Positions 1-64,000 of a stretch of DNA of 64,000 nucleotides are shown piece by piece; position 1 is the first letter of the stretch; every line of letters starts with the position of its first letter. The notes under the pieces were generated by a model. It was not told where the DNA came from. It was given only the letters and a program-made list of their open reading frames with translations, and ran no database searches. The translations under genes were made by a program, and so were the position numbers. Source of the stretch: Bacteroidota bacterium (GTDB lineage: Bacteria > Bacteroidota > Bacteroidia > AKYH767-A > 2013-40CM-41-45); NCBI GenBank assembly GCA_004295015.1, contig SHNE01000021.1, positions 1 to 64,000 of the forward strand, in the 5' to 3' direction.

Positions 1-55
1 CATACTGCTGCAGTATGTTGACAATCTGTGTTTCGGTAAATCTTGATTTTTTCAT
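1..55 (-). CDS. IS3-family transposase OrfA, N-terminus only
   Basis: The reverse strand from base 55 reads MKKSRFTETQIVNILQQY before the window edge. This is the standard N-terminal opening of the small helix-turn-helix protein (OrfA/InsE type) of IS3-family insertion sequences, which binds the element's terminal inverted repeats and, fused by frameshift to the DDE integrase OrfB, performs transposition. Only 18 residues are visible, so subgroup and integrity of the element cannot be judged. The rest of the element must lie to the left of the window. Confidence 0.8.
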   Translation of the reverse strand, partial: MKKSRFTETQIVNILQQY

Positions 56-126
56 GGCTCATTAAATTTAGAGATTTGTTTTAAATTTCCCTACTTTTAA
101 TTGGCCGAATTTTGGGGGAGCTTACA
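1..126 (-). mobile_element. End of an IS3-family insertion sequence
   Basis: The OrfA start lies at base 55, so the element's transposase-proximal end should fall a few tens of bases to the right. On the reverse strand the segment from 126 inward begins TGTAAGCTCCCCCAAAATTC, which resembles IS3-type terminal repeats (TG start, run of C, then AAAA). I therefore place the boundary near 126. This is inference: the other end, the matching inverted repeat and the target duplication are outside the window. Confidence 0.5.
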
Positions 127-398
127 GAGTCAATAGTTTTGAATAGTTGGTTCCCAATAGTGTCCCACTGGATAGTGCTTGTTTGTCCTCCAATAAAACT
201 CTGGCTTGCAGCATCCCATGTTTTTATAGTTGTGCTTACAATTTGATTGTCTACAATGCTATCAATCTCTAAAGAAATCCAAGTTACATTTGGGTGAGAT
301 TTGAAACTATGAAGTATAAGCCGTGTGGAATCACAAGATTGAGCGGAGGAAAAGTATGAACTAATGCAAGCTATGAAAAGAATTATTATATATTTCAT
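81..398 (-). CDS. Small secreted protein, probably N-terminal fragment cut by the IS element
   Basis: A 105-residue frame opens with a clear signal peptide (lysine, hydrophobic run IIILFIACISSYF, cleavage near SSAQ-SC). The mature part has a pattern (TWDAASQSF, QWDTIGNQL) like the WD/GN-type repeats of large Bacteroidota T9SS-exported proteins, but no sorting domain. If the IS end is at 126, the last 14 residues are read from the insertion sequence, which would make this the truncated start of a longer exported protein. The alternative is a genuine short secreted protein. The function is unknown. Confidence 0.55.
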   Translation of the reverse strand: MKYIIILFIACISSYFSSAQSCDSTRLILHSFKSHPNVTWISLEIDSIVDNQIVSTTIKTWDAASQSFIGGQTSTIQWDTIGNQLFKTIDSVSSPKIRPIKSREI

Positions 399-527
399 TT
401 GTAATTTTTATACAAGATACTATAATTCCATTTCCAGATGATGGGCAAGATCATTCCCTGCAAAATACTGTGAATTACACGGCAAATTGAGGAAAATTAA
501 TCCCTTGAAGATTTTTTTGGACAAGAT

Positions 528-2327
528 TTATTTATTCACAATAAATTTCCCTCTGTAAATGCCTGACTTATCCCTACAATCAACAAAATATACACCGGTG
601 ATAAGTCCCTCAAGTTTAATCTTAGAATCAATTGCAGAATGAAATTCTCCTGTCTGAACTATTCTTCCGGTGAGGTCAATAATTTTCCAGGTTGATTTTC
701 CGTCCCAGGGTTTATTGTTCAGAATATTCAAATAATCATTTGCCGGGTTTGGAAATATTTTGATATTATTTTTTGTACTTAGCTCATCCACCCCAATCAC
801 ACAATTCAAAAAGTTCAAACTTAAGGGAGTATTCTCATAGTACAAATAAGAAGGACAATGTAGATTATGCACTTTCACCTGATAGTCGCCGGAGCTTGTA
901 ACAAAAAGACTGTCATCAACTGCTGCAGGAATTTCATTTCCATTTATGTGCCATTGAAAAGTGAAATCGTTTCCTCCGGGTCGGTTAGGTTGCAGAACCA
1001 AGAGTACTGTGTCGCCCACACATAGACTGTCAATTCGGGTAGAAGTGCTAGAGCTGTCGACTCTGTAAATTACAAACCCGGAAGAAAAGTCACTAACATA
1101 TACTTCAGGAGACCTTTCTGTACAGTTGTTTAAAGTGGTCTGGACGCTATACACCTGGCCGGTTGCAGGAATTAGATACTGATTTGTTTCTCCCGGCAGA
1201 GGAATACCGGCCCCGTCCAGCCATTGGTAGGAATCAAATGCCTGCGTCCAGAGTGTGTCATTTGAATTGGGACAAAGAATTAAACTATCGGGAAGAATTC
1301 GAGGGTCATGAGTACAAAAGGTGACAGTCTTTTGCATTATGGAATCGTTAAGGATGCCTAAATCACAATTACTTGCTGTTAAGGTGATCGTGTAAGTTCC
1401 AATTGAACTGTAACTATGTGCGGGTTGAAAAGTGGTGGACGTTGTGCCGTCGCCCCAGTCCCACAAATAAAAATCTGAATTTAGTGAACGGTTTGAAATG
1501 ATGACTTCATTTATACCTGTGCCAATAGTATAGGAGAAGTCGGCCAAAGGTTGATGATTTGAAAAATCCCAATTAGTCAAACTGTCATAAACAATTAATT
1601 TTGCAGTCTGACGAATGATGGCAGCTTCTGTTGAGTCAATGCCCGGATTAAATGTACTTTGAGTTGGATCTTTTCTGAATATAACAGAATAAAAACAAGC
1701 AGCTGCGGCATAGGATCCTGCCAATGATGGATGACTGCCATCAGTCCAGTATAATTCTATGGCCGGATAGTTCTGTCTGATATAGCGCCATAGATAACCC
1801 ACCGGAGAAACTTCTGCGTTGTTCTGAGATGCCATTTCGAGGTAACGTAAATAGAGGAGACTATCCATTCCCTCATAAGTACATACCGGAGGCCAGACCG
1901 GGCAATTGGAAGCATCGCCATTTTTTCTACCCCAGGTCATGTAAAACATTTTGCGGGCACATGGATTGTATTCTACTATAAGCGCACTAAGATTTTGTGG
2001 TCCCGCACTCAAATAATCCTGAAAGGAAGGTAGCTGACTTTGTTCCTGCATCACCACATAATCCCAGCCGCCACTCATTATTTTGCCGGTTGAAGTCAGA
2101 TTCGTAAAATGTTGATCTAATGTATATCCACCGGGAGTACTCTCATCGAATAGTAAAGAATCATTCACAGAGTTTGCATAGTCAGACAGAAGTTGCGGCA
2201 AATTATTTGAATGGGTATAACTGTTCCCAAGAAAGAGCACCTTTCTTTCTAAGGCTTTTAAAGTGCTTAAATGAAAAAGAAATAGAAAGATAACAAGGAA
2301 AGGGGGAGGCTTTGGATTGAATGTCAT
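528..2327 (-). CDS. T9SS-exported SGNH-hydrolase-like protein with PKD domain
   Basis: I take the ATG at 2327 (about 599 residues) because the longer frame adds 15 residues before the signal peptide, whose hydrophobic stretch is PFLVIFLFLFHL. The first third looks like an SGNH/GDSL-type esterase: GNSYT at residues 34-38 supplies the block I serine (S36), VVMQEQSQ is a block III-like segment, and DGSHPS carries the block V Asp/His pair (D196, H199). This resembles the DUF4886 group. A PKD-type beta domain (WDWGDGTTSTTFQPAHSY) follows, then Ig-like segments, and the C-terminus (IFPNPANDYLNI, ITGVYFV) is a T9SS type A sorting domain. The likely role is a surface or secreted ester hydrolase; the substrate is unknown. 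Confidence 0.75.
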   Translation of the reverse strand: MTFNPKPPPFLVIFLFLFHLSTLKALERKVLFLGNSYTHSNNLPQLLSDYANSVNDSLLFDESTPGGYTLDQHFTNLTSTGKIMSGGWDYVVMQEQSQLPSFQDYLSAGPQNLSALIVEYNPCARKMFYMTWGRKNGDASNCPVWPPVCTYEGMDSLLYLRYLEMASQNNAEVSPVGYLWRYIRQNYPAIELYWTDGSHPSLAGSYAAAACFYSVIFRKDPTQSTFNPGIDSTEAAIIRQTAKLIVYDSLTNWDFSNHQPLADFSYTIGTGINEVIISNRSLNSDFYLWDWGDGTTSTTFQPAHSYSSIGTYTITLTASNCDLGILNDSIMQKTVTFCTHDPRILPDSLILCPNSNDTLWTQAFDSYQWLDGAGIPLPGETNQYLIPATGQVYSVQTTLNNCTERSPEVYVSDFSSGFVIYRVDSSSTSTRIDSLCVGDTVLLVLQPNRPGGNDFTFQWHINGNEIPAAVDDSLFVTSSGDYQVKVHNLHCPSYLYYENTPLSLNFLNCVIGVDELSTKNNIKIFPNPANDYLNILNNKPWDGKSTWKIIDLTGRIVQTGEFHSAIDSKIKLEGLITGVYFVDCRDKSGIYRGKFIVNK

Positions 2328-2389
2328 TCGATAAATACGGTGTGTGAATTTCGACAAAAAGTACAATTTCAAGTAAAGAGTAATTTACT

Positions 2390-2397
2390 CAAATATA
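2390..2397 (-). promoter_or_regulatory. Possible -7 box upstream of the SGNH-hydrolase gene
   Basis: On the reverse strand bases 2397-2390 read TATATTTG, an exact match to the Bacteroidota -7 consensus TAnnTTTG, about 63 bases before the ATG at 2327. I find no good TTTG element at the expected -33 distance. A perfect 13-base palindrome (GAGTAATTTACTC, 2378-2390) sits at the expected transcription start. Confidence 0.35.
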
Positions 2398-2494
2398 AGT
2401 TTAAAGAGTTAAATATCATTAAGAGACTTGTTAATTATTTGAAAAAGATGTTGAATAGGCTGATTTTGCTATTCTATTTCCATGGTATATTAGT

Positions 2495-2502
2495 TACCTT
2501 TG
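2495..2502 (+). promoter_or_regulatory. Possible -7 box for the beta-helix gene
   Basis: TACCTTTG at 2495-2502 matches the Bacteroidota -7 consensus TAnnTTTG and is followed 40 bases later by the ATG at 2542. The nearest upstream TTTG (2465-2468) is 26 bases away, longer than the usual 19-21, so the -33 element is doubtful. Confidence 0.4.
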
Positions 2503-2541
2503 CTGGATATCATTCATTTTATCATTAAATAAATTATCAAG

Positions 2542-4266
2542 ATGAAAGTAAAATTACACTTTATTATTTGCCTCGCAGGGATTTTCATGTTCTCGTTTAA
2601 TTCAGGAATAAAAGCTCAAGCCCTGGCCGGTAATTATACCATTAACTCAGCGATAGCTACGGGTGGTACAAATTTTCAAAGCTTCAATGATTTTGCAAGC
2701 AGTATTAATTCCAATGGAGTATCTGCCAATGTGATTGCCACTGTTGAGCCGGGCTCCGGGCCCTATCAGGAGAGTGTAATCTTTAGTAATATAACCGGTA
2801 CAAGTTCCGGAGCCACGATTACACTTGAAGGCAGTGGTGAAACCATCACAGCACTTACCACTACAACTGACAGGCATGTTGTTCGCTTAACGGATTGTAG
2901 CTTCTTTACCATTAATAATTTGTATGTAACCCGTGATCCGGCTTCTACCGGAGGATTTTATGGTATACATATTTTTAATACAGGGTACGATATCACCATA
3001 AGTAATTGCAATATCGATATAGGAACGTCAAACAGTACTTTGCACGGCTCCATCGTTGCATCGGGATCTGAAACAAGTATTTTGACCACCGGAGATTTTC
3101 ACAGACTTACTATCACCGGAAACACAACACGCGGTGGTGGATATGGAGTTAGCGTTTTTGGATTAATCAGCAATCTTGCATCTGATATATTAATCGAAGA
3201 TAATGACATCATGGATTTTCATGATAATGGAGTTTACCTCCGTGAAACAAATGGAGCATTGATTAATGGAAATCGATTTGATAAGAATACGGGTAATACC
3301 ACAGGAATAAATGCAATTCAAATTGCTCAGGCCGCCAATATTAATACAACCATCAGCAATAATTTTATTAAAATTTCCCAAACTACTAATGGCACAATGA
3401 CCATTCGTGGAATTTATTTATTCAATGGCACCGGTCATAAAGTATTCAACAATGTGATTCATGATGTTAACCTTGTTACCGGAAATTTTGTAGGAATAGA
3501 AGTCAGAACCGGCGCAACTTCTCCGAAGATTTATTTTAATACTATTTCATTGGATAATCCGAATGCTACAAGCGGAAATCTCTATGGAATTAAAGAAGAG
3601 CTGAGCAATACAAATTCTGAGATTCGAAATAATATGATCAGCATTTCCCAATCAAGTTCCGGAATAAAAGCTGCATTGGTTTTAGGTGCTACTGCTACTT
3701 TAGGCAGTGCATTTAATTCTGATTATAATAATATGTATGTCCCCGGCGGAAACATCGCAATGAAGTCGAGCTCTAGTCCAACTTTCTATCCTACTATTAC
3801 TGATTGGCAAAATGCAAGCACGCAGGACATGAACAGTTCAATCTTAGATCCGGCATTTGTTTCTATGACAGATCCTACGCCAACGAATCTCTCGCTCGAC
3901 AATACAGGTATAACCATTGCGGGATACGATGTTGACGTTCTGGGAAACCTGAGAAATATGCCTCCTGATATAGGTGCTATTGAATTTATTGGAACGGGTA
4001 TCAATAAGATTTCTGGTATTTCAAGTCTTGATGTGTACCCTAATCCGGTGAAAAATTATTTAACGGTCAAAATGCATCCGTTCAATTCAAATGTGATAAA
4101 GATTAGCATTTACTCACAGGATGGAAAGCTTTTACAGGCCTCCAATGAGAACATCAGCGCAACAAGTGAAATAATAATCAATACCGAATCGTTTAGTCAG
4201 GGATTATATTTCATCAAAGCTATTTCGGAAGCTGAATTATTTCAAGGCAGTTTCGTAAAGTTTTAG
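2542..4266 (+). CDS. T9SS-exported parallel beta-helix protein
   Basis: This 574-residue secreted protein starts with a signal peptide (FIICLAGIFMFSF, cleavage near IKAQA). The body is made of short repeating strands with N-rich turns (ISNCNIDIG, LIEDNDIMDFHDNGVYLRE, ISNNFIKI, IRNNMISIS), the pattern of right-handed parallel beta-helix (PbH1/NosD-like) folds seen in pectate lyases and in adhesins. No catalytic motif is recognisable. The last 80 residues (LDVYPNPVKNYLTV, SQGLYFIKA) form a T9SS type A sorting domain. The likely role is a cell-surface or secreted carbohydrate-interacting protein; whether it is an enzyme cannot be told. A strong hairpin terminator follows directly. Confidence 0.75.
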   Translation: MKVKLHFIICLAGIFMFSFNSGIKAQALAGNYTINSAIATGGTNFQSFNDFASSINSNGVSANVIATVEPGSGPYQESVIFSNITGTSSGATITLEGSGETITALTTTTDRHVVRLTDCSFFTINNLYVTRDPASTGGFYGIHIFNTGYDITISNCNIDIGTSNSTLHGSIVASGSETSILTTGDFHRLTITGNTTRGGGYGVSVFGLISNLASDILIEDNDIMDFHDNGVYLRETNGALINGNRFDKNTGNTTGINAIQIAQAANINTTISNNFIKISQTTNGTMTIRGIYLFNGTGHKVFNNVIHDVNLVTGNFVGIEVRTGATSPKIYFNTISLDNPNATSGNLYGIKEELSNTNSEIRNNMISISQSSSGIKAALVLGATATLGSAFNSDYNNMYVPGGNIAMKSSSSPTFYPTITDWQNASTQDMNSSILDPAFVSMTDPTPTNLSLDNTGITIAGYDVDVLGNLRNMPPDIGAIEFIGTGINKISGISSLDVYPNPVKNYLTVKMHPFNSNVIKISIYSQDGKLLQASNENISATSEIIINTESFSQGLYFIKAISEAELFQGSFVKF

Positions 4267-4286
4267 AATCAAATTATTTCAAAGAA

Positions 4287-4317
4287 AATGCGCAGGTATA
4301 CCATGCGCATTTTTTTT
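4287..4317 (+). terminator. Intrinsic terminator after the beta-helix gene
   Basis: The arms AATGCGC (4287-4293) and GCGCATT (4305-4311) enclose an 11-base loop and are followed by a T-run to 4317. It lies 21 bases past the stop at 4266. The reverse strand also has a short T-run, so it may serve the convergent gene ending at 4343 as well. Confidence 0.8.
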
Positions 4318-4342
4318 GATTGAAAAATTAGGTGGTAAAGAT

Positions 4343-4936
4343 TTATATCCGGTAACCCAGACATAATAAAATTCTTAAATCAAGCTGAGCGGATTTTTCC
4401 TGTGGATAAAGATTTTTGTATTCCTTAACAGTCATAGCATAAGGCATGGCATATCCAATATAAGTGGCAATGTCCATTTCAATCTTCTTGGCAAGCAATG
4501 CACGGATGCCTCCCAATACTCCACATTTAGCGAAGTATTGATTGTAATTGGGGTATTGAGGTGTATAAGCCGTTTTGTTTATTTTGGTATTTGAGAATTC
4601 TAGAAAGGAATAGATGCCGAGATGAAAAAAAGCCTGTTCGTTCATTTCCAGATACCATCGAATTTCCGCTCCGGGTTCCAGCATTTGATTCCTGTAATTA
4701 TTCTTACCGGTATTTTCAAAATTTAAATTGAGTAAAATGCTATGGCAGGTATTGAAACAAAATTCTGCAGAAAGTCCAAGGTCAACTTTATTTTTTTCCA
4801 GTACGGTGTTCATTAGTGTAAGAATATCTGTTCTTAGAATTACTGCGGCTTTTGCACCTTTTTCATAACCGTAGTGTCGATGGTTTTGGGAGAAGGCCAG
4901 TAGAGGAGAAAAGATTAAAATCAGCAAAATGCGCAT
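4343..4936 (-). CDS. Predicted outer-membrane beta-barrel protein, unknown function
   Basis: The 197-residue product has an N-terminal signal peptide (LLILIFSPLLAFS, cleavage before QNH). The remainder alternates polar and hydrophobic residues in strands (GLSAEFCFNT, ILLNLNFENT, GAEIRWYLE, FFHLGIYSFLEF, MDIATYIGYAM, LDLRILLCLGYRI) and ends in an aromatic/hydrophobic strand, as small outer-membrane barrels do. It resembles the DUF3575-type family in architecture, though I see no decisive motif. It is transcribed alone, convergent with the upstream beta-helix gene and divergent from the polysaccharide cluster. The call rests on overall pattern only. Confidence 0.5.
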   Translation of the reverse strand: MRILLILIFSPLLAFSQNHRHYGYEKGAKAAVILRTDILTLMNTVLEKNKVDLGLSAEFCFNTCHSILLNLNFENTGKNNYRNQMLEPGAEIRWYLEMNEQAFFHLGIYSFLEFSNTKINKTAYTPQYPNYNQYFAKCGVLGGIRALLAKKIEMDIATYIGYAMPYAMTVKEYKNLYPQEKSAQLDLRILLCLGYRI

Positions 4937-5171
4937 TGATGAATTTTTTGATTCAACGATTGTTGAGTTTATTTATTGTCACTATAAAGAATTTTCGTTG
5001 TTTGAACTTCGTATTTATTCCTTTACAATGTAAATTTGAAATTTAATTTTGGTATAGAAGTCGAATTATTATTTTCATTAATGAAAAACACAGCCTTAAT
5101 ACAGTTTTTTGGGATGCCCTATTTATCCTGGGAGTTTCAATTTAATTGAATAAATATTGCTGAGTTTAGTT

Positions 5172-5202
5172 TCTGCTTTCCTCTGAATCCTTTGTATATT
5201 TG
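5172..5202 (+). promoter_or_regulatory. Likely promoter of the polysaccharide cluster
   Basis: TATATTTG (5195-5202) matches the -7 consensus TAnnTTTG exactly, and TCTG (5172-5175) lies 19 bases upstream as a 3-of-4 match to the -33 TTTG. The ATG of the first cluster gene is only 12 bases beyond the -7 box, so the transcript would carry a leader of only a few bases. Confidence 0.5.
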
Positions 5203-5213
5203 CTTCATAACAG

Positions 5214-6278
5214 ATGCCGGTGTCCTATCTTTTATTTTCCTTTCTGACTTCATTGCTTGTTGCAGTGATTTCTATACCATCGATCATTGGCATCGCTCAA
5301 AAGTTAGATTTGTATGATAAGCCCGGAGAAAGAAAATTGCACATTTCTAAAGTGCCGCTCCTTGGAGGACTGGCGATCTTTGCGGCTACGCTAATTGCAT
5401 TCAGTATTTGGGCTTCACCCTATTTTGAGCAGAATCATTTGTTTATTCTGGCTTCTCTTTTTATTTTGTTTTTTATGGGTTTGAGGGATGATATCATTCC
5501 AATAAGACCTGCCTATAAATTAATCGGGCAGATTTTAGCTGCTTATCTTGTCATCCATTTTTGTGACTTACGATTTAGTGGTTTGCATGGATTTTTTGGA
5601 ATCCATACAGTGAGCCATTCGGTAGGGGCAATGATGACGACGATAATTATTTTATTTCTTATTAATGCTTTCAATCTGATTGATGGATCTGACGGACTTG
5701 CTGCCGGTTTAGGGTTTATAGCTTCTGTTAGTTTCGGAATTTTGTTTTTCCTGTATCAGGATTTTTTTATGGCCGTGCTTTCTTTCACCCTGGCCGGTGC
5801 CTTGTTGGGTTTTCTTTTCTTTAATTTTCACCCTGCCAGAATTTTCATGGGCGATACTGGATCTATGACAGTAGGATTTATTATTTCTATTCTGACAATT
5901 CGTTTTGTGGAACTCAATAAATCAGCTTCTGGTCTGGAATTGTTTAACCACCGTTCAGCGCCAGTTGCCGTATTGGCCATTCTTATCATTCCAGCTATCG
6001 ATGCTTTCAGAGTTTTTGTCTTGCGTCTTCTGAAAGGAAAATCTCCATTCAATGCTGATCGTTTGCATATCCATCACAAACTACTTGAACTGGGATTTAG
6101 TCAGGCACAGCTTGCACTTTTGCTTTATGCTATCAATGTACTTTTCATTGGCATGTCTTGGTTTTTTCGCTTTGAGAACCCTACCGTTTTATTTTATCTG
6201 TTCATATTCAGCGCTTTACTCTTAGCTCAATTACCCCAGATTATGCTGTATTGCCGTAAAAAGAAGCTGATTGTTTGA
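5214..6278 (+). CDS. wecA: Undecaprenyl-phosphate GlcNAc-1-phosphate transferase (WecA/TagO type)
   Basis: This polytopic membrane enzyme transfers a sugar-1-phosphate, probably GlcNAc-1-P, from its UDP donor to undecaprenyl phosphate, the first membrane step of polysaccharide assembly. The 354 residues carry the family motifs: D92-D93 after the fourth hydrophobic segment, NAFNLIDGSD (151-160), MGDTGS (212-217) and the HIHH cluster (285-288) that separates WecA/TagO from MraY. About ten hydrophobic segments are visible. It is the first gene of the cluster and is followed by wecB and wecC, so a ManNAc/ManNAcA-containing polymer is likely. The exact donor sugar is inferred from family and context. 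Confidence 0.85.
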   Translation: MPVSYLLFSFLTSLLVAVISIPSIIGIAQKLDLYDKPGERKLHISKVPLLGGLAIFAATLIAFSIWASPYFEQNHLFILASLFILFFMGLRDDIIPIRPAYKLIGQILAAYLVIHFCDLRFSGLHGFFGIHTVSHSVGAMMTTIIILFLINAFNLIDGSDGLAAGLGFIASVSFGILFFLYQDFFMAVLSFTLAGALLGFLFFNFHPARIFMGDTGSMTVGFIISILTIRFVELNKSASGLELFNHRSAPVAVLAILIIPAIDAFRVFVLRLLKGKSPFNADRLHIHHKLLELGFSQAQLALLLYAINVLFIGMSWFFRFENPTVLFYLFIFSALLLAQLPQIMLYCRKKKLIV

Positions 6279-6346
6279 AAGTGCAACCCAATTGATTCTT
6301 ATAGGTATAAGTAGGGCTAGGCATTTATCAGCACTTTAGACCACCC

Positions 6347-7483
6347 ATGGCTGTTCCCGGCTCAACATTACTCTTCATTTTCGGTACAAGACCGGAAGCC
6401 ATTAAATTGGCTCCCCTTATTCGTGAATTCCGGGAGCGGCCGGATGTCAAAGTTCTCGTTTGTGTTACCGCTCAACACAGGGAAATGTTGGATCAGGTGC
6501 TTTCCTTTTTTGAAATAACTCCGGACTATGACTTGAACATCATGACGAAGAATCAAACATTGTTCGATGTGACAGTAGTTGGATTGAAAGCGCTGGAAGA
6601 AGTTCTCACTCATTCAAAAGCTGATCTTGTTTTTGTACAAGGCGATACCACAACTTCTTTTATCGGAGCTTTGGCAGCATACTATAAAAAAATTAAAGTT
6701 GCTCACATAGAGGCCGGCTTACGCAGTGGCAATAAGTATTCTCCATTTCCTGAAGAAATGAATCGTGTACTTGCAAGTCATTTAGCCGACTTTCATTTTA
6801 CACCAACCAGGCAGTCTGTTGGGAATCTGGAAAGAGAAAATATTAAAGCACATTTATACAAAGTAGGAAACACGGTAATTGATGCCTTATTTCTTGGTCT
6901 CGATCTGATCAATAGACAGAACGAATCTGCTTTCACGAAATATTTCCCGGGTGTACAATTGCAGAAACGCATAGTACTCATCACCGGACATCGCCGAGAA
7001 AGTTTCGGAGGACCTTTTGAAGATATTTGTCATGCTATTCGTGATGTTGCTGAAAAATTTAAGGAGGTTGAATTTGTTTATCCCGTTCATCTCAATCCAA
7101 ATGTGCAGGAACCTGTAAACAGGATATTGATGGGTCTAACGAACGTTCATCTCATAGCTCCATTAGATTATCCGCCGTTTATATGGTTGATGAATAAAAG
7201 TTATGTGGTACTCACCGATAGTGGAGGCTTGCAGGAAGAAGCACCTGCACTAGGCAAACCGGTTCTCGTAATGAGAGAGGTCACAGAAAGAAAAGAGGGA
7301 ATTGATGCAGGTACCGCTAAGTTGGTCGGAACCGACAGAACAGTCATAGTAGAGGAATTAACAAGGTTGCTCTCTGATGAAGGTGCCTATCAGATTATGG
7401 CCAAGGCTGTAAATCCATACGGAGATGGTACTGCGTGCAAACAGATAGCTGATTTGGTGATGAAAATATTGCCAAAGGGATAA
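6347..7483 (+). CDS. wecB: UDP-N-acetylglucosamine 2-epimerase, non-hydrolysing
   Basis: The enzyme interconverts UDP-GlcNAc and UDP-ManNAc in the cytoplasm. The length (378 residues) is normal for the family. Diagnostic segments are FGTRPEAIK (12-20), QGDTTT near 98, HIEAGLRSG (120-128), PEEMNR (135-140), TGHRRESFG (213-221) and the nucleotide-binding DSGGLQEE (291-298). The gene lies 68 bases after the wecA-type transferase and 21 bases before the dehydrogenase that would oxidise its product, so the two form the standard route to UDP-ManNAcA. Confidence 0.93.
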   Translation: MAVPGSTLLFIFGTRPEAIKLAPLIREFRERPDVKVLVCVTAQHREMLDQVLSFFEITPDYDLNIMTKNQTLFDVTVVGLKALEEVLTHSKADLVFVQGDTTTSFIGALAAYYKKIKVAHIEAGLRSGNKYSPFPEEMNRVLASHLADFHFTPTRQSVGNLERENIKAHLYKVGNTVIDALFLGLDLINRQNESAFTKYFPGVQLQKRIVLITGHRRESFGGPFEDICHAIRDVAEKFKEVEFVYPVHLNPNVQEPVNRILMGLTNVHLIAPLDYPPFIWLMNKSYVVLTDSGGLQEEAPALGKPVLVMREVTERKEGIDAGTAKLVGTDRTVIVEELTRLLSDEGAYQIMAKAVNPYGDGTACKQIADLVMKILPKG

Positions 7484-7504
7484 AAGTATTAAATAAGAAT
7501 TACA

Positions 7505-8704
7505 ATGAATGTAACGATCATGGGTCTTGGCTATATCGGCCTTCCTACTGCTGCACTGATAGCGAGCAAGGGGATAAATGTTCATGGTGTGGATATTAAT
7601 AAGCAGGTTGTTGATACAATTAATCAGGGGAAGATTCATATCGTTGAACCTGATCTGGAAGGATTGGTACACTATGCAGTTCAGAAAAAATTTCTCAAAG
7701 CATCAGTAAAAGTTCAGGCTTCCGATGTTTTCCTCGTCGCCGTTCCGACACCATTCAAAGCCCAGCATATTCCTGACTTATCCTATGTCGAGAATGCTAC
7801 AAGAATGGTGATTCCAAAACTAAAGCCCGGTAATTTATTTATCATTGAATCCACGAGTCCTGTAGGTACTACAGAGAAGATGGCTAAGCTAATATTCAAA
7901 GAGCGTCCGGAGTTGAAAGATAAAATTTGGGTTGCTTACTGTCCGGAGCGTGTTCTTCCCGGTCACGTCATTTATGAGTTACAGCAGAATGATCGGGTCA
8001 TAGGAGGTATTGATGATGCTTCAACTGAAGCTGCAATAAATTTTTATACCAAATTTGTAAATGGAGATCTGCACCGCACAAATTCTCGAACTGCCGAAAT
8101 GTGTAAGCTCGTAGAGAACGCTTACAGGGATGTAAACATCGCTTTCGCCAATGAATTATCAATGATTTGTGATAAGGCTGATATTAATGTGAATGAATTG
8201 ATTGATTTAGCAAGCAAACATCCGCGTGTGAAAATATTGAATCCGGGTCCTGGTGTTGGTGGACATTGTATTGCCGTGGATCCATGGTTTATTGTTTCAG
8301 AATTCCCGGAAGATGCAAAGATTATTAAGCAGGCTCGCATTATTAATAAGTATAAACAAGAGTGGGTTTATAAGAAAGTAAAAACTGTCGCAAAGAAATT
8401 TCAAAAAGATAAAGGCAGGACGCCCACAATTGCCTGCATGGGACTAAGCTATAAACCGGATATTGATGATATGCGGGAATCGCCTGCTCTTGATATTTTC
8501 ACAGCATTGGCGAAGGAAAAGTTTAAGTTATTGGCTGTGGAACCTAATATCAGAAAAAATTCAACAGTAGCTACGACAGAAACATTGAAGGCCATACTTT
8601 CTGCAGACATTCTTGTGTTTCTTGTTGCTCACAAAGAGTTTCGCCTGCTCTCGATTCCATCTGACAAGATTGTGCTTGACTTTTGCGGCGTGACAAATCG
8701 CTGA
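7505..8704 (+). CDS. wecC: UDP-N-acetyl-D-mannosamine dehydrogenase
   Basis: This NAD-dependent four-electron dehydrogenase oxidises UDP-ManNAc to UDP-ManNAcA. The 399-residue protein shows the Rossmann loop GLGYIGLP (7-14), the central signature YCPERVLPG, and the active-site GPGVGGHCIAVDPWF with the catalytic cysteine at position 255. The C-terminal nucleotide-sugar domain holds CMGLSYKPDIDDMRESPA. Its position directly after wecB supports ManNAcA over other uronic acids; a UDP-GlcNAc or UDP-Glc substrate is less likely but not excluded by sequence alone. Confidence 0.9.
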   Translation: MNVTIMGLGYIGLPTAALIASKGINVHGVDINKQVVDTINQGKIHIVEPDLEGLVHYAVQKKFLKASVKVQASDVFLVAVPTPFKAQHIPDLSYVENATRMVIPKLKPGNLFIIESTSPVGTTEKMAKLIFKERPELKDKIWVAYCPERVLPGHVIYELQQNDRVIGGIDDASTEAAINFYTKFVNGDLHRTNSRTAEMCKLVENAYRDVNIAFANELSMICDKADINVNELIDLASKHPRVKILNPGPGVGGHCIAVDPWFIVSEFPEDAKIIKQARIINKYKQEWVYKKVKTVAKKFQKDKGRTPTIACMGLSYKPDIDDMRESPALDIFTALAKEKFKLLAVEPNIRKNSTVATTETLKAILSADILVFLVAHKEFRLLSIPSDKIVLDFCGVTNR

Positions 8705-8743
8705 TAAATTTCTCAGGATTGTTTATTTCGAATTACAAAATTA

Positions 8744-10054
8744 ATGCTTAAGTTTATTTCTTCCATTTTTCCCGGAGACGGTACAGCAGTGATGCGTAAG
8801 TCCATTGCGCAATCGCTTGTGATTCGTTCTGTAGGATTAGGCTTAATTTTTCTTAGTCAGATTTTATTGGCAAGGTTCATGGGAGTGAAAGGGTACGGGG
8901 AATATACCGTAATCATTACTGCCTTGAATTTTGTGGTGGTCATAAGTTTGTTCGGCTTAGATACCAGCGTACTTCGGTTTTTGCCTTCTTATCTTCAAAA
9001 GAAAGACTATTCAGGCGCTCATGGATTTATTCGATTCAGTTATAGATTAATTTCCGTGATGGCTGTGATTTGTGCCACAGGTGTCTTTCTTTTTTTACTG
9101 AGCAATTCGAAAAAGTATAACATTAGTTTTTCTGAAGCCGTCTTCTGGTCTGTGCTGGTAGTTCCTTTTCTTGTTTTCGTAAATCAGGCCAGCTCTGTAT
9201 TAAGAGCTTTACAAAAGGTAAAGGCTTCTTTATTGCCCGCTTATTTCCTGCTTCCGGTTGGAATGGCATTGGGCTGGGCGTATTATTACCTCACACACAA
9301 TAAACTTCCGGTTGATGCGGCTATGATGATTAATCTTTTCATTACGATTATCGTCTTCATATACATATACCGCAAAGTTTCGTCAGGAGTAAACAAGTTG
9401 ATTCCTGCTGCTGAACCAAGCCATGAGAGGAAGTTGTGGCTAATGGTGTCGCTGACAGTCTTGCTTACTTCCTTGCTGAATATGTTGATCAAGCAATCGG
9501 ATATTCTCTTCGTCAGCTATTTTTTAGGGAATACTGCCGCGGGAAAATACAGTGCCGCAGCAAAAATGGCCACGCTGGTAGCATTAGGACTTTCAATTAT
9601 CGATTATGTATATGTTCCGAAAATTGCTGCATTATGGGAGAGCCATAAACTGATTGGTCTGCAGAAATTGGTAAAAGATGCGTCGAAACAAATTCTGATA
9701 ATCACTATTCCTGTTTCAGTAGTACTAATTGTTGCCGGAAAATGGCTTCTTGCTTTGTTTGGTCCGGCATTTACTGCTTCTTATATTCCATTGGTGATTC
9801 TTGTTTGTGGACAGCTGATTAATTCGCTCACCGGCATGGTAGGCGGTGTACTCATGATGACCGGGCATCAGCGCATGTTTTTTCTTTTCTATTTTATGTC
9901 CTTTGTAGTGCAGGCATTTTTGAATTTTATTCTCATCCCCCGGTTTGGAATTATAGGAGCTGCTGTTGGTACTGCAACTGCGATAATCTTCTTAAATTTT
10001 CTTGGGTATTTCTACATTCGGAAGAAAATCCATATTTCAGCTTCAGTTTTCTGA
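8744..10054 (+). CDS. Polysaccharide flippase (Wzx/MATE-like)
   Basis: A 436-residue integral membrane protein with about 12 hydrophobic segments. It has the N-terminal signature of the polysaccharide-biosynthesis (PST/Wzx) family: an arginine before helix 1, LLARFMGVKGYGEYTVI between helices 1 and 2, and LFGLDTSVLRF after. It should move undecaprenyl-linked repeat units across the inner membrane. It follows wecC by 39 bases and precedes the polymerase/ligase gene, the usual Wzx/Wzy arrangement. The substrate is inferred only from the cluster. Confidence 0.8.
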   Translation: MLKFISSIFPGDGTAVMRKSIAQSLVIRSVGLGLIFLSQILLARFMGVKGYGEYTVIITALNFVVVISLFGLDTSVLRFLPSYLQKKDYSGAHGFIRFSYRLISVMAVICATGVFLFLLSNSKKYNISFSEAVFWSVLVVPFLVFVNQASSVLRALQKVKASLLPAYFLLPVGMALGWAYYYLTHNKLPVDAAMMINLFITIIVFIYIYRKVSSGVNKLIPAAEPSHERKLWLMVSLTVLLTSLLNMLIKQSDILFVSYFLGNTAAGKYSAAAKMATLVALGLSIIDYVYVPKIAALWESHKLIGLQKLVKDASKQILIITIPVSVVLIVAGKWLLALFGPAFTASYIPLVILVCGQLINSLTGMVGGVLMMTGHQRMFFLFYFMSFVVQAFLNFILIPRFGIIGAAVGTATAIIFLNFLGYFYIRKKIHISASVF

Positions 10055-10105
10055 TTACTAAAACTTATTAGTATCCCGGGCAAAGTATTTAGTAAATTCG
10101 CCCGA

Positions 10106-11371
10106 GTGAATACAGCCTCCCTTGATATTAGCAAAGCCGTTCGATCAACACTCTTTGACAGAGTGTTGATTTTCCTGCTCGTATTCAGCATTTATTTTGA
10201 GGCGAATCTTCCATACCTGGGAACGGCCAGTACTCCATTTCTAATTTTTGGCTTTACATTCATTTATGTAGCCGCAACGAGAATAAAAACATTGTTGCGT
10301 TTGTTTTCGGGAAAATATTTCATCGCCTCTATACTTTTTGCTGTAATATGCATATTCATGGAAACATTGCATCCTTTTGCATCCTATGAATTTATATTTC
10401 GCTACCTGAATATGACCTTGGGGATTTTTTGTATCGCTGTTTTGTGCAGGGATCGGGCTGCTATTGATGTTGCCTTATTTACTTTTGTTTTCGCCAGTGC
10501 CTTGCAGTCTGTGATTTTAATCAGTGGATCTTTTCACCTGCTTAGTGGCTTTAATGCAATGGGTTTTTATGATGCTTCCCGGGCCCGCATAGAAGCATTT
10601 GAAGAATTGTTTTTACGGGGAAACCTCAATGAAATTTCTTATTTTTCTTCTATTGGAGCGATGATGGGTATGATTTGGTTTTACTATGAAAAGAATAAGT
10701 GGATACGTTGGATTTTGATAGTACTAACGATACCTTCGATTCTTGGTGTTTTCTTTCCTGCTTCCCGAACCGGAGCTCTGATATTTTTCGCATCCTCACT
10801 CATATTTATTTATAAAACAAAAGTGAAGATCAGTAAATGGATCTTACCCTCAGGCTTGCTCATTTTACTGCTGGTTTTTGCAATCCCTGATGTTATCTGG
10901 GTCAGGCTTGCTTCATTGATGCATTTTTCAGAATTACAGGAATCAGATTCACGTACAAAGGTATTCGCAGCCATAATTTCACATATCGATCAATATGCTT
11001 TTACAGGGATCGGTGCAGGGAATTATTGGCATGGATGGGCTGTGTCTGCCGGCATCACCAACAGGTTTACAACAGATATTGCAATGGCTGCCCACAATGC
11101 ATTTTTTCAATTGTGGATGTATTGGGGCGCTCCGGCATTGCTTGCTTTCATCGGCTTGATTTGGGTGTTTTCAAAAGCGGTGCATCGAAATATAACCGGT
11201 GACAGAATCAAGTCAAGTTTGTTCATCTTTGCACTGATGTTGCCTATGATTTTTTTGTTTTACCATTCATTTTATCATAAGTCATTTTCAATAGGTTTGG
11301 GAATGCTCATTGCTTCCAGATTCTGGAATCTTTTTGATGTTGTTGATGAGGAAAACCCAAGTAATGGATGA
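10106..11371 (+). CDS. O-antigen polymerase/ligase-like membrane protein (Wzy/WaaL type)
   Basis: A 421-residue protein with 10-12 predicted membrane segments and one large periplasmic loop (around residues 270-330). It contains the short family patterns of the Wzy_C/O-antigen ligase group: PASRTGALIFF and, in the big loop, SDSRTKVF, FTGIGAGNYW and AAHNAFFQLWMYWG. It should polymerise repeat units or ligate polymer in the periplasm. The start is a GTG at 10106, as no nearer ATG gives the N-terminal hydrophobic region intact. The stop overlaps the next gene's ATG by 4 bases, so translation is coupled. Confidence 0.75.
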   Translation: MNTASLDISKAVRSTLFDRVLIFLLVFSIYFEANLPYLGTASTPFLIFGFTFIYVAATRIKTLLRLFSGKYFIASILFAVICIFMETLHPFASYEFIFRYLNMTLGIFCIAVLCRDRAAIDVALFTFVFASALQSVILISGSFHLLSGFNAMGFYDASRARIEAFEELFLRGNLNEISYFSSIGAMMGMIWFYYEKNKWIRWILIVLTIPSILGVFFPASRTGALIFFASSLIFIYKTKVKISKWILPSGLLILLLVFAIPDVIWVRLASLMHFSELQESDSRTKVFAAIISHIDQYAFTGIGAGNYWHGWAVSAGITNRFTTDIAMAAHNAFFQLWMYWGAPALLAFIGLIWVFSKAVHRNITGDRIKSSLFIFALMLPMIFLFYHSFYHKSFSIGLGMLIASRFWNLFDVVDEENPSNG

Positions 11372-12492
11372 GCACCGATGTCAGTCATATTGCAATAGTC
11401 ATTGGTTCCATGAGGATGGGAGGAGCAGAACGTGCAACGTTAAATCTGGTCAATGGATTTGCAGAAATGGGTATTCGTTGTGACCTTGTTCTTGTCAAGA
11501 CTGAAGGGGTATTTCTTGGTGAACTTCATCCGGAAGTCAACATCGTAAGCTTAGGAAGAGGTAGAGCATTGTTCTCCGGCTTTGCGCTTTCCCGCTATCT
11601 CAAGCGAATTCGTCCACAGCTGATTATTGCCAATCAGACGCACGTTCATCTTCTCACTTTATGGTCAAGGAACCGGACTGCAAAAAACATCCCTGTCATT
11701 TTGAATGAACATAGTTTGATTTCAAGGAACCTGAAGAAAGGATCGTGGAAGACAAAACTGATTATGTTTTTAGCTCATCGTTGGTTTAAATCGGCTAATG
11801 CAGTAAGTGCAGTATCACAAGGCGTGGCTGATGAGTTTGTAAATAATTTTCCTGAACTTATCTCTAAAACAACCCTAGTGTATAACCCTGTGGTTAATGA
11901 TGAATTGATAAAGAAGAGTTATGAGAATATAAATCTTCCCTGGCCAAATGAAAATCCGATACCTGTGGTTCTGGGTGCAGGACGGCTTGTTCCCGATAAG
12001 GATTTTAAAAACCTGATAGAAGCACTTTCAATGCTCAGGATCAAGAGAAGAGTACGACTTGTAATTTTAGGTGATGGTCCCGAAAGAGACGAATTGATGA
12101 ACATTGCTCAGCAATTAAATTTTGGAAGTGATATTTCATTTCAAGGAAATATTTCAAATCCATTTGCATGGATGAGATCTTGTTCTATGTTCGTTTTGCC
12201 TTCGAGACGGGAAGGGCTGCCTATGACATTAATCGAAGCCATTGCATGTGATTGTCCCGTTGTAAGCACAGATTGCCAGAGTGGTCCCGGGGAGATTTTG
12301 AATGGTGGTTTGTATGGGAAATTGGTTCCGGTTGGAGATCCGGTTGCTATGGCTAAAGCCATTGAGGAAACTTTGGATAATAAGGGAATTGACTTTGACA
12401 AAGGAACTGCGTTAAAACCTTTTCTTGTATCCTCGGTATGCGAGAACTATCTTGCATTGATACAAAAATTGCTATCTGAAAAATCCTTCTGA
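11368..12492 (+). CDS. Glycosyltransferase, GT4-like
   Basis: This 374-residue GT-B fold enzyme opens with the acceptor-side glycine loop IGSMRMGGAERATLNL. Its C-terminal donor domain carries the pattern VVLGAGRLVPDKDFKNLIEA, then LVILGDGPERDEL, and ends with the E-x7-E signature region PSRREGLPMTLIEAIACDCPVV. These are typical of retaining GT4 enzymes that add hexoses to lipid-linked oligosaccharides. It has no membrane segment and should act at the cytoplasmic face. It is coupled by 4-base overlap to the gene before it and 1-base overlap to the gene after it. The sugar donor cannot be inferred. Confidence 0.85.
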   Translation: MSTDVSHIAIVIGSMRMGGAERATLNLVNGFAEMGIRCDLVLVKTEGVFLGELHPEVNIVSLGRGRALFSGFALSRYLKRIRPQLIIANQTHVHLLTLWSRNRTAKNIPVILNEHSLISRNLKKGSWKTKLIMFLAHRWFKSANAVSAVSQGVADEFVNNFPELISKTTLVYNPVVNDELIKKSYENINLPWPNENPIPVVLGAGRLVPDKDFKNLIEALSMLRIKRRVRLVILGDGPERDELMNIAQQLNFGSDISFQGNISNPFAWMRSCSMFVLPSRREGLPMTLIEAIACDCPVVSTDCQSGPGEILNGGLYGKLVPVGDPVAMAKAIEETLDNKGIDFDKGTALKPFLVSSVCENYLALIQKLLSEKSF

Positions 12493-13496
12493 TGCGAAAG
12501 CGGAATGTTGTATTGATCGGTCCGATGCCACCGCCAATCGGAGGTGTTTCCACGCATCTTTCCAGATTGCTTTCACGCAGCAAGGAAATTGAACAGCTCA
12601 ATGTGAGTGTTTGGGATATCAGACGTATGCGTTTACATACTGTAGCAGGCAGTTCACGAAATCCGCTCGGCGTACTTAGATGTTTTATAAATTCTGATAT
12701 CATTCATGTACATATCAGCAGAAAGCTTAAACTTTTTCTTGTTCGCTTTTCAAAATTTTGTGGGAAGAAGGTAGTCTATACTCACCATAATTCCCGCAGT
12801 CTGAATGATACATTGACTTTACGGACGATGTCTGCAGCTCATCAAGTTGTGCTGGTAAGGCCATTGACCGAAAATTTTTCTTCAGAAATTCAAGGGAAAA
12901 TCAGTGTTATTCCTGCTTATCTCCATGCACCTGAATCAACTGAACTACCGGCTGGTTTGGGGAAGCAACTTTCAAGCGGACCGGTCTTATTCGCGCATTG
13001 TTATCAACGAAAAGAGAATCCGATTTTCATCGATGGGAAGGACCTCTACGGTTTTGACACCATATTCAAAGCTGTTGAATCAGTTCTACTCTCATACCCG
13101 GATCAATCACTCACTTTGTTTTTGGCAGATCCTGCAAATGCAATGAAAGATTTTTATCATTCACAGCTGATGTATCTGCAGAAATATTCAAAACTGAAAG
13201 TTATCTATTGGAATGATGAATTGAATTTTTCTTCCGCTTTAAAATATTGTTCAATTCTGATTCGGGCAACTCGTTCCGAAGGTGATGCCATATCAGTACG
13301 CGAAGCTTTACATGCCGGGGTTCCGGTTATCGCAAGCGATTGTGTTGAAAGACCCGAAGGCGTAGTAACTTTTCAAACCGGGAATCATGAAGCCTTGGCA
13401 TTAGGTATTGTCAATCAACTTGCTTCTCCGCTTAAGCGATATTACCCACAACCCGATTTTGCCCCTGAAATCTTTAAAATTTACAATTCAATCTGA
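12492..13496 (+). CDS. Glycosyltransferase-like protein of the polysaccharide cluster
   Basis: The 334-residue product opens with VVLIGPMPPPIGGVSTHLSRLL, the N-terminal nucleotide-fold loop of GT-B glycosyltransferases. Near the C-terminus SILIRATRSEGDAISVREALHAGVPVI matches the GT4 E-x7-E region in position, with RSEGD..SVREAL replacing the usual EGFGLVLLEA. The middle is divergent from ordinary GT4 proteins. The ATG overlaps the preceding stop by one base, which indicates co-translation with the upstream GT4 gene. It is probably a cytoplasmic sugar transferase with unknown donor and acceptor. Confidence 0.75.
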   Translation: MRKRNVVLIGPMPPPIGGVSTHLSRLLSRSKEIEQLNVSVWDIRRMRLHTVAGSSRNPLGVLRCFINSDIIHVHISRKLKLFLVRFSKFCGKKVVYTHHNSRSLNDTLTLRTMSAAHQVVLVRPLTENFSSEIQGKISVIPAYLHAPESTELPAGLGKQLSSGPVLFAHCYQRKENPIFIDGKDLYGFDTIFKAVESVLLSYPDQSLTLFLADPANAMKDFYHSQLMYLQKYSKLKVIYWNDELNFSSALKYCSILIRATRSEGDAISVREALHAGVPVIASDCVERPEGVVTFQTGNHEALALGIVNQLASPLKRYYPQPDFAPEIFKIYNSI

Positions 13497-13568
13497 ATCT
13501 TGATTTGTACAAACACAAGAAAGAGCAAATTTATTTTTTGGCACTATAGGATTAGTCGGCAATTTTAT

Positions 13569-13576
13569 TAACTTTG
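13569..13576 (+). promoter_or_regulatory. Possible internal -7 box before the heparinase-like gene
   Basis: TAACTTTG at 13569-13576 matches TAnnTTTG and lies 32 bases before the ATG at 13609, in the only clear gap (112 bases) of the second half of the cluster. The nearest TTTG upstream (13537-13540) is 28 bases away, so the -33 element is weak. Confidence 0.3.
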
Positions 13577-13608
13577 ATTTGTTCCATTTTTCGATTCAGG
13601 CTCTTACA

Positions 13609-15180
13609 ATGAACATTCTTCGATTTATACAAACTGTCCGTAGCTTTCAAGCCGATCAGATCCGGCAGAAAATGGTGTACAGTCTGGCAAAGTCGAAAGC
13701 CGCAAGAGCTTTGCATAAGTATTCATTGGCATATTCTTCAACTGTTTTTCCATTGAGTTATAGTCAGGATGCGTGCATACCAAGATCTTACGAACCGGGT
13801 CGATTTACTTTTCTTAACAAAGCATTGGTCTTTGATGCGAGTCCGCCCTGGAATGACATGAAGTTTGGAAAGCTGTGGAATTTAAGACTCAATTCATTTG
13901 AATATTTGTTGCAGGAAGATTTATTGAAGGAGGAAGGGCTCGGATTAATTAAAGATTTTATCAAGCATTCTTCGGGAAACCGGACTTTGTTTGATGCCTA
14001 TTCCGTCTCACAACGAATTTTAAACTGGACGACTTTTTTCTCAAAACACTCGGTATCTGATCCTGCACTAATTGATTTTTTGTATCGACAGGCAAATTAT
14101 CTTTCCGGAAATCCTGAGTTTCATCTGCGTAATAATCATCTTTTAGAAAATGGCTTTGCTCTGCTTAGGGCAGGAGTCTATTTTCAGGAACAAAAATTCA
14201 AAAAATCAGCCGCAAAAATATTGGCTGAGGAGTTTCAAAGACAAATCCTCAGAGATGGCGCGCATTTTGAATTAAGCCCAATGTATCATTGCATTCTTCT
14301 TCGACGCATTCTTGAAAGCATCGATCTTCTTCGACTAAGAAATGATCCAGAAGATACTTCACTTATTTCCATGTTGGAAGATAAAGCAGGACTCATGTGT
14401 GGATGGTTGATGAATATCGCTTTCGATAATGGAGATCTTCCTCAACTAAACGATTCCGGTGATGAGTCGCATAATTGGTTTTCATTGTTTCGCTATGCAG
14501 ACAGTCTTGGTATAAAGTGCAGACCAAAAGTCTTAGGACCAAGTGGATTCCGAAAATTCAGGAATCGACATTTTGAAATGTTGGTTGACATAAATGGACT
14601 CACTCCCTCAGTAGCGCCCGGCCATAGTCATGCCGATACTTTTCATTTCATCTTGCATGTATTTGGATCTCCGTTTATGGTAGACACCGGCGTATCAACG
14701 TATACGCAAGGTCCGGAGAGGGCATATGAAAGATCAACGCAGGCGCATAACACGGTTGCCATCGCCAATAAAGATCAAAGTGAAGTTTATGGAAGTTTTC
14801 GGGTAGGAAGGAAGGCATCAGTCTTTAACCTGAAAGAGTCGAGAAATTCTGTTTCGGCTTCGCACAACGGATATAAACTCCTTGGTGCCCTTCACCACAG
14901 ATCATTTGAATTCACCGATAGAGAAATAATTATCAGAGATAAAATAGATCCCGGAGCCAAATTGCCTGCCAGTGCATTTTTTCATGTTCATAAAAACTGT
15001 ATGCTTAAATTAAAAGATGGTAAATTATTTTCTAAGTTTGTTCAAATCAGCTTTGAGGGAGCCAGGTCTGTGCAACTCTGCGATACGTGGATCTCACCAT
15101 CCTTTGGAGTCAGACTTCCGGCAAAGAAAGTCAGAGTCGATTTTTCGGGAGAGTTAGTGACCCGAATAGCATTACCTTGA
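13609..15180 (+). CDS. Heparinase II/III family protein of the polysaccharide cluster
   Basis: I choose the ATG at 13609 (523 residues) over an upstream frame start because family members begin with a helix like LRFIQTVRSFQADQIRQKM. The N-terminal alpha/alpha-toroid holds NNHLLENGFALL, with the paired-asparagine and histidine pattern of heparinase II/III N-domains, and LSPMYHCILLRRILE. The C-terminal beta domain contains PGHSHADTFHF and VDTGVSTYTQGPERAYERST, the characteristic metal/active-site region. Such proteins cleave uronic-acid-containing glycans by beta-elimination. No signal peptide is visible, so if active it works inside the cell or on an exported polymer by another route. The neighbouring UDP-ManNAcA genes make a uronic-acid polymer its likely substrate (inference). 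Confidence 0.8.
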   Translation: MNILRFIQTVRSFQADQIRQKMVYSLAKSKAARALHKYSLAYSSTVFPLSYSQDACIPRSYEPGRFTFLNKALVFDASPPWNDMKFGKLWNLRLNSFEYLLQEDLLKEEGLGLIKDFIKHSSGNRTLFDAYSVSQRILNWTTFFSKHSVSDPALIDFLYRQANYLSGNPEFHLRNNHLLENGFALLRAGVYFQEQKFKKSAAKILAEEFQRQILRDGAHFELSPMYHCILLRRILESIDLLRLRNDPEDTSLISMLEDKAGLMCGWLMNIAFDNGDLPQLNDSGDESHNWFSLFRYADSLGIKCRPKVLGPSGFRKFRNRHFEMLVDINGLTPSVAPGHSHADTFHFILHVFGSPFMVDTGVSTYTQGPERAYERSTQAHNTVAIANKDQSEVYGSFRVGRKASVFNLKESRNSVSASHNGYKLLGALHHRSFEFTDREIIIRDKIDPGAKLPASAFFHVHKNCMLKLKDGKLFSKFVQISFEGARSVQLCDTWISPSFGVRLPAKKVRVDFSGELVTRIALP

Positions 15181-15186
15181 GAGTTT

Positions 15187-16401
15187 TTGAAAATAATCAA
15201 TGTCATAACCCCACATTTTACGCCTGAAATTACGGCGGCCGCACATCGAATGGATGCTGTGGTATCCTCACTTGCCTTAGAGTATAAAGTCAATGTATTT
15301 ACCCTGACAGAACGTGGACACAAAGCGTCTGATAAAGAAAACCAGGTTTCTGATAACATCATTGTACACTCTGTCAATTTACCGAAATACACCAAATCGT
15401 TATTCTTTATTCGTGCTCTGTTTGAGTTGTATTATTCAATCAAATTAAGCAGGAAGGCATCAAGAACGCCGGCAGACCTCACTTTTGTTACCACTCCTTA
15501 TATGTTTTTAATTCCTGCCGCTGCATTGTTTGGAGGGAAAGGAAAAAAAATCGCAGATGTTCGTGATTTGGTATGGTGTTATCTTCCGAAGAAGAATTGG
15601 TTTCAAAAAATTGTTCGAAGAAATTTTGAAAAACTTGTTTGTCGCTTCCTCACAAGCTACGAGCATGTTACCGTCACAAATCCTGCAGAACGAAACTGGT
15701 TGCTGCAACATACTTCGTTGGATGAAGAAAGGATAAGCATCCTCAGTAATGGGATTTCTTTAAACCGATTTGAAAGATTAAGTTCGCTAAAGTATCATGC
15801 CAAAAATTCACCATTCGTTATTACCTATATCGGCAATATCGGCAATGGTCAGGACTTGCAGGCTCTCATCGATACGGTAAAAAAGATGAAGGATGTGAAG
15901 CTGAACATTATTGGTGATGGAATAGAGTACAAGAAATTTAGTAACCTCATTCGCACAGAAAAGTTAGAGCATATCCATCTGCATGGAAAACTGAAGTGGA
16001 GCAGAGTCTTACCATTTTATCAAAGTTCATCAGTTCTTTATGCCAGGCTGGGGCAGAATTATAACAGCGCTATCCCTTCAAAATTATTCGAATATTTGAG
16101 TACAGGTCTACCGGTGGTCTTTCACGGGTCAGGAGCCGCTAAAGATTTTTTAAAACGATTTGAAAATACATTCATAATTGAAAACGGAGTTGAAGGAGGT
16201 TTGACTGAGATTCTACATGCACTTAAAAGTCGGCAAACATGGCTTAGTGCCGGAAATCGAGAAAAAATTGAAACGTATTATTTAAGAGAGAATATAAACA
16301 AGAAGCTTTTTCCAATAATTGATACTTTATTAGGCTTTTCTGTACTTGATTCTTCTACTAAGGACCCAATGTTACTTGTATTGCAGGAAGATGCGATTTG
16401 A
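15187..16401 (+). CDS. Glycosyltransferase, GT4-like (WbuB-type)
   Basis: The 404-residue protein begins at a TTG (15187), six bases past the previous stop; this start reproduces the family opening KIINVITPHFTPEITAAAHR. Later parts include PYMFLIPAAAL, ISILSNGISLNRF in the inter-domain linker, VITYIGNIGNGQDLQALID at the start of the donor domain, LNIIGDGIEYKKF, and SAIPSKLFEYLSTGLPVVF, the E-containing donor-site motif of GT4 enzymes such as WbuB. It is probably a cytoplasmic transferase adding one sugar of the repeat unit. It is the last polysaccharide gene; the next gene, 54 bases on, belongs to heme metabolism. Confidence 0.83.
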   Translation: MKIINVITPHFTPEITAAAHRMDAVVSSLALEYKVNVFTLTERGHKASDKENQVSDNIIVHSVNLPKYTKSLFFIRALFELYYSIKLSRKASRTPADLTFVTTPYMFLIPAAALFGGKGKKIADVRDLVWCYLPKKNWFQKIVRRNFEKLVCRFLTSYEHVTVTNPAERNWLLQHTSLDEERISILSNGISLNRFERLSSLKYHAKNSPFVITYIGNIGNGQDLQALIDTVKKMKDVKLNIIGDGIEYKKFSNLIRTEKLEHIHLHGKLKWSRVLPFYQSSSVLYARLGQNYNSAIPSKLFEYLSTGLPVVFHGSGAAKDFLKRFENTFIIENGVEGGLTEILHALKSRQTWLSAGNREKIETYYLRENINKKLFPIIDTLLGFSVLDSSTKDPMLLVLQEDAI

Positions 16402-16455
16402 TCTTTGTGGATTGAAGGATTTTGATAAACTTGCAACCTGAATTAAGCGCAAAGA

Positions 16456-17355
16456 ATGTCAGATAAAACCTTGACACTCACCCATCCGGTGACTTTTTCA
16501 AGCAAGTTCCAGGACTATATGCTTCTTACCAAGTTCCGCTTGTCGGCTTTGGTCGTGTTCTCAGCAGCTATGGGTTTCATTATTGCCTCAGGCTCAGGAT
16601 TTTCATGGTCCAGGCTGGGGATTTTGATGCTCGGAGGTTTTTTGGTAACCGGTGCATCCAACGGTTTTAATCAGATTTTAGAGAAGGACTTAGATAAATT
16701 GATGGAGCGAACTGCTAACAGGCCGTTGCCTACCGGCAGAATGAGTGTTGCAGAAGCACTCATGGCATCTTTGCTCATGGCTTTTTCAGGAGTAGGATTG
16801 TTATGGTTGGCAATCAATCCTTTATGTGGAGTTTTAAGCCTCCTCTCTTTGCTTATTTATGCATTAATATATACACCGGCTAAGCGTATTACACCCTTTT
16901 CAGTATTAATAGGTGCCATCCCTGGAGCATTTCCTCCTTTACTTGGATGGATTGCTTATACAGGTGAAGTAGGCTTGGAGGGCTTAGCACTTTATGCTAT
17001 ACAATTTATCTGGCAGTTCCCTCATTTTTGGGCCATTGCATGGGTGCTTCACGATGATTATAAAAGAGCAGGATTCAGAATGTTACCATCGGGCGGAGGG
17101 CGAAATAAAAAATCTGCCTTTCAAACATTGGTCTATGCCATTTGCTTATTGCCCTTGTCACTCCTTCCTCAATTTTTTGGATTCACCGGTGTACTCACAA
17201 GCATTCTGATGTTCGTTTGTGGATTACTTTTCACGGCGCAGGCCGTAAATCTTTACATTACTTGTGAAACCAAGGCCGCACAAAAACTAATGTTCGGCTC
17301 CTTTATTTATCTCCCTCTGGTTCAGATAGTTTGGATGATTGACAATTTATTTTAA
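16456..17355 (+). CDS. ctaB: Protoheme IX farnesyltransferase (heme O synthase)
   Basis: This UbiA-family membrane enzyme attaches a farnesyl group to heme B to give heme O, the precursor of heme A for terminal oxidases. The 299 residues have 8-9 hydrophobic segments, TKFRLSALVVF before helix 1, the prenyl-diphosphate site NQILEKDLD (N72, D78, D80) followed by ERTANRPLPTGRM, YTPAKRITPFSVLIGAIPGAFPPLLGW in the middle (a family hallmark), and DDYKRAGFRMLP as the second polar loop. It heads the oxidase gene group and lies 8 bases before the first subunit III gene. Confidence 0.92.
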   Translation: MSDKTLTLTHPVTFSSKFQDYMLLTKFRLSALVVFSAAMGFIIASGSGFSWSRLGILMLGGFLVTGASNGFNQILEKDLDKLMERTANRPLPTGRMSVAEALMASLLMAFSGVGLLWLAINPLCGVLSLLSLLIYALIYTPAKRITPFSVLIGAIPGAFPPLLGWIAYTGEVGLEGLALYAIQFIWQFPHFWAIAWVLHDDYKRAGFRMLPSGGGRNKKSAFQTLVYAICLLPLSLLPQFFGFTGVLTSILMFVCGLLFTAQAVNLYITCETKAAQKLMFGSFIYLPLVQIVWMIDNLF

Positions 17356-17363
17356 TAGAAATT

Positions 17364-18017
17364 ATGGAAATCTCAATGCAGAGCACAAGAGGAACAGATA
17401 ATGTACAACAAGCTAAACGTAGCTTGGTCTTACTTGGAATTGTGAGCATAGTCATGCTCTTTGCGGGACTTACATCAGGTTATATAGTTCGACAGGGTGA
17501 AGGCAAGTGGGTGGAATTTGCCCTTCCTCAGACATTTATAATCAGCACTATATTAATTGTTCTGAGCAGTATTCCTATGCAATGGTCATTGATTTCCATT
17601 CGAAAGGGAGACCGAAAAAATATGATGACCGGCCTGATTCTTACTTCAGTCCTGGGTCTTGGCTTTATGTTGACACAATATATGGCATGGACGGAGCTCT
17701 TCAACCAAGGCATAGCCTTTACCGGACGGATCAAAGATGTGAAAACTGATTTCACCTATATTCCTTCAGGAGTAGAAACGGTGCAGCAAGCAGGTGATGC
17801 CGGAAATGTTGCCGGTTCATTCTTATATGTCATAACCGGTTTACATGTTCTGCATTTAGTGGCAGGTTTGATTGCCTTATTTATCGTATTTTCGCGGGCA
17901 GCGAGGAATAAGTATTCGGCAACTAATTACAATGGGGTGAAAATGTGTGCAATATATTGGCACTTCCTTGGTGGTTTGTGGCTTTATTTATTTTTCTTTT
18001 TACTTTACATCCGATAA
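17364..18017 (+). CDS. ctaE: Cytochrome c oxidase subunit III, short paralogue
   Basis: A 217-residue membrane protein with five hydrophobic segments, matching the five-helix heme-copper oxidase subunit III family. Recognisable parts are MLFAGLTSGYIVRQGEG in helix 1, MAWTELFNQGIAF after the third segment and ITGLHVLHLVAGLIALF with the conserved histidines of the penultimate helix, then IYWHFLGGLWLYLFFFLLY at the end. It supports proton uptake and stability of the catalytic core in the inner membrane. A second, longer subunit III follows 53 bases later; such tandem pairs are common in Bacteroidota aa3-type operons. Confidence 0.85.
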   Translation: MEISMQSTRGTDNVQQAKRSLVLLGIVSIVMLFAGLTSGYIVRQGEGKWVEFALPQTFIISTILIVLSSIPMQWSLISIRKGDRKNMMTGLILTSVLGLGFMLTQYMAWTELFNQGIAFTGRIKDVKTDFTYIPSGVETVQQAGDAGNVAGSFLYVITGLHVLHLVAGLIALFIVFSRAARNKYSATNYNGVKMCAIYWHFLGGLWLYLFFFLLYIR

Positions 18018-18070
18018 GAACTTACTCATAAAGAATTCGTAAAAAATAATTTTAATAAGTATATCAATTC

Positions 18071-18883
18071 ATGGCAAATCAAGCAGCTGTAACATCGTCT
18101 TCTGATAATATCTGGGGTGGCGGTCGTTCTCCATTTTCTGTTCGTTGGGGAAAGATGTATATGTGGATCTTCCTGGTATCTGATGCTTTCACATTCTCAA
18201 GTTTGTTGATCGCATACGGATCAATGAGACATCGTTTTCCTGAAATATGGCCAAAGCCGGGAGATGTATTTACACACTTCCCTTTCATTCATGCGCATGT
18301 TCCATTGATGTATGTTGGATTGATGACCTTTATCCTCATCATGTCTTCCGTAACTATGGTTCTGGCTGTTGATGCAGGTCATAGCATGAAAAGAAAAAGT
18401 GTTTTGAAATGGCTTGGATGGACAATCATTGGCGGCTTCGTGTTCCTTGGTTCTCAGGCATGGGAGTGGTATCATTTTATTAAAGGTTCTGAGAAAGGCG
18501 CATATGTATTGGCTGATGGTCGTTTCGCCCGTACAGATGATCTGGAACCGGGGGTGTTAAAGTTTCATGATGGAAGTGTCGTAGAAGGCGCAGAGGCTAA
18601 TGCCTTGATTGCTTCTTCTGTACATAATGTCAAAGGTGCAAACCTAACGGAAAATGAATATGGTAACGTGCCTCTCTTTGGTAATTTCTTTTTCTTTATC
18701 ACAGGATTCCACGGGTTCCACGTATTCAGTGGGGTCGTTATAAATATTATTGTATTCATCCTTGTCTATCAGGGATTTCTTGACAGGAAAAAAGACTACG
18801 AGTTGGTTGAGAAGGTCGGTTTATACTGGCACTTCGTTGACCTTGTTTGGGTGTTCGTATTCACCTTCTTCTATCTTGTCTGA
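18071..18883 (+). CDS. ctaE: Cytochrome c oxidase subunit III, long paralogue
   Basis: A 270-residue subunit III homologue. The conserved core reads WGKMYMWIFLVSDAFTFSS, LGSQAWEWYHFI, FFFITGFHGFHVFSG and VGLYWHFVDLVWVFVFTFFYL. Between the EWYHF helix and the HGFH helix lies an extra, polar stretch of about 65 residues (139-203) that ordinary subunit III lacks at this length; it should protrude from the membrane. The gene sits between the short paralogue and subunit IV. Why two copies are kept is not evident; they may both be structural subunits of one complex. Confidence 0.87.
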   Translation: MANQAAVTSSSDNIWGGGRSPFSVRWGKMYMWIFLVSDAFTFSSLLIAYGSMRHRFPEIWPKPGDVFTHFPFIHAHVPLMYVGLMTFILIMSSVTMVLAVDAGHSMKRKSVLKWLGWTIIGGFVFLGSQAWEWYHFIKGSEKGAYVLADGRFARTDDLEPGVLKFHDGSVVEGAEANALIASSVHNVKGANLTENEYGNVPLFGNFFFFITGFHGFHVFSGVVINIIVFILVYQGFLDRKKDYELVEKVGLYWHFVDLVWVFVFTFFYLV

Positions 18884-18912
18884 TAATTAATCTAATTTCA
18901 AAAGCCGTTCAT

Positions 18913-19251
18913 ATGTCTGATATGCACCACGAAGTTGTTTCGCATGCTAGCGAAGAAAAAGCACACAGTGCTTTGAATACTAAAATGATCTGGAAAGTGT
19001 TTTGGATACTTTTAGGAATTACCCTCTTTGAAGTTGGAATTTCATTCACCGGAATTCCACATACAATCCTGATATGGACATTTGTTGTGCTTACTCTGGT
19101 GAAAGCATATTACATCGTTGGCTATTTTATGCACATGAAATTTGAGGCTGTCTCATTTCAATGGGCTATACTCTTGCCATTCATTCTCATCGTGTATTTA
19201 ATTTTCATCGCCCTATATGAAGGCACGGCTTTAGGATTAATTCCGGGCTAA
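18913..19251 (+). CDS. Cytochrome c oxidase subunit IV (prokaryotic type)
   Basis: I start at the ATG at 18913 (112 residues), since the longer frame would run back into the preceding gene and adds a non-homologous segment. The protein has a histidine-rich polar N-terminus (MSDMHHEVVSHASEEKAHS) and three hydrophobic helices: IWKVFWILLGITLFEVGISF, ILIWTFVVLTLVKAYYIVGYFMHMKFE and WAILLPFILIVYLIFIALYEG. The helix 2 phrase KAYYIVGYFMHMKFE is characteristic of COX4_pro/CyoD-like subunits. It is a small accessory subunit of the membrane oxidase. It follows subunit III by 29 bases. Confidence 0.85.
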   Translation: MSDMHHEVVSHASEEKAHSALNTKMIWKVFWILLGITLFEVGISFTGIPHTILIWTFVVLTLVKAYYIVGYFMHMKFEAVSFQWAILLPFILIVYLIFIALYEGTALGLIPG

Positions 19252-19263
19252 ATCATATTAAGA

Positions 19264-19923
19264 ATGAGTTCTCCTGTCTGGAAAAAGATAGCCATTCCAT
19301 TTGCAATCCTTCTCTTCCCTGTTGTATTCTGGCTCGTCCTGATAACAGGGAAGAATCATTTTAAGACTCTCCCGATTTACGGACCTGTGCAAATAAGTGA
19401 ATCAGGTGATACAACTTATCACACTGTTGGAAATTTCCATTTATTGAATCAGTCCGGAAAATGGGTTTCTGACCGGGATCTGGAAGGAAAAATCATCGTC
19501 GCAAATTTTTTCTTTGCAAGTTGCACAAGCGTTTGTCCGGATATGAATGCACAAATGGCCAGACTACAGAGCAAAACGGGTGCTTTCAATGATGTACAAT
19601 TGATTTCTTTCACAGTAAATCCTGAGCGGGACTCCGTATCTGTTCTTGCTGATTATGCTTCTAAGCTTGGAGCAGATCCTGATCGTTGGTGGTTTCTTAC
19701 CGGAAACAAAGATTCAATCTATACCATAGCCAGGGAAGGATTTTTGGTATCGGCAGCTGCCGGAAAAGATGCTGAAGATTTTTTTCATAGTCAAGATTTA
19801 ATCCTGCTCGATTCTAAAAGACGTATTCGTGCCATGGTAGACGGTACAGTTTATAAAGAAGTAGACTCCCTCTTTCAAAAGATAGAGTTGCTTCGTTATG
19901 AAGAGTCCGGACAAACTCAATAA
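19264..19923 (+). CDS. SCO1/SenC family copper chaperone for cytochrome oxidase
   Basis: This 219-residue protein is anchored by one N-terminal hydrophobic segment (IPFAILLFPVVFWLVLI) with a periplasmic thioredoxin-like domain. The copper/redox motif is CTSVC (C87, C91) after NFFFAS, and the third ligand histidine is H175 in DFFHSQDL, as in SCO proteins that load the CuA centre of subunit II. Other family features are ISFTVNPERDS and DRWWFLTGN. It lies 12 bases after subunit IV and before a DUF420 gene, the usual order in Bacteroidota. Subunit II, its presumed client, is not in the window. Confidence 0.92.
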   Translation: MSSPVWKKIAIPFAILLFPVVFWLVLITGKNHFKTLPIYGPVQISESGDTTYHTVGNFHLLNQSGKWVSDRDLEGKIIVANFFFASCTSVCPDMNAQMARLQSKTGAFNDVQLISFTVNPERDSVSVLADYASKLGADPDRWWFLTGNKDSIYTIAREGFLVSAAAGKDAEDFFHSQDLILLDSKRRIRAMVDGTVYKEVDSLFQKIELLRYEESGQTQ

Positions 19924-19982
19924 ACCTGTTGTGTTTTATCGGGAAAATTTCATCTCCGTTTGAATAATTGAATCTGGAAAAA

Positions 19983-20522
19983 ATGAACTCAACAGAAGCA
20001 AAGCATAAAATTTATCTGCGACTTATTTATTTTGTATCGGTAGTCGTTTTTCTGTTGGTACTATTCCTTGGACAATTACCAAAAGCCGACTCAATACCTG
20101 ACTGGGTCAAAACGCTTCCTGTGATGAATGCGTTTTTGAATGGAACCACTTGTGTCCTCTTGTTAATTTCTCTTTATTTTATCAGAAATAAAAAAGTAGA
20201 AATTCATAAAAAATTAAACCTCCTGGCATGTGGCCTTTCAACTATTTTTCTGTTGTCTTATGTGACCTTCCATTCGTTTGGCGTTGAAACGAAGTATCCT
20301 GTTGATAATCCGATGCGACCGGTTTACCTGTTTATATTGATCACTCATATTATACTGGCTGCAATTGTATTACCTTTAGTTTTAATATCTTTGTACCGTG
20401 GTCTAACCAACCAAGTACAATCTCATCGAAAAATCGTTCGCTGGTCATTTCCGATTTGGTTGTATGTCACCATTACAGGTGTAATTGTTTATCTAATGAT
20501 TTCACCCTATTATCAATACTAA
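19983..20522 (+). CDS. DUF420 family membrane protein (oxidase-associated)
   Basis: A membrane protein of about 179 residues with five hydrophobic segments. The order of polar landmarks (MNAFLNGTTCVLL, NKKVEIHKKLNLLA, YVTFHSFG, ILITHIILAAIVLPLVLISLYRGL, QVQSHRKIVRWSFPIWLYVTITGVIVYL) matches DUF420/YozB, including histidines in segments 2-4 that may bind heme or copper (inference). Genes of this family are regularly found beside SCO and cytochrome oxidase genes. I use the ATG at 19983; a TTG five codons upstream is an alternative. Confidence 0.82.
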   Translation: MNSTEAKHKIYLRLIYFVSVVVFLLVLFLGQLPKADSIPDWVKTLPVMNAFLNGTTCVLLLISLYFIRNKKVEIHKKLNLLACGLSTIFLLSYVTFHSFGVETKYPVDNPMRPVYLFILITHIILAAIVLPLVLISLYRGLTNQVQSHRKIVRWSFPIWLYVTITGVIVYLMISPYYQY

Positions 20523-20524
20523 GC

Positions 20525-20755
20525 TTGAAAAAAACTGTTTCCATATTGGCCCTTTCATTCTTTCTGATCCTGTCAGTTGAATCAGCCTATTCTCAATGCT
20601 CTATGTGCCGTCGGGTTGTTGAAACCAACCAGGAATCAAATGCCTACAGGACCGGAAAATCACTCAATTCAGGAATTTTATACCTCATGGCTGTCCCATA
20701 TTTACTTGGAGCAATCGGAGTTGCAATTTGGTGGAAGAGTAAAAACAAGCAATAA
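20525..20755 (+). CDS. Small exported membrane protein with CxxC, oxidase cluster
   Basis: A 76-residue protein starting at a TTG (20525), two bases after the DUF420 stop. The N-terminus is a signal-like hydrophobic run (VSILALSFFLILSVESAYS), followed by QCSMCRRVVETNQ, a short polar part, and a C-terminal membrane helix (ILYLMAVPYLLGAIGVAIWW). The CSMC pair placed just after the signal region suggests a periplasmic metal- or redox-binding role linked to oxidase assembly, but I do not recognise a named family. An alternative start inside the DUF420 gene gives an implausible cysteine-rich leader. Confidence 0.6.
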   Translation: MKKTVSILALSFFLILSVESAYSQCSMCRRVVETNQESNAYRTGKSLNSGILYLMAVPYLLGAIGVAIWWKSKNKQ

Positions 20756-20802
20756 AGGCTTTTTTTGACGTTTTTCCTTTTTTTAAGCTGGATTGGATTT
20801 TT

Positions 20803-20810
20803 TATCTTTG
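20803..20810 (+). promoter_or_regulatory. -7 box abutting the trhO start
   Basis: TATCTTTG (20803-20810) matches TAnnTTTG and is immediately followed by ATG at 20811 and a second in-frame ATG at 20817. If used, transcription would begin at about the second ATG, giving a leaderless mRNA. I see no TTTG at the normal -33 spacing. Confidence 0.35.
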
Positions 20811-20816
20811 ATGGCT

Positions 20817-21893
20817 ATGCAGCTGTATAATAAATACGACAAAGAAACTCTACGTAGAAAGCTGATGCAGGAAAATTTCCACCGCATCACCCTGTCTTTT
20901 TACCGTTATGTAATTCTGGACAATCTTCAGGAACTAAGGGATGAAATGTATAAGGATTTATCAAATCTGTCGGTATTGGGTAGAATCTATATCGCACAAG
21001 AAGGGATAAATGCACAGATCTCTGTACCCGAACCGGAATGGGAAAAATTTATGGCTTATCTTGATTCCTCCAACTTTTTCAAAGGAGTTGATTTGAAGAT
21101 AGCCATTGAAGACGATGGAAAATCATTTTATAAACTCATCGTCAGAATAAGACACAAAATTGTTGCGGATGGATTAGATGATAAATCATTTGATGTAACA
21201 AATGTCGGCAAGCATCTTTCAGCAAAAGAGTTTAATGATGCCATGGATATGCCGGATACCGTAGTGGTAGATATGCGCAATCATTATGAAAGTGAAGTAG
21301 GGCATTTTAGAAACGCTGTTCTCCCCGATGCAGATACATTCCGTCAGGAGCTCCCTATTGTGCTGGATTATCTGAAAGATAAAAAAGAGAAGAAAATTCT
21401 GCTTTACTGTACAGGAGGAATCAGATGCGAGAAAGCCAGTGCTTTTTTCCGTCACCATGGTTTTGAAGATGTGAACCAATTAAATGGTGGCATTATTCAC
21501 TACGCCCGACAAGTAAAAGCCGAGGGTCTTGAATCAAAATTTATTGGAAAGAATTTTGTTTTTGATGACAGACTTGGCGAAAGAATCACTGATGAAATAA
21601 TTAGTGTTTGCCATCAATGCGGTGAAGCTTCCGACCGACATATTAATTGTGCTAATGATGCTTGCCACCTTCTTTTTATTCAGTGTGAATCCTGTGCAGA
21701 GAAAATGTCAGGATGTTGTACACCTGCTTGTAAAGATATCGTCTCTTTACCCATTGAAGAGCAACGGAAATACCGAAAGATTGAGAAGTCTGATCCGATA
21801 CGGAATGTTTTTAAGAGTCGTTTGCGACCAAACCTTCGCGACATCATCGCGCAGTCTCCATATATTAATCTCACTTCTAACCCGAAACCATGA
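20817..21893 (+). CDS. trhO: tRNA uridine(34) hydroxylase (TrhO/YceA rhodanese family)
   Basis: The enzyme forms 5-hydroxyuridine at tRNA wobble position 34. The product (358 residues from the ATG that gives [10 protein letters not shown], the usual family opening) has an N-terminal acylphosphatase-like domain with [16 protein letters not shown], a central rhodanese domain whose active loop is [11 protein letters not shown] (catalytic C198), and a cysteine-rich C-terminus ([32 protein letters not shown]) likely to bind zinc. ATGs at 20811 and 20817 are both possible. The stop overlaps the next ATG (21890), so the following T9SS cargo gene may be co-transcribed. Confidence 0.9.
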
Positions 21894-23482
21894 TGAAAAA
21901 ACTACTCTTCTTTGCAGCAATATTAATGTTGCTGCAAACCACTTCAAAAGCTCAGGTTTTATTTTCGGAGGATTTTGCCTCCGGTTCTCTCCCTGCAGGA
22001 TGGACGAATGACAGTCTTGGACTCCCGGCTGCCAATCTTTGGCTATTTAATAATCCTTATGCACGTACAATAACGGGTGCAGGTTTCGATAGCAATTTTG
22101 CAATTTTTGACAGTGATGAAAGTCTTGACGATGATAGTATCGTCGAATTAGCAAGCCTCACTTCACCTGTCATTGATATCTCGCTGTCTACTGCACAACT
22201 TTATCTTGAATTGGATGAGCAATTTCGATCCCTGGCTCCACCTAATGGTGAGGCCCGCAGACACATTGAATATTCTCTGGATTCAGGATTGACATGGCAG
22301 ACAATCGTTTTCGATTCTTTGGATTATGGTTATCCGACAGCAGTACATTCTTTGTATGACTTAAGTGCACTTTCAGGTATCGAGTCGGATATTGTTATCA
22401 GGTTTACCTGGACAGGAAACTACGATTGGTGGTGGGCTTTGGATAATGTTCAAGTTGTAGCATATGCATCATGTACAGCTCCGCCTGTATCGGGAACCGC
22501 AACTGCTACAGCAAGTGCAGTTTGTCCGGATGAGCTTTTCGATTTGAACCTCGTTGGAGCCGATGCCGCACCTGATATTAGCTATCAATGGCAATCTTCT
22601 CCGGATAGTCTTACCTGGACTAACATCACAGGAGCAACTTCAACCAGCTTGACGCTTACTCAGCCGACTGCAACATATTACCAGTGTATAGTCACTTGCA
22701 CCGGTGTAGATTCTGCTTCAGTTGCAGTTTATGTGAGTATGAATCCGGGAACTTCATGCTATTGCACACCTCTTGGTTATAGTTGTGCAGGCTTCACGGG
22801 AAATATCACCAATGTCAATATCACCGGAACCACTTTGAATAATACTTCCGGCTGTGATGAACTTACAGATGTTGCTTACACTTTTTGGCCTGACTTACCT
22901 TCGACATCAGCAAATTTGGTGAGAGGAAACACGTATGATTTTAATGTTACCACGGATGATGACAATATTATTTCAATCTGGATTGATTATGATCTTAATG
23001 GTGGATTTGAGCCTTCAGAATGGAAACAGGTTTGCACAACTTCGCTTGCATCTGTTGCTAATACGGCGAGTATTTTAATTCCGGTTTCTGCAACACAAGG
23101 TCCAACCAGAATGCGTGTACGGGCCAGATTGGTCGGTAATCAAAATGATTCTTCCAGTGCTTGTATTTCTTTTGGTTCCGGAGAAGCAGAAGATTATGTG
23201 ATAGGTCTTGATTTCAGCGTAGGTATAAATTCCATTCCGCTTAAAGGAAGTTCAATGTATCCTAATCCTGCTACCGGCATTGCCTATGTCTTTTTTGAGA
23301 ATACAATTGCCAATGCAAGCATTCAGGTCTTGGATCATATCGGACGACTAGTACAAAGCAAAGAGGTGACGAATGTATTCAGCACAAGTCTCGATCTGTC
23401 GACGGAATCCGACGGAATTTATTTTGTACGTATTCTGACTGAGCAGGGTGCAGTTACACACAAATTGATGATAGCCAGATAA
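21890..23482 (+). CDS. T9SS-exported protein with jellyroll-like and GEVED domains
   Basis: The 530-residue protein has a signal peptide ([18 protein letters not shown]). The mature N-terminus ([18 protein letters not shown] ... [13 protein letters not shown]) is a choice-of-anchor/MAM-like jellyroll module. A Cys-containing Ig-like segment ([13 protein letters not shown] to VAVYVSM) follows, then a GEVED domain recognisable by [25 protein letters not shown] and [12 protein letters not shown]. The C-terminus ([26 protein letters not shown]) is a T9SS type A sorting domain. It is probably a surface-attached or released adhesive/binding protein; no enzyme motif is visible. A perfect hairpin terminator follows. 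Confidence 0.8.
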
Positions 23483-23501
23483 AATAACCCCGGCAAACAG
23501 T

Positions 23502-23529
23502 AAAAAGCCTCCAAATTTGGAGGCTTTTT
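23502..23529 (+). terminator. Intrinsic terminator after the GEVED protein gene
   Basis: A 28-base perfect palindrome (AAAAAGCCTCCAAA and its complement) lies 20 bases after the stop at 23482, with T-runs on both ends. It insulates the metH riboswitch transcript that starts about 110 bases further on. Confidence 0.9.
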
Positions 23530-23607
23530 ATTTTTATCGACAGGCTTCAGATCAAGAATCAATAATGTTGATTAAGCAGAAATGAGTTGATACCGCAAAA
23601 ATATGCC

Positions 23608-23638
23608 TTTGGATGCATTTGACTTTTTTATATCTTTG
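23608..23638 (+). promoter_or_regulatory. Promoter of the metH riboswitch transcript
   Basis: TTTG (23608-23611), a 19-base spacer and TATCTTTG (23631-23638) fit the Bacteroidota consensus TTTG-N19-TAnnTTTG exactly. Transcription should start near 23645, about 30 bases before the SAM aptamer. Confidence 0.75.
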
Positions 23639-23674
23639 CCTCAGTTCTTTCAATTGTCCGTTCTAACGGATTCG

Positions 23675-23826
23675 CTTATCCAGAAAGGTGGAGGGATTGC
23701 GCCCTGTGAAACCTTGGCAACCCTTATCCCGGGTTATTAACTGCAAGCTCAGCTTGCTGATTTATTGATCAGGATGAATATTAAAGAAGGTGCCAACTCG
23801 CTCATTCATTTCGAATGATAGATAAG
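23675..23826 (+). ncRNA. SAM-I (S-box) riboswitch aptamer upstream of metH
   Basis: The P1 helix is formed by CTTATC (23675-23680) and GATAAG (23821-23826). Between them lie the conserved S-box elements in order: CCAGAAAGGTGGAGGGA, GCCCTGTGAAACCTTGGCAACC with the kink-turn/pseudoknot region, a variable P3 arm, and AAGAAGGTGCCAAC near the SAM-binding core. Such aptamers bind S-adenosylmethionine and repress methionine genes when it is abundant. It sits in the leader of metH, whose product feeds SAM synthesis. Confidence 0.93.
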
Positions 23827-23861
23827 TCATGTGTGTTCGCCTTGTACTATAAGTATATACG

Positions 23862-23895
23862 ATCTCCCTTGACTTGTCTGGGGAGATTTTTTTTT
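23862..23895 (+). terminator. Riboswitch-controlled terminator
   Basis: The arms ATCTCCC (23862-23868) and GGGAGAT (23881-23887) are followed by a long T-run to 23895, ending 49 bases before the metH ATG. The loop (TGACTTGTC, 23870-23878) is complementary over 9 pairs (one G-U) to GATAAGTCA (23821-23829), which contains the 3' strand of aptamer helix P1. Without SAM, this alternative pairing would block terminator formation. Confidence 0.85.
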
Positions 23896-23944
23896 GGATT
23901 TGATCGAAGCCCGTGAACCCCAATTGCTAATTAAATATTAATCT

Positions 23945-26900
23945 ATGTCTACTGACACAATGAAAGCGAATCAATCTAATTCAATCCGGCAGGAGTTGGA
24001 GCAACGCATTTTAGTAATTGATGGTGCAATGGGCACCATGATTCAACGGTATCAGCTCAGCGAAGAAGATTACAGAGGAGAGAGATTCAAGGAATTTAAA
24101 CATCCATTGAAGGGCAATAATGACCTATTGACCTTAACCCGACCTGATATTATTGAGGCAATTCATTTGGAGTATTTGCAGGCTGGGGCAGATATTATTG
24201 AGACCAATACTTTTAATGCACAAAGAATTTCCTTGGCGGATTATGCTATGGAAGAGTTATCCTATGAATTAAATTATCAGTCTGCACTCATCGCAAAGAA
24301 TGCTATAAATAAATACATCAGGGAGGAACAAGCAAAGTCTGATCGGCAGGCTAACATTGTTAGATGGCTTGCCGGAGCAATCGGACCGACCAACCGAACA
24401 CTGTCGCTTTCACCTAATGTAAATGACCCGGGTTTCAGGGCCATCACTTTTGATCAGCTTGCTGAGGCTTATGCAGAACAAGTACGTGGGCTAATAGACG
24501 GAGGAGTGGATTTGCTGCTGGTAGAAACCGTATTTGATACCTTGAATGCAAAGGCAGCTTTATTTGCCATTGAAACGGTTTTGGAAGAGAGGAAATTGGA
24601 AATGCCGGTGATGATGTCAGGTACTATCACTGATGCAAGCGGAAGAACGCTTAGCGGACAAACTGTCGAAGCATTTTTAAATTCAGTTTCACATATAGAT
24701 TTGCTCAGTGTAGGGCTCAATTGTGCCTTAGGTGCAAAAGAGATGCGGCCTCATATTGAAGAGTTGAGCGAGAAGGCTCCGTTCTTCGTAAGTGCTTATC
24801 CCAATGCAGGACTCCCGAATCAGTTTGGAGAATACGATGAAAGTCCCCATGACATGGGCCACCATATCGAAGATTTTTTAAAAAGTGGTTTTCTAAATAT
24901 TGTTGGCGGTTGTTGTGGAACAACACCAGATCATATCAGGCATATTGCTGCTTTGGCAAAAAAAGTAAAACCGAGAGTTTTGCCTTTGATAGAACCATAC
25001 CTCCGAATCAGTGGCCTCGAAGCAGTGACTCTCAGACCTGATTCGAATTTTATGAATATTGGTGAAAGAACAAATGTCACTGGGTCGCGAAAGTTTCTAA
25101 GGTTGATCAAAGAGGATAAATACGAGGAAGCTTTGTCGGTTGCCCGTGATCAGGTCGATGGTGGTGCGCAGGCAATTGATGTAAACATGGATGAAGGAAT
25201 GCTTGAATCAGCATCTGCCATGACTAAATACCTTAACATGATGGCCGTGGAGCCGGATATTGCAAGGCTTCCTACCATGATTGATTCGTCAAAATTTTCT
25301 GTCATTGAAGCAGGATTGAAATGTACCCAAGGAAAATCTATTGTAAATTCAATTTCACTAAAAGAGGGAGAGGAAGAATTTATTAAGCAGGCCACCATAG
25401 TAAAAAAATATGGAGCTGCTGTGATTGTGATGGCTTTTGATGAGAAAGGCCAGGCTGACTCACTGGAGAGAAGAATAGAAATTTGTGCCCGTGCTTACAA
25501 AATATTAACGGAGCAGGTTCACTTTCCTCCTCAGGACATCATTTTTGACCCGAATATATTTCCTGTTGCTACAGGAATGGACGAACACCGTCGCAATGCG
25601 CTGGATTATTTTGAAGCAACACGTTGGATAAAAGAAAACCTTCCTTTCGCAAAAGTAAGTGGTGGTGTAAGTAATGTTTCATTTTCTTTCAGAGGAAATG
25701 ATATGGTAAGAGAGGCAATTCATTCAGCATTCCTGTATCACGGTATACGAGCCGGAATGGATATGGGAATTGTGAATCCCGGCCAGTTGCAGGTGTATGA
25801 TGAAATTGCTCCGGATTTATTGGAATTAGTTGAAGATGTTTTACTCGACAGAAAAGCGGATGCTACCGAGCGATTACTGCAGCATGCCGAGTCTCTTAAA
25901 GGCATAACACGCCTGAAAGATGAGAAGGATGCTCCTTGGAGATCTGAGTCGGTTGAAAAACGTCTCGCACATGCCTTGGTTAAAGGAATTACCGATTTCA
26001 TTGAAGTGGATCTTGAAGAAGCGCGACCAAAATTTTCCAAAACCTTGCAGCTAATCGAAGGTCCATTGATGGACGGAATGAATATTGTGGGGGATTTATT
26101 TGGTTCGGGAAAAATGTTTTTACCTCAGGTAGTAAAGAGTGCGCGTGTAATGAAAAAAGCCGTTGCATATTTGGAGCCATACCTCAATGCTGAAAAGTTA
26201 TTACTCGCTGAGAATGGGATTGCTCAACGTCGTAAAACTGCCGGTAAAGTTCTGCTTGCTACCGTAAAAGGGGATGTCCATGATATTGGTAAAAATATCG
26301 TCGGCGTTGTTCTGGCTTGTAATAATTATGAAATTGTAGACCTGGGCGTAATGGTTCCGGCAGATAAAATTTTAGCAGCTTCGAGGGAGCATGAAGTGGA
26401 TATTATTGGTGTGAGCGGATTAATCACCCCATCACTGGACGAAATGGTTCATGTTGCAAAAGAAATGCAAAGAGAAAACTTTAAAATTCCTCTTCTGATT
26501 GGTGGTGCAACTACATCCAAAGTTCATACAGCTGTTAAAATTGAACCACATTATGATCAGCCTGTAATCCATGTCAATGATGCCTCGAGGTGTGTTACTG
26601 TGGTAAGTAATTTACTTTCTGATGATTTGAGAAGTGAGGTAATAGGAAAGAATAAATCCGAGAACGAAAGAATCAGAAAGCAACACGAGAACGCCAGAGC
26701 GTCAACAAAATTTATTCCATTGGAACTTGCCCGACGTTCAAAATTTTCTCCCGATTGGACCAAGGAGTGTATGACTAAACCTAAAGTCCTTGGCAATGTT
26801 GTTTTCAATGACTTCCCTCTGGAAGAAATTGCGAACTACATCGACTGGACTCCCTTTTTTCACAGCTGGGAAATGAAAGGGTCCTACCCGAAAATTTTGA

Positions 26901-27802
26901 GTGATCCGGAGAGAGGAGTAGAAGCGACAAAGCTTTTTAAAGAGGCTCAGGAGATGTTAAAGAGAATTATTTCTGAGAAATGGTTAAAGGCAAATGCTGT
27001 AGTTGGAATATATCCTGCTCTCGCAGATGGGGATGATATCGAAGTTTATAATACGGATACAGAAGGAAAAATAGTGTGCTCTTTCCATTCCTTAAGACAA
27101 CAGACGCAAAAACCGGAAGGTGATTTCAATGTTGCTTTATCTGATTTTATTAAACCTAAATCTGCCGTGTTGGTTCACGGAACCGGCGAAGTGCACTTAG
27201 CTTCCGTTGAAGCTGCCCATGCGCCGATTGATTTGGCAGGCCCGGGTAATGAGATGAATACCTTTGAAGGAAGCAATGCCCGGACTGATACAGATTACAT
27301 TGGTGCCTTTGCACTCACCACCGGAATTGGAATTGATAAGTGGGTAGAAAAATTTGAGAAGGACCATGATGACTATTCAGCGATTTTGTTGAAGGCTTTG
27401 GCCGACAGGCTCGCAGAAGCATTTGCAGAATTACTTCATGAAAAGGTAAGAAAAGAGATTTGGGGATATGCAGGGAATGAAAATTTTAGTCCGGAAGAAT
27501 TAATTAGGGAAGAATATACCGGTATCAGACCGGCCCCCGGTTATCCTGCACAACCGGATCATACAGAAAAGAAAACAATTTGGAAATTGCTGGATGTGGA
27601 GACTAATACCGGTATTCAATTAACTGAAAGTCTGGCAATGTTCCCGACTGCTGCTGTGAGTGGACTGTATTTTTCACATCCTGAATCCCGTTATTTTGGT
27701 CTCGGGAAAATTCAGCGTGATCAGGTTACAGATTATGCAAAGCGAAAAGGAATGTCCGTGGAAGAAATTGAAAGGTGGCTGGCACCGGTACTTGCTTATT
27801 GA
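23945..27802 (+). CDS. metH: Cobalamin-dependent methionine synthase
   Basis: The enzyme moves a methyl group from methyltetrahydrofolate to homocysteine via B12, giving methionine in the cytoplasm. The 1285-residue protein has all four modules: homocysteine/zinc domain (about 15-345) with zinc ligands C260, C323 and C324 ([14 protein letters not shown]); pterin-binding domain (about 360-620) with [15 protein letters not shown]12 cap and Rossmann domain (about 660-900) with the cobalt-ligand motif [12 protein letters not shown] (H779); and the reactivation/SAM domain (about 940-1285) with [12 protein letters not shown]. It is full length. Expression is controlled by the SAM-I riboswitch and terminator directly upstream. 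Confidence 0.97.
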
Positions 27803-27816
27803 ATAATTGTTGTTCT

Positions 27817-28203
27817 ATGTCCAGACTTGTTTTTACCTTAATTGTTTTAGTGTTCATCTTGCTTGATGCTTCTTCTCAGCCTCAGTCGGGAGAAAATAAA
27901 CTGATTCAACAAGATCACTTGATTGAATCAAAGGATCTTATTGGAAAGTGGCGAAGCCTTCAAAACCCGGGTATAAATATTGAGTTTGTTGATTCGGCTT
28001 ATCAGCTGGTTCTGATATCATCCGGATCAAATCCTTTTTATTTTCAAAAGGACTCATTAGGAAATGTGAGTTCAAATGGCTGGTATCCACAATGGCCACC
28101 ACCTTCCTGCGATTTGTTTTTTAACTCCAAAGATACATTGAGAATCGTGTACTCGCTAGTGGGAGACACCTTGGAAAGTGCATACTTTCTTAAGATTTAC
28201 TAG
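27817..28203 (+). CDS. Small secreted protein, lipocalin-like pattern, unknown function
   Basis: I start at the ATG at 27817 (128 residues) because it gives a clean signal peptide (LVFTLIVLVFILLDASSQPQ); the longer frame overlaps metH and lacks this. The mature part (LIGKWRSLQNPGINIEFVDSA, then alternating strands to SAYFLKIY) looks like the small lipocalin-like domains that start with GxW. No catalytic residues or family name can be given. It follows metH by 14 bases and could share its transcript. Confidence 0.55.
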   Translation: MSRLVFTLIVLVFILLDASSQPQSGENKLIQQDHLIESKDLIGKWRSLQNPGINIEFVDSAYQLVLISSGSNPFYFQKDSLGNVSSNGWYPQWPPPSCDLFFNSKDTLRIVYSLVGDTLESAYFLKIY

Positions 28204-28302
28204 AAAATGTTGGCGAGTTAAACCTACTTTCTTAAAATTTATTAAAGCTATATGTTTTTTGGAATTTTCTGAAATAATTCTCAGGACTTCTCCTGTAATC
28301 TT

Positions 28303-28325
28303 AAATACTGCTAAGTATTTTTTTT
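28303..28325 (+). terminator. Weak terminator after the small secreted protein gene
   Basis: The arms AAATACT (28303-28309) and AGTATTT (28314-28320) with a 4-base loop precede a T-run to 28325. The stem is AT-rich. It lies between the convergent genes ending at 28203 and 28329 and only has a good T-run on the plus strand. Confidence 0.5.
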
Positions 28326-28328
28326 CAA

Positions 28329-31300
28329 TTATCGAATAAGACTAACTCTACCCGTATATCTGTATTGGCGACCATCCATATCACTCGCCTGAACTATATA
28401 TACGTATACATCCATTTGGCAAGGATTATCAGAGCCCGCTCTTTTTCCATCCCAGGCTTCCTTTTCATCCGATGAATGAAAAATTTCCAATCCCCAACGA
28501 TCAAGAATAACCATATAAACATCTTTGGCACCCATGGTTAAAGGGAAGAATGTTTCGTTTATACCATCTCTGTTTGGGGTGAATGCCGATGGAATGTATA
28601 TTGCAAATTCTCCCTTAATCCTCACAGGTTTTGTAATAGTATCTGTGCATCCATGTACGTTTTCAGAAATTAATTGTACTAAAAATGTTCCGGTATCGCT
28701 GTACTGATGCTCTGGATTTGTCAAGGTTGACAGACCGGTTTCATCACCAAAATTCCAGACATATTTTATCGCATCATGACTTTCATTGCTAAATGAAATC
28801 ACCGGTGATTGTACTGTTGCAGCTTCAGGACTCGAATAAAAGTCGGCAACAGGCAGCGAGAATGCAGTTGCTGTTTGTGGAATTGTCTCTTCGGCCGAAC
28901 AGTTATATGAATTCGTTACGATATGAGTCACGGTATATATTCCCGGTTCCATATAGGTATGTTCGGGTTTAGCTTCAGTTGAATAATTGCCATCACCGAA
29001 ATTCCAATAATGGGACAACTGATTCTGATTGGCATTCTTGGAATTGAATGGAACTTTAAGGGGCACACATCCTGAAACAGGAAAGGGCAGGAATGTTGGG
29101 TCTGGATTTGAAATTGCGGTCACGCTGAATGTAGTCGAAGCAGAAGGGCTTCCGCAATTATCCTGCACCGTTACGGTGTACGTTGTTGAATTGTTTATTT
29201 GTACTGAGGTGTTCTGCTGGTTGGAACCATTTGACCAATTATATGTATAGGGACCACCGTCACCACCACTTGCATTGGCCGACAGATAGGCAACTCCTCC
29301 GACACAGACAGAATCTGTTCCGGCTGTAATAGCCAGCAGGGGAGAATGAACCCTTACTATCACCGAATCAGGATTGCTGATGCAACCTTTAGCGTCAGCT
29401 ATGTGCACTGTGTAAGTAGTACTCTGTGAAGGAATGACCTGTATAGTTTGGCCATTTACTCCATGCCCCCAAATGAAATTGTAAGGACTTGTTCCACCTA
29501 TACCTTGCACGGTGATAATTGAACTTTGTCCTATGCAAATGATTTGAGGATCTGAAAGAGACAGAGATAATGATGTAGGCTCCTTTGTAAGTACTGTTTT
29601 GTTTATGTTACATCCATTTTGATCAGTGATGCTAACAGAATGCAATCCTGCTGTTAATTGTGTTACTGATGATCCGGTTTGTCCGTCATTCCAATAATAG
29701 TGATAAGGGGAAGTGCCTCCTGTGACAGTGATTGAAGCTGAACCATCATTTCCACCGAAACAATTTACATCCGAACTTTGCAGGAAACTTTGCAATTCAT
29801 CCGGTTCATTGATTTGGACCCATTGTTGTGCCGGACATCCATGTGCATCATTAATCGTCACCAGATAATTTCCTGCGTGAAGATTAGTTTGTGAAGAACC
29901 TGATGAGCCTGATGCAGACCAATGATATGAATATGGAGAAACACCACCTGAAACATTGATTGTTGCGCTCCCATCAGAGAAATTTTTACAGCTTGCATCA
30001 TTTTTAGTAAAACTTGTTGCAAGAGGAGAAGGTTCAGAGATCAATGTCAGATTGCTTTCTGTGCAACCGTTCGCATCTGTGACAAGCACAGAATAATTTC
30101 CTGCCGGCAAACCTGTAATTGTACTATGAGTAGATCCATTTGACCAGGAGTATGAGTAGCCTGCAGTTCCACCTGAGCATTGCACAATTGCCTGACCATC
30201 CTGACCACCATAACATGTAACCGGAGTAGAAATTGAACGAAGGATGAGAGCGTTCGGTTGTTGAACAAGAATATCCGATGTGCTTATGCAACCTCTGGAG
30301 TCGGTGACGGTAGCTCTATATGTTCCACTTGGCAATTGAAATATTGTTGAATCACTTTGACCGTTTGACCAATTGTATGTATAGGGTGCAGTACCGCCAC
30401 TTACACTCACAGCAGCCTGACCGTTGCTCTTTCCGTAACAGCTTGCCGGTGTCGATGTACAATATGTACTTATGAGTGGCGGCTCGGAAATAATGAATGC
30501 CAGCGCGGTAACACAATTGTTTGAATCAGTAATTGTAACTGAATGATTCCCTGCAGACAAATTTGAAGCAGTGGCACTCCTTGAGGTGGAGGAAGACCAT
30601 TGATATATATAAGGCGCAGTTCCTGTGCTTATACTTACTGTAGCTTGTCCGTCATTTCCACCGAAACAACTCACCGGGAGAACTGTGGATAGTTGTGCAG
30701 TTGGCCCACTGGTATTGGAGATTGCAATGGATGTTGTTTTTACACAGTTTTTTGCATCAGTAATGGTTACCTGATATGATCCGGATGGAATGTTTGTAAG
30801 AGTCGATCCTGTTGCATTTCCACTATTCCATAAGTATGTTAAAGGTCTGGTCCCACCTGTAACTGAAACACTGGCAGAGCCATTCGCGAGATTACATCCT
30901 GCAGGATTTGTGCTATAGGCTATTTCCAGCGGCGGAGGTTGGCTTATACTGACATTGACAGTAGAAATACAATTATTGGCATCCTTTATTGTCACAGAAT
31001 AAATACCTGTATCCAGGTTGTTAGCTGACTCCAGATTTCCTCCATAGGGTGTCCAGGAATAAAAGTAAGGTGCTGTTCCTCCAGTTGCAACAACGCTTCC
31101 GCTTCCATCATGGCCGCCAAAACAACTTACCATCGATGTGTTTCGCACACCTGCATTAAGTGCAGTTGGGGAATTAATGGTTAATGATTGAGTGAGTACA
31201 CAGCCATTCCGATCTGTTATTGTAGCAGTATAATTTCCTGCAGCAAGCCCTGTGATGGTGCTGCTTGTGGTGTTTCCTGTTGACCAGCTGTATGCGTATG

Positions 31301-34300
31301 GTGGAGTTCCGCCGCCGGCGATAAGCGTTGCCTGCCCATCATTTGTTCCGAAACACCGCGTCAATTCTGTTGAGCTTTGAGCTCTAAGTGCCGGCGGTTC
31401 TGTGATGGTGAATGGTATAATGGAACTGCAATTGTTAGCATCAGTAATTGTTACTGTGTGATTGCCTGAACCCAGGTTCGAAATAACAGGCGCATTTACT
31501 GTTGAGCCCGACCATTGATAGCTGATTGGCATTCTTCCACCACTCACAGTCAAGCTGACGCTGGCATCACGGACTCCATTGCATGATACATGATTTAAGT
31601 TTGAAATTTGTACCTGCGGTCCGGCTAAATCAGCAAGACTGATGCTGGCCATAGTATTACAGCTATGGGCATCTGTAATTTCCACTTGAAAGGTTCCGGC
31701 CGCAACATTCGAAATTGTAGAACCCGTTTCTCCGTTTGGATTCCAAAGGTAAGTGTAAGGCTGTACCCCGCCACTTACAAAGGCAGAGGCAGTACCATTC
31801 GCCAGGCCACATGTTGTTGCTGACCCCGAAGTAGTAACTGTTAGTTGCGGAGGTTCCGATATAGTAAGATTCAATACGCTGATACAGTTGTTGGCATCCC
31901 TTATTGTCACACTATAGATACCAGCGGAAAGACCTGTAGCTGTTGCGTTTGATCCTCCATAGGGAGACCAGGAATATGAATAGGGTGATGTTCCCCCGGA
32001 AGCTGACACTGTTGCAGTTCCATCATTTCCACCATAGCAATTAACTGCTGTATTATTCGCTACAGAACCACTCAAAGGAGGAGGAGACGAAACCGTGTTT
32101 GAAACACTTGCAGTACAACCATTTTGGTCTGTAATGATAGCAGAATAACTTCCTGAACTCAAAGATGCAATTCCTGAATTTGTCGAACTTCCGCTCGACC
32201 AAGTATATGTATAAGGTGCATTTCCTCCACTTGAAGAGACCGACATCTGTCCGTCATTTCCGCCGAAGCAACTGGTGTTTGTAACTATGCTTTGCAAGGA
32301 TAATGCACTTGGTTGACTGATAGTAAAGGGAAGTGCAGTAACGCAGTTGTTCGCATCAGTAATGCTCACTGAGTATGAGCCGGCCATCAGATTTAAAATG
32401 GATGATGCGTTAATTGCGGAGCCCGACCATTGATAAGTAAATGGTGCTGTTCCACCGTTGGTTACAACTCCCGCACTCCCGTCAGATCCTCCATGGCAAT
32501 TTACATTTCTAAGGGTAGAAATTACAGATGTAGGACCACTTGTATTTGAAACCGCTATTGTTGTGCTTAGTTCACAATTGTTAGCATCTGATACCCTTAC
32601 CTGATATGAGCCGGATCGGATGTTTGATAATATAGGCGAGTTTGAGTTGACTTGTGACCATGAATAATTGTAAGGACTAGTTCCGCCACTCACATTAATG
32701 CTCGCTGAACCATTGGATAGGTTGCATCCTGCTGGTACAGTGCTGTAAGAAAGATGTAGAGGACTCGGTTCTGAAATGGTAACATTTATAGATTGAATAC
32801 AATTGTTAGCATCCCGGATTCTTACAGTATATGTTCCGGTGTCTAATCCATTGGCTGTAGCACTTGTTCCACCATAGGGCATCCATTGATATGAATATGG
32901 CGCTGTTCCTCCGGATACTGCGATCCTTGCTGAACCATCATTCCCCCCTGCACATCTGACCGGTGAATTGCTTACGGTAACAACACTTAATTGAGTAGCC
33001 GAATTAACGGAGTTTGAACAAATGCTTGTACAGCCGTAACGGTCTGTCACTCTTGCAGTATACGTTCCGCTTGAAATACTCGTCAAAGTTGCATTGGTTG
33101 AGCCACCGGGTGTCCAATTGTAACTATAAGGGGGAGAACCACCGAAAGCATTTACGGAGACCTGTCCATCGCTGCCTCCATAACAACTTACAGGGTTTGA
33201 GCTACCTGAGGATTGTAAGACCGGAGGCTGATTAATAGTAAATGCAGAAATCGAAGTGCAATTGTTTGCATCGGTAACGATTACTGAATAATTTCCTGCT
33301 GAGAGACTTGACGCAGCTGAAGTATTCGATGCACCATTCGACCACTGATAAGTGTATGGGCCGGTTCCTCCATTTACTACAACAACTGCACTACCGTCAT
33401 TGGCACCCGAACATCGTGCATGATTTAGTGAGGCTATGCTTGAGGTCGGACCGTTGATATTTGAAACAGATACCGAGGTAGTGACTGAACAATTTTGCGC
33501 ATCAGTGATTGTTGCCTGATAAGTTCCTGATAGTAGATTGCTGATAGAAGACAATGTGGAACCTGTATTCCATGTATAGTTAAATGGTGCAGTCCCACCT
33601 AAAGCTGTAATTGATGCACTTCCATTAGCGAATCCACACGTTGATGATGAGGAATTAGTTATTGAATTGAGTTGTGGTGCTTGAGAGATACTCACAGGCA
33701 AAGTATAACTGCAATTATTTCCATCAGTAATTCGAACCGAATAGTTTCCACTCGTCATTCCTGTGGCAGCAGCCATAGTACCTCCTGATGGACTCCACGA
33801 ATAAGTGTAAGGTGAAGTTCCTCCGGTTGGAATGATGCTTGCAGAACCACCATTACCTCCAAAGCATCTCACATTAGTTGTGCTGCTTATTTGTGCACTA
33901 AGTACCGGTGGAGCATATACTTCTTTGCTTGACGTGGATGTACATCCATACTGATCGGTAACCCTTACCGTGTATATCCCTGCAGCTAACCCATTAATCG
34001 TTGATGTGGATCCGGATCCCGGGCTCCATGAATATTGAAAGGGTGCTGTCCCTGTTGGAAGAACTGATGCACTTCCTGTGGCGCTTCCTGCGCAACGTGC
34101 GTCTGTTGTATTTGTAACAAGAGATAATCCCGGCACTAACACACTGTATGAATAGGCCTGAATTCCCTTGCTCGGACAATTATTGTCTTTTACTGTGATA
34201 GTGAAAGTATAAGCTTGTGATTGTGCATCGGCAAGCGTAGGTGTCCAGGTGAATGTTCCTGTTGGTCTGTTACTGCTATTTGTCGTAAATGATCCATTAG

Positions 34301-35321
34301 CAATTCCACCGTCCCAATCCATGCTTACTATTTGCCCATTGTCTAAATCATTTGAAAGAATATTGAAGCTTAATGGCTTTCCCGGACAGGCAACAATGGA
34401 ATAGCTGTTCGTTCCATTTACACCTGAGGCTGTTGGCAATCTGTTTGTACACGGCTGAGTATATACCTGCATATCTCTGATTACAGAACCTATCAGAATT
34501 CCTCCTCTGTATTCTCTTACCAGAATTGCCATGACACCAACTTCGGCGGCAGTTGGATTGAGTACGATATCTCCTGTAGATGAAAGTGATAATGGTGGTG
34601 AAGAGCTGATTGGATTTGTAGCTGAATACCCGGGGGCAAAGGTGACGTTAGTTCCTGCGGCAGATCGGGGAGGAATGAATGAGTAAACAACAGAATCACC
34701 ATTCGCATCGTAAGCGCCGTGATTGTAATGAAATGCTTGTCCGATACAAAAGAATGCAACCGGTAAATTTGAAAAGACCGGAGATGAATTATTAGGAGCA
34801 ATAAGATTATTTAATGTCGCTTCAATATATGTTGCCGGTGCTCCGGAACAATTGGGAGGACTGAATGTAAGCGTTGTGATCGCACAGTTCCGACAGCAAA
34901 TACTATATCCAAACACCCAATCGGAACACCGGGCAGGGAGAGTTACCAGTCCGATGTATTCGTACTTCTGAATTCCGGGACTAATCCCGCCACCACAAGT
35001 TGTCGGTGATGAACTACAGGGTTGTGTGATTTCTTGTCCTGTGCCGGGTTTTTTATTGAGAACAACACTCAAATTATATCCGCACGTTGCTGATCTATAA
35101 TTTATTGAGACTGCGTTTGGGGCAGTAATTCCTGAACAATCTCGGTAAAGGGTGAGTTCCAGTTCAAAGGTATTTCCGCTAATCCAGGTATACGTCAAGT
35201 CAGCTCCGCTGATATGTGTTGCATTTGTTCTTGATGTAGCACATAACATAAGTGCCGTAAGCGTAAAATACGCAACGCGCCTCAGGATTGTAGCACTCCA
35301 CTTCAATAAAAAGAAATTCAT
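28329..35321 (-). CDS. Giant SprB-repeat cell-surface protein, T9SS type B C-terminus
   Basis: This 2330-residue exported adhesin-like protein is read from the ATG at 35321; an upstream TTG at 35345 would add eight residues before the signal peptide (VAYFTLTALMLCATSRTNA). Order of parts: an N-terminal cysteine-containing region (THISGADLTYTW to about residue 390) with a tandem-beta module; 20 SprB repeats of about 76 residues (C-x-G-x2-DG-x-A, GGTAPYxYxWS, TDxNxC); two Ig-like repeats; two PKD domains (YWNFGDGNYST, YVWNFGDETGL); and the gliding-motility-type C-terminal domain (YIPSAFTPNRDGINE, ILDRWGLEIF) that directs T9SS export and surface attachment. SprB itself is the mobile adhesin of gliding Flavobacterium. 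Gliding is possible here but not shown. Tandem structure makes assembly errors possible. Confidence 0.93.
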   Translation of the reverse strand: MNFFLLKWSATILRRVAYFTLTALMLCATSRTNATHISGADLTYTWISGNTFELELTLYRDCSGITAPNAVSINYRSATCGYNLSVVLNKKPGTGQEITQPCSSSPTTCGGGISPGIQKYEYIGLVTLPARCSDWVFGYSICCRNCAITTLTFSPPNCSGAPATYIEATLNNLIAPNNSSPVFSNLPVAFFCIGQAFHYNHGAYDANGDSVVYSFIPPRSAAGTNVTFAPGYSATNPISSSPPLSLSSTGDIVLNPTAAEVGVMAILVREYRGGILIGSVIRDMQVYTQPCTNRLPTASGVNGTNSYSIVACPGKPLSFNILSNDLDNGQIVSMDWDGGIANGSFTTNSSNRPTGTFTWTPTLADAQSQAYTFTITVKDNNCPSKGIQAYSYSVLVPGLSLVTNTTDARCAGSATGSASVLPTGTAPFQYSWSPGSGSTSTINGLAAGIYTVRVTDQYGCTSTSSKEVYAPPVLSAQISSTTNVRCFGGNGGSASIIPTGGTSPYTYSWSPSGGTMAAATGMTSGNYSVRITDGNNCSYTLPVSISQAPQLNSITNSSSSTCGFANGSASITALGGTAPFNYTWNTGSTLSSISNLLSGTYQATITDAQNCSVTTSVSVSNINGPTSSIASLNHARCSGANDGSAVVVVNGGTGPYTYQWSNGASNTSAASSLSAGNYSVIVTDANNCTSISAFTINQPPVLQSSGSSNPVSCYGGSDGQVSVNAFGGSPPYSYNWTPGGSTNATLTSISSGTYTARVTDRYGCTSICSNSVNSATQLSVVTVSNSPVRCAGGNDGSARIAVSGGTAPYSYQWMPYGGTSATANGLDTGTYTVRIRDANNCIQSINVTISEPSPLHLSYSTVPAGCNLSNGSASINVSGGTSPYNYSWSQVNSNSPILSNIRSGSYQVRVSDANNCELSTTIAVSNTSGPTSVISTLRNVNCHGGSDGSAGVVTNGGTAPFTYQWSGSAINASSILNLMAGSYSVSITDANNCVTALPFTISQPSALSLQSIVTNTSCFGGNDGQMSVSSSGGNAPYTYTWSSGSSTNSGIASLSSGSYSAIITDQNGCTASVSNTVSSPPPLSGSVANNTAVNCYGGNDGTATVSASGGTSPYSYSWSPYGGSNATATGLSAGIYSVTIRDANNCISVLNLTISEPPQLTVTTSGSATTCGLANGTASAFVSGGVQPYTYLWNPNGETGSTISNVAAGTFQVEITDAHSCNTMASISLADLAGPQVQISNLNHVSCNGVRDASVSLTVSGGRMPISYQWSGSTVNAPVISNLGSGNHTVTITDANNCSSIIPFTITEPPALRAQSSTELTRCFGTNDGQATLIAGGGTPPYAYSWSTGNTTSSTITGLAAGNYTATITDRNGCVLTQSLTINSPTALNAGVRNTSMVSCFGGHDGSGSVVATGGTAPYFYSWTPYGGNLESANNLDTGIYSVTIKDANNCISTVNVSISQPPPLEIAYSTNPAGCNLANGSASVSVTGGTRPLTYLWNSGNATGSTLTNIPSGSYQVTITDAKNCVKTTSIAISNTSGPTAQLSTVLPVSCFGGNDGQATVSISTGTAPYIYQWSSSTSRSATASNLSAGNHSVTITDSNNCVTALAFIISEPPLISTYCTSTPASCYGKSNGQAAVSVSGGTAPYTYNWSNGQSDSTIFQLPSGTYRATVTDSRGCISTSDILVQQPNALILRSISTPVTCYGGQDGQAIVQCSGGTAGYSYSWSNGSTHSTITGLPAGNYSVLVTDANGCTESNLTLISEPSPLATSFTKNDASCKNFSDGSATINVSGGVSPYSYHWSASGSSGSSQTNLHAGNYLVTINDAHGCPAQQWVQINEPDELQSFLQSSDVNCFGGNDGSASITVTGGTSPYHYYWNDGQTGSSVTQLTAGLHSVSITDQNGCNINKTVLTKEPTSLSLSLSDPQIICIGQSSIITVQGIGGTSPYNFIWGHGVNGQTIQVIPSQSTTYTVHIADAKGCISNPDSVIVRVHSPLLAITAGTDSVCVGGVAYLSANASGGDGGPYTYNWSNGSNQQNTSVQINNSTTYTVTVQDNCGSPSASTTFSVTAISNPDPTFLPFPVSGCVPLKVPFNSKNANQNQLSHYWNFGDGNYSTEAKPEHTYMEPGIYTVTHIVTNSYNCSAEETIPQTATAFSLPVADFYSSPEAATVQSPVISFSNESHDAIKYVWNFGDETGLSTLTNPEHQYSDTGTFLVQLISENVHGCTDTITKPVRIKGEFAIYIPSAFTPNRDGINETFFPLTMGAKDVYMVILDRWGLEIFHSSDEKEAWDGKRAGSDNPCQMDVYVYIVQASDMDGRQYRYTGRVSLIR
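29550..34130 (-). repeat. Array of 20 SprB repeats
   Basis: Twenty successive units of 73-78 codons each carry the same skeleton: cysteine, G-x-N/S-DG, a GGTxPYxYxW core, a GxYxVxITDxNxC turn and a closing P-x-L. Sequence divergence between neighbours is high, while units four apart are much more alike. The last three (18-20) depart from the alternating order of the first seventeen. Confidence 0.9.
30470..34130 (-). repeat. Higher-order tandem: four copies of a four-repeat block, 915-bp period
   Basis: SprB repeats 1-16 follow the order D-A-B-C four times, where A has a PYGG-type core and ends ISEPPxL, B begins CxLxNGSAS and ends SNxxGPT, C has YQWSxS and ALPFTISxP, and D ends in DxxGC. Landmarks confirm the period at the DNA level: the PYGG-codon element lies at 31039, 31954, 32869 and 33781, and the B-type CCATT element at 30880, 31795, 32710 and 33622, which gives spacings of 915, 915 and 912 for both. 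Confidence 0.88.
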
Positions 35322-35630
35322 ATTCAAAACTGCCCTTAGAATCAAACTTTGTCATTTTTGACAAGCATGATTTAATAGCTACCCTTGAGACGAAAGAAAT
35401 TCTTTGGAGTTGAATGATTTTCAATGCTTTTCTTACATGAAGAATCACTGTGCTTATTGGTGGAAATGCTAAATTCAGGTGGTTTCCATCCATCGATTGT
35501 TCAGTAAAAGTCAAAAATTCTCATTCTGCAAAGCCATATTCCGCTAAATTGGCAGGGTAAATAACAATTGGCCTGGTCAGAAGAATGCTTTATGCCGGTC
35601 AGATTATGAGATTTTATTCTTCAGAAAAAC

Positions 35631-36659
35631 ATGAATTCAATTTCTAAGAAAAAACAAAGTTACAGGGTAAGCGAGGAACTCTTCATTTACCTTGAAGACT
35701 TTGGTCGTGTGGAGTCTTTGCCTTTTCGTTATCAGGATTTGCTCCGGTTTAATTTTGCAATACCGCTTCTCGACAAATTTGGAAAAGACACGCTGTGGGA
35801 AACTGTATTTTATCAACCTGTTGAGACAGAAGAATTAAATCAACGTTTGGTTCAGACTTATGCATTGATGAAGGTAGAAGGTGATATGCGTTTAATGGAG
35901 CATCTCTATGTAGACCGGATCGATTTTTGTCCCTTTGGTAATTCCAAGCCGTTCCGGATTAGAATAAAGAATCAATTTAATGATAACTATGATTACTACT
36001 ATGTGAAGCTTGCCGATGCATCTCGTGTTTACGGGCTCGAATTTGAAGATTTGCTCTCACCTAACAGGATTAATTTTCTTGTCGATTCTGACACGCTTGT
36101 TGAAGAACATATCATTGGTATTCCCGGGGATCAATTTGCCCATTCCAATTTGCTTGAACCTGAAATCAACAGAACAAGGTTGGCAAAGGAATTCATTAAG
36201 TTTAATGAACGTTGTTTTGTTCGTCTGCTTGGAGATATGCGTTCCTATAATTTTGTGATTGATATGACGCTGGACTTTGACGATACACAGTTCAGATTTC
36301 GTGCTATTGATTTCGATCAGCAAAGCTATGAAGGAAGAAAGGCTTTGTACCTTCCTCAGTATTTCAAAGAGAATAATCCATATGTTGATCTGTGTGTAAA
36401 GTTTATAAATAAGGAAACGGCTAAACAGTATCAGCTCGAAGAAAGATCACTCATGGCCAGACGATTGAAAATTGCTCATTTTCGACTGGCAGCTCTTTTG
36501 GAAGTGATGATTCAGGATACTGTTTCTCTCAAGGATAAAACGGAACAACTCCGCAGAGAACTTGCAGAACACTATAAAAAAGAATCTTTTCTTAAATGTA
36601 GAAACATGGGAGAAATTATGCGTCTAAGTTTGAACTTGTTGCTGGAACATTCTGCATGA
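35631..36659 (+). CDS. Unknown protein with a protein-kinase/APH-like residue pattern
   Basis: I do not recognise a named family for this 342-residue cytoplasmic protein (no signal, no membrane segment). From residue 108 on, the order of residues resembles a kinase/aminoglycoside-phosphotransferase fold: a beta-strand lysine (YYYVKLAD, K126), glutamates in a following helix (E137/E139), a hinge-like strand (LVEEHIIGIPGD), then LLGDMRSYNFVID with D202 and N207 in catalytic-loop spacing, and RAIDFDQQS with D227-F-D229 where a DFG/DFD metal-binding motif should be. The N-terminal 100 residues are novel to me. It stands alone, divergent from the giant adhesin gene. Kinase activity is inference only. 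Confidence 0.6.
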   Translation: MNSISKKKQSYRVSEELFIYLEDFGRVESLPFRYQDLLRFNFAIPLLDKFGKDTLWETVFYQPVETEELNQRLVQTYALMKVEGDMRLMEHLYVDRIDFCPFGNSKPFRIRIKNQFNDNYDYYYVKLADASRVYGLEFEDLLSPNRINFLVDSDTLVEEHIIGIPGDQFAHSNLLEPEINRTRLAKEFIKFNERCFVRLLGDMRSYNFVIDMTLDFDDTQFRFRAIDFDQQSYEGRKALYLPQYFKENNPYVDLCVKFINKETAKQYQLEERSLMARRLKIAHFRLAALLEVMIQDTVSLKDKTEQLRRELAEHYKKESFLKCRNMGEIMRLSLNLLLEHSA

Positions 36660-36787
36660 GGGAAAGATCTCACCAGATTAATCTTTTTCAATTTTAACCC
36701 GATTTGGCCTAAATTTACTTAGTTAAACTTGTTTAATGCACCTGTCAATTCATAAATTTGAACTAATTTGCGCGTAATTCAGATTTT

Positions 36788-38221
36788 ATGAAAGCCGGAG
36801 TCCGTCAGTTCCTCATATTCTTTTGTTTAAGCTTCCCGCTTGTTGTATTTTCTCAGAATCCATGGACATTACAGCAGTGTATTGACCATGCTTTAGAGAA
36901 CAATATTCAGATTCGTCAAACAGAATTATCAACGGAATTGAATAAAGAGTACAAGAGTCAAAGCCTCGCAAATCTTTTTCCAAGCTTGAACGGGAGTGCT
37001 TCCCAGAATTATTTTTATGGACGTAGCATCGACCCATTCACAAATTCATTTACTACAAGTCAGGTTCGATCCAATAGCTTTTCACTTGGCAGCAGTGTTT
37101 CATTGTTTGAAGGATTTCAATTACAGAATAGCCTTCGTCAAAGCCAGTTGAATTATTTAAGCAGTCAATTTGATTTGCAAAAAGTTCGTAATGATATTTC
37201 TTTAAATGTAGTTACCTATTACCTGCAGGTATTATATAATAAGGAATTACTTGCCAGCACAAATCAGCAGTTGGAAGCTACCCGGATTCAACGGGACAAA
37301 ATTTCGAGAATGTTTGAATTGGGTTCAGTATCCAAAGGCAATCTCCTCGATATGGAAGCACAACTTGCATCTGATGAGTTGCGTTTGGTGCAGGCTCAAA
37401 GTTCATATGATCAGTCCTTACTTAGTCTTACTCAATTATTAGAGCTTAGCCTGGACAATGGATTTGCTATTCTTGATCCAATGCTAAACACTCCATCCCT
37501 GCCGGCCGATCAATTGAACACCAATACAATTTATGCTGCTGCACTTAACACACAGCCGGATATTCAGAGCTATGAATTGAGGGTGAAAAGTGCAGAGAAA
37601 GGCTTGTCCATTGCACGAGGTGGACGTTATCCCAGATTGGTGCTGAGTGGAAGTCTTAGTACCAATTTCAGTACATCCAGTCAGGATATAGTCGGCTATG
37701 ACATTCAGCCTCCATCAACCATATTTTCCGGTTTTACCGGTTCGGGTGATTCGGTTTACACCTTCGTGAATAATACAAAGGCAAATTTTGAACAAACCCC
37801 TTTCAGAGATCAGCTTGATAATAATTTGGGAAAATCTGTAGGATTTAGTTTGCAAATTCCCTTATTCAACGGATGGTCTGCAAAGACAAATGTTGCAAGG
37901 GCAAAGATCAACCTGGAGCAAAGTAAATTGAACCTGGATCAAACCAGAAAGAATTTGCTGAAGAGTGTGCAGCAGGCAGTTTCAGATGCTTATTCTGCCT
38001 TTAAGCGCCATGAAGCCGGACAAAAAAGCCAGCAAGCTTTAACGGAATCGTTTAATTTTAATCAACAGCGTTATGATTTAGGCTTAATCAGTTCATACGA
38101 TTATCTTTTAGTGAAGAATAATCTGGCTAAAGCTGAAGCAGATCTCTTACAGGCAAAATATGATTTTATCTTTCGATTGAAAATATTGGATTTTTATCAG
38201 GGAAAAAAGTTGACATTTTAA
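36788..38221 (+). CDS. TolC family outer-membrane efflux protein
   Basis: The 477-residue protein has a signal peptide (FLIFFCLSFPLVVFSQN) and the OEP architecture: WTLQQCIDHALENNIQIRQ at the mature N-terminus, long coiled helices rich in Q, L and A with the internal duplication typical of TolC (NVVTYYLQVLYNKELL ... LEATRIQRDKI; SVQQAVSDAYSAFKRHEAGQ ... RYDLGLISSYDYLLVKNNL), and strands forming the outer barrel. It makes the exit duct of a tripartite export pump. The periplasmic adaptor follows 61 bases downstream. No inner-membrane transporter gene is adjacent. Confidence 0.9.
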   Translation: MKAGVRQFLIFFCLSFPLVVFSQNPWTLQQCIDHALENNIQIRQTELSTELNKEYKSQSLANLFPSLNGSASQNYFYGRSIDPFTNSFTTSQVRSNSFSLGSSVSLFEGFQLQNSLRQSQLNYLSSQFDLQKVRNDISLNVVTYYLQVLYNKELLASTNQQLEATRIQRDKISRMFELGSVSKGNLLDMEAQLASDELRLVQAQSSYDQSLLSLTQLLELSLDNGFAILDPMLNTPSLPADQLNTNTIYAAALNTQPDIQSYELRVKSAEKGLSIARGGRYPRLVLSGSLSTNFSTSSQDIVGYDIQPPSTIFSGFTGSGDSVYTFVNNTKANFEQTPFRDQLDNNLGKSVGFSLQIPLFNGWSAKTNVARAKINLEQSKLNLDQTRKNLLKSVQQAVSDAYSAFKRHEAGQKSQQALTESFNFNQQRYDLGLISSYDYLLVKNNLAKAEADLLQAKYDFIFRLKILDFYQGKKLTF

Positions 38222-38282
38222 GGCTTAGTAGAAAATACTCGGATCAAAAGTCATGACAAACAAAATTATTAAGATTTGAATT

Positions 38283-39677
38283 ATGGCAAAGAAAAGTAAC
38301 CTCATGAAATGGCTGATCATTGCAGTAATTGCATTGATCGTTATTGCTGTTGTAGGGAAAAAAATGGGATGGGTAGGAGGAGAGAAGCCTAAAACAGTTT
38401 CAGTTGAAAAGGCATCCTTACGAAGTATTGTGGAGACAGTGTCAGCAAGTGGAAAGATACAGCCTGAAGTTGCCGTGAAAATTAGCCCGGATGTATCAGG
38501 TGAGATCGTTGAACTGAATGTCAAAGAAGGTGACAGAGTCACTAAAGGACAATTGCTTGCCCGCATACTTCCTGATATATATCAAAGCTATGTAGATCGG
38601 TCGATCGCAGCGCTCAATTCAAGCAAAGCAAATGTTGAGAATGCCAAGTCGAGATTAATTCAGGTTAAGTCGCAATTTGAAAAAGCAAAATTGACTTATG
38701 AGAGAAATCAAAAATTGTTCAATGAGAAGTTAATTTCAGCTAGTGAATGGGAGGGTGTTAAATCTGCTTTTGAAGTGGCAAAGGCTGAAGTGTCAGCCAC
38801 TGAACAAAATATTTCTGCAGCTGATTATGGGGTTCGAAGTGCTGAAGCATCAGTTAAAGAAGCCCAGGATAATCTTCGAAAAACATCCATCTTCGCTCCG
38901 GTAGATGCTACAATTTCTAAATTGAATGTAGAAAAGGGAGAAAGAGTGGTAGGAACTTCGCAGTTTGCAGGAACGGAGATCATGACTCTGGCAAATTTAA
39001 ATGAAATGGAAGTGCGTGTAGATGTCAATGAAAATGATATTGTTCGTGTGAATGTGGGTGATACAGCCAGTGTTGAAGTTGATGCCTACCTGGGTAAAAA
39101 ATTTCAAGGTGTGGTTACTGAAGTAGCAAACTCAGCAAATACGTCCGGGTTAAGTGTTGATCAGGTAACAAATTTCACTGTTAAAATTCGCATCCTTAGA
39201 GAATCCTATGATCAGATTCGCGATCCTGAACGACCAAACAGAGCTGTCTTTAATCCGGGTATGTCTGCTACGGTTGACATAATGACTAAAAAAGTGTACA
39301 ATGCAATCTCAGTCCCCATTCAGGCTGTTACTACGCGTGATACTAGCTTGAAAAGTTCTTCTTCATCTAATGAGGACGTGAAACAGGAAGCGGAAGAAGA
39401 TGAATCTGTTAAAGTTGTGGATGAAAGTAAAAATCAAAAGAAAACGGAGATCGTTGATAATGTCACCGAATGTGTTTTCGTTATCGCCGATGGAACCGTG
39501 AAGCTAAGGCCTGTTCTTATCGGAATCCAGGATAATAATTTTATTGAAATTAAAAGTGGCCTGAAGGAAGGTGATGAAGTGGTGACAGGTCCATACAGTT
39601 CGATATCCAAATTATTGAAGGATGGAGATAAAATTGAAGTTGTAAAAAAGGAAGAACTATTCAGTAAAGACAAATAA
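38283..39677 (+). CDS. HlyD/MacA-type periplasmic adaptor of a tripartite efflux system
   Basis: The 464-residue adaptor has one N-terminal membrane helix (LMKWLIIAVIALIVIAVVG), a split lipoyl domain (KISPDVSGEIVELNVKEGDRVTKGQLL ... IFAPVDATISKLNVEKGERV), a long coiled-coil hairpin between them (about residues 100-195) and beta-barrel and membrane-proximal domains (NPGMSATVDIMT, DGTVKLRPVLIGIQD, LKEGDEVVTGPYS). Around residues 356-392 there is an acidic, serine-rich insertion (SSSSNEDVKQEAEEDE) of low complexity inside the C-terminal half. It pairs with the TolC protein upstream; the missing partner would probably be a MacB-like ABC permease encoded elsewhere. Confidence 0.88.
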   Translation: MAKKSNLMKWLIIAVIALIVIAVVGKKMGWVGGEKPKTVSVEKASLRSIVETVSASGKIQPEVAVKISPDVSGEIVELNVKEGDRVTKGQLLARILPDIYQSYVDRSIAALNSSKANVENAKSRLIQVKSQFEKAKLTYERNQKLFNEKLISASEWEGVKSAFEVAKAEVSATEQNISAADYGVRSAEASVKEAQDNLRKTSIFAPVDATISKLNVEKGERVVGTSQFAGTEIMTLANLNEMEVRVDVNENDIVRVNVGDTASVEVDAYLGKKFQGVVTEVANSANTSGLSVDQVTNFTVKIRILRESYDQIRDPERPNRAVFNPGMSATVDIMTKKVYNAISVPIQAVTTRDTSLKSSSSSNEDVKQEAEEDESVKVVDESKNQKKTEIVDNVTECVFVIADGTVKLRPVLIGIQDNNFIEIKSGLKEGDEVVTGPYSSISKLLKDGDKIEVVKKEELFSKDK

Positions 39678-39732
39678 TTATCCGGGGGATTGGGGGTATA
39701 TTTAACGTTTTATTATTCCATCCGATATTTTT

Positions 39733-40440
39733 ATGGCAACAATCCTTTGCATTGAAACTTCTACGAATGTTTGTTCTGTGGCATTGAGCCGTGATGGCCA
39801 TTTACTGGCTGTCAGGGATATTTCAGAAGGATATTTACACGCTGAAAAGCTCCTGCCCTTTGTCCTTGAAGTCATAAGTGAAAGTGCTGTCCAGAAGAAG
39901 GAGATACAGGCTGTTGCAGTAAGCAGTGGGCCGGGATCTTATACCGGACTGAGAATTGGTGTAAGCACAGCAAAGGGATTATGCTATGCGCTTGATATTC
40001 CTCTTGTTTCCATTTCCACTCTTCAGGCTTTGGCCTGGAAAGTAAAACAGGATTTGATGCTGAAAGAATTGAATCCAACTGAATCTGTATTGTTTTGCCC
40101 GATGATTGATGCAAGACGGATGGAGGTATATACCGCTCTGTATGATTCAAATTTGAAAGAGGTAATGAAAGTCTCCGCCGAAGTAATGGAACCAACAACT
40201 TTTGCTGATTATTTTAAAAGCCACACTATTTATTTTACCGGTGACGGTGCTGACAAATGCAAAGCTCTTTTTGCAGAACAGAAAAAAGCAGCATTTGATT
40301 TACAGTCGCCTGCCACGGCTTCTGCCATGTGCGCCTTGGCTGAGAATGCCTACATCAAAGGGCATTTTGAAAACCTCGCATTGTTTGAGCCTTTTTACCT
40401 TAAAGAATACAAGGCGGGGAAGTCTGGCAGTGTGGACTAA
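39733..40440 (+). CDS. tsaB: tRNA threonylcarbamoyladenosine biosynthesis protein TsaB
   Basis: TsaB is the non-catalytic partner of TsaD in forming t6A37 in tRNAs decoding ANN codons. The 235-residue protein has the ASKHA-fold opening ILCIETSTNVCSVALSRDG, the conserved HAEKLLPFV and the signature VSSGPGSYTGLRIGVSTAKGL near residue 57, then FCPMIDARRMEVYTALYD. The length is typical. Its last four bases overlap the end of the convergent LuxR-type gene, so the two 3' ends face each other with no room for a separate terminator. Confidence 0.93.
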   Translation: MATILCIETSTNVCSVALSRDGHLLAVRDISEGYLHAEKLLPFVLEVISESAVQKKEIQAVAVSSGPGSYTGLRIGVSTAKGLCYALDIPLVSISTLQALAWKVKQDLMLKELNPTESVLFCPMIDARRMEVYTALYDSNLKEVMKVSAEVMEPTTFADYFKSHTIYFTGDGADKCKALFAEQKKAAFDLQSPATASAMCALAENAYIKGHFENLALFEPFYLKEYKAGKSGSVD

Positions 40441-41093
40441 TGAGTTTTATGACTGCATCCGCTTTCATACAAGTTCAGCAGTTCGAAAAAGTTATTGCAA
40501 TCGAACTTCCTGTATAGTTCTCCAAATACCTTATCAATGGTTTTCTTACTAAGGAATAATATCTCGCCAATTTCTTTTGAGGTCATGCCTGTTCTTTTCA
40601 TCTCGATGATTTTTTTCTCTCTAGCGCCTAAGCTTTTTGCCGGACTCTCACTATTTGAATTCAAGATTCTGTTGCGCTTACAATAGTGATATAGTGCGTC
40701 AGTAATAATTTCATTGTGGTGGAACTTATGCTGCAATACGTCATTTAAAGCTTTTATAATTTCATTCCAATCTTGCTTTTCACTCACCAGCCCGGCTGCC
40801 CCTGAATTTATCGTTCGTATTATATCTTCGTCACTCAGGTGATCTCCCCTCCACCACGCAATCACCCGAAAGTTTTTTTTATCAGCCAGCAAGACCGGTA
40901 TCTTGGTAATTTCTGTCCTGTTTTGAATTTGTTGTATAATTAATATGGTAGATTCTGTATTTGGTAACAACAACGAATGATTGTTCTCCTCCCAGATCCC
41001 GCATCTGAAACTTTTTTCCATGTTTATTTTCTCTGTTAGCCATTGCGCAAAGAGTTTATTGAAGTCTCTTAAGTATACCGGACAGGAATTCAT
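40437..41093 (-). CDS. LuxR-type DNA-binding regulator with degenerate receiver-like domain
   Basis: The 218-residue protein ends in a LuxR/GerE helix-turn-helix (about 150-212): SLGAREKKIIEMKRTGMTSKEIGEILFLSKKTIDKVFGELYRKF, with the normal spacing of the recognition helix. The N-terminal half keeps the shape of a response-regulator receiver (IIRTINSGAAGLVSEKQDWNEIIKALNDVL corresponds to its alpha4-beta5-alpha5 part) but I cannot find the acidic pair or a phosphoacceptor aspartate in the expected places. It is an orphan: no histidine kinase is nearby. The divergent genes across the 405-base gap encode the two RDCRG-motif secreted proteins, which are candidate targets (inference). Confidence 0.75.
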   Translation of the reverse strand: MNSCPVYLRDFNKLFAQWLTEKINMEKSFRCGIWEENNHSLLLPNTESTILIIQQIQNRTEITKIPVLLADKKNFRVIAWWRGDHLSDEDIIRTINSGAAGLVSEKQDWNEIIKALNDVLQHKFHHNEIITDALYHYCKRNRILNSNSESPAKSLGAREKKIIEMKRTGMTSKEIGEILFLSKKTIDKVFGELYRKFDCNNFFELLNLYESGCSHKTH

Positions 41094-41498
41094 AGATAGA
41101 TTTTAACTGTGAAGTAAAGGAGCCGGGGATTTAATGCCGTTCCATTTATGCTGTTTAATGATGCAACTATTAACAATGCATTGTTATTTATAATAGGAAG
41201 CGACATTGACTCACTTTCTTGCTTTTTGGAATAGAATGAATTCTCAGATTATTGAGCCGGACATCATGTAATTTATAGTACAAGTACTAATTAAAACGGG
41301 TACTCATTCTCTTGTGCAAGCTTGGTCAGGCAAATACTTTTGGATTGTTATAAATTAAACTTTGATACTCATGCTAATGAAATACCCGGTTCTCACAGCC
41401 TTATATCTTCGGTGGAGGAAGTATCGTTTTCGATGAAAGTATTTTCAGCTTCGTGTTTAGTATATAAATTTATTTTAACGTGTTATAAAAACCAGTCT
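41094..41498. other. Long divergent intergenic region with a palindrome
   Basis: This 405-base gap separates the LuxR-type gene from the first RDCRG-motif gene. I see no convincing gene in it. It holds one perfect inverted repeat, TAGTACAAGTACTA (41276-41289), about 183 bases before the regulator's start and 210 before the secreted protein's start. No clear TAnnTTTG box was found on either strand. An open frame running upstream from 41322 has no signal of coding and is rejected. Confidence 0.5.
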
Positions 41499-41933
41499 AT
41501 GAAAAAAATCTATAAATTAATACTGTCATTCCTGATATTATTTTTTGTTGCAAGTCCATTAATAGAAACGGCAAAAGCTCAGTCGCCTGAAACCTTGTCC
41601 CTTAGTTTTTCTGTTCATATTGAGTTTGGAAGAAGGTCGCGAGATTGCAGGGGGCTCGGAATATGTTGGTTTGTATTTAAGGATTTTGATGTTAACGCAA
41701 CTGCTCGTTTGCAGCCTAATAAAAATCAACTTCAGATTCTGTTCCCTATGGAATTTGTGAAAACAAATCCTGCCCAGTTTGAGAATGATGTCTTTATTCA
41801 GGAGGAAGATTTTCAACTTCCAAAAGAAACTTCCTTTACTCTTGGATCTGACCGTCCTTTACTGATTCCTAAAGGAGAGTATAGCCTCAGGCGCAGCGAT
41901 AAAGGAATGATTCTGAATATTCCACAAAAATAA
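41499..41933 (+). CDS. Small secreted protein with RDCRGxGIC motif, paralogue 1
   Basis: I choose the ATG at 41499 (144 residues), which places a signal peptide at the start (YKLILSFLILFFVASPLIETAKAQ). The mature protein opens with HIEFGRRSRDCRGLGICWF, then has NKNQLQILFPMEFVKTNPAQF, VFIQEEDFQLP, and LLIPKGEYSLRRSDKGMILNI. The downstream gene encodes a clear paralogue with the same landmarks. The two cysteines of CRGxGIC probably form a disulfide in the envelope (inference). I know no function for this family. It may be controlled by the divergent LuxR-type regulator. Confidence 0.7.
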   Translation: MKKIYKLILSFLILFFVASPLIETAKAQSPETLSLSFSVHIEFGRRSRDCRGLGICWFVFKDFDVNATARLQPNKNQLQILFPMEFVKTNPAQFENDVFIQEEDFQLPKETSFTLGSDRPLLIPKGEYSLRRSDKGMILNIPQK

Positions 41934-41939
41934 TGTAAG

Positions 41940-41965
41940 CCGGGCTGAGGATTTCTTCAGCCCGG
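41940..41965 (+). terminator. Strong hairpin between the two RDCRG paralogues
   Basis: CCGGGCTGA (41940-41948) pairs perfectly with TCAGCCCGG (41957-41965) over an 8-base loop, seven bases after the first stop. The following T content is patchy (AATATATTTT), so it may be a partial terminator or an mRNA-stabilising structure that sets the ratio of the two paralogues. Confidence 0.55.
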
Positions 41966-41995
41966 AATATATTTTAATAAACTAAATCTTAAACC

Positions 41996-42424
41996 ATGAA
42001 AAATAGCATCGGATTGATTGTGTTAAAAGTTTTGTTGTTTTGTTTCTGCAGTTTTGTTTGCACGGAAATGGACGCAAGGTCAAGCAGAAGTAAAAAAGTA
42101 GATTTGAAATTTGGGGCGTTTAGTCGAGACTGTCGGGGTTTCGGAATTTGCCTCATCTATGATCCTTTCGGACCTGACCCTGCTACAAATTCAGTTCTCA
42201 GCTCTGATGGAGATATAATCAAAATTGAGATTCCCTTTTTAAGAGTAAAGGAGAATCCCGGATTATTCGAAGGCGGCTATTTCATTATGGAAGAGCCTTA
42301 TGAAATACCCTTAAGTATTTGTAAAAGTATCGGACTTGAGTTCTCTGTTGTACTGCCGAAAGGGAAGCATAAGATTAGCCAAGGTTCTGAACGTCTCATA
42401 ATTGAATTTGATACACAGAATTAG
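41996..42424 (+). CDS. Small secreted protein with RDCRGxGIC motif, paralogue 2
   Basis: The 142-residue protein has a hydrophobic N-terminal signal (IGLIVLKVLLFCFCSFVC). The mature part repeats the plan of its upstream neighbour: LKFGAFSRDCRGFGICLIY, DIIKIEIPFLRVKENPGLF, YFIMEEPYEIPLS, and VVLPKGKHKISQGSERLIIEF. Outside these landmarks the two proteins differ strongly, so the duplication is old. The order motif, FP/IPF-x-VK-NP-x-F, EE-x2-x-P, PKG is shared and gives a usable family signature. The function is unknown; the location is the periplasm or outside. Confidence 0.7.
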   Translation: MKNSIGLIVLKVLLFCFCSFVCTEMDARSSRSKKVDLKFGAFSRDCRGFGICLIYDPFGPDPATNSVLSSDGDIIKIEIPFLRVKENPGLFEGGYFIMEEPYEIPLSICKSIGLEFSVVLPKGKHKISQGSERLIIEFDTQN

Positions 42425-42526
42425 AGAAAATATGTATAAGTTTAATTTTATTTTCTTAGGTCCTGTTCGTTGGTTCCTAATATGTCTTTGTAGTTAATCT
42501 AAAATTTTACTAAAAGAGTTTTTTCT

Positions 42527-43120
42527 ATGAAGTTAAAAATTGCCTCCCTCTTGTTCGTGATGAGTTTGCTTTGCCTTCATTCTTGTACCCCTCTTCTAAG
42601 AATTGTTTATGGTGTCCATAAGCCAAGACTGGAGAGTGTTGGTTCAGTTGTGAAATATGCTGAAAGTCGTCGTTTAGATTCTGCGATTATTCTCGTTCCG
42701 AAGGATTCTGTTTCATTTAGAAAAGTGCTAAGCTGTTTTGCAAGAATCCCTGATTTATACCTTTTCAATGCAGAAGGAAAAGCACTACTTTATTCGGATA
42801 GTGCTGCCTGCAATGCTCCGGTTTTTAATGTCATAGATTCGATTTGCGATGGAAATTACAGGCCGGATACAAAGGGAAAAGAGTTGTGGCAGATCCTGGA
42901 TTTTCTGAAACCATTGACACCGGATGATTCAATAAGATTTGCAGATTCACAGAAGAGGACGGTTAGATATACCGGCTTTATTTCATGGGCAAAATATATC
43001 GGATATTTAAATAAAGATCATACCCGACCATGGGTAAATAGCAGTAATAAATCCAAAGGATGTAATTATAATATTTATTTAGTTAATCTGGATTATCTTG
43101 AAGAAATCTGGAAGCAATGA
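42527..43120 (+). CDS. Predicted lipoprotein, unknown function
   Basis: The 197-residue product has a lipoprotein signal with lipobox (SLLFVMSLLCLHSC, lipidated cysteine at about residue 20). The mature part includes LRIVYGVHKPRLESVGSVVKYAES, AIILVPKDSVSFRKVLSCFARIPDLYLFNAEGKALLY, and ISWAKYIGYLNKDHTRPW. The segment pairing a strand, a helix and DLYLFNAEGKALLY resembles a thioredoxin-like fold without a CxxC motif; this is only a pattern impression. It lies 102 bases after the RDCRG paralogues on the same strand and may share their regulation. Confidence 0.6.
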   Translation: MKLKIASLLFVMSLLCLHSCTPLLRIVYGVHKPRLESVGSVVKYAESRRLDSAIILVPKDSVSFRKVLSCFARIPDLYLFNAEGKALLYSDSAACNAPVFNVIDSICDGNYRPDTKGKELWQILDFLKPLTPDDSIRFADSQKRTVRYTGFISWAKYIGYLNKDHTRPWVNSSNKSKGCNYNIYLVNLDYLEEIWKQ

Positions 43121-43211
43121 TCTTTTTCCGAATGTTGAACTCAGGAAAGTGTATATCGCCAATCGTTCTCTATATTATTTTATTTCTTAGACAAAATAAT
43201 AAGAACATCGA

Positions 43212-46200
43212 TTATTTTTCAGTTTCTATTACCAGGTCGTCGGCCTCCACCATACTGGCTTCATTGAGTATTACACTTTTTACTGTAATATCTTTTGAGG
43301 CCGTGATGGTGGTTTCCATTTTCATGGCTTCTATTGTAAAAAGTGGTGCATTCTTACTGAGCTTATCACCCGGCTTCACAAAAATTTTGGACAGTCGGCC
43401 TTGAAGCGGAGTTCCGATTTGGTTTTCCCCGCTCGCTTTCAAATTCATTGTCTTTTTTATCGTAGCATTTCTGTCTTTGATTTCTATGGCTCTTGTCTGC
43501 CCATTCAGACGAAAAAATACAGATCTGTTTCCCATATCGTCTGCATGCTCACTCACAAAAAGTAATCGTATCAAAACTGTCTTTCCAGGACCTATGGTAA
43601 CCATAATTTCTTCGTTTGACTTCATCCCAAAGAAAAAGGAAGGAGTGGGAAGTGGTTGTACATCGCCAAATTGCTTTTTGAATTCATAATATTCTTCAAA
43701 AACTTTTGGGTAAAATTTCCAGCTTAAAAAATCGAGGAAGCTAAGGTATCTGTCAAATTTATTTTGAAATAATTCAAACTCTTCGTCGAAGTCTACCGGA
43801 CTTAAGTGTGCATTGGGTAAGTCTGTATATGGTTTCTCATCCTTAAGAATTAGTTTTTGTAATTCTTTCGGCCAGCCACCATGTGGTTGTCCGAGGTCTC
43901 CTCTGAACATGCTCTTTACGCTTTCGGGAAAAGACAAGGTATCTCCTCGTTGCAAAATGTCTTCCTTGCTCAGCTTGCTTGTAACCATAAACATGGCAAG
44001 ATCTCCTACTACCTTTGATGAAGGTGTAACTTTTACAATATCACCGAATAATTCATTAACTTCTTCATAGCTTTTTTTGATGTCATCCATTCTGTCGGCC
44101 AGTCCCATCGATATCGCTTGTGGTTTTAAATTGCTGTATTGTCCACCGGGAATTTCATGTTTATAGACTTCTGCTGTACCTGATTGTAATCCGGACTCAA
44201 ATGGATAATAATACTCTCTGACTGTTTCCCAGTAATTAGAAAAGTTATTTAATGAACGTATATCAAAATCTAATTCATGGGGCGTGTTTCGTAAAACTTC
44301 CGCCAATACATTAAAATTAGGTTGAGATGTGAGTCCTGACATCGAAGCTAAAGCTACATCCACAACATCAACTCCTGCCTCTATTGCCTTGAGATAGGTG
44401 GCATTTTGTATCGAAGAAGTATCATGTGTATGAAGATGTATCGGAATGTCAATTGATTTTTTTAATTCATTGATGAGCAATTCTGCAGAGTATGGTTTAA
44501 GCAAGCCGGCCATGTCCTTGATGCCAAGAATATGTGCACCTTCGTCTTCCAGTCTTTTAGCCAGATCAATGTAATAGTGCAATGAATATTTCTGACGTTT
44601 TGGATCAAGGATATCTCCGGTGTAACAAATGCAAGCTTCAGCAAGGCCGCCCGTTCTTTCACGAACAGCCTGAATGCTCACTTTCATACTGTCAAGCCAA
44701 TTTAGTGAATCAAATATTCTGAATATATCGACTCCGTTTTCCCAGCTTTTCTCGATAAACTTCTCTACCAGGTTGTCAGGATAGGAGGTATAGCCTACCG
44801 CATTTGAACCACGGATAAGCATTTGCAACAGTATATTCGGGATCGCAGAGCGTAATTGTTGTAACCTTTGCCAAGGGCATTCATGGAGAAAGCGAAGTGC
44901 TACATCGAATGTTGCTCCACCCCAAACCTCCATGCTGAATGTCTGTGGGTGGTGATGCGCAAAACTTTCAGCAACTCGCAACATATCGACAGTTCGGAAT
45001 CGGGTAGCAAGAAGACTCTGATGTGCATCCCGCATAGTTGTATCGGTGATTGCAACCTTTTTCTGATTTTTAAGCCACTCAGCGAATTTTACCGGACCTA
45101 AATTGTCAAGTAATTGTTTTGTTCCCGCTGTGATTTTTTTCGTGCGGTCAAATGAAGGAACCTGTGGGGTTTGAAAAATTTTATCGTGATCAATCTTGCT
45201 TACGTCAGGATTTCCGTTAACCTGTACATCGGCGATATATCGTAATAGTTTCGTTCCTCGGTCTTGTCTTGTTCTCAGTTGGAACAGGGCAGGATATTTT
45301 TCTATAAATTTTACCGTTGCAGCACCTTTCTCAAATTCAGGATGCATGATGACGTTCTCCAGAAATAATATGTTCGTCTTAACACCTCTGATCCGAAATT
45401 CCATTAATGCCCGATGCATTCTCTGCCGTGCGCCTTTTAAGGTTCTTCCTTTGGCTGTAATCTTTACAAGCATAGAATCAAAGAAAGGAGAAACTTTTAC
45501 TCCCTGATAGGAACTGCCTTCATCTAGTCGTATACCATATCCTCCTGCATGACGGTATGCGATGATAGTGCCATAATCAGGCTTAAAATCATTTTGAGGG
45601 TCTTCTGTTGTAATCCGGCATTGGATGGCAAAACCATTGCATTTTATATCCGCTTGCTGTGGTATATTTATCCGGTCAGAGTGAAGACTGACACCATCTG
45701 CTATGAGAATTTGGCTTCTTACAAGATCAATACCGGTGATTTCTTCAGTAACCGTATGTTCAACCTGTATACGTGGGTTGACTTCAATGAAATAAATATT
45801 TTCTTCTCCGTCTACAAGGAACTCAACAGTTCCAGCATTATTATAACCAACATGCTTTGCTAAACGTAAAGCATACAGGTATAATTTTTCCTTTGTCTCC
45901 GGTCTTAGGTTTGGTGCCGGAGCTATTTCAACAACTTTTTGAAATCTTCTTTGAACACTACAGTCTCGTTCATACAGATGAACAATATTTCCATGGCTAT
46001 CACCCAAAATCTGTACTTCAATATGTTTTGGGTCATCGATGAATTTTTCAATGAAGATAGTATCATCCCCAAAAGCATTAGCTGCTTCCCGTTTTGCTTC
46101 GAGGAAAGCTTTCTCCAAATCTTCTTCTTTTCGGATGACACGCATTCCCCGTCCGCCACCACCAGCACTTGCTTTGAATATAATCGGGAAGCCGATTCGT

Positions 46201-46655
46201 TTAGCTTCTTTTAATGCAATTGAGGGATTGTCAAGCCTTTCCTTATTGTCTTCTATAACCGGTACATCGCAGGCACGTGCAACACCTTTGGAACGAACTT
46301 TGTCTCCCAGTTGATCCATAACTTCGGCATCCGGGCCGACAAAAATTATATTCTCTTGCTTACAACGGCGAACAAATTCAACATTTTCACTCAGGAAACC
46401 ATAGCCGGGATGTATAGCCTGTATTTTATTGATTTTGGCAATTCGAATAATTTCATCGATATCCAAATAAGGCTTGAGCGGCTCCGTATCCGGTCCTATT
46501 TGATAGGCTTCATCGGCTTTAAAACGATGAAGGGAATAACGGTCCTCATAGGTGAAAACCGCAACTGTGCGGATCCCCAATTCTGAAGCCGCGCGTAAAA
46601 CGCGAATGGCAATTTCCCCACGGTTAGCGACAAGGATTTTCTCGATTTTTTCCAT
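43212..46655 (-). CDS. pyc: Pyruvate carboxylase
   Basis: This biotin enzyme makes oxaloacetate from pyruvate, bicarbonate and ATP to refill the citric acid cycle. The single 1147-residue chain has the complete order: biotin carboxylase (about 1-455) with KILVANRGEIAIRVLRAA and KASAGGGGRGMRVI; carboxyltransferase (about 530-830) with DTTMRDAHQSLLATRFRT and HLHTHDTSSIQNATYL as metal-binding segment; the allosteric/post-CT domain; and the C-terminal biotin carrier with EAMKMET, biotinylated lysine K1112. It is transcribed as a single gene, facing the secreted-protein genes. The length matches the alpha4-type enzyme. Confidence 0.97.
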   Translation of the reverse strand: MEKIEKILVANRGEIAIRVLRAASELGIRTVAVFTYEDRYSLHRFKADEAYQIGPDTEPLKPYLDIDEIIRIAKINKIQAIHPGYGFLSENVEFVRRCKQENIIFVGPDAEVMDQLGDKVRSKGVARACDVPVIEDNKERLDNPSIALKEAKRIGFPIIFKASAGGGGRGMRVIRKEEDLEKAFLEAKREAANAFGDDTIFIEKFIDDPKHIEVQILGDSHGNIVHLYERDCSVQRRFQKVVEIAPAPNLRPETKEKLYLYALRLAKHVGYNNAGTVEFLVDGEENIYFIEVNPRIQVEHTVTEEITGIDLVRSQILIADGVSLHSDRINIPQQADIKCNGFAIQCRITTEDPQNDFKPDYGTIIAYRHAGGYGIRLDEGSSYQGVKVSPFFDSMLVKITAKGRTLKGARQRMHRALMEFRIRGVKTNILFLENVIMHPEFEKGAATVKFIEKYPALFQLRTRQDRGTKLLRYIADVQVNGNPDVSKIDHDKIFQTPQVPSFDRTKKITAGTKQLLDNLGPVKFAEWLKNQKKVAITDTTMRDAHQSLLATRFRTVDMLRVAESFAHHHPQTFSMEVWGGATFDVALRFLHECPWQRLQQLRSAIPNILLQMLIRGSNAVGYTSYPDNLVEKFIEKSWENGVDIFRIFDSLNWLDSMKVSIQAVRERTGGLAEACICYTGDILDPKRQKYSLHYYIDLAKRLEDEGAHILGIKDMAGLLKPYSAELLINELKKSIDIPIHLHTHDTSSIQNATYLKAIEAGVDVVDVALASMSGLTSQPNFNVLAEVLRNTPHELDFDIRSLNNFSNYWETVREYYYPFESGLQSGTAEVYKHEIPGGQYSNLKPQAISMGLADRMDDIKKSYEEVNELFGDIVKVTPSSKVVGDLAMFMVTSKLSKEDILQRGDTLSFPESVKSMFRGDLGQPHGGWPKELQKLILKDEKPYTDLPNAHLSPVDFDEEFELFQNKFDRYLSFLDFLSWKFYPKVFEEYYEFKKQFGDVQPLPTPSFFFGMKSNEEIMVTIGPGKTVLIRLLFVSEHADDMGNRSVFFRLNGQTRAIEIKDRNATIKKTMNLKASGENQIGTPLQGRLSKIFVKPGDKLSKNAPLFTIEAMKMETTITASKDITVKSVILNEASMVEADDLVIETEK

Positions 46656-46836
46656 AGAATGAATGGCTCAGTTTCAGAGCCCCATCCAAAGGAAATTATT
46701 TCTTAAGAGTGAAAATACCGAAGCCTGAATTTCTTTGAACATTATTCTGTTGGTTTCAGTCTCCCAAGGTAGATAATAAGCTCTCCTGCGATATGAAAGA
46801 GGAGATCAATTACAAATTTTCCTTTTGAATTGTGTT

Positions 46837-48933
46837 TTATTTCAATAAAAGTTTAAGTGCCTCTTCTACTTCCTGCACCGGTAACTTGCAAACCCTATTC
46901 TCACAAACATAAATTAATGTTTGTCCTTCAACGAATCGGTACGCCATTAAAGGAAGTTTGCTTTCAGTTGTCCCTCCGGCGAAAACCGCATTTTGAAGAT
47001 AATGCCCTTGTATTTCTTTTCGCTTAGATTCGGCATCCTTCCCTGTGATTACAATTTCCCTGAAAGGCTGAACATAATTGAGCAGGAGCAAAGCCCAATT
47101 CGAATACCCGGCTCCATAGTTCACCATGTCATTTACAACATTGTGCAGCATACGTTCTGCTGTTTCTGAGTATTTTTTGTCTTCAAAATGGATACCAAGA
47201 CGAAATAGTGCATTGGCTAAACTTGAGTTCGACGCAGGTATTACATTATCCTGAATTTCTTTTTTTCTGCTGATTAGTGCCGGATCCAGATTGGAGGTGA
47301 ACCAGAAATTACCACTTGTCTTGTCATAAAAATGTGTAAACACATACTCTGTTAGACTTCTTGCTTCAGTCAGATACATTTCATCAAAACTGCATTCGTA
47401 TAAAGCAAGGAGCGCTTCAATCATAAACGAATAATCTTCCAGATATCCGTTTATTCGGGCATCACCATTTTTATAGCTATGAAATAAGCCTCCGTCTTTT
47501 GTCCGCATCGACTTCAACACAAGGCTTGCGTTTTTTCTTGCGGCTTTTAAAAAGCTTTCATCAGCAAATGCTGTGTAAGCATCGCAATATGCTTTTATCA
47601 TTAAAGCATTCCATGATACCAGAATTTTGTCATCCAGGCCCGGACGGATGCGTTTCTCTCTGGTACTGAGTAAAACTAACTTTGCCTTTGTTACCAATGC
47701 ATCGAGATCGTCTGAAGTTATAGAAAACTGCTTCGCAATTTCCTGATCAGACTTTTTTCTCAGAAGTATGTAGTTTTCTTCTTCCCAATAACCCGTTTTG
47801 TTAATGTTGAAATATTCTGAAAGTATTTCAAAAGAGTTTTCGAAGTCTAAGTTTATGAGTAAGCTTTCAAGTTCAGTTTTCGTCCACACATAAAATTTTC
47901 CTTCTTTTCCTTCTGAGTCTGCATCAAGCGCAGAATAGAATCCACCCTCTGAAGATGTCATTTCCCGACGAATAAATTCCAAACTCTCGTAAACTATTTT
48001 TTTATACAGAGGGTTTTTATTCTGCTTATACGCATTGGAATACAAACTCACCAATTGCGCATTGTCATAGAGCATTTTTTCAAAATGAGGAACCTTCCAA
48101 TATAAATCGGTCGAATACCTGGCAAATCCTCCGCCAACCTGGTCATAGATACCGCCAAATGCCATCTTCTCTAAGGTTAGGTCAACTTGTGACTGAACCG
48201 TCTTATCTCCTGTGATTGTTGCATAGCGCAAGAGAAACTCATAATTATTTGGCAATGGAAATTTCGGTGACCGGTTTGGACCACCTTCTGTTTGATCAAA
48301 TTGTTTTTGCCATGCATGCACAAGATCCTCCAGCGTTTTCATTTTGAAGTCAATTGGATCTTCATTGAAAGTGACCACTTCCATTTGATTAATACCTTTG
48401 GTTAGCTCTGTAGCGTATTCGTTGGCTTTGGCCGGATTCTCCTCGTAAAATTTAGCTAATTGCAAAAGAATCTGATTCCAATTTGCATTGGGAAAATAGG
48501 TGCCGCCATAAATCGGTCGACCGTCGGGCAGGGTGAAACAATTCAATGGCCAACCACCGCTTCCTGTCATCAACTGCACTGCCGCCATATAGATCTGATC
48601 TATGTCCGGCCTTTCCTCGCGATCAACTTTTATACAGATAAAATGCTCGTTCATAATTTTGGCGGTGCTGTCATTTTCAAAACTTTCATGTTCCATTACA
48701 TGACACCAATGACAGGCAGAATAGCCTATGGAGATTAAAACCAGCTTATTTTCTTTCTTCGCTTTATCCCATGCCTCTTCACTCCAGGGATACCAATCCA
48801 CAGGATTATGTGCATGCTGTAAAAGGTAGGGACTGGTTTCGTTTATAAGGTGGTTTGGATCATTCATTTTTTGAGTAGTCACTTGTTTGCAGGAAATCAG
48901 AGTTAAGAGTAAAAAAGGTATTGCAAGACGCAT
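46837..48933 (-). CDS. DUF255 thioredoxin-domain lipoprotein (YyaL/spermatogenesis-associated 20 family)
   Basis: I start at the ATG at 48933 (698 residues) because it begins a lipoprotein signal ([11 protein letters not shown], lipidation at C15); the longer frame adds a cysteine- and arginine-rich leader. The N-terminal DUF255 domain has [20 protein letters not shown] and [15 protein letters not shown] with the thioredoxin-like CHWC (C74-C77), then [13 protein letters not shown] and [17 protein letters not shown]. The rest is an alpha/alpha six-hairpin-glycosidase-like domain ([31 protein letters not shown]). Family members are widespread, with poorly defined function. A membrane-anchored form suggests a periplasmic role. 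Confidence 0.88.
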
Positions 48934-49136
48934 CCTGTAAAGGTAACAATCACAATCCCTTTTCTTAAGGAACCTAGAGGATAGAGGGTTCACGCGGTCC
49001 GATTTTAAAATGGATTATCTTCTTCATTTGAAACAGCACTTGATACAGCTCTCTTTTTTAGCTAAAATGAGGCTTTTTGACCTGAAGCCGGGCTGAATAT
49101 GCCTTGCTTTTTTTCTGCAAATTCCCTCGGTTTCCC

Positions 49137-49167
49137 TTTGTAAATCTCAAAACGATCATTATCTTTG
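49137..49167 (+). promoter_or_regulatory. Promoter of rplU-rpmA
   Basis: TTTG (49137-49140), 19 bases, then TATCTTTG (49160-49167) matches the Bacteroidota consensus exactly, with the same -7 sequence as the metH promoter. The expected start near 49174 leaves a leader of about 43 bases before the rplU ATG, containing AAGGAG. Confidence 0.75.
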
Positions 49168-49216
49168 CATCCCTTAAAAAACCAAGGAGATTACCCAAAC
49201 CTCAATTTTTAGAAAA

Positions 49217-49528
49217 ATGTACGCAATCGTAAATATCGCCGGACAACAGTTTAAAGTGCAAAAGGACCAAACTGTTATTGTTCACCGCCTGCCGGGAGAA
49301 GATGGAAAGAAGTTGGAATTCAACGAAGTAGTAATGGTTGATGACAATGGCAAGGTTAAAGTTGGAGCACCTGTAGTAAAAGGAGCAAGCGTTACAGCCA
49401 AAATTGTAAAGCATCTTCGTGGGGATAAGGTTATTATCTTCAAAAAGAAGCGTCGTAAAGGTTACCAGAAACAAAGTGGTCACCGTCAGAATTTGACAAA
49501 AATTATGATCGACGGAATTAAAGCTTAA
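49217..49528 (+). CDS. rplU: Ribosomal protein L21
   Basis: L21 binds 23S rRNA in the large subunit, next to L20. The 103-residue protein matches the family along its full length: MYAIVNIAGQQFKVQKDQ at the start, the double-psi-like core DDNGKVKVGAPVVKGASVTAKIV, and the C-terminal signature HLRGDKVIIFKKKRRKGYQKQSGHRQ, with a basic tail. It is followed 51 bases later by rpmA, the universal bacterial order. Confidence 0.97.
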   Translation: MYAIVNIAGQQFKVQKDQTVIVHRLPGEDGKKLEFNEVVMVDDNGKVKVGAPVVKGASVTAKIVKHLRGDKVIIFKKKRRKGYQKQSGHRQNLTKIMIDGIKA

Positions 49529-49579
49529 TTATAAAGTTAGTTTCAATTTTAATATTCATACAGTAAAAAATAAAATACA

Positions 49580-49846
49580 ATGGCACACAAAAAAGGTGTT
49601 GGTAGTTCGAGAAACGGTCGTGAATCCCATAGCAAAAGACTTGGTATTAAAATTTTCGGTGGACAGCATGCTATCGCCGGAAACATCATCGTTCGTCAGA
49701 GAGGTACAAGACATTTCCCGGGGGATAATGTAGGAATTGGGAAAGACCATACCCTATATGCTCTTGTTGAAGGGAAAGTGGTATTCCGTAAAAAATATAA
49801 TGATAAAAGTTTTGTCTCTGTAATGCCTATTCAGGCTGAAGCATAA
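49580..49846 (+). CDS. rpmA: Ribosomal protein L27
   Basis: L27 reaches towards the peptidyl-transferase centre. The 88-residue protein starts [20 protein letters not shown], directly with the flexible N-terminal arm, so no N-terminal prepeptide of the Firmicutes type is present. The signature [26 protein letters not shown] follows. It is co-transcribed with rplU and ends in a clear terminator. Confidence 0.97.
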
Positions 49847-49865
49847 TATTTAATTGTTACAAGCT

Positions 49866-49899
49866 AAAAAGCGGTGAGATTTTTTCACTGCTTTTTTTT
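49866..49899 (+). terminator. Terminator of rplU-rpmA
   Basis: AAAAAGCGGTGA (from 49866) pairs with TCACTGCTTTTT (to about 49898) with one G-U pair, over a short T-rich loop, and merges into a T-run. It begins 20 bases after the rpmA stop. Confidence 0.85.
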
Positions 49900-50054
49900 G
49901 TGCCTTATTCATACCTCAAATTATTATTCTGTCTCATATTTGTTTGATCTTGCCGACTCAAGTCATCCTTGGTTAATTTCCTGATCTTTTTATCAATATT
50001 TTTGTTCCGTCAATGAATCTATAATTTTACCATCTGATTTCAGGTGTACTGAAT

Positions 50055-52427
50055 ATGAAAAGACTTCTTTTTCTTTTAATCGTTTTATTCTCAAACCTGC
50101 AACTGCCGTTTTCATCTCTCCGGGCACAAAGTCCTACCCAGATCATCAGAGGTGCTGTGCATGATAAAGTAAGTCTGGAAAAACTTTTTGGTGCCGCCGT
50201 GCTCTTGGTTGACAGCTCTGCCACTATTGGCTCCCTGTGTGACGAAGAGGGAAAATTTCGCTTAGAGAATGTACCATTAGGCCGGCGTCTAATCCGTGTT
50301 TCTTTGTTAGGTTATAAAGAAACCACCATTGCTGTCAATCTAACTTCAGGTAAGGAAGTGGTACTTGATATTGAACTTGAACAATCGGTAGTTCAGGGCA
50401 AGGAAGTTTCAATCGTTGCTGAACGACAAAAAGATCGTGCAAATAATGAAATGACAACTGTAAGTGCCAGATCATTTACCGTTGAAGAAACTTCCCGTTA
50501 TGCCGGAAGTCTCAATGATCCGTCAAGGATGGCTGCGAATTATGCAGGAGTGAGCGGAGCCAATGATGCGCGCAATGATATTATTATCCGTGGTAACTCA
50601 CCTCTTGGATTGTTATGGAGATTAAATGGAATGGAGATTCCCAATCCAAACCATTTTGGATCTATTGGTACAACGGGAGGGCCAATAAGTATTCTCAACA
50701 ATAACTTATTGGATAAATCGGATTTTATGACATCTGCTTTTCCTGCAGAATATGGAAATGCACTCGCCGGTGTGTTTGACTTACAAATGCGTTCAGGTAA
50801 TAATGAAAAAAGAGAGTATCTCGCACAAGTTGGTTTTAACGGTTTTGAGTTTGGTGCAGAAGGTCCATCAGGAACAAAAGGTGGTTCTTACCTGGTGAAT
50901 TATCGGTATTCAACCCTTGGCGTTTTTAAGGCTGTCGGTATTGATTTTGGCACCGGAGCTGCAGTCCCAAATTACCAGGATCTTTCCTTCAATATAAGTT
51001 TTCCTGGTTCAAAACTTGGGAAGATCAGCATCTATGGCATAGGTGGTATAAGCAATGTCGAAGTGTTGGATAAGGAGCGTGACACAACGGTTACTGATCT
51101 TTACAATGACGGAAGCAGACAAGATGGCTATTTTGGAAATACCATGGGTGTCATTGGAATTCAGCACACACACTTTTTCAATTCGACGACTTATTCGAAA
51201 TTAAGTTTGTCGGCAAGTACATCAGGTGAAAAGTATACAGTTGATTCAATCAGTGAAGTGGATCAGAATCCATACCCTCTTTACAGGAATAATTCGAATC
51301 AACAGAAATATGCATTGAATTTCAGTTGGAATAAAAAGTTCTCTTCCCGTGACTATCTAAAAATTGGTTTCATAGTTGATCGATATCAATATGCATACCG
51401 TGACAGTGCTTTCGAATTTGATCACTGGCAAAAATATACCGATTTTAAGGATGGCAGTTTTCTCCTGCAGGCATACTCACAATTACAACACAAGTTTAAC
51501 GATCATTTAAGCGTGAACCTGGGTTTGCATTATCAGCAGTTCATGCTCAATAATTCTTTAGCCGTAGAACCACGTGCAGGCATTCGATGGGAGATGAAAG
51601 AAGGACAATCATTAAGCGCAGGAGCAGGTTTTCACAGTCAGCTTCAGCCAATGTATATCTATCTTCAAAAAACTTATCTTATCAACGGGTCATATTTAGA
51701 GACTAACAAGAATCTAGACATGACGCGAAGCTTGCATTATGTTCTGGCTTTTGATAAAAGTCTGGGTAAGAATATGCGAGTCAAAGCAGAGGTGTATTAT
51801 CAGGATCTCTACGACGTACCGGTGGAAATTCGCCCGACATGGTATTCCATTCTTAACGAAGGAGCGGACTTTGGTATTGGTCGGGTTGACAGTCTGGTGA
51901 ATGAAGGAACCGGTAAAAATTACGGAATTGAAATAACTCTTGAAAAGTTTTATAGCCATGGATACTATTTTCTCTTCACCGGTTCTTTGTTTGAATCGAA
52001 GTACAAAGGGAGTGAGGGCATAGAGCGAAACACCGCTTTCAATGGGAACTTTACAGGGAATATACTTGCAGGAAAAGAATGGACAGTTAAAAAGAAAAAT
52101 GTTATAGCTTTTAATTTGAAAACGACCTATGCAGGAGGGAAAAGATTTCTTCCAATTAATATTGCCGAGTCAACAAGGCTGGGTGAAACACGATTCGACT
52201 ACAGTCATGCATATGAACATCGGAGAAAAGATTATTTTCGTACTGATATTAAAATCAGTTATCGCTTAAACAGAAAGCGGGCAACCCATGAGTTATCGCT
52301 CGACATTGATAATATTTTTAATACGAAGAATATTTGGCAGGAAGTTTTTAATCCCGGAACAGGAACTGTCAAAACAGAGTATCAGTTAGGTATTTTTCCG
52401 ATTCCTCTTTATCGCCTGACTTTTTAA
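50055..52427 (+). CDS. TonB-dependent outer-membrane receptor
   Basis: The 790-residue protein has a signal peptide (LLFLLIVLFSNLQLPFSSLRAQS), an N-terminal carboxypeptidase-D regulatory-like domain (QIIRGAVHDKVSLEKLFGAAVLLVDSS ... LRIRVSLLGYKET type pattern), a plug domain (NDARNDIIIRGNSPLGLLWRLNGMEIPNPNHF) and a 22-strand-type barrel ending in aromatic strands (LGIFPIPLYRLTF). It should bind a ligand at the cell surface and import it with energy from TonB. No SusD-like gene follows, so this is not a standard SusC/SusD glycan pair; the ligand is unknown. Confidence 0.85.
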   Translation: MKRLLFLLIVLFSNLQLPFSSLRAQSPTQIIRGAVHDKVSLEKLFGAAVLLVDSSATIGSLCDEEGKFRLENVPLGRRLIRVSLLGYKETTIAVNLTSGKEVVLDIELEQSVVQGKEVSIVAERQKDRANNEMTTVSARSFTVEETSRYAGSLNDPSRMAANYAGVSGANDARNDIIIRGNSPLGLLWRLNGMEIPNPNHFGSIGTTGGPISILNNNLLDKSDFMTSAFPAEYGNALAGVFDLQMRSGNNEKREYLAQVGFNGFEFGAEGPSGTKGGSYLVNYRYSTLGVFKAVGIDFGTGAAVPNYQDLSFNISFPGSKLGKISIYGIGGISNVEVLDKERDTTVTDLYNDGSRQDGYFGNTMGVIGIQHTHFFNSTTYSKLSLSASTSGEKYTVDSISEVDQNPYPLYRNNSNQQKYALNFSWNKKFSSRDYLKIGFIVDRYQYAYRDSAFEFDHWQKYTDFKDGSFLLQAYSQLQHKFNDHLSVNLGLHYQQFMLNNSLAVEPRAGIRWEMKEGQSLSAGAGFHSQLQPMYIYLQKTYLINGSYLETNKNLDMTRSLHYVLAFDKSLGKNMRVKAEVYYQDLYDVPVEIRPTWYSILNEGADFGIGRVDSLVNEGTGKNYGIEITLEKFYSHGYYFLFTGSLFESKYKGSEGIERNTAFNGNFTGNILAGKEWTVKKKNVIAFNLKTTYAGGKRFLPINIAESTRLGETRFDYSHAYEHRRKDYFRTDIKISYRLNRKRATHELSLDIDNIFNTKNIWQEVFNPGTGTVKTEYQLGIFPIPLYRLTF

Positions 52428-52577
52428 TGTTTACAAATTGCATTTGGAAAATTTCTTCGGTCGGAAAATTACGATCAAGCACTTTTTGTGCCGATGTAGC
52501 TACATTCAATTTAGTTAATTTATAATAAAGTTTGTTAAGGTTGTAGTAAATGTTCGTGCTTCTTCGTCCGGATATTT

Positions 52578-52603
52578 GATCGGACTAATTTTTTCGTCCG
52601 ATC
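52578..52603. promoter_or_regulatory. Perfect inverted repeat upstream of the GIN-domain gene
   Basis: GATCGGAC (52578-52585) and GTCCGATC (52596-52603) are exact complements with a 10-base spacer, and a third partial copy, CGTCCGGAT, lies at 52565-52573. It ends 45 bases before the ATG at 52649. No T-run follows, so it looks more like an operator or leader hairpin than a terminator. Confidence 0.4.
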
Positions 52604-52648
52604 TTTACACAATCAAAATATCATTCAAACAATATTAAACAAACGGTC

Positions 52649-53212
52649 ATGAAAAAAAATATTTTTATCTACGCGACAATACTACTCTGTTTTAGTCTGA
52701 TCAATGTTTCATTGGCGGAGTCTGCCTTAATCTCTGAACTTCGCACTTCCAAGCCATATCATGCTATAGTCATGAAAGGAGATGCAGAATTAATTTTGGT
52801 CCCATCAGATAAATTTGAGATCACTCTTGAAGGCACCGAAGCTCAGATTATGAATATGGTAACTTTATTGAAAGATGACACATTATTCATCACTCAAACA
52901 AATAATAAGGACAAGAAAAACCAACGCACCAGGCTTATAGTTGGTATAGATGAATTAGTTGCTTTGCATGTCAAAGGGAAAACGGACGTTAGTGCTAATG
53001 GGTATATCAACACCAATATTCTCACCATACGTGCAGAGGAGGGAGCCGTCGTTAATCTGGATGTTCGTGCTCTCAAAGTTAAAGCGAAGTCACTTGGTTC
53101 TAGTTCAATAAACATTAGTGGTAGCCCTGAAATTATTTGGATCGGTGAAAGTATTTGTTCAAAGACTGAAGCCATTGAAAGAAATTTAAAATTGAGCTGT
53201 TTCCTCTCCTGA
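52649..53212 (+). CDS. Secreted GIN-domain (DUF2807-like) protein
   Basis: The 187-residue protein has a signal peptide (IFIYATILLCFSLINVSLAES). The rest shows the repeating strands of the putative auto-transporter adhesin head (GIN) domain: YHAIVMKGDAELILVPSDKF, then TLFITQTNNK, LVALHVKGKTDVSANGYINTNILTIRAEEGAVVNLDVRALKVKAKSLGSSSINISGSPEIIWIGES. It is smaller than many members and has only one GIN unit. Such proteins are exported and common in Bacteroidota; their function is not established. A strong terminator follows. Confidence 0.7.
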   Translation: MKKNIFIYATILLCFSLINVSLAESALISELRTSKPYHAIVMKGDAELILVPSDKFEITLEGTEAQIMNMVTLLKDDTLFITQTNNKDKKNQRTRLIVGIDELVALHVKGKTDVSANGYINTNILTIRAEEGAVVNLDVRALKVKAKSLGSSSINISGSPEIIWIGESICSKTEAIERNLKLSCFLS

Positions 53213-53263
53213 TTTTAAGAAGAGATTTTGGAGCTGTTTTTTTGTGTTTAGGTTTTGTAAGTA

Positions 53264-53299
53264 AAAAAGGCCCTTGCTTTCTGGTGCAAGGGCCTTTTT
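53264..53299. terminator. Bidirectional terminator
   Basis: AAAAGGCCCTTGC (53265-53277) and GCAAGGGCCTTTT (53286-53298) form a 13-base perfect stem over an 8-base loop, with T-runs on both strands. It lies between the convergent genes ending at 53212 and 53333 and should serve both. Confidence 0.9.
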
Positions 53300-53332
53300 G
53301 ATTAATCTCTGCCGAAATTAATTAATTCTGTA

Positions 53333-53992
53333 TTAGCTTATTGCTACTTTAAGATAATCTAGTAAAGGTTTCATAAGCTTTGCGCCTTTTGCGATCTCCT
53401 TTGCAAATGCTTTTGATGAGAGAGTCTTATCCGGAATTTTGTGCCATACAATGAAACTATTGAAACGCAGCAGTTCAATGTTTTCATGTTCCTTATCGTA
53501 TCCCTTTGGAGTTGTTTTTAATTTGTATTCCGGTGAAAGCCCGCCAAAATATTTTTTAAAGGCAGGGTTATTAAGAGCCTTTTTCAGAGGCTTTGGGTTA
53601 TAATCGATTTCTTGCCTGATCTTTTTTAGCTCATCTCCGGGTGGCATCCACATTCCACCGGCAATAAAGGAATTTCCCGGTTCAATGTTAAGGTAATATC
53701 CCGGGCCGATAGCTTTTTTACCGCCTTCATTTATACTCGCTCCCATATTGGTTTTATACGGAGTTTTGTCTTTGGAAAATCTTACATCTTTATAAATCCT
53801 GAAAACACAAGATTTGGCCGTTAAGCCTGCAATGGCTTTGTCAAACTTTCCAATCTCCTTTATCACGTCTGCAACAACCAGTTCCATGTTCTCCTTTGCT
53901 GCCAGATATTGAACTTTGTTTTTGTCAAACCAATCTTTGTTATTGTTCTTCTTCAATGCACTTAGGAATCGAAGTGTGCCGGGTGCAATCAT
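53333..53992 (-). CDS. DUF2461 family protein
   Basis: The 219-residue cytoplasmic protein matches DUF2461 (TIGR02453): an N-terminal TLRFLSALKKNNNKDWFDKNKVQY, the central FRIYKDVRFSKDKTPYKTNMGASI and YYLNIEPGNSFIAGGMWMPPGDELKKIRQEID, in normal order and length. The family is widespread in bacteria and fungi; its biochemical role is unknown. It is transcribed alone. Confidence 0.88.
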   Translation of the reverse strand: MIAPGTLRFLSALKKNNNKDWFDKNKVQYLAAKENMELVVADVIKEIGKFDKAIAGLTAKSCVFRIYKDVRFSKDKTPYKTNMGASINEGGKKAIGPGYYLNIEPGNSFIAGGMWMPPGDELKKIRQEIDYNPKPLKKALNNPAFKKYFGGLSPEYKLKTTPKGYDKEHENIELLRFNSFIVWHKIPDKTLSSKAFAKEIAKGAKLMKPLLDYLKVAIS

Positions 53993-54112
53993 ATGCTTAT
54001 ATTTAGGGTATTATTGAATCTTGTATCCAAAGTTCGCAAAATAAAATTGAATATCTGACAATCAACTTTGTTAATAGCTTCTTATATTTAAATACTAAAT
54101 CGGTAATTTATC

Positions 54113-54775
54113 ATGGCTTATCCTTCTATTCCTTACTCTATTCCGGAACTGTCTCCTGAGGAAATGATCATTAAAAGCAAAGAATACTTTGACTGGATTG
54201 ATAAGCGAAGAACGGTACGGGATTTTTCAGACAAAGCAGTACCCTTAGAGGTAGTCGAAAATTGTATTCGATCAGCATCAACAGCGCCGTCCGGTGCCCA
54301 CAAACAACCATGGACATTTTGCCTGATAAGTAATCCGGAAATAAAGAGACAGATACGCCATGAAGCCGAACAGGAAGAGTACAAGAGCTATCACGGTAGA
54401 ATGACACGGGAATGGCTCGAAGATTTGGCTCCTCTTGGTACAGATTGGAAGAAAGAATTTCTTGAAATAGCACCATATATTATTGTCGTCTTTAAACGTG
54501 TCTATGAATTGAAAGATGCTAAGCAACAAAACAACTACTATGTGCAGGAATCTGTCGGACTGGCATGTGGCTTTTTATTGACAGCCTTGTATAATGCAGG
54601 CCTCGTTGCATTAACACATACACCCAGCCCGATGAACTTTTTAAGTTCCATTTTGAACCGGCCTGCGAATGAAAGGCCTTTTCTGCTAATTCCTGTTGGC
54701 TACCCTTCCAAGGAGGCCAGGGTTCCTGACATTAAGCGCAAGGAGCTGCAAGAAATCATTGTGCATTTTCCCTGA
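54113..54775 (+). CDS. Iodotyrosine-deiodinase-like flavoprotein (nitroreductase superfamily)
   Basis: The 220-residue protein is an FMN enzyme of the nitroreductase fold: KRRTVRDFSDKAVP at the N-terminus, ASTAPSGAHKQPWTF for FMN phosphate/ribityl binding, and LLIPVGYPSKEARVPDIKRK at the C-terminus. The last two segments are specific to the iodotyrosine deiodinase (IYD) branch. The lid region keeps the triad that binds the substrate's amino-acid group in IYD: E89, Y93 and K114, with the same 4- and 21-residue spacings as in the human enzyme. Likely reaction: reductive removal of halogen from halotyrosines. Its physiological role in bacteria is unclear. It is transcribed alone. Confidence 0.82.
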   Translation: MAYPSIPYSIPELSPEEMIIKSKEYFDWIDKRRTVRDFSDKAVPLEVVENCIRSASTAPSGAHKQPWTFCLISNPEIKRQIRHEAEQEEYKSYHGRMTREWLEDLAPLGTDWKKEFLEIAPYIIVVFKRVYELKDAKQQNNYYVQESVGLACGFLLTALYNAGLVALTHTPSPMNFLSSILNRPANERPFLLIPVGYPSKEARVPDIKRKELQEIIVHFP

Positions 54776-54837
54776 TATTTGGTTGATTTTATCTGAATAA
54801 GATCAGCCTTTCTAACTGATTTTTAAAGGGAAAACCG

Positions 54838-54845
54838 TATTTTTG
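54838..54845 (+). promoter_or_regulatory. -7 box of serS
   Basis: TATTTTTG (54838-54845) matches TAnnTTTG, followed by GCAGC and the serS ATG 19 bases later. The -33 region (ACTG at 54815-54818) is only a 2-of-4 match. The expected leader is about 12 bases. Confidence 0.45.
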
Positions 54846-54864
54846 CAGCTTATAAATCAAATTT

Positions 54865-56136
54865 ATGCTTCAATTAAGCGTTCTGAGGGAAAATCCCAAT
54901 GAAGTTATCGAAAGGCTGGCTGTCAAAAATTTTGATGCTGCTGAACTCGTTCCTCTGATTTTGAAATTGGATGAAGACAGACGAGCGGTTCAAAATGAAC
55001 ACGACTCCTTACTCAATCAACAGAATACCCTGGCGAAGGAGGTCGGTGATCTCTACAAAAAAGGAATGAAAGCCGAAGCTGATGATCTTAAAAATAAAAG
55101 TGCTGCATTGAAATTATCATCGCAGACCTTGAATGATAAACTTAGCCAGATTGAAGAGAGCCTGCATCAGGAATTAGTTAAACTTCCAAATCTGCCTTCT
55201 CCTAAAGTTCCAAGAGGGAAAACTCCGGAAGATAATGAGGTTGTTCATCAGGAAGGAAATATTCCTGCTCTCTATGATGGTGCACAAGCGCATTGGGAGT
55301 TAACAAGTAAATACGATATTATCGATTTTGAGTTGGGAGTTAAACTTACCGGAGCCGGGTTTCCTGTTTACAAAGGAAAAGGAGCCAGACTCCAAAGAGC
55401 CTTGATTAATTATTTTCTTGATAAAGCAACAGAGGCCGGTTACAAAGAAATTCAACCACCGATACTTGTGAACAGAGATTCCGGATATGGTACAGGTCAG
55501 CTGCCCGATAAAGATTCACAGATGTATCATGTCGGTCTGGATGATTATTATCTTATTCCAACTGCAGAAGTTCCTGTTACCAATATTCTTCGTGATGTAA
55601 TCCTTAAGACTGAAGAACTACCTGTCAAAATGTGTGCATATACTCCTTGCTTCCGTCGTGAAGCCGGAAGTTATGGGAAGGATGTGCGTGGATTAAACCG
55701 ATTGCATCAATTTGATAAAGTTGAAATTGTTCAGGTTCATCATCCTGATAATTCTTATGAAGTGCTCGATGAAATGGTAGCTCATGTGTCTGCATTGCTT
55801 CGTGCTTTACAACTTCCCTTTCGGATTCTTCGTCTGTGTGGTGGTGATATGAGTTTTGGCTCAGCATTAACATACGATTTTGAAGTGTATTCTGCAGCAC
55901 AAAAAAAATGGCTTGAGGTGAGCTCAGTTTCAAATTTCGAAACGTTTCAGTCAAATCGGATGAAACTTCGCTTCCGTCAAGGCACGGATAAACCACAACT
56001 GGCACATACGCTTAATGGTAGTGCATTGGCATTGCCACGCATTGTGGCAGCATTATTGGAAAACAATCAGACGGCCGAGGGGGTTATACTTCCGGATGTG
56101 ATTCGATCTTATACCGGTTTTGATAGCATCAGCTGA
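54865..56136 (+). CDS. serS: Seryl-tRNA synthetase
   Basis: This class II enzyme charges tRNA-Ser (and tRNA-Sec where present) with serine. The 423-residue protein has the N-terminal antiparallel coiled-coil arm (about 25-105) that contacts the tRNA variable loop, then the catalytic domain with motif 1 region (GAGFPVYKGKGARLQRALINYFLD), TAEVPVTN, motif 2 (CFRREAGSYGKDVRGLNRLHQFDKVE), SSVSNFETFQSNR, and motif 3 (NGSALALPRIVAALLENNQ). The length is normal. It is followed 19 bases later by a TPR protein gene. Confidence 0.97.
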   Translation: MLQLSVLRENPNEVIERLAVKNFDAAELVPLILKLDEDRRAVQNEHDSLLNQQNTLAKEVGDLYKKGMKAEADDLKNKSAALKLSSQTLNDKLSQIEESLHQELVKLPNLPSPKVPRGKTPEDNEVVHQEGNIPALYDGAQAHWELTSKYDIIDFELGVKLTGAGFPVYKGKGARLQRALINYFLDKATEAGYKEIQPPILVNRDSGYGTGQLPDKDSQMYHVGLDDYYLIPTAEVPVTNILRDVILKTEELPVKMCAYTPCFRREAGSYGKDVRGLNRLHQFDKVEIVQVHHPDNSYEVLDEMVAHVSALLRALQLPFRILRLCGGDMSFGSALTYDFEVYSAAQKKWLEVSSVSNFETFQSNRMKLRFRQGTDKPQLAHTLNGSALALPRIVAALLENNQTAEGVILPDVIRSYTGFDSIS

Positions 56137-56155
56137 TTTTATTTATTCGTAATCT

Positions 56156-58009
56156 ATGTATACAAAAGAAAAATTTTCCTTGAAGAAATTGCTCTTGATT
56201 TTTATCAGTGGAATTTTTCTTTTCAATCTGATTTCTTTGTCGGTTCAGGCTCAGATAGGTCAGGAGCGCCAGCTTGCTGATCAGTATATGGCAAGTCTGG
56301 AGTATGATAAAGCAGCAGAGTTATATGATAAACTTTTTGACAAAGATCCTTTTGGCACTTACCCAAGTTATCTGCGTTGTCTGATAGGCATGAAAGATTA
56401 TAACGAGGCGGAAAAACTCGTTAAGAAAATTTCACGCAAGCAGCCTGAGAATCTTACCTTCATTTCTGATCTTGGTTATGTGTATTCTCTCCAGGGTGAT
56501 GACACCAAAGCGGCTCAGCAATATGATAAGGCGATCAAATCATTGAGACCTGACCAGGGTACAATCATGACGCTTGCCAATTCATTTATCCAGCGCCAGC
56601 AATGGGAGAATGCGTTGAGCACTTATACGGAAGGAAGAAAGCTTATGCGGGGTATTTATGGGTTTTATTTCGAAACGGCCGAGGTTTATTTTCAGTTGGG
56701 CTATTTTGAGAATATGATTAACGAATACCTTGACGCAGTAGGTGACAATCCAATGGTGCAGCAAAATGTCCTCAATATTCTTCAGGCACGTGTTGGTTTC
56801 GATCCTGAAAACACCAGAAATGATTTATTGCGTACTTCCTTATTAAGAAAGATTCAGCGAAATCCCGAGTACCCCGTGTTTTCAGAAATGTTGATTTGGT
56901 TATTTGTTCAGCAAAAGGATTTCGAGTCGGCACTCATTCAGGCCAAAGGTCTTGATAAACGACAGAAAGAAGACGGTGTAAGAATTTTATCGCTTGGAAA
57001 TCTTGCTACAGCTAATCTCGATTATGAAACGGCCATTAATTGCTATCAATATGTGGTTGACAAAGGGGCTACTTACCCCAATTATATTCAGGCAAGGATG
57101 GAGTTGCTTAATGTGACGAATAAGAAAATTACCTTGAGTAATGTGTATACTCCGGAGGACTTAAAAAAGCTTGAACTTGATTATGAAACTACTTTAGCTG
57201 AATTGGGAAGATCAGCGAAAACGGCGGGACTCATACGCGGCCTTGCTCATCTTCGTGCATTTTATCTTGATGACCCTGATTCTGCATTGACAGACCTTGA
57301 TGAAGCAATAGATTTTCCTGGATTAAGTAAGCAGGTTCAGGCAGAGTGTAAACTTGAACTGGGCGATATACTCTTGTTTGTCGGTAATGTATGGGACTCT
57401 GATTTATTGTATGCACAGGTGGACAAGGATTTTAAAAATGATCCGCTTGGACAAGAGGCGAAGTTTCGAAATGCAAGACTCGACTATTTCAGAGGTGATT
57501 TTTTATGGGCTCAGGCTCAGCTTGATGTATTGAAATCTGCTACTTCACAACTCATAGCAAATGACGCGCTTTCACTTTCATTGCTTATTTCCGATAACAT
57601 GGGTTACGATAGTACGATGGATGCCCTGACTTTATATTCGAAGGCGGACCTGCTTAGTTACCGCAACAAGAATGATGAAGCATTACAAATTCTCGATTCC
57701 CTCATTGTTGATTTTGCCGGTCATTCACTTACTGATGAAGCCCTGTTTAAGGCAGCTAAAATTTATGATGCAAAAAGAAATTGGCAGATGGAAGATTCAC
57801 TCTACGGAAGAATTCTCACTGAGTACCCGGAAGACATATTGGCTGATGACGCTCTTTTTCATCAAGCGGAATTGTATGAGAAGAAGTTTAAAGACAGTTC
57901 GAAAGCTATGAACCTTTATCAGGAATTGTTGACAAAGTATCCGGGTAGTTTGTTTGTAGTCGAAGCTCGTAAACGATTTCGTTCACTTCGTGGTGACGTG
58001 CTCAATTAA
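56156..58009 (+). CDS. Secreted tetratricopeptide-repeat protein
   Basis: The 617-residue protein begins with a basic stretch and a signal-like hydrophobic run (LLLIFISGIFLFNLISLSVQAQIG). Most of the rest is TPR-like helix pairs, for example YMASLEYDKAAELYDKLFDKDPFG, AEKLVKKISRKQPENLTFISDLGYVYSLQGDDTKAAQQYDKAIKS, and near the C-terminus SLYGRILTEYPEDILADDALFHQAELYEKKFKDSSKAMNLYQELLTKYPGS, which resembles the YbgF/BamD-type TPR. It probably acts as a periplasmic scaffold in envelope assembly. The partner is unknown. Confidence 0.8.
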   Translation: MYTKEKFSLKKLLLIFISGIFLFNLISLSVQAQIGQERQLADQYMASLEYDKAAELYDKLFDKDPFGTYPSYLRCLIGMKDYNEAEKLVKKISRKQPENLTFISDLGYVYSLQGDDTKAAQQYDKAIKSLRPDQGTIMTLANSFIQRQQWENALSTYTEGRKLMRGIYGFYFETAEVYFQLGYFENMINEYLDAVGDNPMVQQNVLNILQARVGFDPENTRNDLLRTSLLRKIQRNPEYPVFSEMLIWLFVQQKDFESALIQAKGLDKRQKEDGVRILSLGNLATANLDYETAINCYQYVVDKGATYPNYIQARMELLNVTNKKITLSNVYTPEDLKKLELDYETTLAELGRSAKTAGLIRGLAHLRAFYLDDPDSALTDLDEAIDFPGLSKQVQAECKLELGDILLFVGNVWDSDLLYAQVDKDFKNDPLGQEAKFRNARLDYFRGDFLWAQAQLDVLKSATSQLIANDALSLSLLISDNMGYDSTMDALTLYSKADLLSYRNKNDEALQILDSLIVDFAGHSLTDEALFKAAKIYDAKRNWQMEDSLYGRILTEYPEDILADDALFHQAELYEKKFKDSSKAMNLYQELLTKYPGSLFVVEARKRFRSLRGDVLN

Positions 58010-58063
58010 TCGCTGACCGGGAAACTAATTCTTTATTTATAATCACAAATAAATTTCCGAAAA

Positions 58064-58369
58064 ATGATAGTCTATAATGTTACTGTCAATGTTGATAATG
58101 CAGTTCAGGCGGAATGGCTCGTCTGGATGAAGGAAACGCACATACCCGAAGTGATGCGGACAGGAATGTTTCTGGAGAACAGAATTTTAAAATTGTTAGG
58201 TGACGAAGACTCAGGAGGACATACTTATGCTATTCAGTATACATGCAAGAGCATGAATGAATACAATACATACCAGGAGAAATTTGCTCCCTCACTTCAA
58301 CAAGCACATACAGACAGATATAAAGATAAGTTCGTTGCTTTTCGAACTTTACTCGAACTTGTAACTTAA
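58064..58369 (+). CDS. DUF4286 family protein
   Basis: The 101-residue protein fits the small Bacteroidota DUF4286 family: IVYNVTVNVDNAVQAEWLVWMKETHIPEVMRTGMF at the start, ILKLLGDEDSGGHTYAIQYTC in the middle and HTDRYKDKFVAFRTLLEL at the end. The beta-alpha-beta pattern is that of a dimeric alpha/beta-barrel-like (ferredoxin-like) fold. The function is unknown. It precedes rsmA by 17 bases. Confidence 0.85.
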   Translation: MIVYNVTVNVDNAVQAEWLVWMKETHIPEVMRTGMFLENRILKLLGDEDSGGHTYAIQYTCKSMNEYNTYQEKFAPSLQQAHTDRYKDKFVAFRTLLELVT

Positions 58370-58386
58370 GCCAAACAAAAAATTCT

Positions 58387-59136
58387 ATGCGCACAGTTAC
58401 TGCTAAAAAGCACTTAGGGCAACATTTTCTGAAATCTTCGGAGATTGCGCATACTATTGTGGATGCACTTGAACGGAAGGAAGATTATTCAACCATAATG
58501 GAGATTGGTCCCGGAATGGGAATCCTTACTGATCATTTGTTTCAGTTAAAGGATCAGGATATTTATTTAATTGAGTTGGATAAGGAAGCAGTCGGCTTTC
58601 TGTTAAACAAGTATCCGGAGAAGGCAGCACGTATTATCGAAGCTGATTTTCTTCAACTGGATCTTGGCAGTATTTGTAAGGAGCAATTTGCAATTATAGG
58701 TAACTTCCCTTATAATATATCTACACAAATTTTATTTAAGGTACTGGAAAATCGGGAGCAGGTTCCTGAAGTTGTAGGAATGTTTCAGAAAGAAGTGGCG
58801 GAAAGAATTGCCAGTGGCCCCGGAAACAGGGACTACGGAATCCTGAGTGTATTGATGCAGGCTTACTATAATGTTGAATTGTTGTTTACACTGAATCAGG
58901 AAGATTTTAACCCGGCTCCAAAAGTAAAATCTGCCATCCTGCATTTCAGCCGAAAGGAAAACTTTAACCTGGGTTGTGATCCTGTGCTTTTCAAACGAGT
59001 AATTAAAGCGGCCTTCAACCAACGTCGTAAGACTTTACGAAACGCATTGTCGGTTTTGAATGGAAAGGAAGCCCTGAATGATGTACCATTCCTTGACCTT
59101 CGTGCCGAACAATTATGCTGGAAGCAATTCGTATAA
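58387..59136 (+). CDS. rsmA: 16S rRNA adenine dimethyltransferase
   Basis: RsmA (KsgA) dimethylates A1518 and A1519 in the 3' helix of 16S rRNA late in 30S assembly. The 249-residue protein has KKHLGQHFLKSSEIAHTIVDAL, the SAM-binding EIGPGMGILTDHL, ELDKEAVGFL, the catalytic IIGNFPYNIST and the C-terminal FNQRRKTLRNAL. It is slightly shorter than the E. coli protein (273), mainly at the C-terminus, which is typical of this phylum. Confidence 0.96.
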   Translation: MRTVTAKKHLGQHFLKSSEIAHTIVDALERKEDYSTIMEIGPGMGILTDHLFQLKDQDIYLIELDKEAVGFLLNKYPEKAARIIEADFLQLDLGSICKEQFAIIGNFPYNISTQILFKVLENREQVPEVVGMFQKEVAERIASGPGNRDYGILSVLMQAYYNVELLFTLNQEDFNPAPKVKSAILHFSRKENFNLGCDPVLFKRVIKAAFNQRRKTLRNALSVLNGKEALNDVPFLDLRAEQLCWKQFV

Positions 59137-59210
59137 CTCACCAATAGTATTGCAAAGTATTCTTAATCCTTATTCTGTTCATCTTCATTCGGAAATTTCA
59201 GCCATATAAC

Positions 59211-60161
59211 ATGAATATTCTTTTTGTTGATACAGTTCATCCACTCCTTGAAATTTCACTCAGGAAGTCAGGGCATATTTGTATAGATGGATCTTCCTTC
59301 AATCGTGAAGAGTTGTTGGAAAAAGTAATATCATGCGAAGGATTGGTAATCAGAAGTCGGATACGTATTGATCGCAGCTTTCTTGAAGTTGCACGGCGCT
59401 TGAAGTTTATTGCCAGAGCAGGAGCAGGGATGGAGAATATTGATATCGAAGCAGCACATGAATTTGGAATAGTATGCCTGAACGCTCCTGAAGGAAATAG
59501 GGATGCGGTAGCCGAACAGGCAATTGCCATGATCCTGAGTTTGTTTAATAATTTAAATTCAGCTGATAGGGAAGTACGGGAAGGAAAGTGGCTAAGAGAA
59601 GCCAACAGAGGGCATGAGTTAAAAGGGAAAGTGGTTGGAATTATCGGCTATGGAAATACAGGCAGTTCTTTTGCCAAAAAACTTTCCGGATTTGATTGTA
59701 CTATATTAGTATATGATAAGTATAAAAGTGGTTTTTCCAACTACTTCGTCATTGAATCTGATCTGCAGAATATTTTTGAGAAAGCTGATATTCTAAGCTT
59801 ACATGTTCCACTCAGCGATGAAACAGAATATTTTGTGAATGACGCATTTATTCGGAATTTCAGGAAGAATATATGGCTTGTAAATACATCACGAGGTAAA
59901 TGCCTACGGATGGATGACATGGTGTATCATATGAAAGAAGGAAAAGTACTTGGAGCCTGTCTGGATGTACTGGAATACGAAGATATCTCATTCGAGAAAT
60001 TCGATATACGCCATTCGAATATCCAAAAACTGGATACCTGGCAATACCTGATTCATTCCAGGCGCGTTGTGCTAAGTCCGCACATTGCGGGATGGACATT
60101 TGAATCTCACCAACGAATTTCTGAAGTGCTTTTTGAAAAAATTAACAAACTGAAGTTTTAA
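59211..60161 (+). CDS. D-2-hydroxyacid dehydrogenase, serA-like, no ACT domain
   Basis: The 316-residue protein is an NAD-dependent D-isomer 2-hydroxyacid dehydrogenase. It shows IARAGAGMENIDIEAAHEFGIVCLNAPEGNRDAVAEQAIAMI, the Rossmann loop GIIGYGNTGSSFAKKL, and the catalytic Arg (NTSRGKC), Glu (DVLEYED) and His (LSPHIAGWT). The closest general match is phosphoglycerate dehydrogenase, but it lacks the C-terminal regulatory domain, and an ACT-containing serA is encoded 2 kb away. The substrate could be 3-phosphoglycerate or another 2-hydroxyacid. It converges with the aspartate kinase gene with a 16-base gap. Confidence 0.82.
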   Translation: MNILFVDTVHPLLEISLRKSGHICIDGSSFNREELLEKVISCEGLVIRSRIRIDRSFLEVARRLKFIARAGAGMENIDIEAAHEFGIVCLNAPEGNRDAVAEQAIAMILSLFNNLNSADREVREGKWLREANRGHELKGKVVGIIGYGNTGSSFAKKLSGFDCTILVYDKYKSGFSNYFVIESDLQNIFEKADILSLHVPLSDETEYFVNDAFIRNFRKNIWLVNTSRGKCLRMDDMVYHMKEGKVLGACLDVLEYEDISFEKFDIRHSNIQKLDTWQYLIHSRRVVLSPHIAGWTFESHQRISEVLFEKINKLKF

Positions 60162-60177
60162 TTTTAATCAAGCCGTA

Positions 60178-61452
60178 TTATTTATTTTGCTCTGGTAAGA
60201 CCAGTTGAGCCGTATGTCTGCTTCTTTGCTCGATCAATACAGCACCACTCTTCAGTAACTCGTCTATCGTGGAAGGATAATAATGCCTGATGGTGATCAG
60301 CTTTAGATGCTCATTGTACAACACATTAAATTCTTTTTTAAGATTCTCAATGAGTTGTGGTATTTTAAATGGGTCGTTATCGACACATACCGAAAAAGTA
60401 ATTGCTGAATTCTGCATCAGGTTTATTTTGACGTTCAGTTCGGCAAAAGAACGGTAGATATTCGATAAACTTTCCTCCGCAATGAAAGAAAAATCTCTGG
60501 AAGAAATAGAAAGCAATATTTGATTTGGCTTAAAAATGAAGCAAGGCACCAAAGGTTTAGTTGAAGCATAGGAGGCTATACTTGTTCCTTTATCCGCGGG
60601 AGATTTGAAAGAACGGACTCGCAAAGGAATATTTTTATTCTCCAAAGGTTTGATCGTCTTTGGATGAATGACTGTTGCCCCGTAATAGGTCAGTTCAATG
60701 GCATCGTGATAGCTGATTTCATCAAGCTTTATTGTTTGATCTGAGTATTTCGGATCAGCACTCAGCACACCCGGAACATCTTTCCAGACAACCATTTCCG
60801 ATGCATTGAGGCAATAAGAAAAAATGGCTGCACTGAAGTCAGAGCCTTCCCTGCCCAGTGTCGTAGTGAAGTTTTCTGAAGTTCCTCCAATAAATCCCTG
60901 AGTGATGATGAGGTTTGATTTGTTGTGTAAGGCTGGTATTTTCTCCCTCATTAATTGTTCTGTCAGGTCCCAGTTTATTTTCGCTTCCCGATAACTATTG
61001 TCGGTCTGAATAACGTCTCTTACATCCAGCCAGGTATTATTAATATTGATTTTTTTCAGGTAAGCACTGATAATTTTTGTCGAAAGGACTTCGCCCTGAG
61101 AAACAATCTGATCATAAATAAAATTGTATTCTCGTGATGGTTCTTCTTCAATCACCCATTCAATTTCTATGAAACTATTTTCAACTTCATGGTGAATGGG
61201 GTCTGAAATTGTGAATCCAAGTCCGTTAAGAATTTCACTATGATAGTTTTTTACTTCATTGATATATTTTTCTAAGTCAGGTGATTTGGAGATGTATGCT
61301 TCTGTCACCAGTTCTAAAGCATTGGTTGTTTTTCCCATGGCAGAAATAATTACCACAATTTTATCCTCTTTGTAATTGGATAAAATATTTGCGACATTCT
61401 TTACAGCTTCAGCATCTTTAACCGAAGCTCCACCAAATTTGAAAACCAGCAT
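60178..61452 (-). CDS. lysC: Aspartate kinase, monofunctional
   Basis: The enzyme phosphorylates aspartate, the first step to lysine, methionine, threonine and isoleucine. The 424-residue protein starts LVFKFGGASVKDAEAVKNVANIL (ATP/aspartate site), has IISAMGKTTNALE, IITQGFIGGTSENFTTTLGREGSDFSAAIFS and the phosphate-binding VWKDVPGVLSADP. C-terminal ACT-like strands (ILLSISSRDFSFIAEESLSNIYRSFAELNVKINLMQNSAITFSVCVD) suggest feedback control by an end product. There is no homoserine dehydrogenase fusion. Confidence 0.9.
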   Translation of the reverse strand: MLVFKFGGASVKDAEAVKNVANILSNYKEDKIVVIISAMGKTTNALELVTEAYISKSPDLEKYINEVKNYHSEILNGLGFTISDPIHHEVENSFIEIEWVIEEEPSREYNFIYDQIVSQGEVLSTKIISAYLKKININNTWLDVRDVIQTDNSYREAKINWDLTEQLMREKIPALHNKSNLIITQGFIGGTSENFTTTLGREGSDFSAAIFSYCLNASEMVVWKDVPGVLSADPKYSDQTIKLDEISYHDAIELTYYGATVIHPKTIKPLENKNIPLRVRSFKSPADKGTSIASYASTKPLVPCFIFKPNQILLSISSRDFSFIAEESLSNIYRSFAELNVKINLMQNSAITFSVCVDNDPFKIPQLIENLKKEFNVLYNEHLKLITIRHYYPSTIDELLKSGAVLIEQRSRHTAQLVLPEQNK

Positions 61453-61503
61453 GTATTATTAAATTAATATTTATCCTTATACATTCGATTCAGTACAATT
61501 CCT

Positions 61504-61977
61504 TCAGCAATCGAAATGCTTAATTTGATCTTCGGTCATTTTGCAATCAAGCCATTCAGCTTCAATCTTTGCATCGAGTTTTTTGTAAAAATTAATTGCC
61601 GGGGTGTTCCAGTCCAAAACCTGCCAATGCACTTGTTTTGCTCCTGTAGCCTTGGCTTCCTGAATAAATGCCTTGAATAATTTACTTCCCAGCCCTTTCC
61701 CACGATGAGATTCAGTAATCACCAGATCATCTAGATACAAGCCCTTTCCTTTCCAGGTTGAATATTTCGTGAAATAAAGTGCCATACCGACAATGGTTTC
61801 ATCTATCATTCCAACAAAGAATGAGTAGACCGGTGCCTTACCAAAACCGTCTTCTTCCATATCTGCAAGCGTGTTGCTTACTTCATCAGGAGCTTTCTCA
61901 AAGAGCGCCAGCTCACGGATAAGGTTTAATACACCCGGCAAGTCTTCCTTCGTTCCTTTGCGTATAATATATTCCAC
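61504..61977 (-). CDS. GNAT N-acetyltransferase
   Basis: The 157-residue acetyl-CoA-dependent acetyltransferase has the GNAT core: IIRKGTKEDLPGVLNLIRELALFE at the start, LYLDDLVITESHRGKGLGSKLFKAFIQEAK with the CoA-pyrophosphate loop (RGKGLG), and VHWQVLDWNTPAINFYKKLDAKIEAEWLDCKM. The last part resembles the diamine (spermidine/spermine) N-acetyltransferase branch (SSAT-like). The substrate is not determined. It lies between lysC and serA on the same strand. Confidence 0.88.
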   Translation of the reverse strand: MEYIIRKGTKEDLPGVLNLIRELALFEKAPDEVSNTLADMEEDGFGKAPVYSFFVGMIDETIVGMALYFTKYSTWKGKGLYLDDLVITESHRGKGLGSKLFKAFIQEAKATGAKQVHWQVLDWNTPAINFYKKLDAKIEAEWLDCKMTEDQIKHFDC

Positions 61978-62013
61978 TTTTTTATTGTTATAATGTGTAT
62001 TATTTGCAGACTA

Positions 62014-63246
62014 TCAATATAACTCCCTTACACGGATAGTGTGTTTGACTCCTTTCAATTCATCAAGAGCCTTAGCGGAAGTCTTTTTGTCTACATCTAA
62101 AACCACATAGCCTATTTGATTATTTGTTTTCAAATATTGGCCGAGAATGTTCACGTTCAATTTTGATAGTTTACTATTGATCTCGCCCAAGACACCCGGA
62201 ACGTTTTTATGAATATGAAGCAAGCGATGTGCATCGTGCTGTACCGGCAAACTTAAGGCAGGAACAGAGAGTGAACCTGTAGTGGACCCTGTTTCCAGAA
62301 AACTAATCAGTTTGTTTGCTACATCAATTCCGATATTTTCCTGTGCTTCAACAGTAGATCCTCCAATATGTGGGGTTAAGATAACGTTGTTTAGTTTCTG
62401 TACAGCACATGAGAAAACCTCTTTGTTGTTTTGTGGTTCTACAGGAAACACGTCAGCAGCAAATCCGGCTATATGTCCGCTTTCAATATATTTTTTAATT
62501 GCCAAAATATCTACTACATCACCACGACTAAGGTTAATTACACTACTGCCTTTTTTCATTTTAGCCAGACGGCTTTCATTCAATAAATTTTTAGTAGCAG
62601 CAAGTCCGGGTACATGCAAGGTGAGAATGTCAGAGCGTTTTAATAATTCATCCATTGATTTCACCTGACTCGCATTTCCTAAAATTAACTTAGGTTCGAT
62701 GTCATAGAAAATTACTTTCATGCCCATGTTTTCGGCAAGAACTGACACCTGAGAACCTATATGTCCATAGCCTAGTATTCCCAGGGTTTTTCCACGGATT
62801 TCATAGCTGCTTGAACTATCCTTAAGCCATTTGCCACGATGAGCGGCTTCACTCTTTTCAAAGATCCTGCGAAGAAGATTGATGCAATGCGCTATTACAA
62901 GTTCCGCTACTGATCGCGTATTCGAAAAGGGAGAATTAAATACTGCGATGCCCTGATCAGTAGCCGCATTCATTTCGATTTGATTAGTTCCAATGCAAAA
63001 TGCCCCGATTCCCAATAAACGATTCGCTGCTTTCAGTGCACCTGAATTTAATTGAGTTTTAGATCTGATTCCGATTAAATGTGCCTCTGAAATCATTTCC
63101 TTCAGAAGTTTAGGATCCGGAGAACCACTCATCAACTCAATATTGGAATAACCATGTTCCTTAAATAAAGCGATAGCAGAAGGATGAACACCTTCCAGCA
63201 AGAGGATATTAATTTTTTCTTTCGGAAAACTGGTTTTCTTTTTCAT
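62014..63246 (-). CDS. serA: D-3-phosphoglycerate dehydrogenase with ACT domain
   Basis: The enzyme oxidises 3-phosphoglycerate, the first step of serine synthesis. I use the ATG at 63246 (410 residues, the length of E. coli SerA) over a TTG four codons upstream. Key segments match the E. coli type closely: NILLLEGVHPSAIALFKEHGY, CIGTNQIEMNAA, FNSPFSNTRSVAELVIAHCINLLRR, GILGYGHIGSQVSVLAENMG, the catalytic Arg (NLSRGDVVD), Glu (DVFPVEPQ) and His (LTPHIGGSTVEAQENIG), then a C-terminal ACT domain (HIHKNVPGVLGEINSKLSKLNVNILGQYL) that probably senses serine. It is divergent from fbp. Confidence 0.95.
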   Translation of the reverse strand: MKKKTSFPKEKINILLLEGVHPSAIALFKEHGYSNIELMSGSPDPKLLKEMISEAHLIGIRSKTQLNSGALKAANRLLGIGAFCIGTNQIEMNAATDQGIAVFNSPFSNTRSVAELVIAHCINLLRRIFEKSEAAHRGKWLKDSSSSYEIRGKTLGILGYGHIGSQVSVLAENMGMKVIFYDIEPKLILGNASQVKSMDELLKRSDILTLHVPGLAATKNLLNESRLAKMKKGSSVINLSRGDVVDILAIKKYIESGHIAGFAADVFPVEPQNNKEVFSCAVQKLNNVILTPHIGGSTVEAQENIGIDVANKLISFLETGSTTGSLSVPALSLPVQHDAHRLLHIHKNVPGVLGEINSKLSKLNVNILGQYLKTNNQIGYVVLDVDKKTSAKALDELKGVKHTIRVRELY

Positions 63247-63376
63247 ATCACTGCTCAAATTGTCGATTCGTTTATTCTTGCGCGAAGATAATTCATTTCC
63301 AGCGCTTTTTCATTGATTTTTCGGGCTTGAGCCCCGATTATTTTGTAAATATTTCATTCGGTTCTAGGGTATTTAT

Positions 63377-63384
63377 TAGCTTTG
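63377..63384 (+). promoter_or_regulatory. -7 box of fbp
   Basis: TAGCTTTG (63377-63384) matches TAnnTTTG and lies 22 bases before the ATG at 63407. A TTTC at 63352-63355 is 21 bases upstream, a 3-of-4 match to the -33 element. Confidence 0.5.
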
Positions 63385-63406
63385 CAAAACAAATAAGCAC
63401 ACACAA

Positions 63407-64000
63407 ATGAATAAAGTAACTACGCTCGGTCAGTTTATTATTGAACGCCAATCTGATTTTCCTTATGCAAAGGGTGAGTTGTCCCGGCTATTAAGGGATA
63501 TTGGAATTGCTGCTAAAATAGTTAATCGTGAGGTGAATAAAGCGGGTTTAGTTGACATACTTGGGGAGCATGGTTCTATCAATGTTCAGGGTGAAGATGT
63601 TAAAAAACTCGATGTATATGCGAATGATCAGTTTATTGCTGCCTTAAGTGCCGGCGGAGAAACATGTGCTGTTGCTTCTGAAGAGAATGAGGAATTGGTT
63701 CATATTGATAACCATGTTTCACGAAATGCAAAGTATATTGTATGTGTTGATCCTCTCGATGGCTCCTCCAATATTGATGTGAATGTGGCAATTGGTACCA
63801 TATTTTCAATTTACAGAAGAACTTCTTTTGGAGGCGCAGTTGAAGAAAAGGATTATTTACAAAAAGGAAATGAACAGGTTGCTGCCGGCTACATAATCTA
63901 CGGTTCGTCTACCATGCTCGTCTATACAACAGGAAAGGGAGTGAACGGCTTCACCCTCGATCCTAGTATCGGAGAATTTTGCCTCTCACACCCCGATATG
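63407..64000 (+). CDS. fbp: Fructose-1,6-bisphosphatase class I, N-terminal part
   Basis: The gene runs off the right edge; 198 codons are visible. It hydrolyses fructose-1,6-bisphosphate to fructose-6-phosphate in gluconeogenesis. The translation starts [18 protein letters not shown], continues with [24 protein letters not shown] (N-terminal regulatory helices), then [11 protein letters not shown] and the metal-binding signature [15 protein letters not shown], followed by GTIFSIYRR and [26 protein letters not shown]. All are standard class I (FbpA) segments. With pyruvate carboxylase in the same window it supports gluconeogenic growth. Confidence 0.95.

Follow-up and report, generated by a model that had tools for sequence, protein, structure and literature searches.

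A predicted SAM-I riboswitch and a boxA-like motif in the metH leader of a Bacteroidota bacterium

The metH leader and its surroundings

The stretch of DNA analyzed here, referred to as the window, comprises 64,000 nt from a member of the Bacteroidota (positions 1 to 64,000 of the forward strand of contig SHNE01000021.1, assembly GCA_004295015.1). It encodes a full-length MetH, with Pfam matches to S-methyl_trans, Pterin_bind, B12-binding_2, B12-binding, and Met_synt_B12, and the leader preceding metH carries, in order, a promoter, a boxA-like motif, a small hairpin, a SAM-I aptamer, and an intrinsic terminator. The features are as follows.

23502..23529, no strand assigned: palindrome AAAAAGCCTCCAAATTTGGAGGCTTTTT, read from the sequence, with a putative function as a terminator
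23608..23638, plus strand: Bacteroidota-type promoter, with TTTG at 23608-23611, 19 nt, and then TATCTTTG at 23631-23638
23644..23654, plus strand: boxA-like motif GTTCTTTCAAT, close to where the transcript is expected to begin
23656..23671, plus strand: small hairpin GUCCGU/ACGGAU between the boxA-like motif and P1, present in all three predicted structures compared
23673..23828, plus strand: SAM-I (S-box) aptamer, RF00162, 70.6 bits, model positions 1-108 of 108
23675..23680, plus strand: P1 5' strand CTTATC, from the RF00162 match and folding
23819..23829, plus strand: P1 3' strand and flank TAGATAAGTCA, which form the antiterminator 5' strand and pair with 23870-23880
23861..23895, plus strand: intrinsic terminator, with stem 23861-23869/23880-23888, inner GA/UC pairs 23871-23872/23877-23878, and T-run 23887-23895
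23870..23880, plus strand: antiterminator 3' strand, mostly in the terminator loop, from pairing, folding, and covariation
23945..27802, plus strand: metH, cobalamin-dependent methionine synthase, 1,285 aa, five Pfam matches

The promoter, the aptamer, and the terminator with its T-run 49 nt before the ATG all lie where the original prediction had put them. Bacteroidota promoters follow the consensus TTTG/TAnnTTTG, and on this basis we take TTTG at 23608-23611 together with TATCTTTG at 23631-23638 to be a promoter of the Bacteroidota type; a sigma-70 scan, which does not cover this promoter type, listed no site at 23608-23638. The palindrome at 23502-23529 is probably the terminator of the upstream gene (21890-23482), and the metH leader would therefore be a transcription unit of its own. 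Hairpins like the one at 23656-23671 were seen by eye in several leaders of the same family. Farther downstream, at 28329-35345, the minus strand contains an open reading frame of 2,338 aa whose translation has many similar GGTxPYxYxW-like repeats and which looks like a large surface protein.

Aptamer, terminator, and antiterminator

The complete S-box aptamer of the original prediction was recovered by covariance search, and the score of the RF00162 match lies above the curated cutoff (gathering score, 44.4; E value, 1.7e-14); 116 nt separate the aptamer from the ATG of metH, so that the element stands in the leader of a methionine gene. This was the only RF00162 match found across the genome. 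Searches of 42 genomes of the order and 396 of the class found RF00162 in 33 and 298, respectively. The P3 insert (23728-23782) has 55 bases where the model has 6; in one relative (L035), the aptamer match spans 265 bases in all. The terminator consists of a 9-pair outer stem and nine T, and the region from 23860 to 23896 folds at -13.9 kcal/mol. A simple terminator scan, with a loop limit of 8, did not list the terminator at 23861-23888. In the order's alignment, 96.2% of the terminator cells were paired and 7 of 10 pairs had changed on both sides.

According to the original prediction, nine bases that include the P1 3' strand (23821-23829) could pair with 23870-23878 in the terminator. The pairing holds and can be lengthened to 11 contiguous pairs (23819-23829/23870-23880, G-U pairs allowed), a length reached by 0.3% of 3,000 dinucleotide shuffles of the loop and by 0.37% of shuffles of 23840-23888. 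It also covaries in the order (36 leaders, 34 distinct rows): 93.6% of cells were paired, 4 of 6 pairs had changed on both sides (14 of 500 shuffles reached 4), and the covariation score was 0.462, compared to 0.291 ± 0.027 in shuffles (0 of 500 reached it), dropping to 0.02 to 0.22 when the helix was slid by 1 to 3 columns. Among 66 leaders of the class (those with the strict boxA-like motif and a terminator energy of -9 or lower; L007 was excluded), the P1 flank paired with its own terminator half at -10.3 kcal/mol, compared to -7.4 ± 0.34 kcal/mol with permuted halves (0 of 5,000 permutations), and 22 family representatives gave -9.5 versus -6.9 ± 0.43 kcal/mol (again 0 of 5,000). The antiterminator uses columns 77 to 82 of the order's alignment and the terminator stem uses columns 71 to 80; since the two helices share columns 77 to 80, they are mutually exclusive.

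The claim that the antiterminator uses the loop of the terminator, and not its 5' arm, held only in part. The register in the window extends toward P1, and therefore mostly the loop is used; the helix of the relatives takes the top four columns of the terminator 5' side in addition to the loop. The supposedly compact design is, as judged from the aligned sequences, a small variant of this one conserved helix and not a separate design.

Folding of 23642-23896 gave the antiterminator as the free minimum at -73.0 kcal/mol (ensemble, -77.1), compared to -67.8 (ensemble, -72.4) for P1 plus terminator and -69.1 (ensemble, -73.7) for the terminator without P1, in agreement with the predicted competition of the antiterminator with P1 and the terminator. 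Covariation and folding both indicate that the P1 3' strand is shared with the antiterminator in the expression platform. When the chain was grown to 23880, the ensemble energies were -61.5 for P1 and -71.4 for the antiterminator; at 23890, they were -72.5 and -77.1. At 23880, before the terminator 3' arm has emerged, the antiterminator is thus favored over P1 by some 10 kcal/mol, and without SAM the RNA would therefore switch before the terminator could form; SAM would have to hold P1 through that interval. On the basis of established SAM-I biology, bound SAM would stabilize P1 and free the terminator, and transcription would stop before metH; at low SAM levels, the loop strand would capture the P1 3' strand on leaving the polymerase and metH would be read. 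This switch, in which SAM locks P1 against the antiterminator, had been proposed in the original prediction and is supported by folding and by the covariation seen in both the order and the class. SAM-dependent control by early termination is what these sequence tests predict.

The riboswitch itself is ordinary and follows textbook S-box logic. As in other transcription-attenuation SAM-I riboswitches (RF00162), a full-model aptamer precedes a methionine gene, P1 and the antiterminator share the P1 3' strand, and the off state is an intrinsic terminator. The S-box genes of Bacillus are of the transcription-attenuation type. The leader described here differs from the Bacillus type in having a Bacteroidota promoter, an antiterminator that reaches the apical side of the terminator, and a boxA-like motif before the aptamer.

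S-boxes are already known in Bacteroidetes/Chlorobi, according to the accessible parts of PMC2211319 and PMC2258182; the latter, an early survey, predicts in its accessible part that translational control is the commonest riboswitch mode outside the Firmicutes. That prediction would favor control of metH at translation initiation, with the terminator irrelevant, as would the 69 of 146 S-box leaders in the class in which no intrinsic terminator was called. However, at least 5 of those 69 have a terminator by eye or by the first of the two calling rules given below, and the metH terminator combines a 9-pair stem and nine T with compensatory changes in the order. With 49 nt between them, the terminator cannot itself cover the ATG. 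We regard control at translation initiation as highly improbable for this leader.

A boxA-like motif in S-box and rRNA leaders

When the leaders were aligned, GTTCTT emerged between the promoter and P1. In the window it occupies 23644-23649, 5 nt behind the promoter element, and matches the boxA core GYTCTT. The motif as a whole (23644-23654) is missing from the original prediction and is, in our judgment, a more interesting feature than the switch. The gamma-proteobacterial boxA consensus GYTCTTTAANA, derived from Escherichia coli rRNA and suhB (PMC5725501, accessible part), differs from GTTCTTTCAAT at 2 of 11 positions, and we therefore call the motif boxA-like rather than boxA; full matches to the consensus occur in some relatives (e.g., L002 and L009). 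Counts were made with the literature core GYTCTT. A score matrix trained on rrn sites was set aside because several S-box GTTCTTA and GTTCTTT forms score low with it.

In the 110 nt preceding the aptamer, GYTCTT was present in 35 of the order's 36 leaders and in 72 of the 106 that made up a first class set, compared to 15 of 314 background windows further upstream; an enlarged class set had it in 88 of 146 leaders. The core is conserved in nearly all of the order S-box leaders examined and in over half of the class leaders examined. The order set consisted of all 36 RF00162 places listed, and the class set drew on 30 loci, 40 covering families, and 40 from mixed or under-sampled families, taken from the higher-scoring places listed. 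Between the motif and the aptamer lie anywhere from 2 to more than 40 nt. When public genome contigs were scanned with a pattern, at least 118 stretches combined the motif with an S-box, and the matches listed include Chitinophaga strains and Balneolaceae metagenome genomes; the scan required the motif and is therefore uninformative as to its frequency. Chitinophaga filiformis DSM 527 and C. arvensicola DSM 3695 show motif, S-box, and terminator together.

Leaders of 16S rRNA (28 in all) were compared next to these; from a set of 30 16S loci, the fragments L225 and L226 and the second copy L227 were excluded. The 16S leader of this genome contains the boxA core twice, as GTTCTTTAAATAA and GTTCTTTGAAGAA, and the window motif shares GTTCTTT with both sites. 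The pattern G[TA]TC[TA]T[TA][GA]A, chosen by looking and without a chance control, occurs in 26 of the 28 leaders; the site reads GTTCTT in 20 of them, GTTCAT in 5, and GATCAT in 1. The two leaders without a site are less than 30 nt long. Several 16S leaders (L067, L200, L211, and L216) have two boxA-like sites, about 290 to 340 and about 90 to 110 nt before 16S; those of L067 are at 1177 and 1403 (16S at 1501), with a TAnnTTTG promoter ahead of the first. The 16S boxA of family f56 begins GTTCAT, and 4 of 9 S-box leaders of this family keep GTTCA and ATTGA at the rRNA spacing; in f25, both S-box leaders (2 of 2) have GTTC..ATTGA, which is absent from their one usable 16S leader. This pattern, chosen after the data had been seen, was found in none of the other families and in 18 of 868 background sequences. 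Two families disagree with their own rRNA form, namely f43 (GTTCATTGACA in the 16S leader and GTTCTTAATAA in the S-box leader) and f62 (GTTCTTTGAGG and GCTCATTTACAT, respectively). What is new, as read from these sequences, is that the S-box RNA starts with a motif that is common to the rRNA leaders of these bacteria and that resembles boxA.

The proximity of the motif to the promoter raises a different explanation. TAnnTTTG stands 5 to 7 nt upstream of GYTCTT in 53 of the 62 leaders that have both, which places the motif near the expected transcription start and makes a start-site role the main rival: the leader would be an ordinary SAM-I attenuator only, in which GTTCTT serves as a start-site or initially transcribed sequence for promoter escape or expression, with no part for Nus factors. 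The spacing is 8 to 12 nt in 4 of the 62 leaders; in 5 others it is 25 or 42 nt, which speaks against such a role. Likewise, 24 of the 80 boxA-S-box stretches read from the contig scan have no TAnnTTTG within 60 nt upstream, although some of these may have variant promoters or lie near contig ends, and 24 of the 26 site-bearing 16S leaders have a site 78 to 170 nt before 16S. Other riboswitch leaders argue in the same direction. GYTCTT occurred anywhere from -110 to +24 in 1 of 30 TPP leaders and in 5 of 30 cobalamin leaders, 3 of which had it just behind the promoter, so that no such motif follows the promoter in the TPP leaders or in 27 of the 30 cobalamin leaders; these controls are weaker because most of the aptamers, as viewed in 24 TPP and 30 cobalamin leaders, start at the promoter or a few nucleotides from it and leave little room. 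Finally, promoter plus motif was not enriched in this genome (36 matches versus 29 in a backward control). We consider a start-site role unlikely, though it is the alternative to be taken most seriously.

The idea of boxA as a general promoter companion was rejected, given the lack of enrichment in the genome and the absence of the motif just behind TPP promoters. Three of 30 cobalamin riboswitches in the order (L152, L154, and L157) have a promoter and GTTCTTT before the aptamer and no called terminator. In this genome, a promoter-like TATATTTG and then GTTCTTAAAAGAG precede the rho gene (L234), the latter 215 nt from its start codon. A conserved boxA before rho was also rejected: GYTCTT occurred within 450 nt, at scattered positions, in 8 of 23 rho loci (those of 30 with the start located).

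We also asked how the motif is distributed relative to terminators, which were called by two rules. The first missed L007 and L019, both of which have terminators by eye; with its distance limit relaxed somewhat, it called a terminator in 9 of 60 control leaders (TPP and cobalamin) and is therefore lenient. The second rule, with a false-positive rate of 1.2% on shuffles, misses L019, L071, L074, L087, and L171, in each of which a terminator is recognized either by the first rule or by eye. Among the 146 leaders, 70 had both motif and terminator, 7 had a terminator only, 18 had the motif only (4 of them, L019, L071, L074, and L171, being among the leaders whose terminators the second rule misses), and 51 had neither. 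The motif is present in 70 of 77 terminator-type S-boxes versus 18 of 69 S-boxes without a called terminator, in leaders that were not randomly drawn, and the raw association, uncorrected for kinship, has an odds ratio of 28 (P = 2.4e-16). Scored by the majority state of 38 families, 19 had both, 2 had a terminator only, 3 had the motif only, and 14 had neither (P = 7e-6).

Individual families varied. In f9 the motif and the terminator go together (2 leaders with both and 7 with neither), and in f36 three terminator leaders are without the strict core. Family f42 is a clear exception, with 10 leaders having the motif without a called terminator, 2 having a terminator without the motif, and 9 having neither; its motif-only leaders are possibly subject to Rho-dependent or translational control. 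On a MetH tree of 84 of the 146 leaders (those with a recognizable MetH start), the two traits change 9 and 10 times. Independent pairs on this tree, a test of low power here, provided 2 supported terminator contrasts (9 on all branches), with the motif concordant in 1.4 of 2 on average, which is not significant. Because the leaders were not randomly drawn, because f42 is an exception, and because only 2 contrasts are supported, we claim no significance after correction for relatedness and rejected the idea that boxA is strictly tied to terminators. Leaders L258, L260 to L264, L266, and L267 of f42 have GTTCTTTAAA-type motifs that resemble the 16S sites of the family and no called intrinsic terminator. 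One genome (G295) has two S-boxes, L297 with a terminator and GTTCTTTTCC and L296 with no called terminator and GTTCATTTCC.

Possible functions of the motif

In rRNA leaders, boxA is bound by NusB-S10 (PMC10931766, accessible part), and a NusB match is present in this genome. As in rRNA operons, the boxA-like element would load NusB-S10 and other Nus factors onto RNA polymerase. Nus loading would protect the untranslated leader of about 300 nt from Rho, or would set elongation and folding, and elongation modified in this way would leave the decision to the SAM-controlled intrinsic terminator. Taken as a whole, the metH leader is probably a SAM-I riboswitch that shuts metH off through transcription attenuation and that carries, in addition, a boxA-like Nus-loading element. 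A stronger version, in which an rRNA-type, Nus-modified polymerase transcribes the Bacteroidota SAM riboswitch, with boxA at the very beginning of the RNA loading NusB-S10 and suppressing Rho and pausing so that the SAM-controlled terminator is the sole exit, is put forward tentatively, as possible but short of probable.

The pyrimidines of the motif might instead tie up the purine-rich terminator 3' arm when SAM is absent and so act as a second long-range antiterminator. In the window, the free minimum indeed pairs 23646-23651 with 23881-23886, and the antiterminator state loses about 4 kcal/mol in ensemble energy when the motif is forced to stay unpaired. Across species, however, the motif paired with its own arm at -4.32 kcal/mol and with the arms of others at -4.36 kcal/mol (P = 0.62, 66 leaders; P = 0.67 for 22 representatives), and by this own-versus-permuted test a general role as a pairing partner of the terminator was rejected. 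Moreover, the arms vary but the core does not, and this core is also found in 16S leaders and in S-box leaders for which no terminator was called. We think such a pairing role quite improbable. With the motif held single-stranded, as it would be when bound by Nus factors, the ensemble energies of the antiterminator (-73.1) and of the terminator without P1 (-73.4) are nearly equal, so that Nus binding alone would not favor read-through at equilibrium; with no gain in folding, the benefit of Nus loading would come from Rho resistance, speed, or folding order.

The window motif has in common with the boxA of rRNA operons the core GYTCTT and a position in an untranslated leader, but it differs in belonging to an mRNA leader, where a riboswitch and an intrinsic terminator follow it. 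The boxA sites of the suhB 5' untranslated region and of other gamma-proteobacterial mRNA leaders are likewise outside rRNA operons and upstream of a gene; those sites were sought within 50 bp of the start codon, and the one at suhB represses (PMC5725501, accessible part). The word riboswitch does not occur in the text of PMC5725501. Riboswitches that control Rho-dependent termination have been described (Hollands 2012, as cited in the accessible part of PMC12121620), and these share with the metH leader the principle of metabolite-controlled termination in a leader. There, as the citing text presents them, the Rho-binding sites constitute the switch, whereas here the switch is an intrinsic terminator and the boxA-like motif would counter Rho. 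We found no description of a boxA before a riboswitch in the literature searched, mostly papers available without subscription, and none in the accessible parts of PMC5725501, PMC10931766, PMC1262725, PMC2965389, PMC10250234, PMC12121620, PMC2211319, and PMC2258182.

For the class, the covarying antiterminator supports attenuation at an intrinsic terminator as a common S-box mode, in contrast with the prediction in the accessible part of PMC2258182. If the strong Nus reading were true, riboswitch attenuation and rRNA antitermination would be joined in a single device in much of the class. If the motif is a working boxA, six bases would offer a handle at the bench on the effects of elongation factors in co-transcriptional RNA switching, and the Nus complex would have a conserved job in Bacteroidota outside rRNA synthesis, that of shaping a riboswitch decision.

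Follow-up and report, generated by a model that had tools for sequence, protein, structure and literature searches.

The repeat shaft of a giant SprB-repeat protein, a putative adhesin encoded in the window (the whole stretch of 64,000 nucleotides of Bacteroidota DNA analysed here), contains a four-domain super-repeat that is real, old and specific to its lineage. The reading that we favour, and consider probable if far from certain, is that of a titin-like super-repeat of Ig-like domains, which arose through an old block duplication and carries a periodic variant joint at one of its four unit types, B. The wider value of this finding lies in the B subtype itself and in its biased spacing in the arrays of other Bacteroidota, of which no earlier description was found in the literature searched. 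The positions of the gene, its domains and its repeat units (R1-R20) are collected in Table 1.

Table 1. Gene, domains and repeat units of the SprB-repeat protein (positions in the window; unit lengths in residues)
Feature	Position	Strand	Length (aa)	Remark
Gene of SprB-repeat protein	28329..35345	-	2338	one open frame, counted from TTG
Signal peptide and conserved N-terminal domain	34110..35321	-	about 375	without named family
Whole SprB array (R1-R20)	29538-34094	-
Cyclic part (R2-R16)	30441-33866	-
R1	33867..34094	-	76	first unit, not clearly D; groups with first unit of orthologs
R2, type A	33639..33866	-	76
R3, type B	33414..33638	-	75	short loop and SNINGPT linker
R4, type C	33186..33413	-	76
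R5, type D	32955..33185	-	77
R6, type A	32727..32954	-	76
R7, type B	32499..32726	-	76
R8, type C	32271..32498	-	76
R9, type D	32040..32270	-	77
R10, type A	31812..32039	-	76
R11, type B	31584..31811	-	76
R12, type C	31356..31583	-	76
R13, type D	31125..31355	-	77
R14, type A	30897..31124	-	76
R15, type B	30669..30896	-	76
R16, type C	30441..30668	-	76	last of cyclic part
R17-R20, acyclic tail	29538..30440	-	75, 75, 76, 75	R17 weakly D-like
Two decayed SprB-like units	29079..29537	-		counterparts in both orthologs
Two PKD domains	28623..29057	-
Type B T9SS C-terminal sorting domain	28332..28598	-		TIGR04131 / CHU_C

The stretch 28329-35321, which the original prediction had labelled as a super-repeat, corresponds to the gene, of which the array and its cyclic part cover only portions; the ATG at 35321, which opens the signal peptide, is a likelier start than the TTG at 35345. 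The SprB repeat family PF13573 matches the protein with 582 bits in 20 stretches, above the Pfam cut-off, and cutting the units at their first Cys gives 20 units of 75-77 residues, among which a Gly-Pro linker is found only in R3, R7, R11 and R15. The C-terminal domain scores 36.3 bits against a cut-off of 35 for TIGR04131, and 42.3 bits in a second profile search. Given that the genome encodes the translocon protein SprA (on contig C31, 2626.8 bits), the gliding track protein GldJ and five strong homologs of PorP/SprF, and that it has about 21 type B sorting domains with scores above the cut-off, export of the window protein by the T9SS can be soundly inferred from sequence. None of the seven matches to TIGR03519 (PorP/SprF-like anchor genes) in the genome lies on the contig of the window (C8), and the neighbours of the gene are metH and a TolC/HlyD pair, with no sprF-type gene adjoining; an adjacent PorP/SprF gene is common for type B T9SS cargo and not defining. 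Unlike the window gene, two SprB-array paralogs at contig ends of the same genome (G000:C48 and G000:C45) have a PorP/SprF-like gene beginning immediately after them. The N-terminal domain (34110-35237, reverse strand) matched no Pfam, NCBIfam or PDB family, and its model, built on an alignment of two sequences, was poor (pLDDT 41.5). At E<=1e-20 it was detected in 124 of 149 relatives, and genomes in the family of the window often carry about ten copies; it may form the head of numerous T9SS surface proteins. A frame of 342 aa that runs divergently from the adhesin gene (35631-36659, forward strand) has no Pfam or NCBIfam match. Apart from its super-repeat, the window protein is a typical SprB-repeat T9SS protein.

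The four-unit period is seen in the identity between units as well as in their phylogeny. Over R1-R16, amino-acid identity amounts to 47.5, 49.3 and 47.9% at lags of 4, 8 and 12 units and to about 34-40% at the remaining lags; the excess at multiples of four (11.7 points) was reached by none of 20,000 permutations of the unit order, and again by none of 20,000 when R1 was left out (49.1 vs 36.4%). A tree of the 20 units contains one group per type, with support of 98/99 for B, 85/81 for A, 73/81 for C and 44/24 for D, and rejects all four 'neighbouring block' clades (AU p 1e-3 to 4e-10). Every fourth unit thus clusters and neighbours do not, the reverse of the topology that had been named in advance as a refutation. 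With z = 6.7, the window ranks third among the period-4 arrays in a table of 127 arrays, after L181 (9.3) and L120 (8.1).

A joint tree with the units of two orthologs defines the limits of the cycle. The proposed fourfold succession D-A-B-C over R1-R16 holds as a four-type cycle, on the strength of identity, permutations and tree, and D is clear only three times, in R5, R9 and R13, which form a clade without R1 (98/88). R1, which had been taken for a D unit, is 76 and not 77 residues long and joins the first units of the two orthologs (98/79), so that the cycle is better written as A-B-C-(D-A-B-C)x3, running from R2 to R16. Likeness to D is weak at best in R1 (41-43% vs 37%) as well as in R17 (40-41% vs 36%). 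The two orthologs, L039 (genome G006) and L040 (G009), belong to two other genera and match both ends of the protein, with 65 and 68% in the N-domain and 45 and 41% in the C-terminal region, against 23-27% in long C-terminal matches of the other loci compared. Each of them has 25 units and two decayed ones, a difference of five from the 20 units here that does not agree with the suggested variation of array length in multiples of four; R18 and R19 are matched by units in the tail of one ortholog. Their B units occupy positions 4, 11, 17, 20 and 4, 11, 18, 21, which is mainly a seven-unit pattern with a step of 3, and seven is the best period in both (p 0.02 and 0.20 over 25 units; p 0.14 and 0.05 over the first 20 or 21 units). 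Since orthologs with N-domains 65-68% identical have a seven-unit pattern, a period of four is not required by the function of the gene, and the four-unit step is lineage specific, not the fixed structural period that the original prediction had implied. The other genome of the same genus has no such ortholog, its best N-domain match (56%) being followed by an array of another paralog type.

Several paralogs show arrays of other kinds. In the same genome, L011 (G000:C24:37500-46000, reverse strand) repeats with a period of four units across 11 units (p 0.011), with its Gly-Pro linker units four apart. A 17-unit paralog with near-constant irregular unit lengths (78,77,79,82,75,82,75,80,81,80,82...) occurs in L009 (G000:C48), L042, L046 and L049, and is a frozen array in four genomes, as against the changing array of the window gene. 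L041 (G013:C24), of whose 31 units nearly all have 77 aa and several neighbours are nearly identical, represents recent single-unit duplication, the opposite mode to that of the window gene.

All eight landmark coordinates on which the period had been based are present in the sequence, with spacings of 915, 915 and 912 bp, except that the landmark at 33781 reads PSGG in place of PYGG. The super-repeat had been called exact, which is true of its spacing and not of its sequence, as DNA identity between the copies of the block is about 54%; the 304-305 residues between B units follow simply from four times a unit length of 76, and are equally exact in other arrays (304, 304, 304, 304). Synonymous identity is 0.40 between units of the same type and 0.38 between units of different types (0.33 vs 0.35 at four-fold sites), no exact DNA repeat in R1-R17 exceeds 17 bp, and Tandem Repeats Finder detected nothing, which together indicate an old pattern held at the protein level. 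With such low DNA identity between its blocks and so short a longest repeat, the array does not qualify as a recent satellite-like higher-order repeat. The saturation of synonymous sites and the 17-bp limit also imply that the exchange is ancient and that misassembly is implausible. Thus, an artefact of assembly or a satellite-like array in recent expansion, which a repeat-rich gene in a draft genome of 56 contigs might bring to mind, is highly improbable, the more so as both ends of the protein align with orthologs.

As judged from the sequences, block copying would be the simplest origin of the cycle. In the joint tree, D (98/88, as above), A (98/93, without R2) and B (100/89) form window-only clades beside the ortholog units, in agreement with the original proposal that the four-unit block was the unit of duplication, here for this lineage. 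That D, which is not adjacent to B, is also such a clade favours block duplication over a mere constraint on the neighbours of B. A (including R2) and C are each not monophyletic in the joint tree, with a single clade not rejected for either (AU p 0.21 and 0.28). Units twelve positions apart are no less alike than units four apart, and the succession of the block duplications was not recovered. Mosaic exchange between blocks, prompted by conflicting subtrees, was not firmly supported by a bootstrap on identities. Of the unequal exchange in 915-bp steps that had been suggested, the copying of blocks stands, and an ongoing or DNA-traceable exchange does not, synonymous identity being equal within and between types. 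We infer that the shaft, a chain of Ig-like SprB domains of about 76 residues each, would have grown in this lineage as a block of four domains (A-B-C-D, 915 bp) was copied in tandem, probably through unequal recombination, and long enough ago for synonymous sites to be randomised, while protein-level conservation of domain size and type would have kept the pattern visible.

Beyond the window, the B units are of particular interest. One residue is missing from them behind the first Cys, and their end reads SN-x-x-GP instead of [EQ]-P; these two features, the short loop and the Gly linker, lie some 50 residues apart in the unit and co-occur with an odds ratio of 39 (p 5e-146; 2,094 units from up to 153 arrays, 35 + 41 + 77). 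All B units of the window protein and of the two orthologs form one clade (96/80, joint tree). By these sequence features, B is a distinct, phylum-wide SprB subtype, characterised by a short loop and a Gly-Pro instead of a Glu/Gln-Pro linker. Its spacing was analysed in three array samples, namely homologs of the N-domain, matches to a four-unit profile, which form a biased sample, and 79 loci from GTDB that were retrieved with a query containing no B unit and hence without selection for B. As the strongest even bias comes from the four-unit-profile arrays, our claim rests on the other two samples, unselected for B, after exclusion of the window and clustering of the arrays by the similarity of their B units. 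There, the fraction of gaps of four was 0.28 (p 0.0008) when B was defined by an HMM and 0.39 (p 0.0002) when it was defined by its two features, against 0.13 expected in both cases, and even gaps made up 0.74 vs 0.60 (p 0.009) and 0.80 vs 0.59 (p 0.002), respectively. As gaps within one array depend on each other, trust should be placed in the test at the level of arrays; at least two gap-4 steps were found in 4 (p 0.012, HMM) or 6 arrays (p 0.0004, two-feature), compared with 1.1 expected. In these samples outside the window, B recurs at every fourth position two to three times as often as expected by chance, and even spacings are favoured. A strict law of even spacing was not adopted, as some arrays have spacings of 3 or 7.

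Two alternatives to the favoured reading bear on this bias. The cycle might be duplication history devoid of function, with a chance copy of four units here and of seven elsewhere and with purifying selection acting on single domains only. This account, which we regard as possible and not as the leading one, fits the seven-unit pattern of the orthologs and the behaviour of SprB arrays at large, as neighbour clustering, that is, single-unit turnover, is found at p<=0.01 in 50 of the 127 arrays and any higher-order period at p<=0.01 in only 25 (13 with four, 9 of these from the biased sample, 7 with two, 3 with three, 1 with five and 1 with seven). However, random block sizes would not be expected to yield a bias of B to four or even spacings across independent array clusters with few adjacent B units, which are rare, and the types persist despite saturated DNA. 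Conversely, a structural rule might operate, in which domains alternate in orientation, B joints come to lie on the same face at a spacing of 2 or 4, and types are kept or re-created by selection and not only inherited. We find this rather unlikely, despite an excess of even gaps in every sample, gaps of 2 and 4 side by side within several arrays (L122, L126, L127 and L146) and a weak resemblance of the units flanking B across arrays (42.6 vs 41.3% at the same offset; 0 of 2,000 permutations), because spacings of 3 and 7 occur, including in the orthologs of the window gene, because the window-only D clade points to block copying, and because the even bias is strongest in the sample that was found with a four-unit profile. 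The more general idea that SprB arrays across Bacteroidota place the B joint at every second or fourth domain as a result of domains alternating in orientation along the filament is tentative; if it were true, the four-domain cycle of the window would be one manifestation of a filament geometry shared across the phylum. In L056 and L135, B alternates with ordinary units in a two-unit period, and L196 and L216, with B spacings mainly of 3, 4 and 6, are exceptions to even spacing.

Returning to the titin-like super-repeat that we prefer, an AF2 model of R6-R9, for which 40 four-unit blocks were aligned, has a mean pLDDT of 94.6 and a pTM of 0.63, the latter being a weak guide to joint flexibility. 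The model is all-beta with about six strands per unit, and the SprB units are predicted to be Ig-like beta-sandwich domains. The junction from unit to unit is located in the EPPxL/GPT linker in this model, and with the domain border within the linker, the Gly-Pro stretch of B is the joint between B and C. As B ends in Gly-Pro where most units end in Glu/Gln-Pro, one joint in four differs from the others. By analogy with titin super-repeats, we propose that the B joint is a periodic hinge or change of twist, which would give the rod a regular bend or flexibility.

The best structural matches of the model are fragments of GhpA (Z 10-11), titin I65-I70 (Z 10.2) and tandems of fibronectin type III domains. 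GhpA, the grappling hook protein of Aureispira (PDB 9flp and others), is the closest solved relative by sequence profile (E 9e-45) as well as by fold, although it is larger (5898 aa), its individual domain matches are weak and we know of no four-domain super-repeat in it. Hoc-like Ig decoration proteins of phages share the Ig-like fold, with a match to PHROG 2973 at E 1.5e-80; they are, however, short capsid decoration proteins without a T9SS signal and without a long array. SprB, the adhesin used in gliding by Flavobacterium johnsoniae and a filament of 6497 aa (PMC9870892) that is bound by SprF (PMC9143113), has in common with the window protein PF13573 repeats, a type B T9SS C-terminal domain and a long repetitive shaft, whereas the window protein has 2338 aa, no PorP/SprF gene on its contig and at most a putative role in gliding. 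The A-band and I-band super-repeats of titin likewise consist of Ig/FnIII-type domains; in them, domains at equal positions are most alike, linker classes are periodic, and recursive block duplication is the proposed history (PMC10665226). Proline linkers limit hinge motion in titin (PMC10665226). In the window protein, units at equal positions are also most alike and linker classes are also periodic, but titin is a eukaryotic muscle protein unrelated by sequence, whose super-repeats are thought to match the periodicity of the thick filament, whereas no partner periodicity is known for the window protein.

Giant surface proteins of Bacteroidota often contain SprB-type arrays, the four-unit profile being matched by 126 of 149 relatives, and little has been published on the organisation of SprB shafts in the literature searched. 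With a regularly spaced marker subtype, an apparently monotonous array becomes a segmented one, and the return of B at each second or fourth unit of many related proteins points to a modular rod, its special joints set at regular intervals, much as in titin. The spacing of B may provide a handle on the stiffness and length of these filaments, as well as a bacterial, sequence-level analogue of titin super-repeats.
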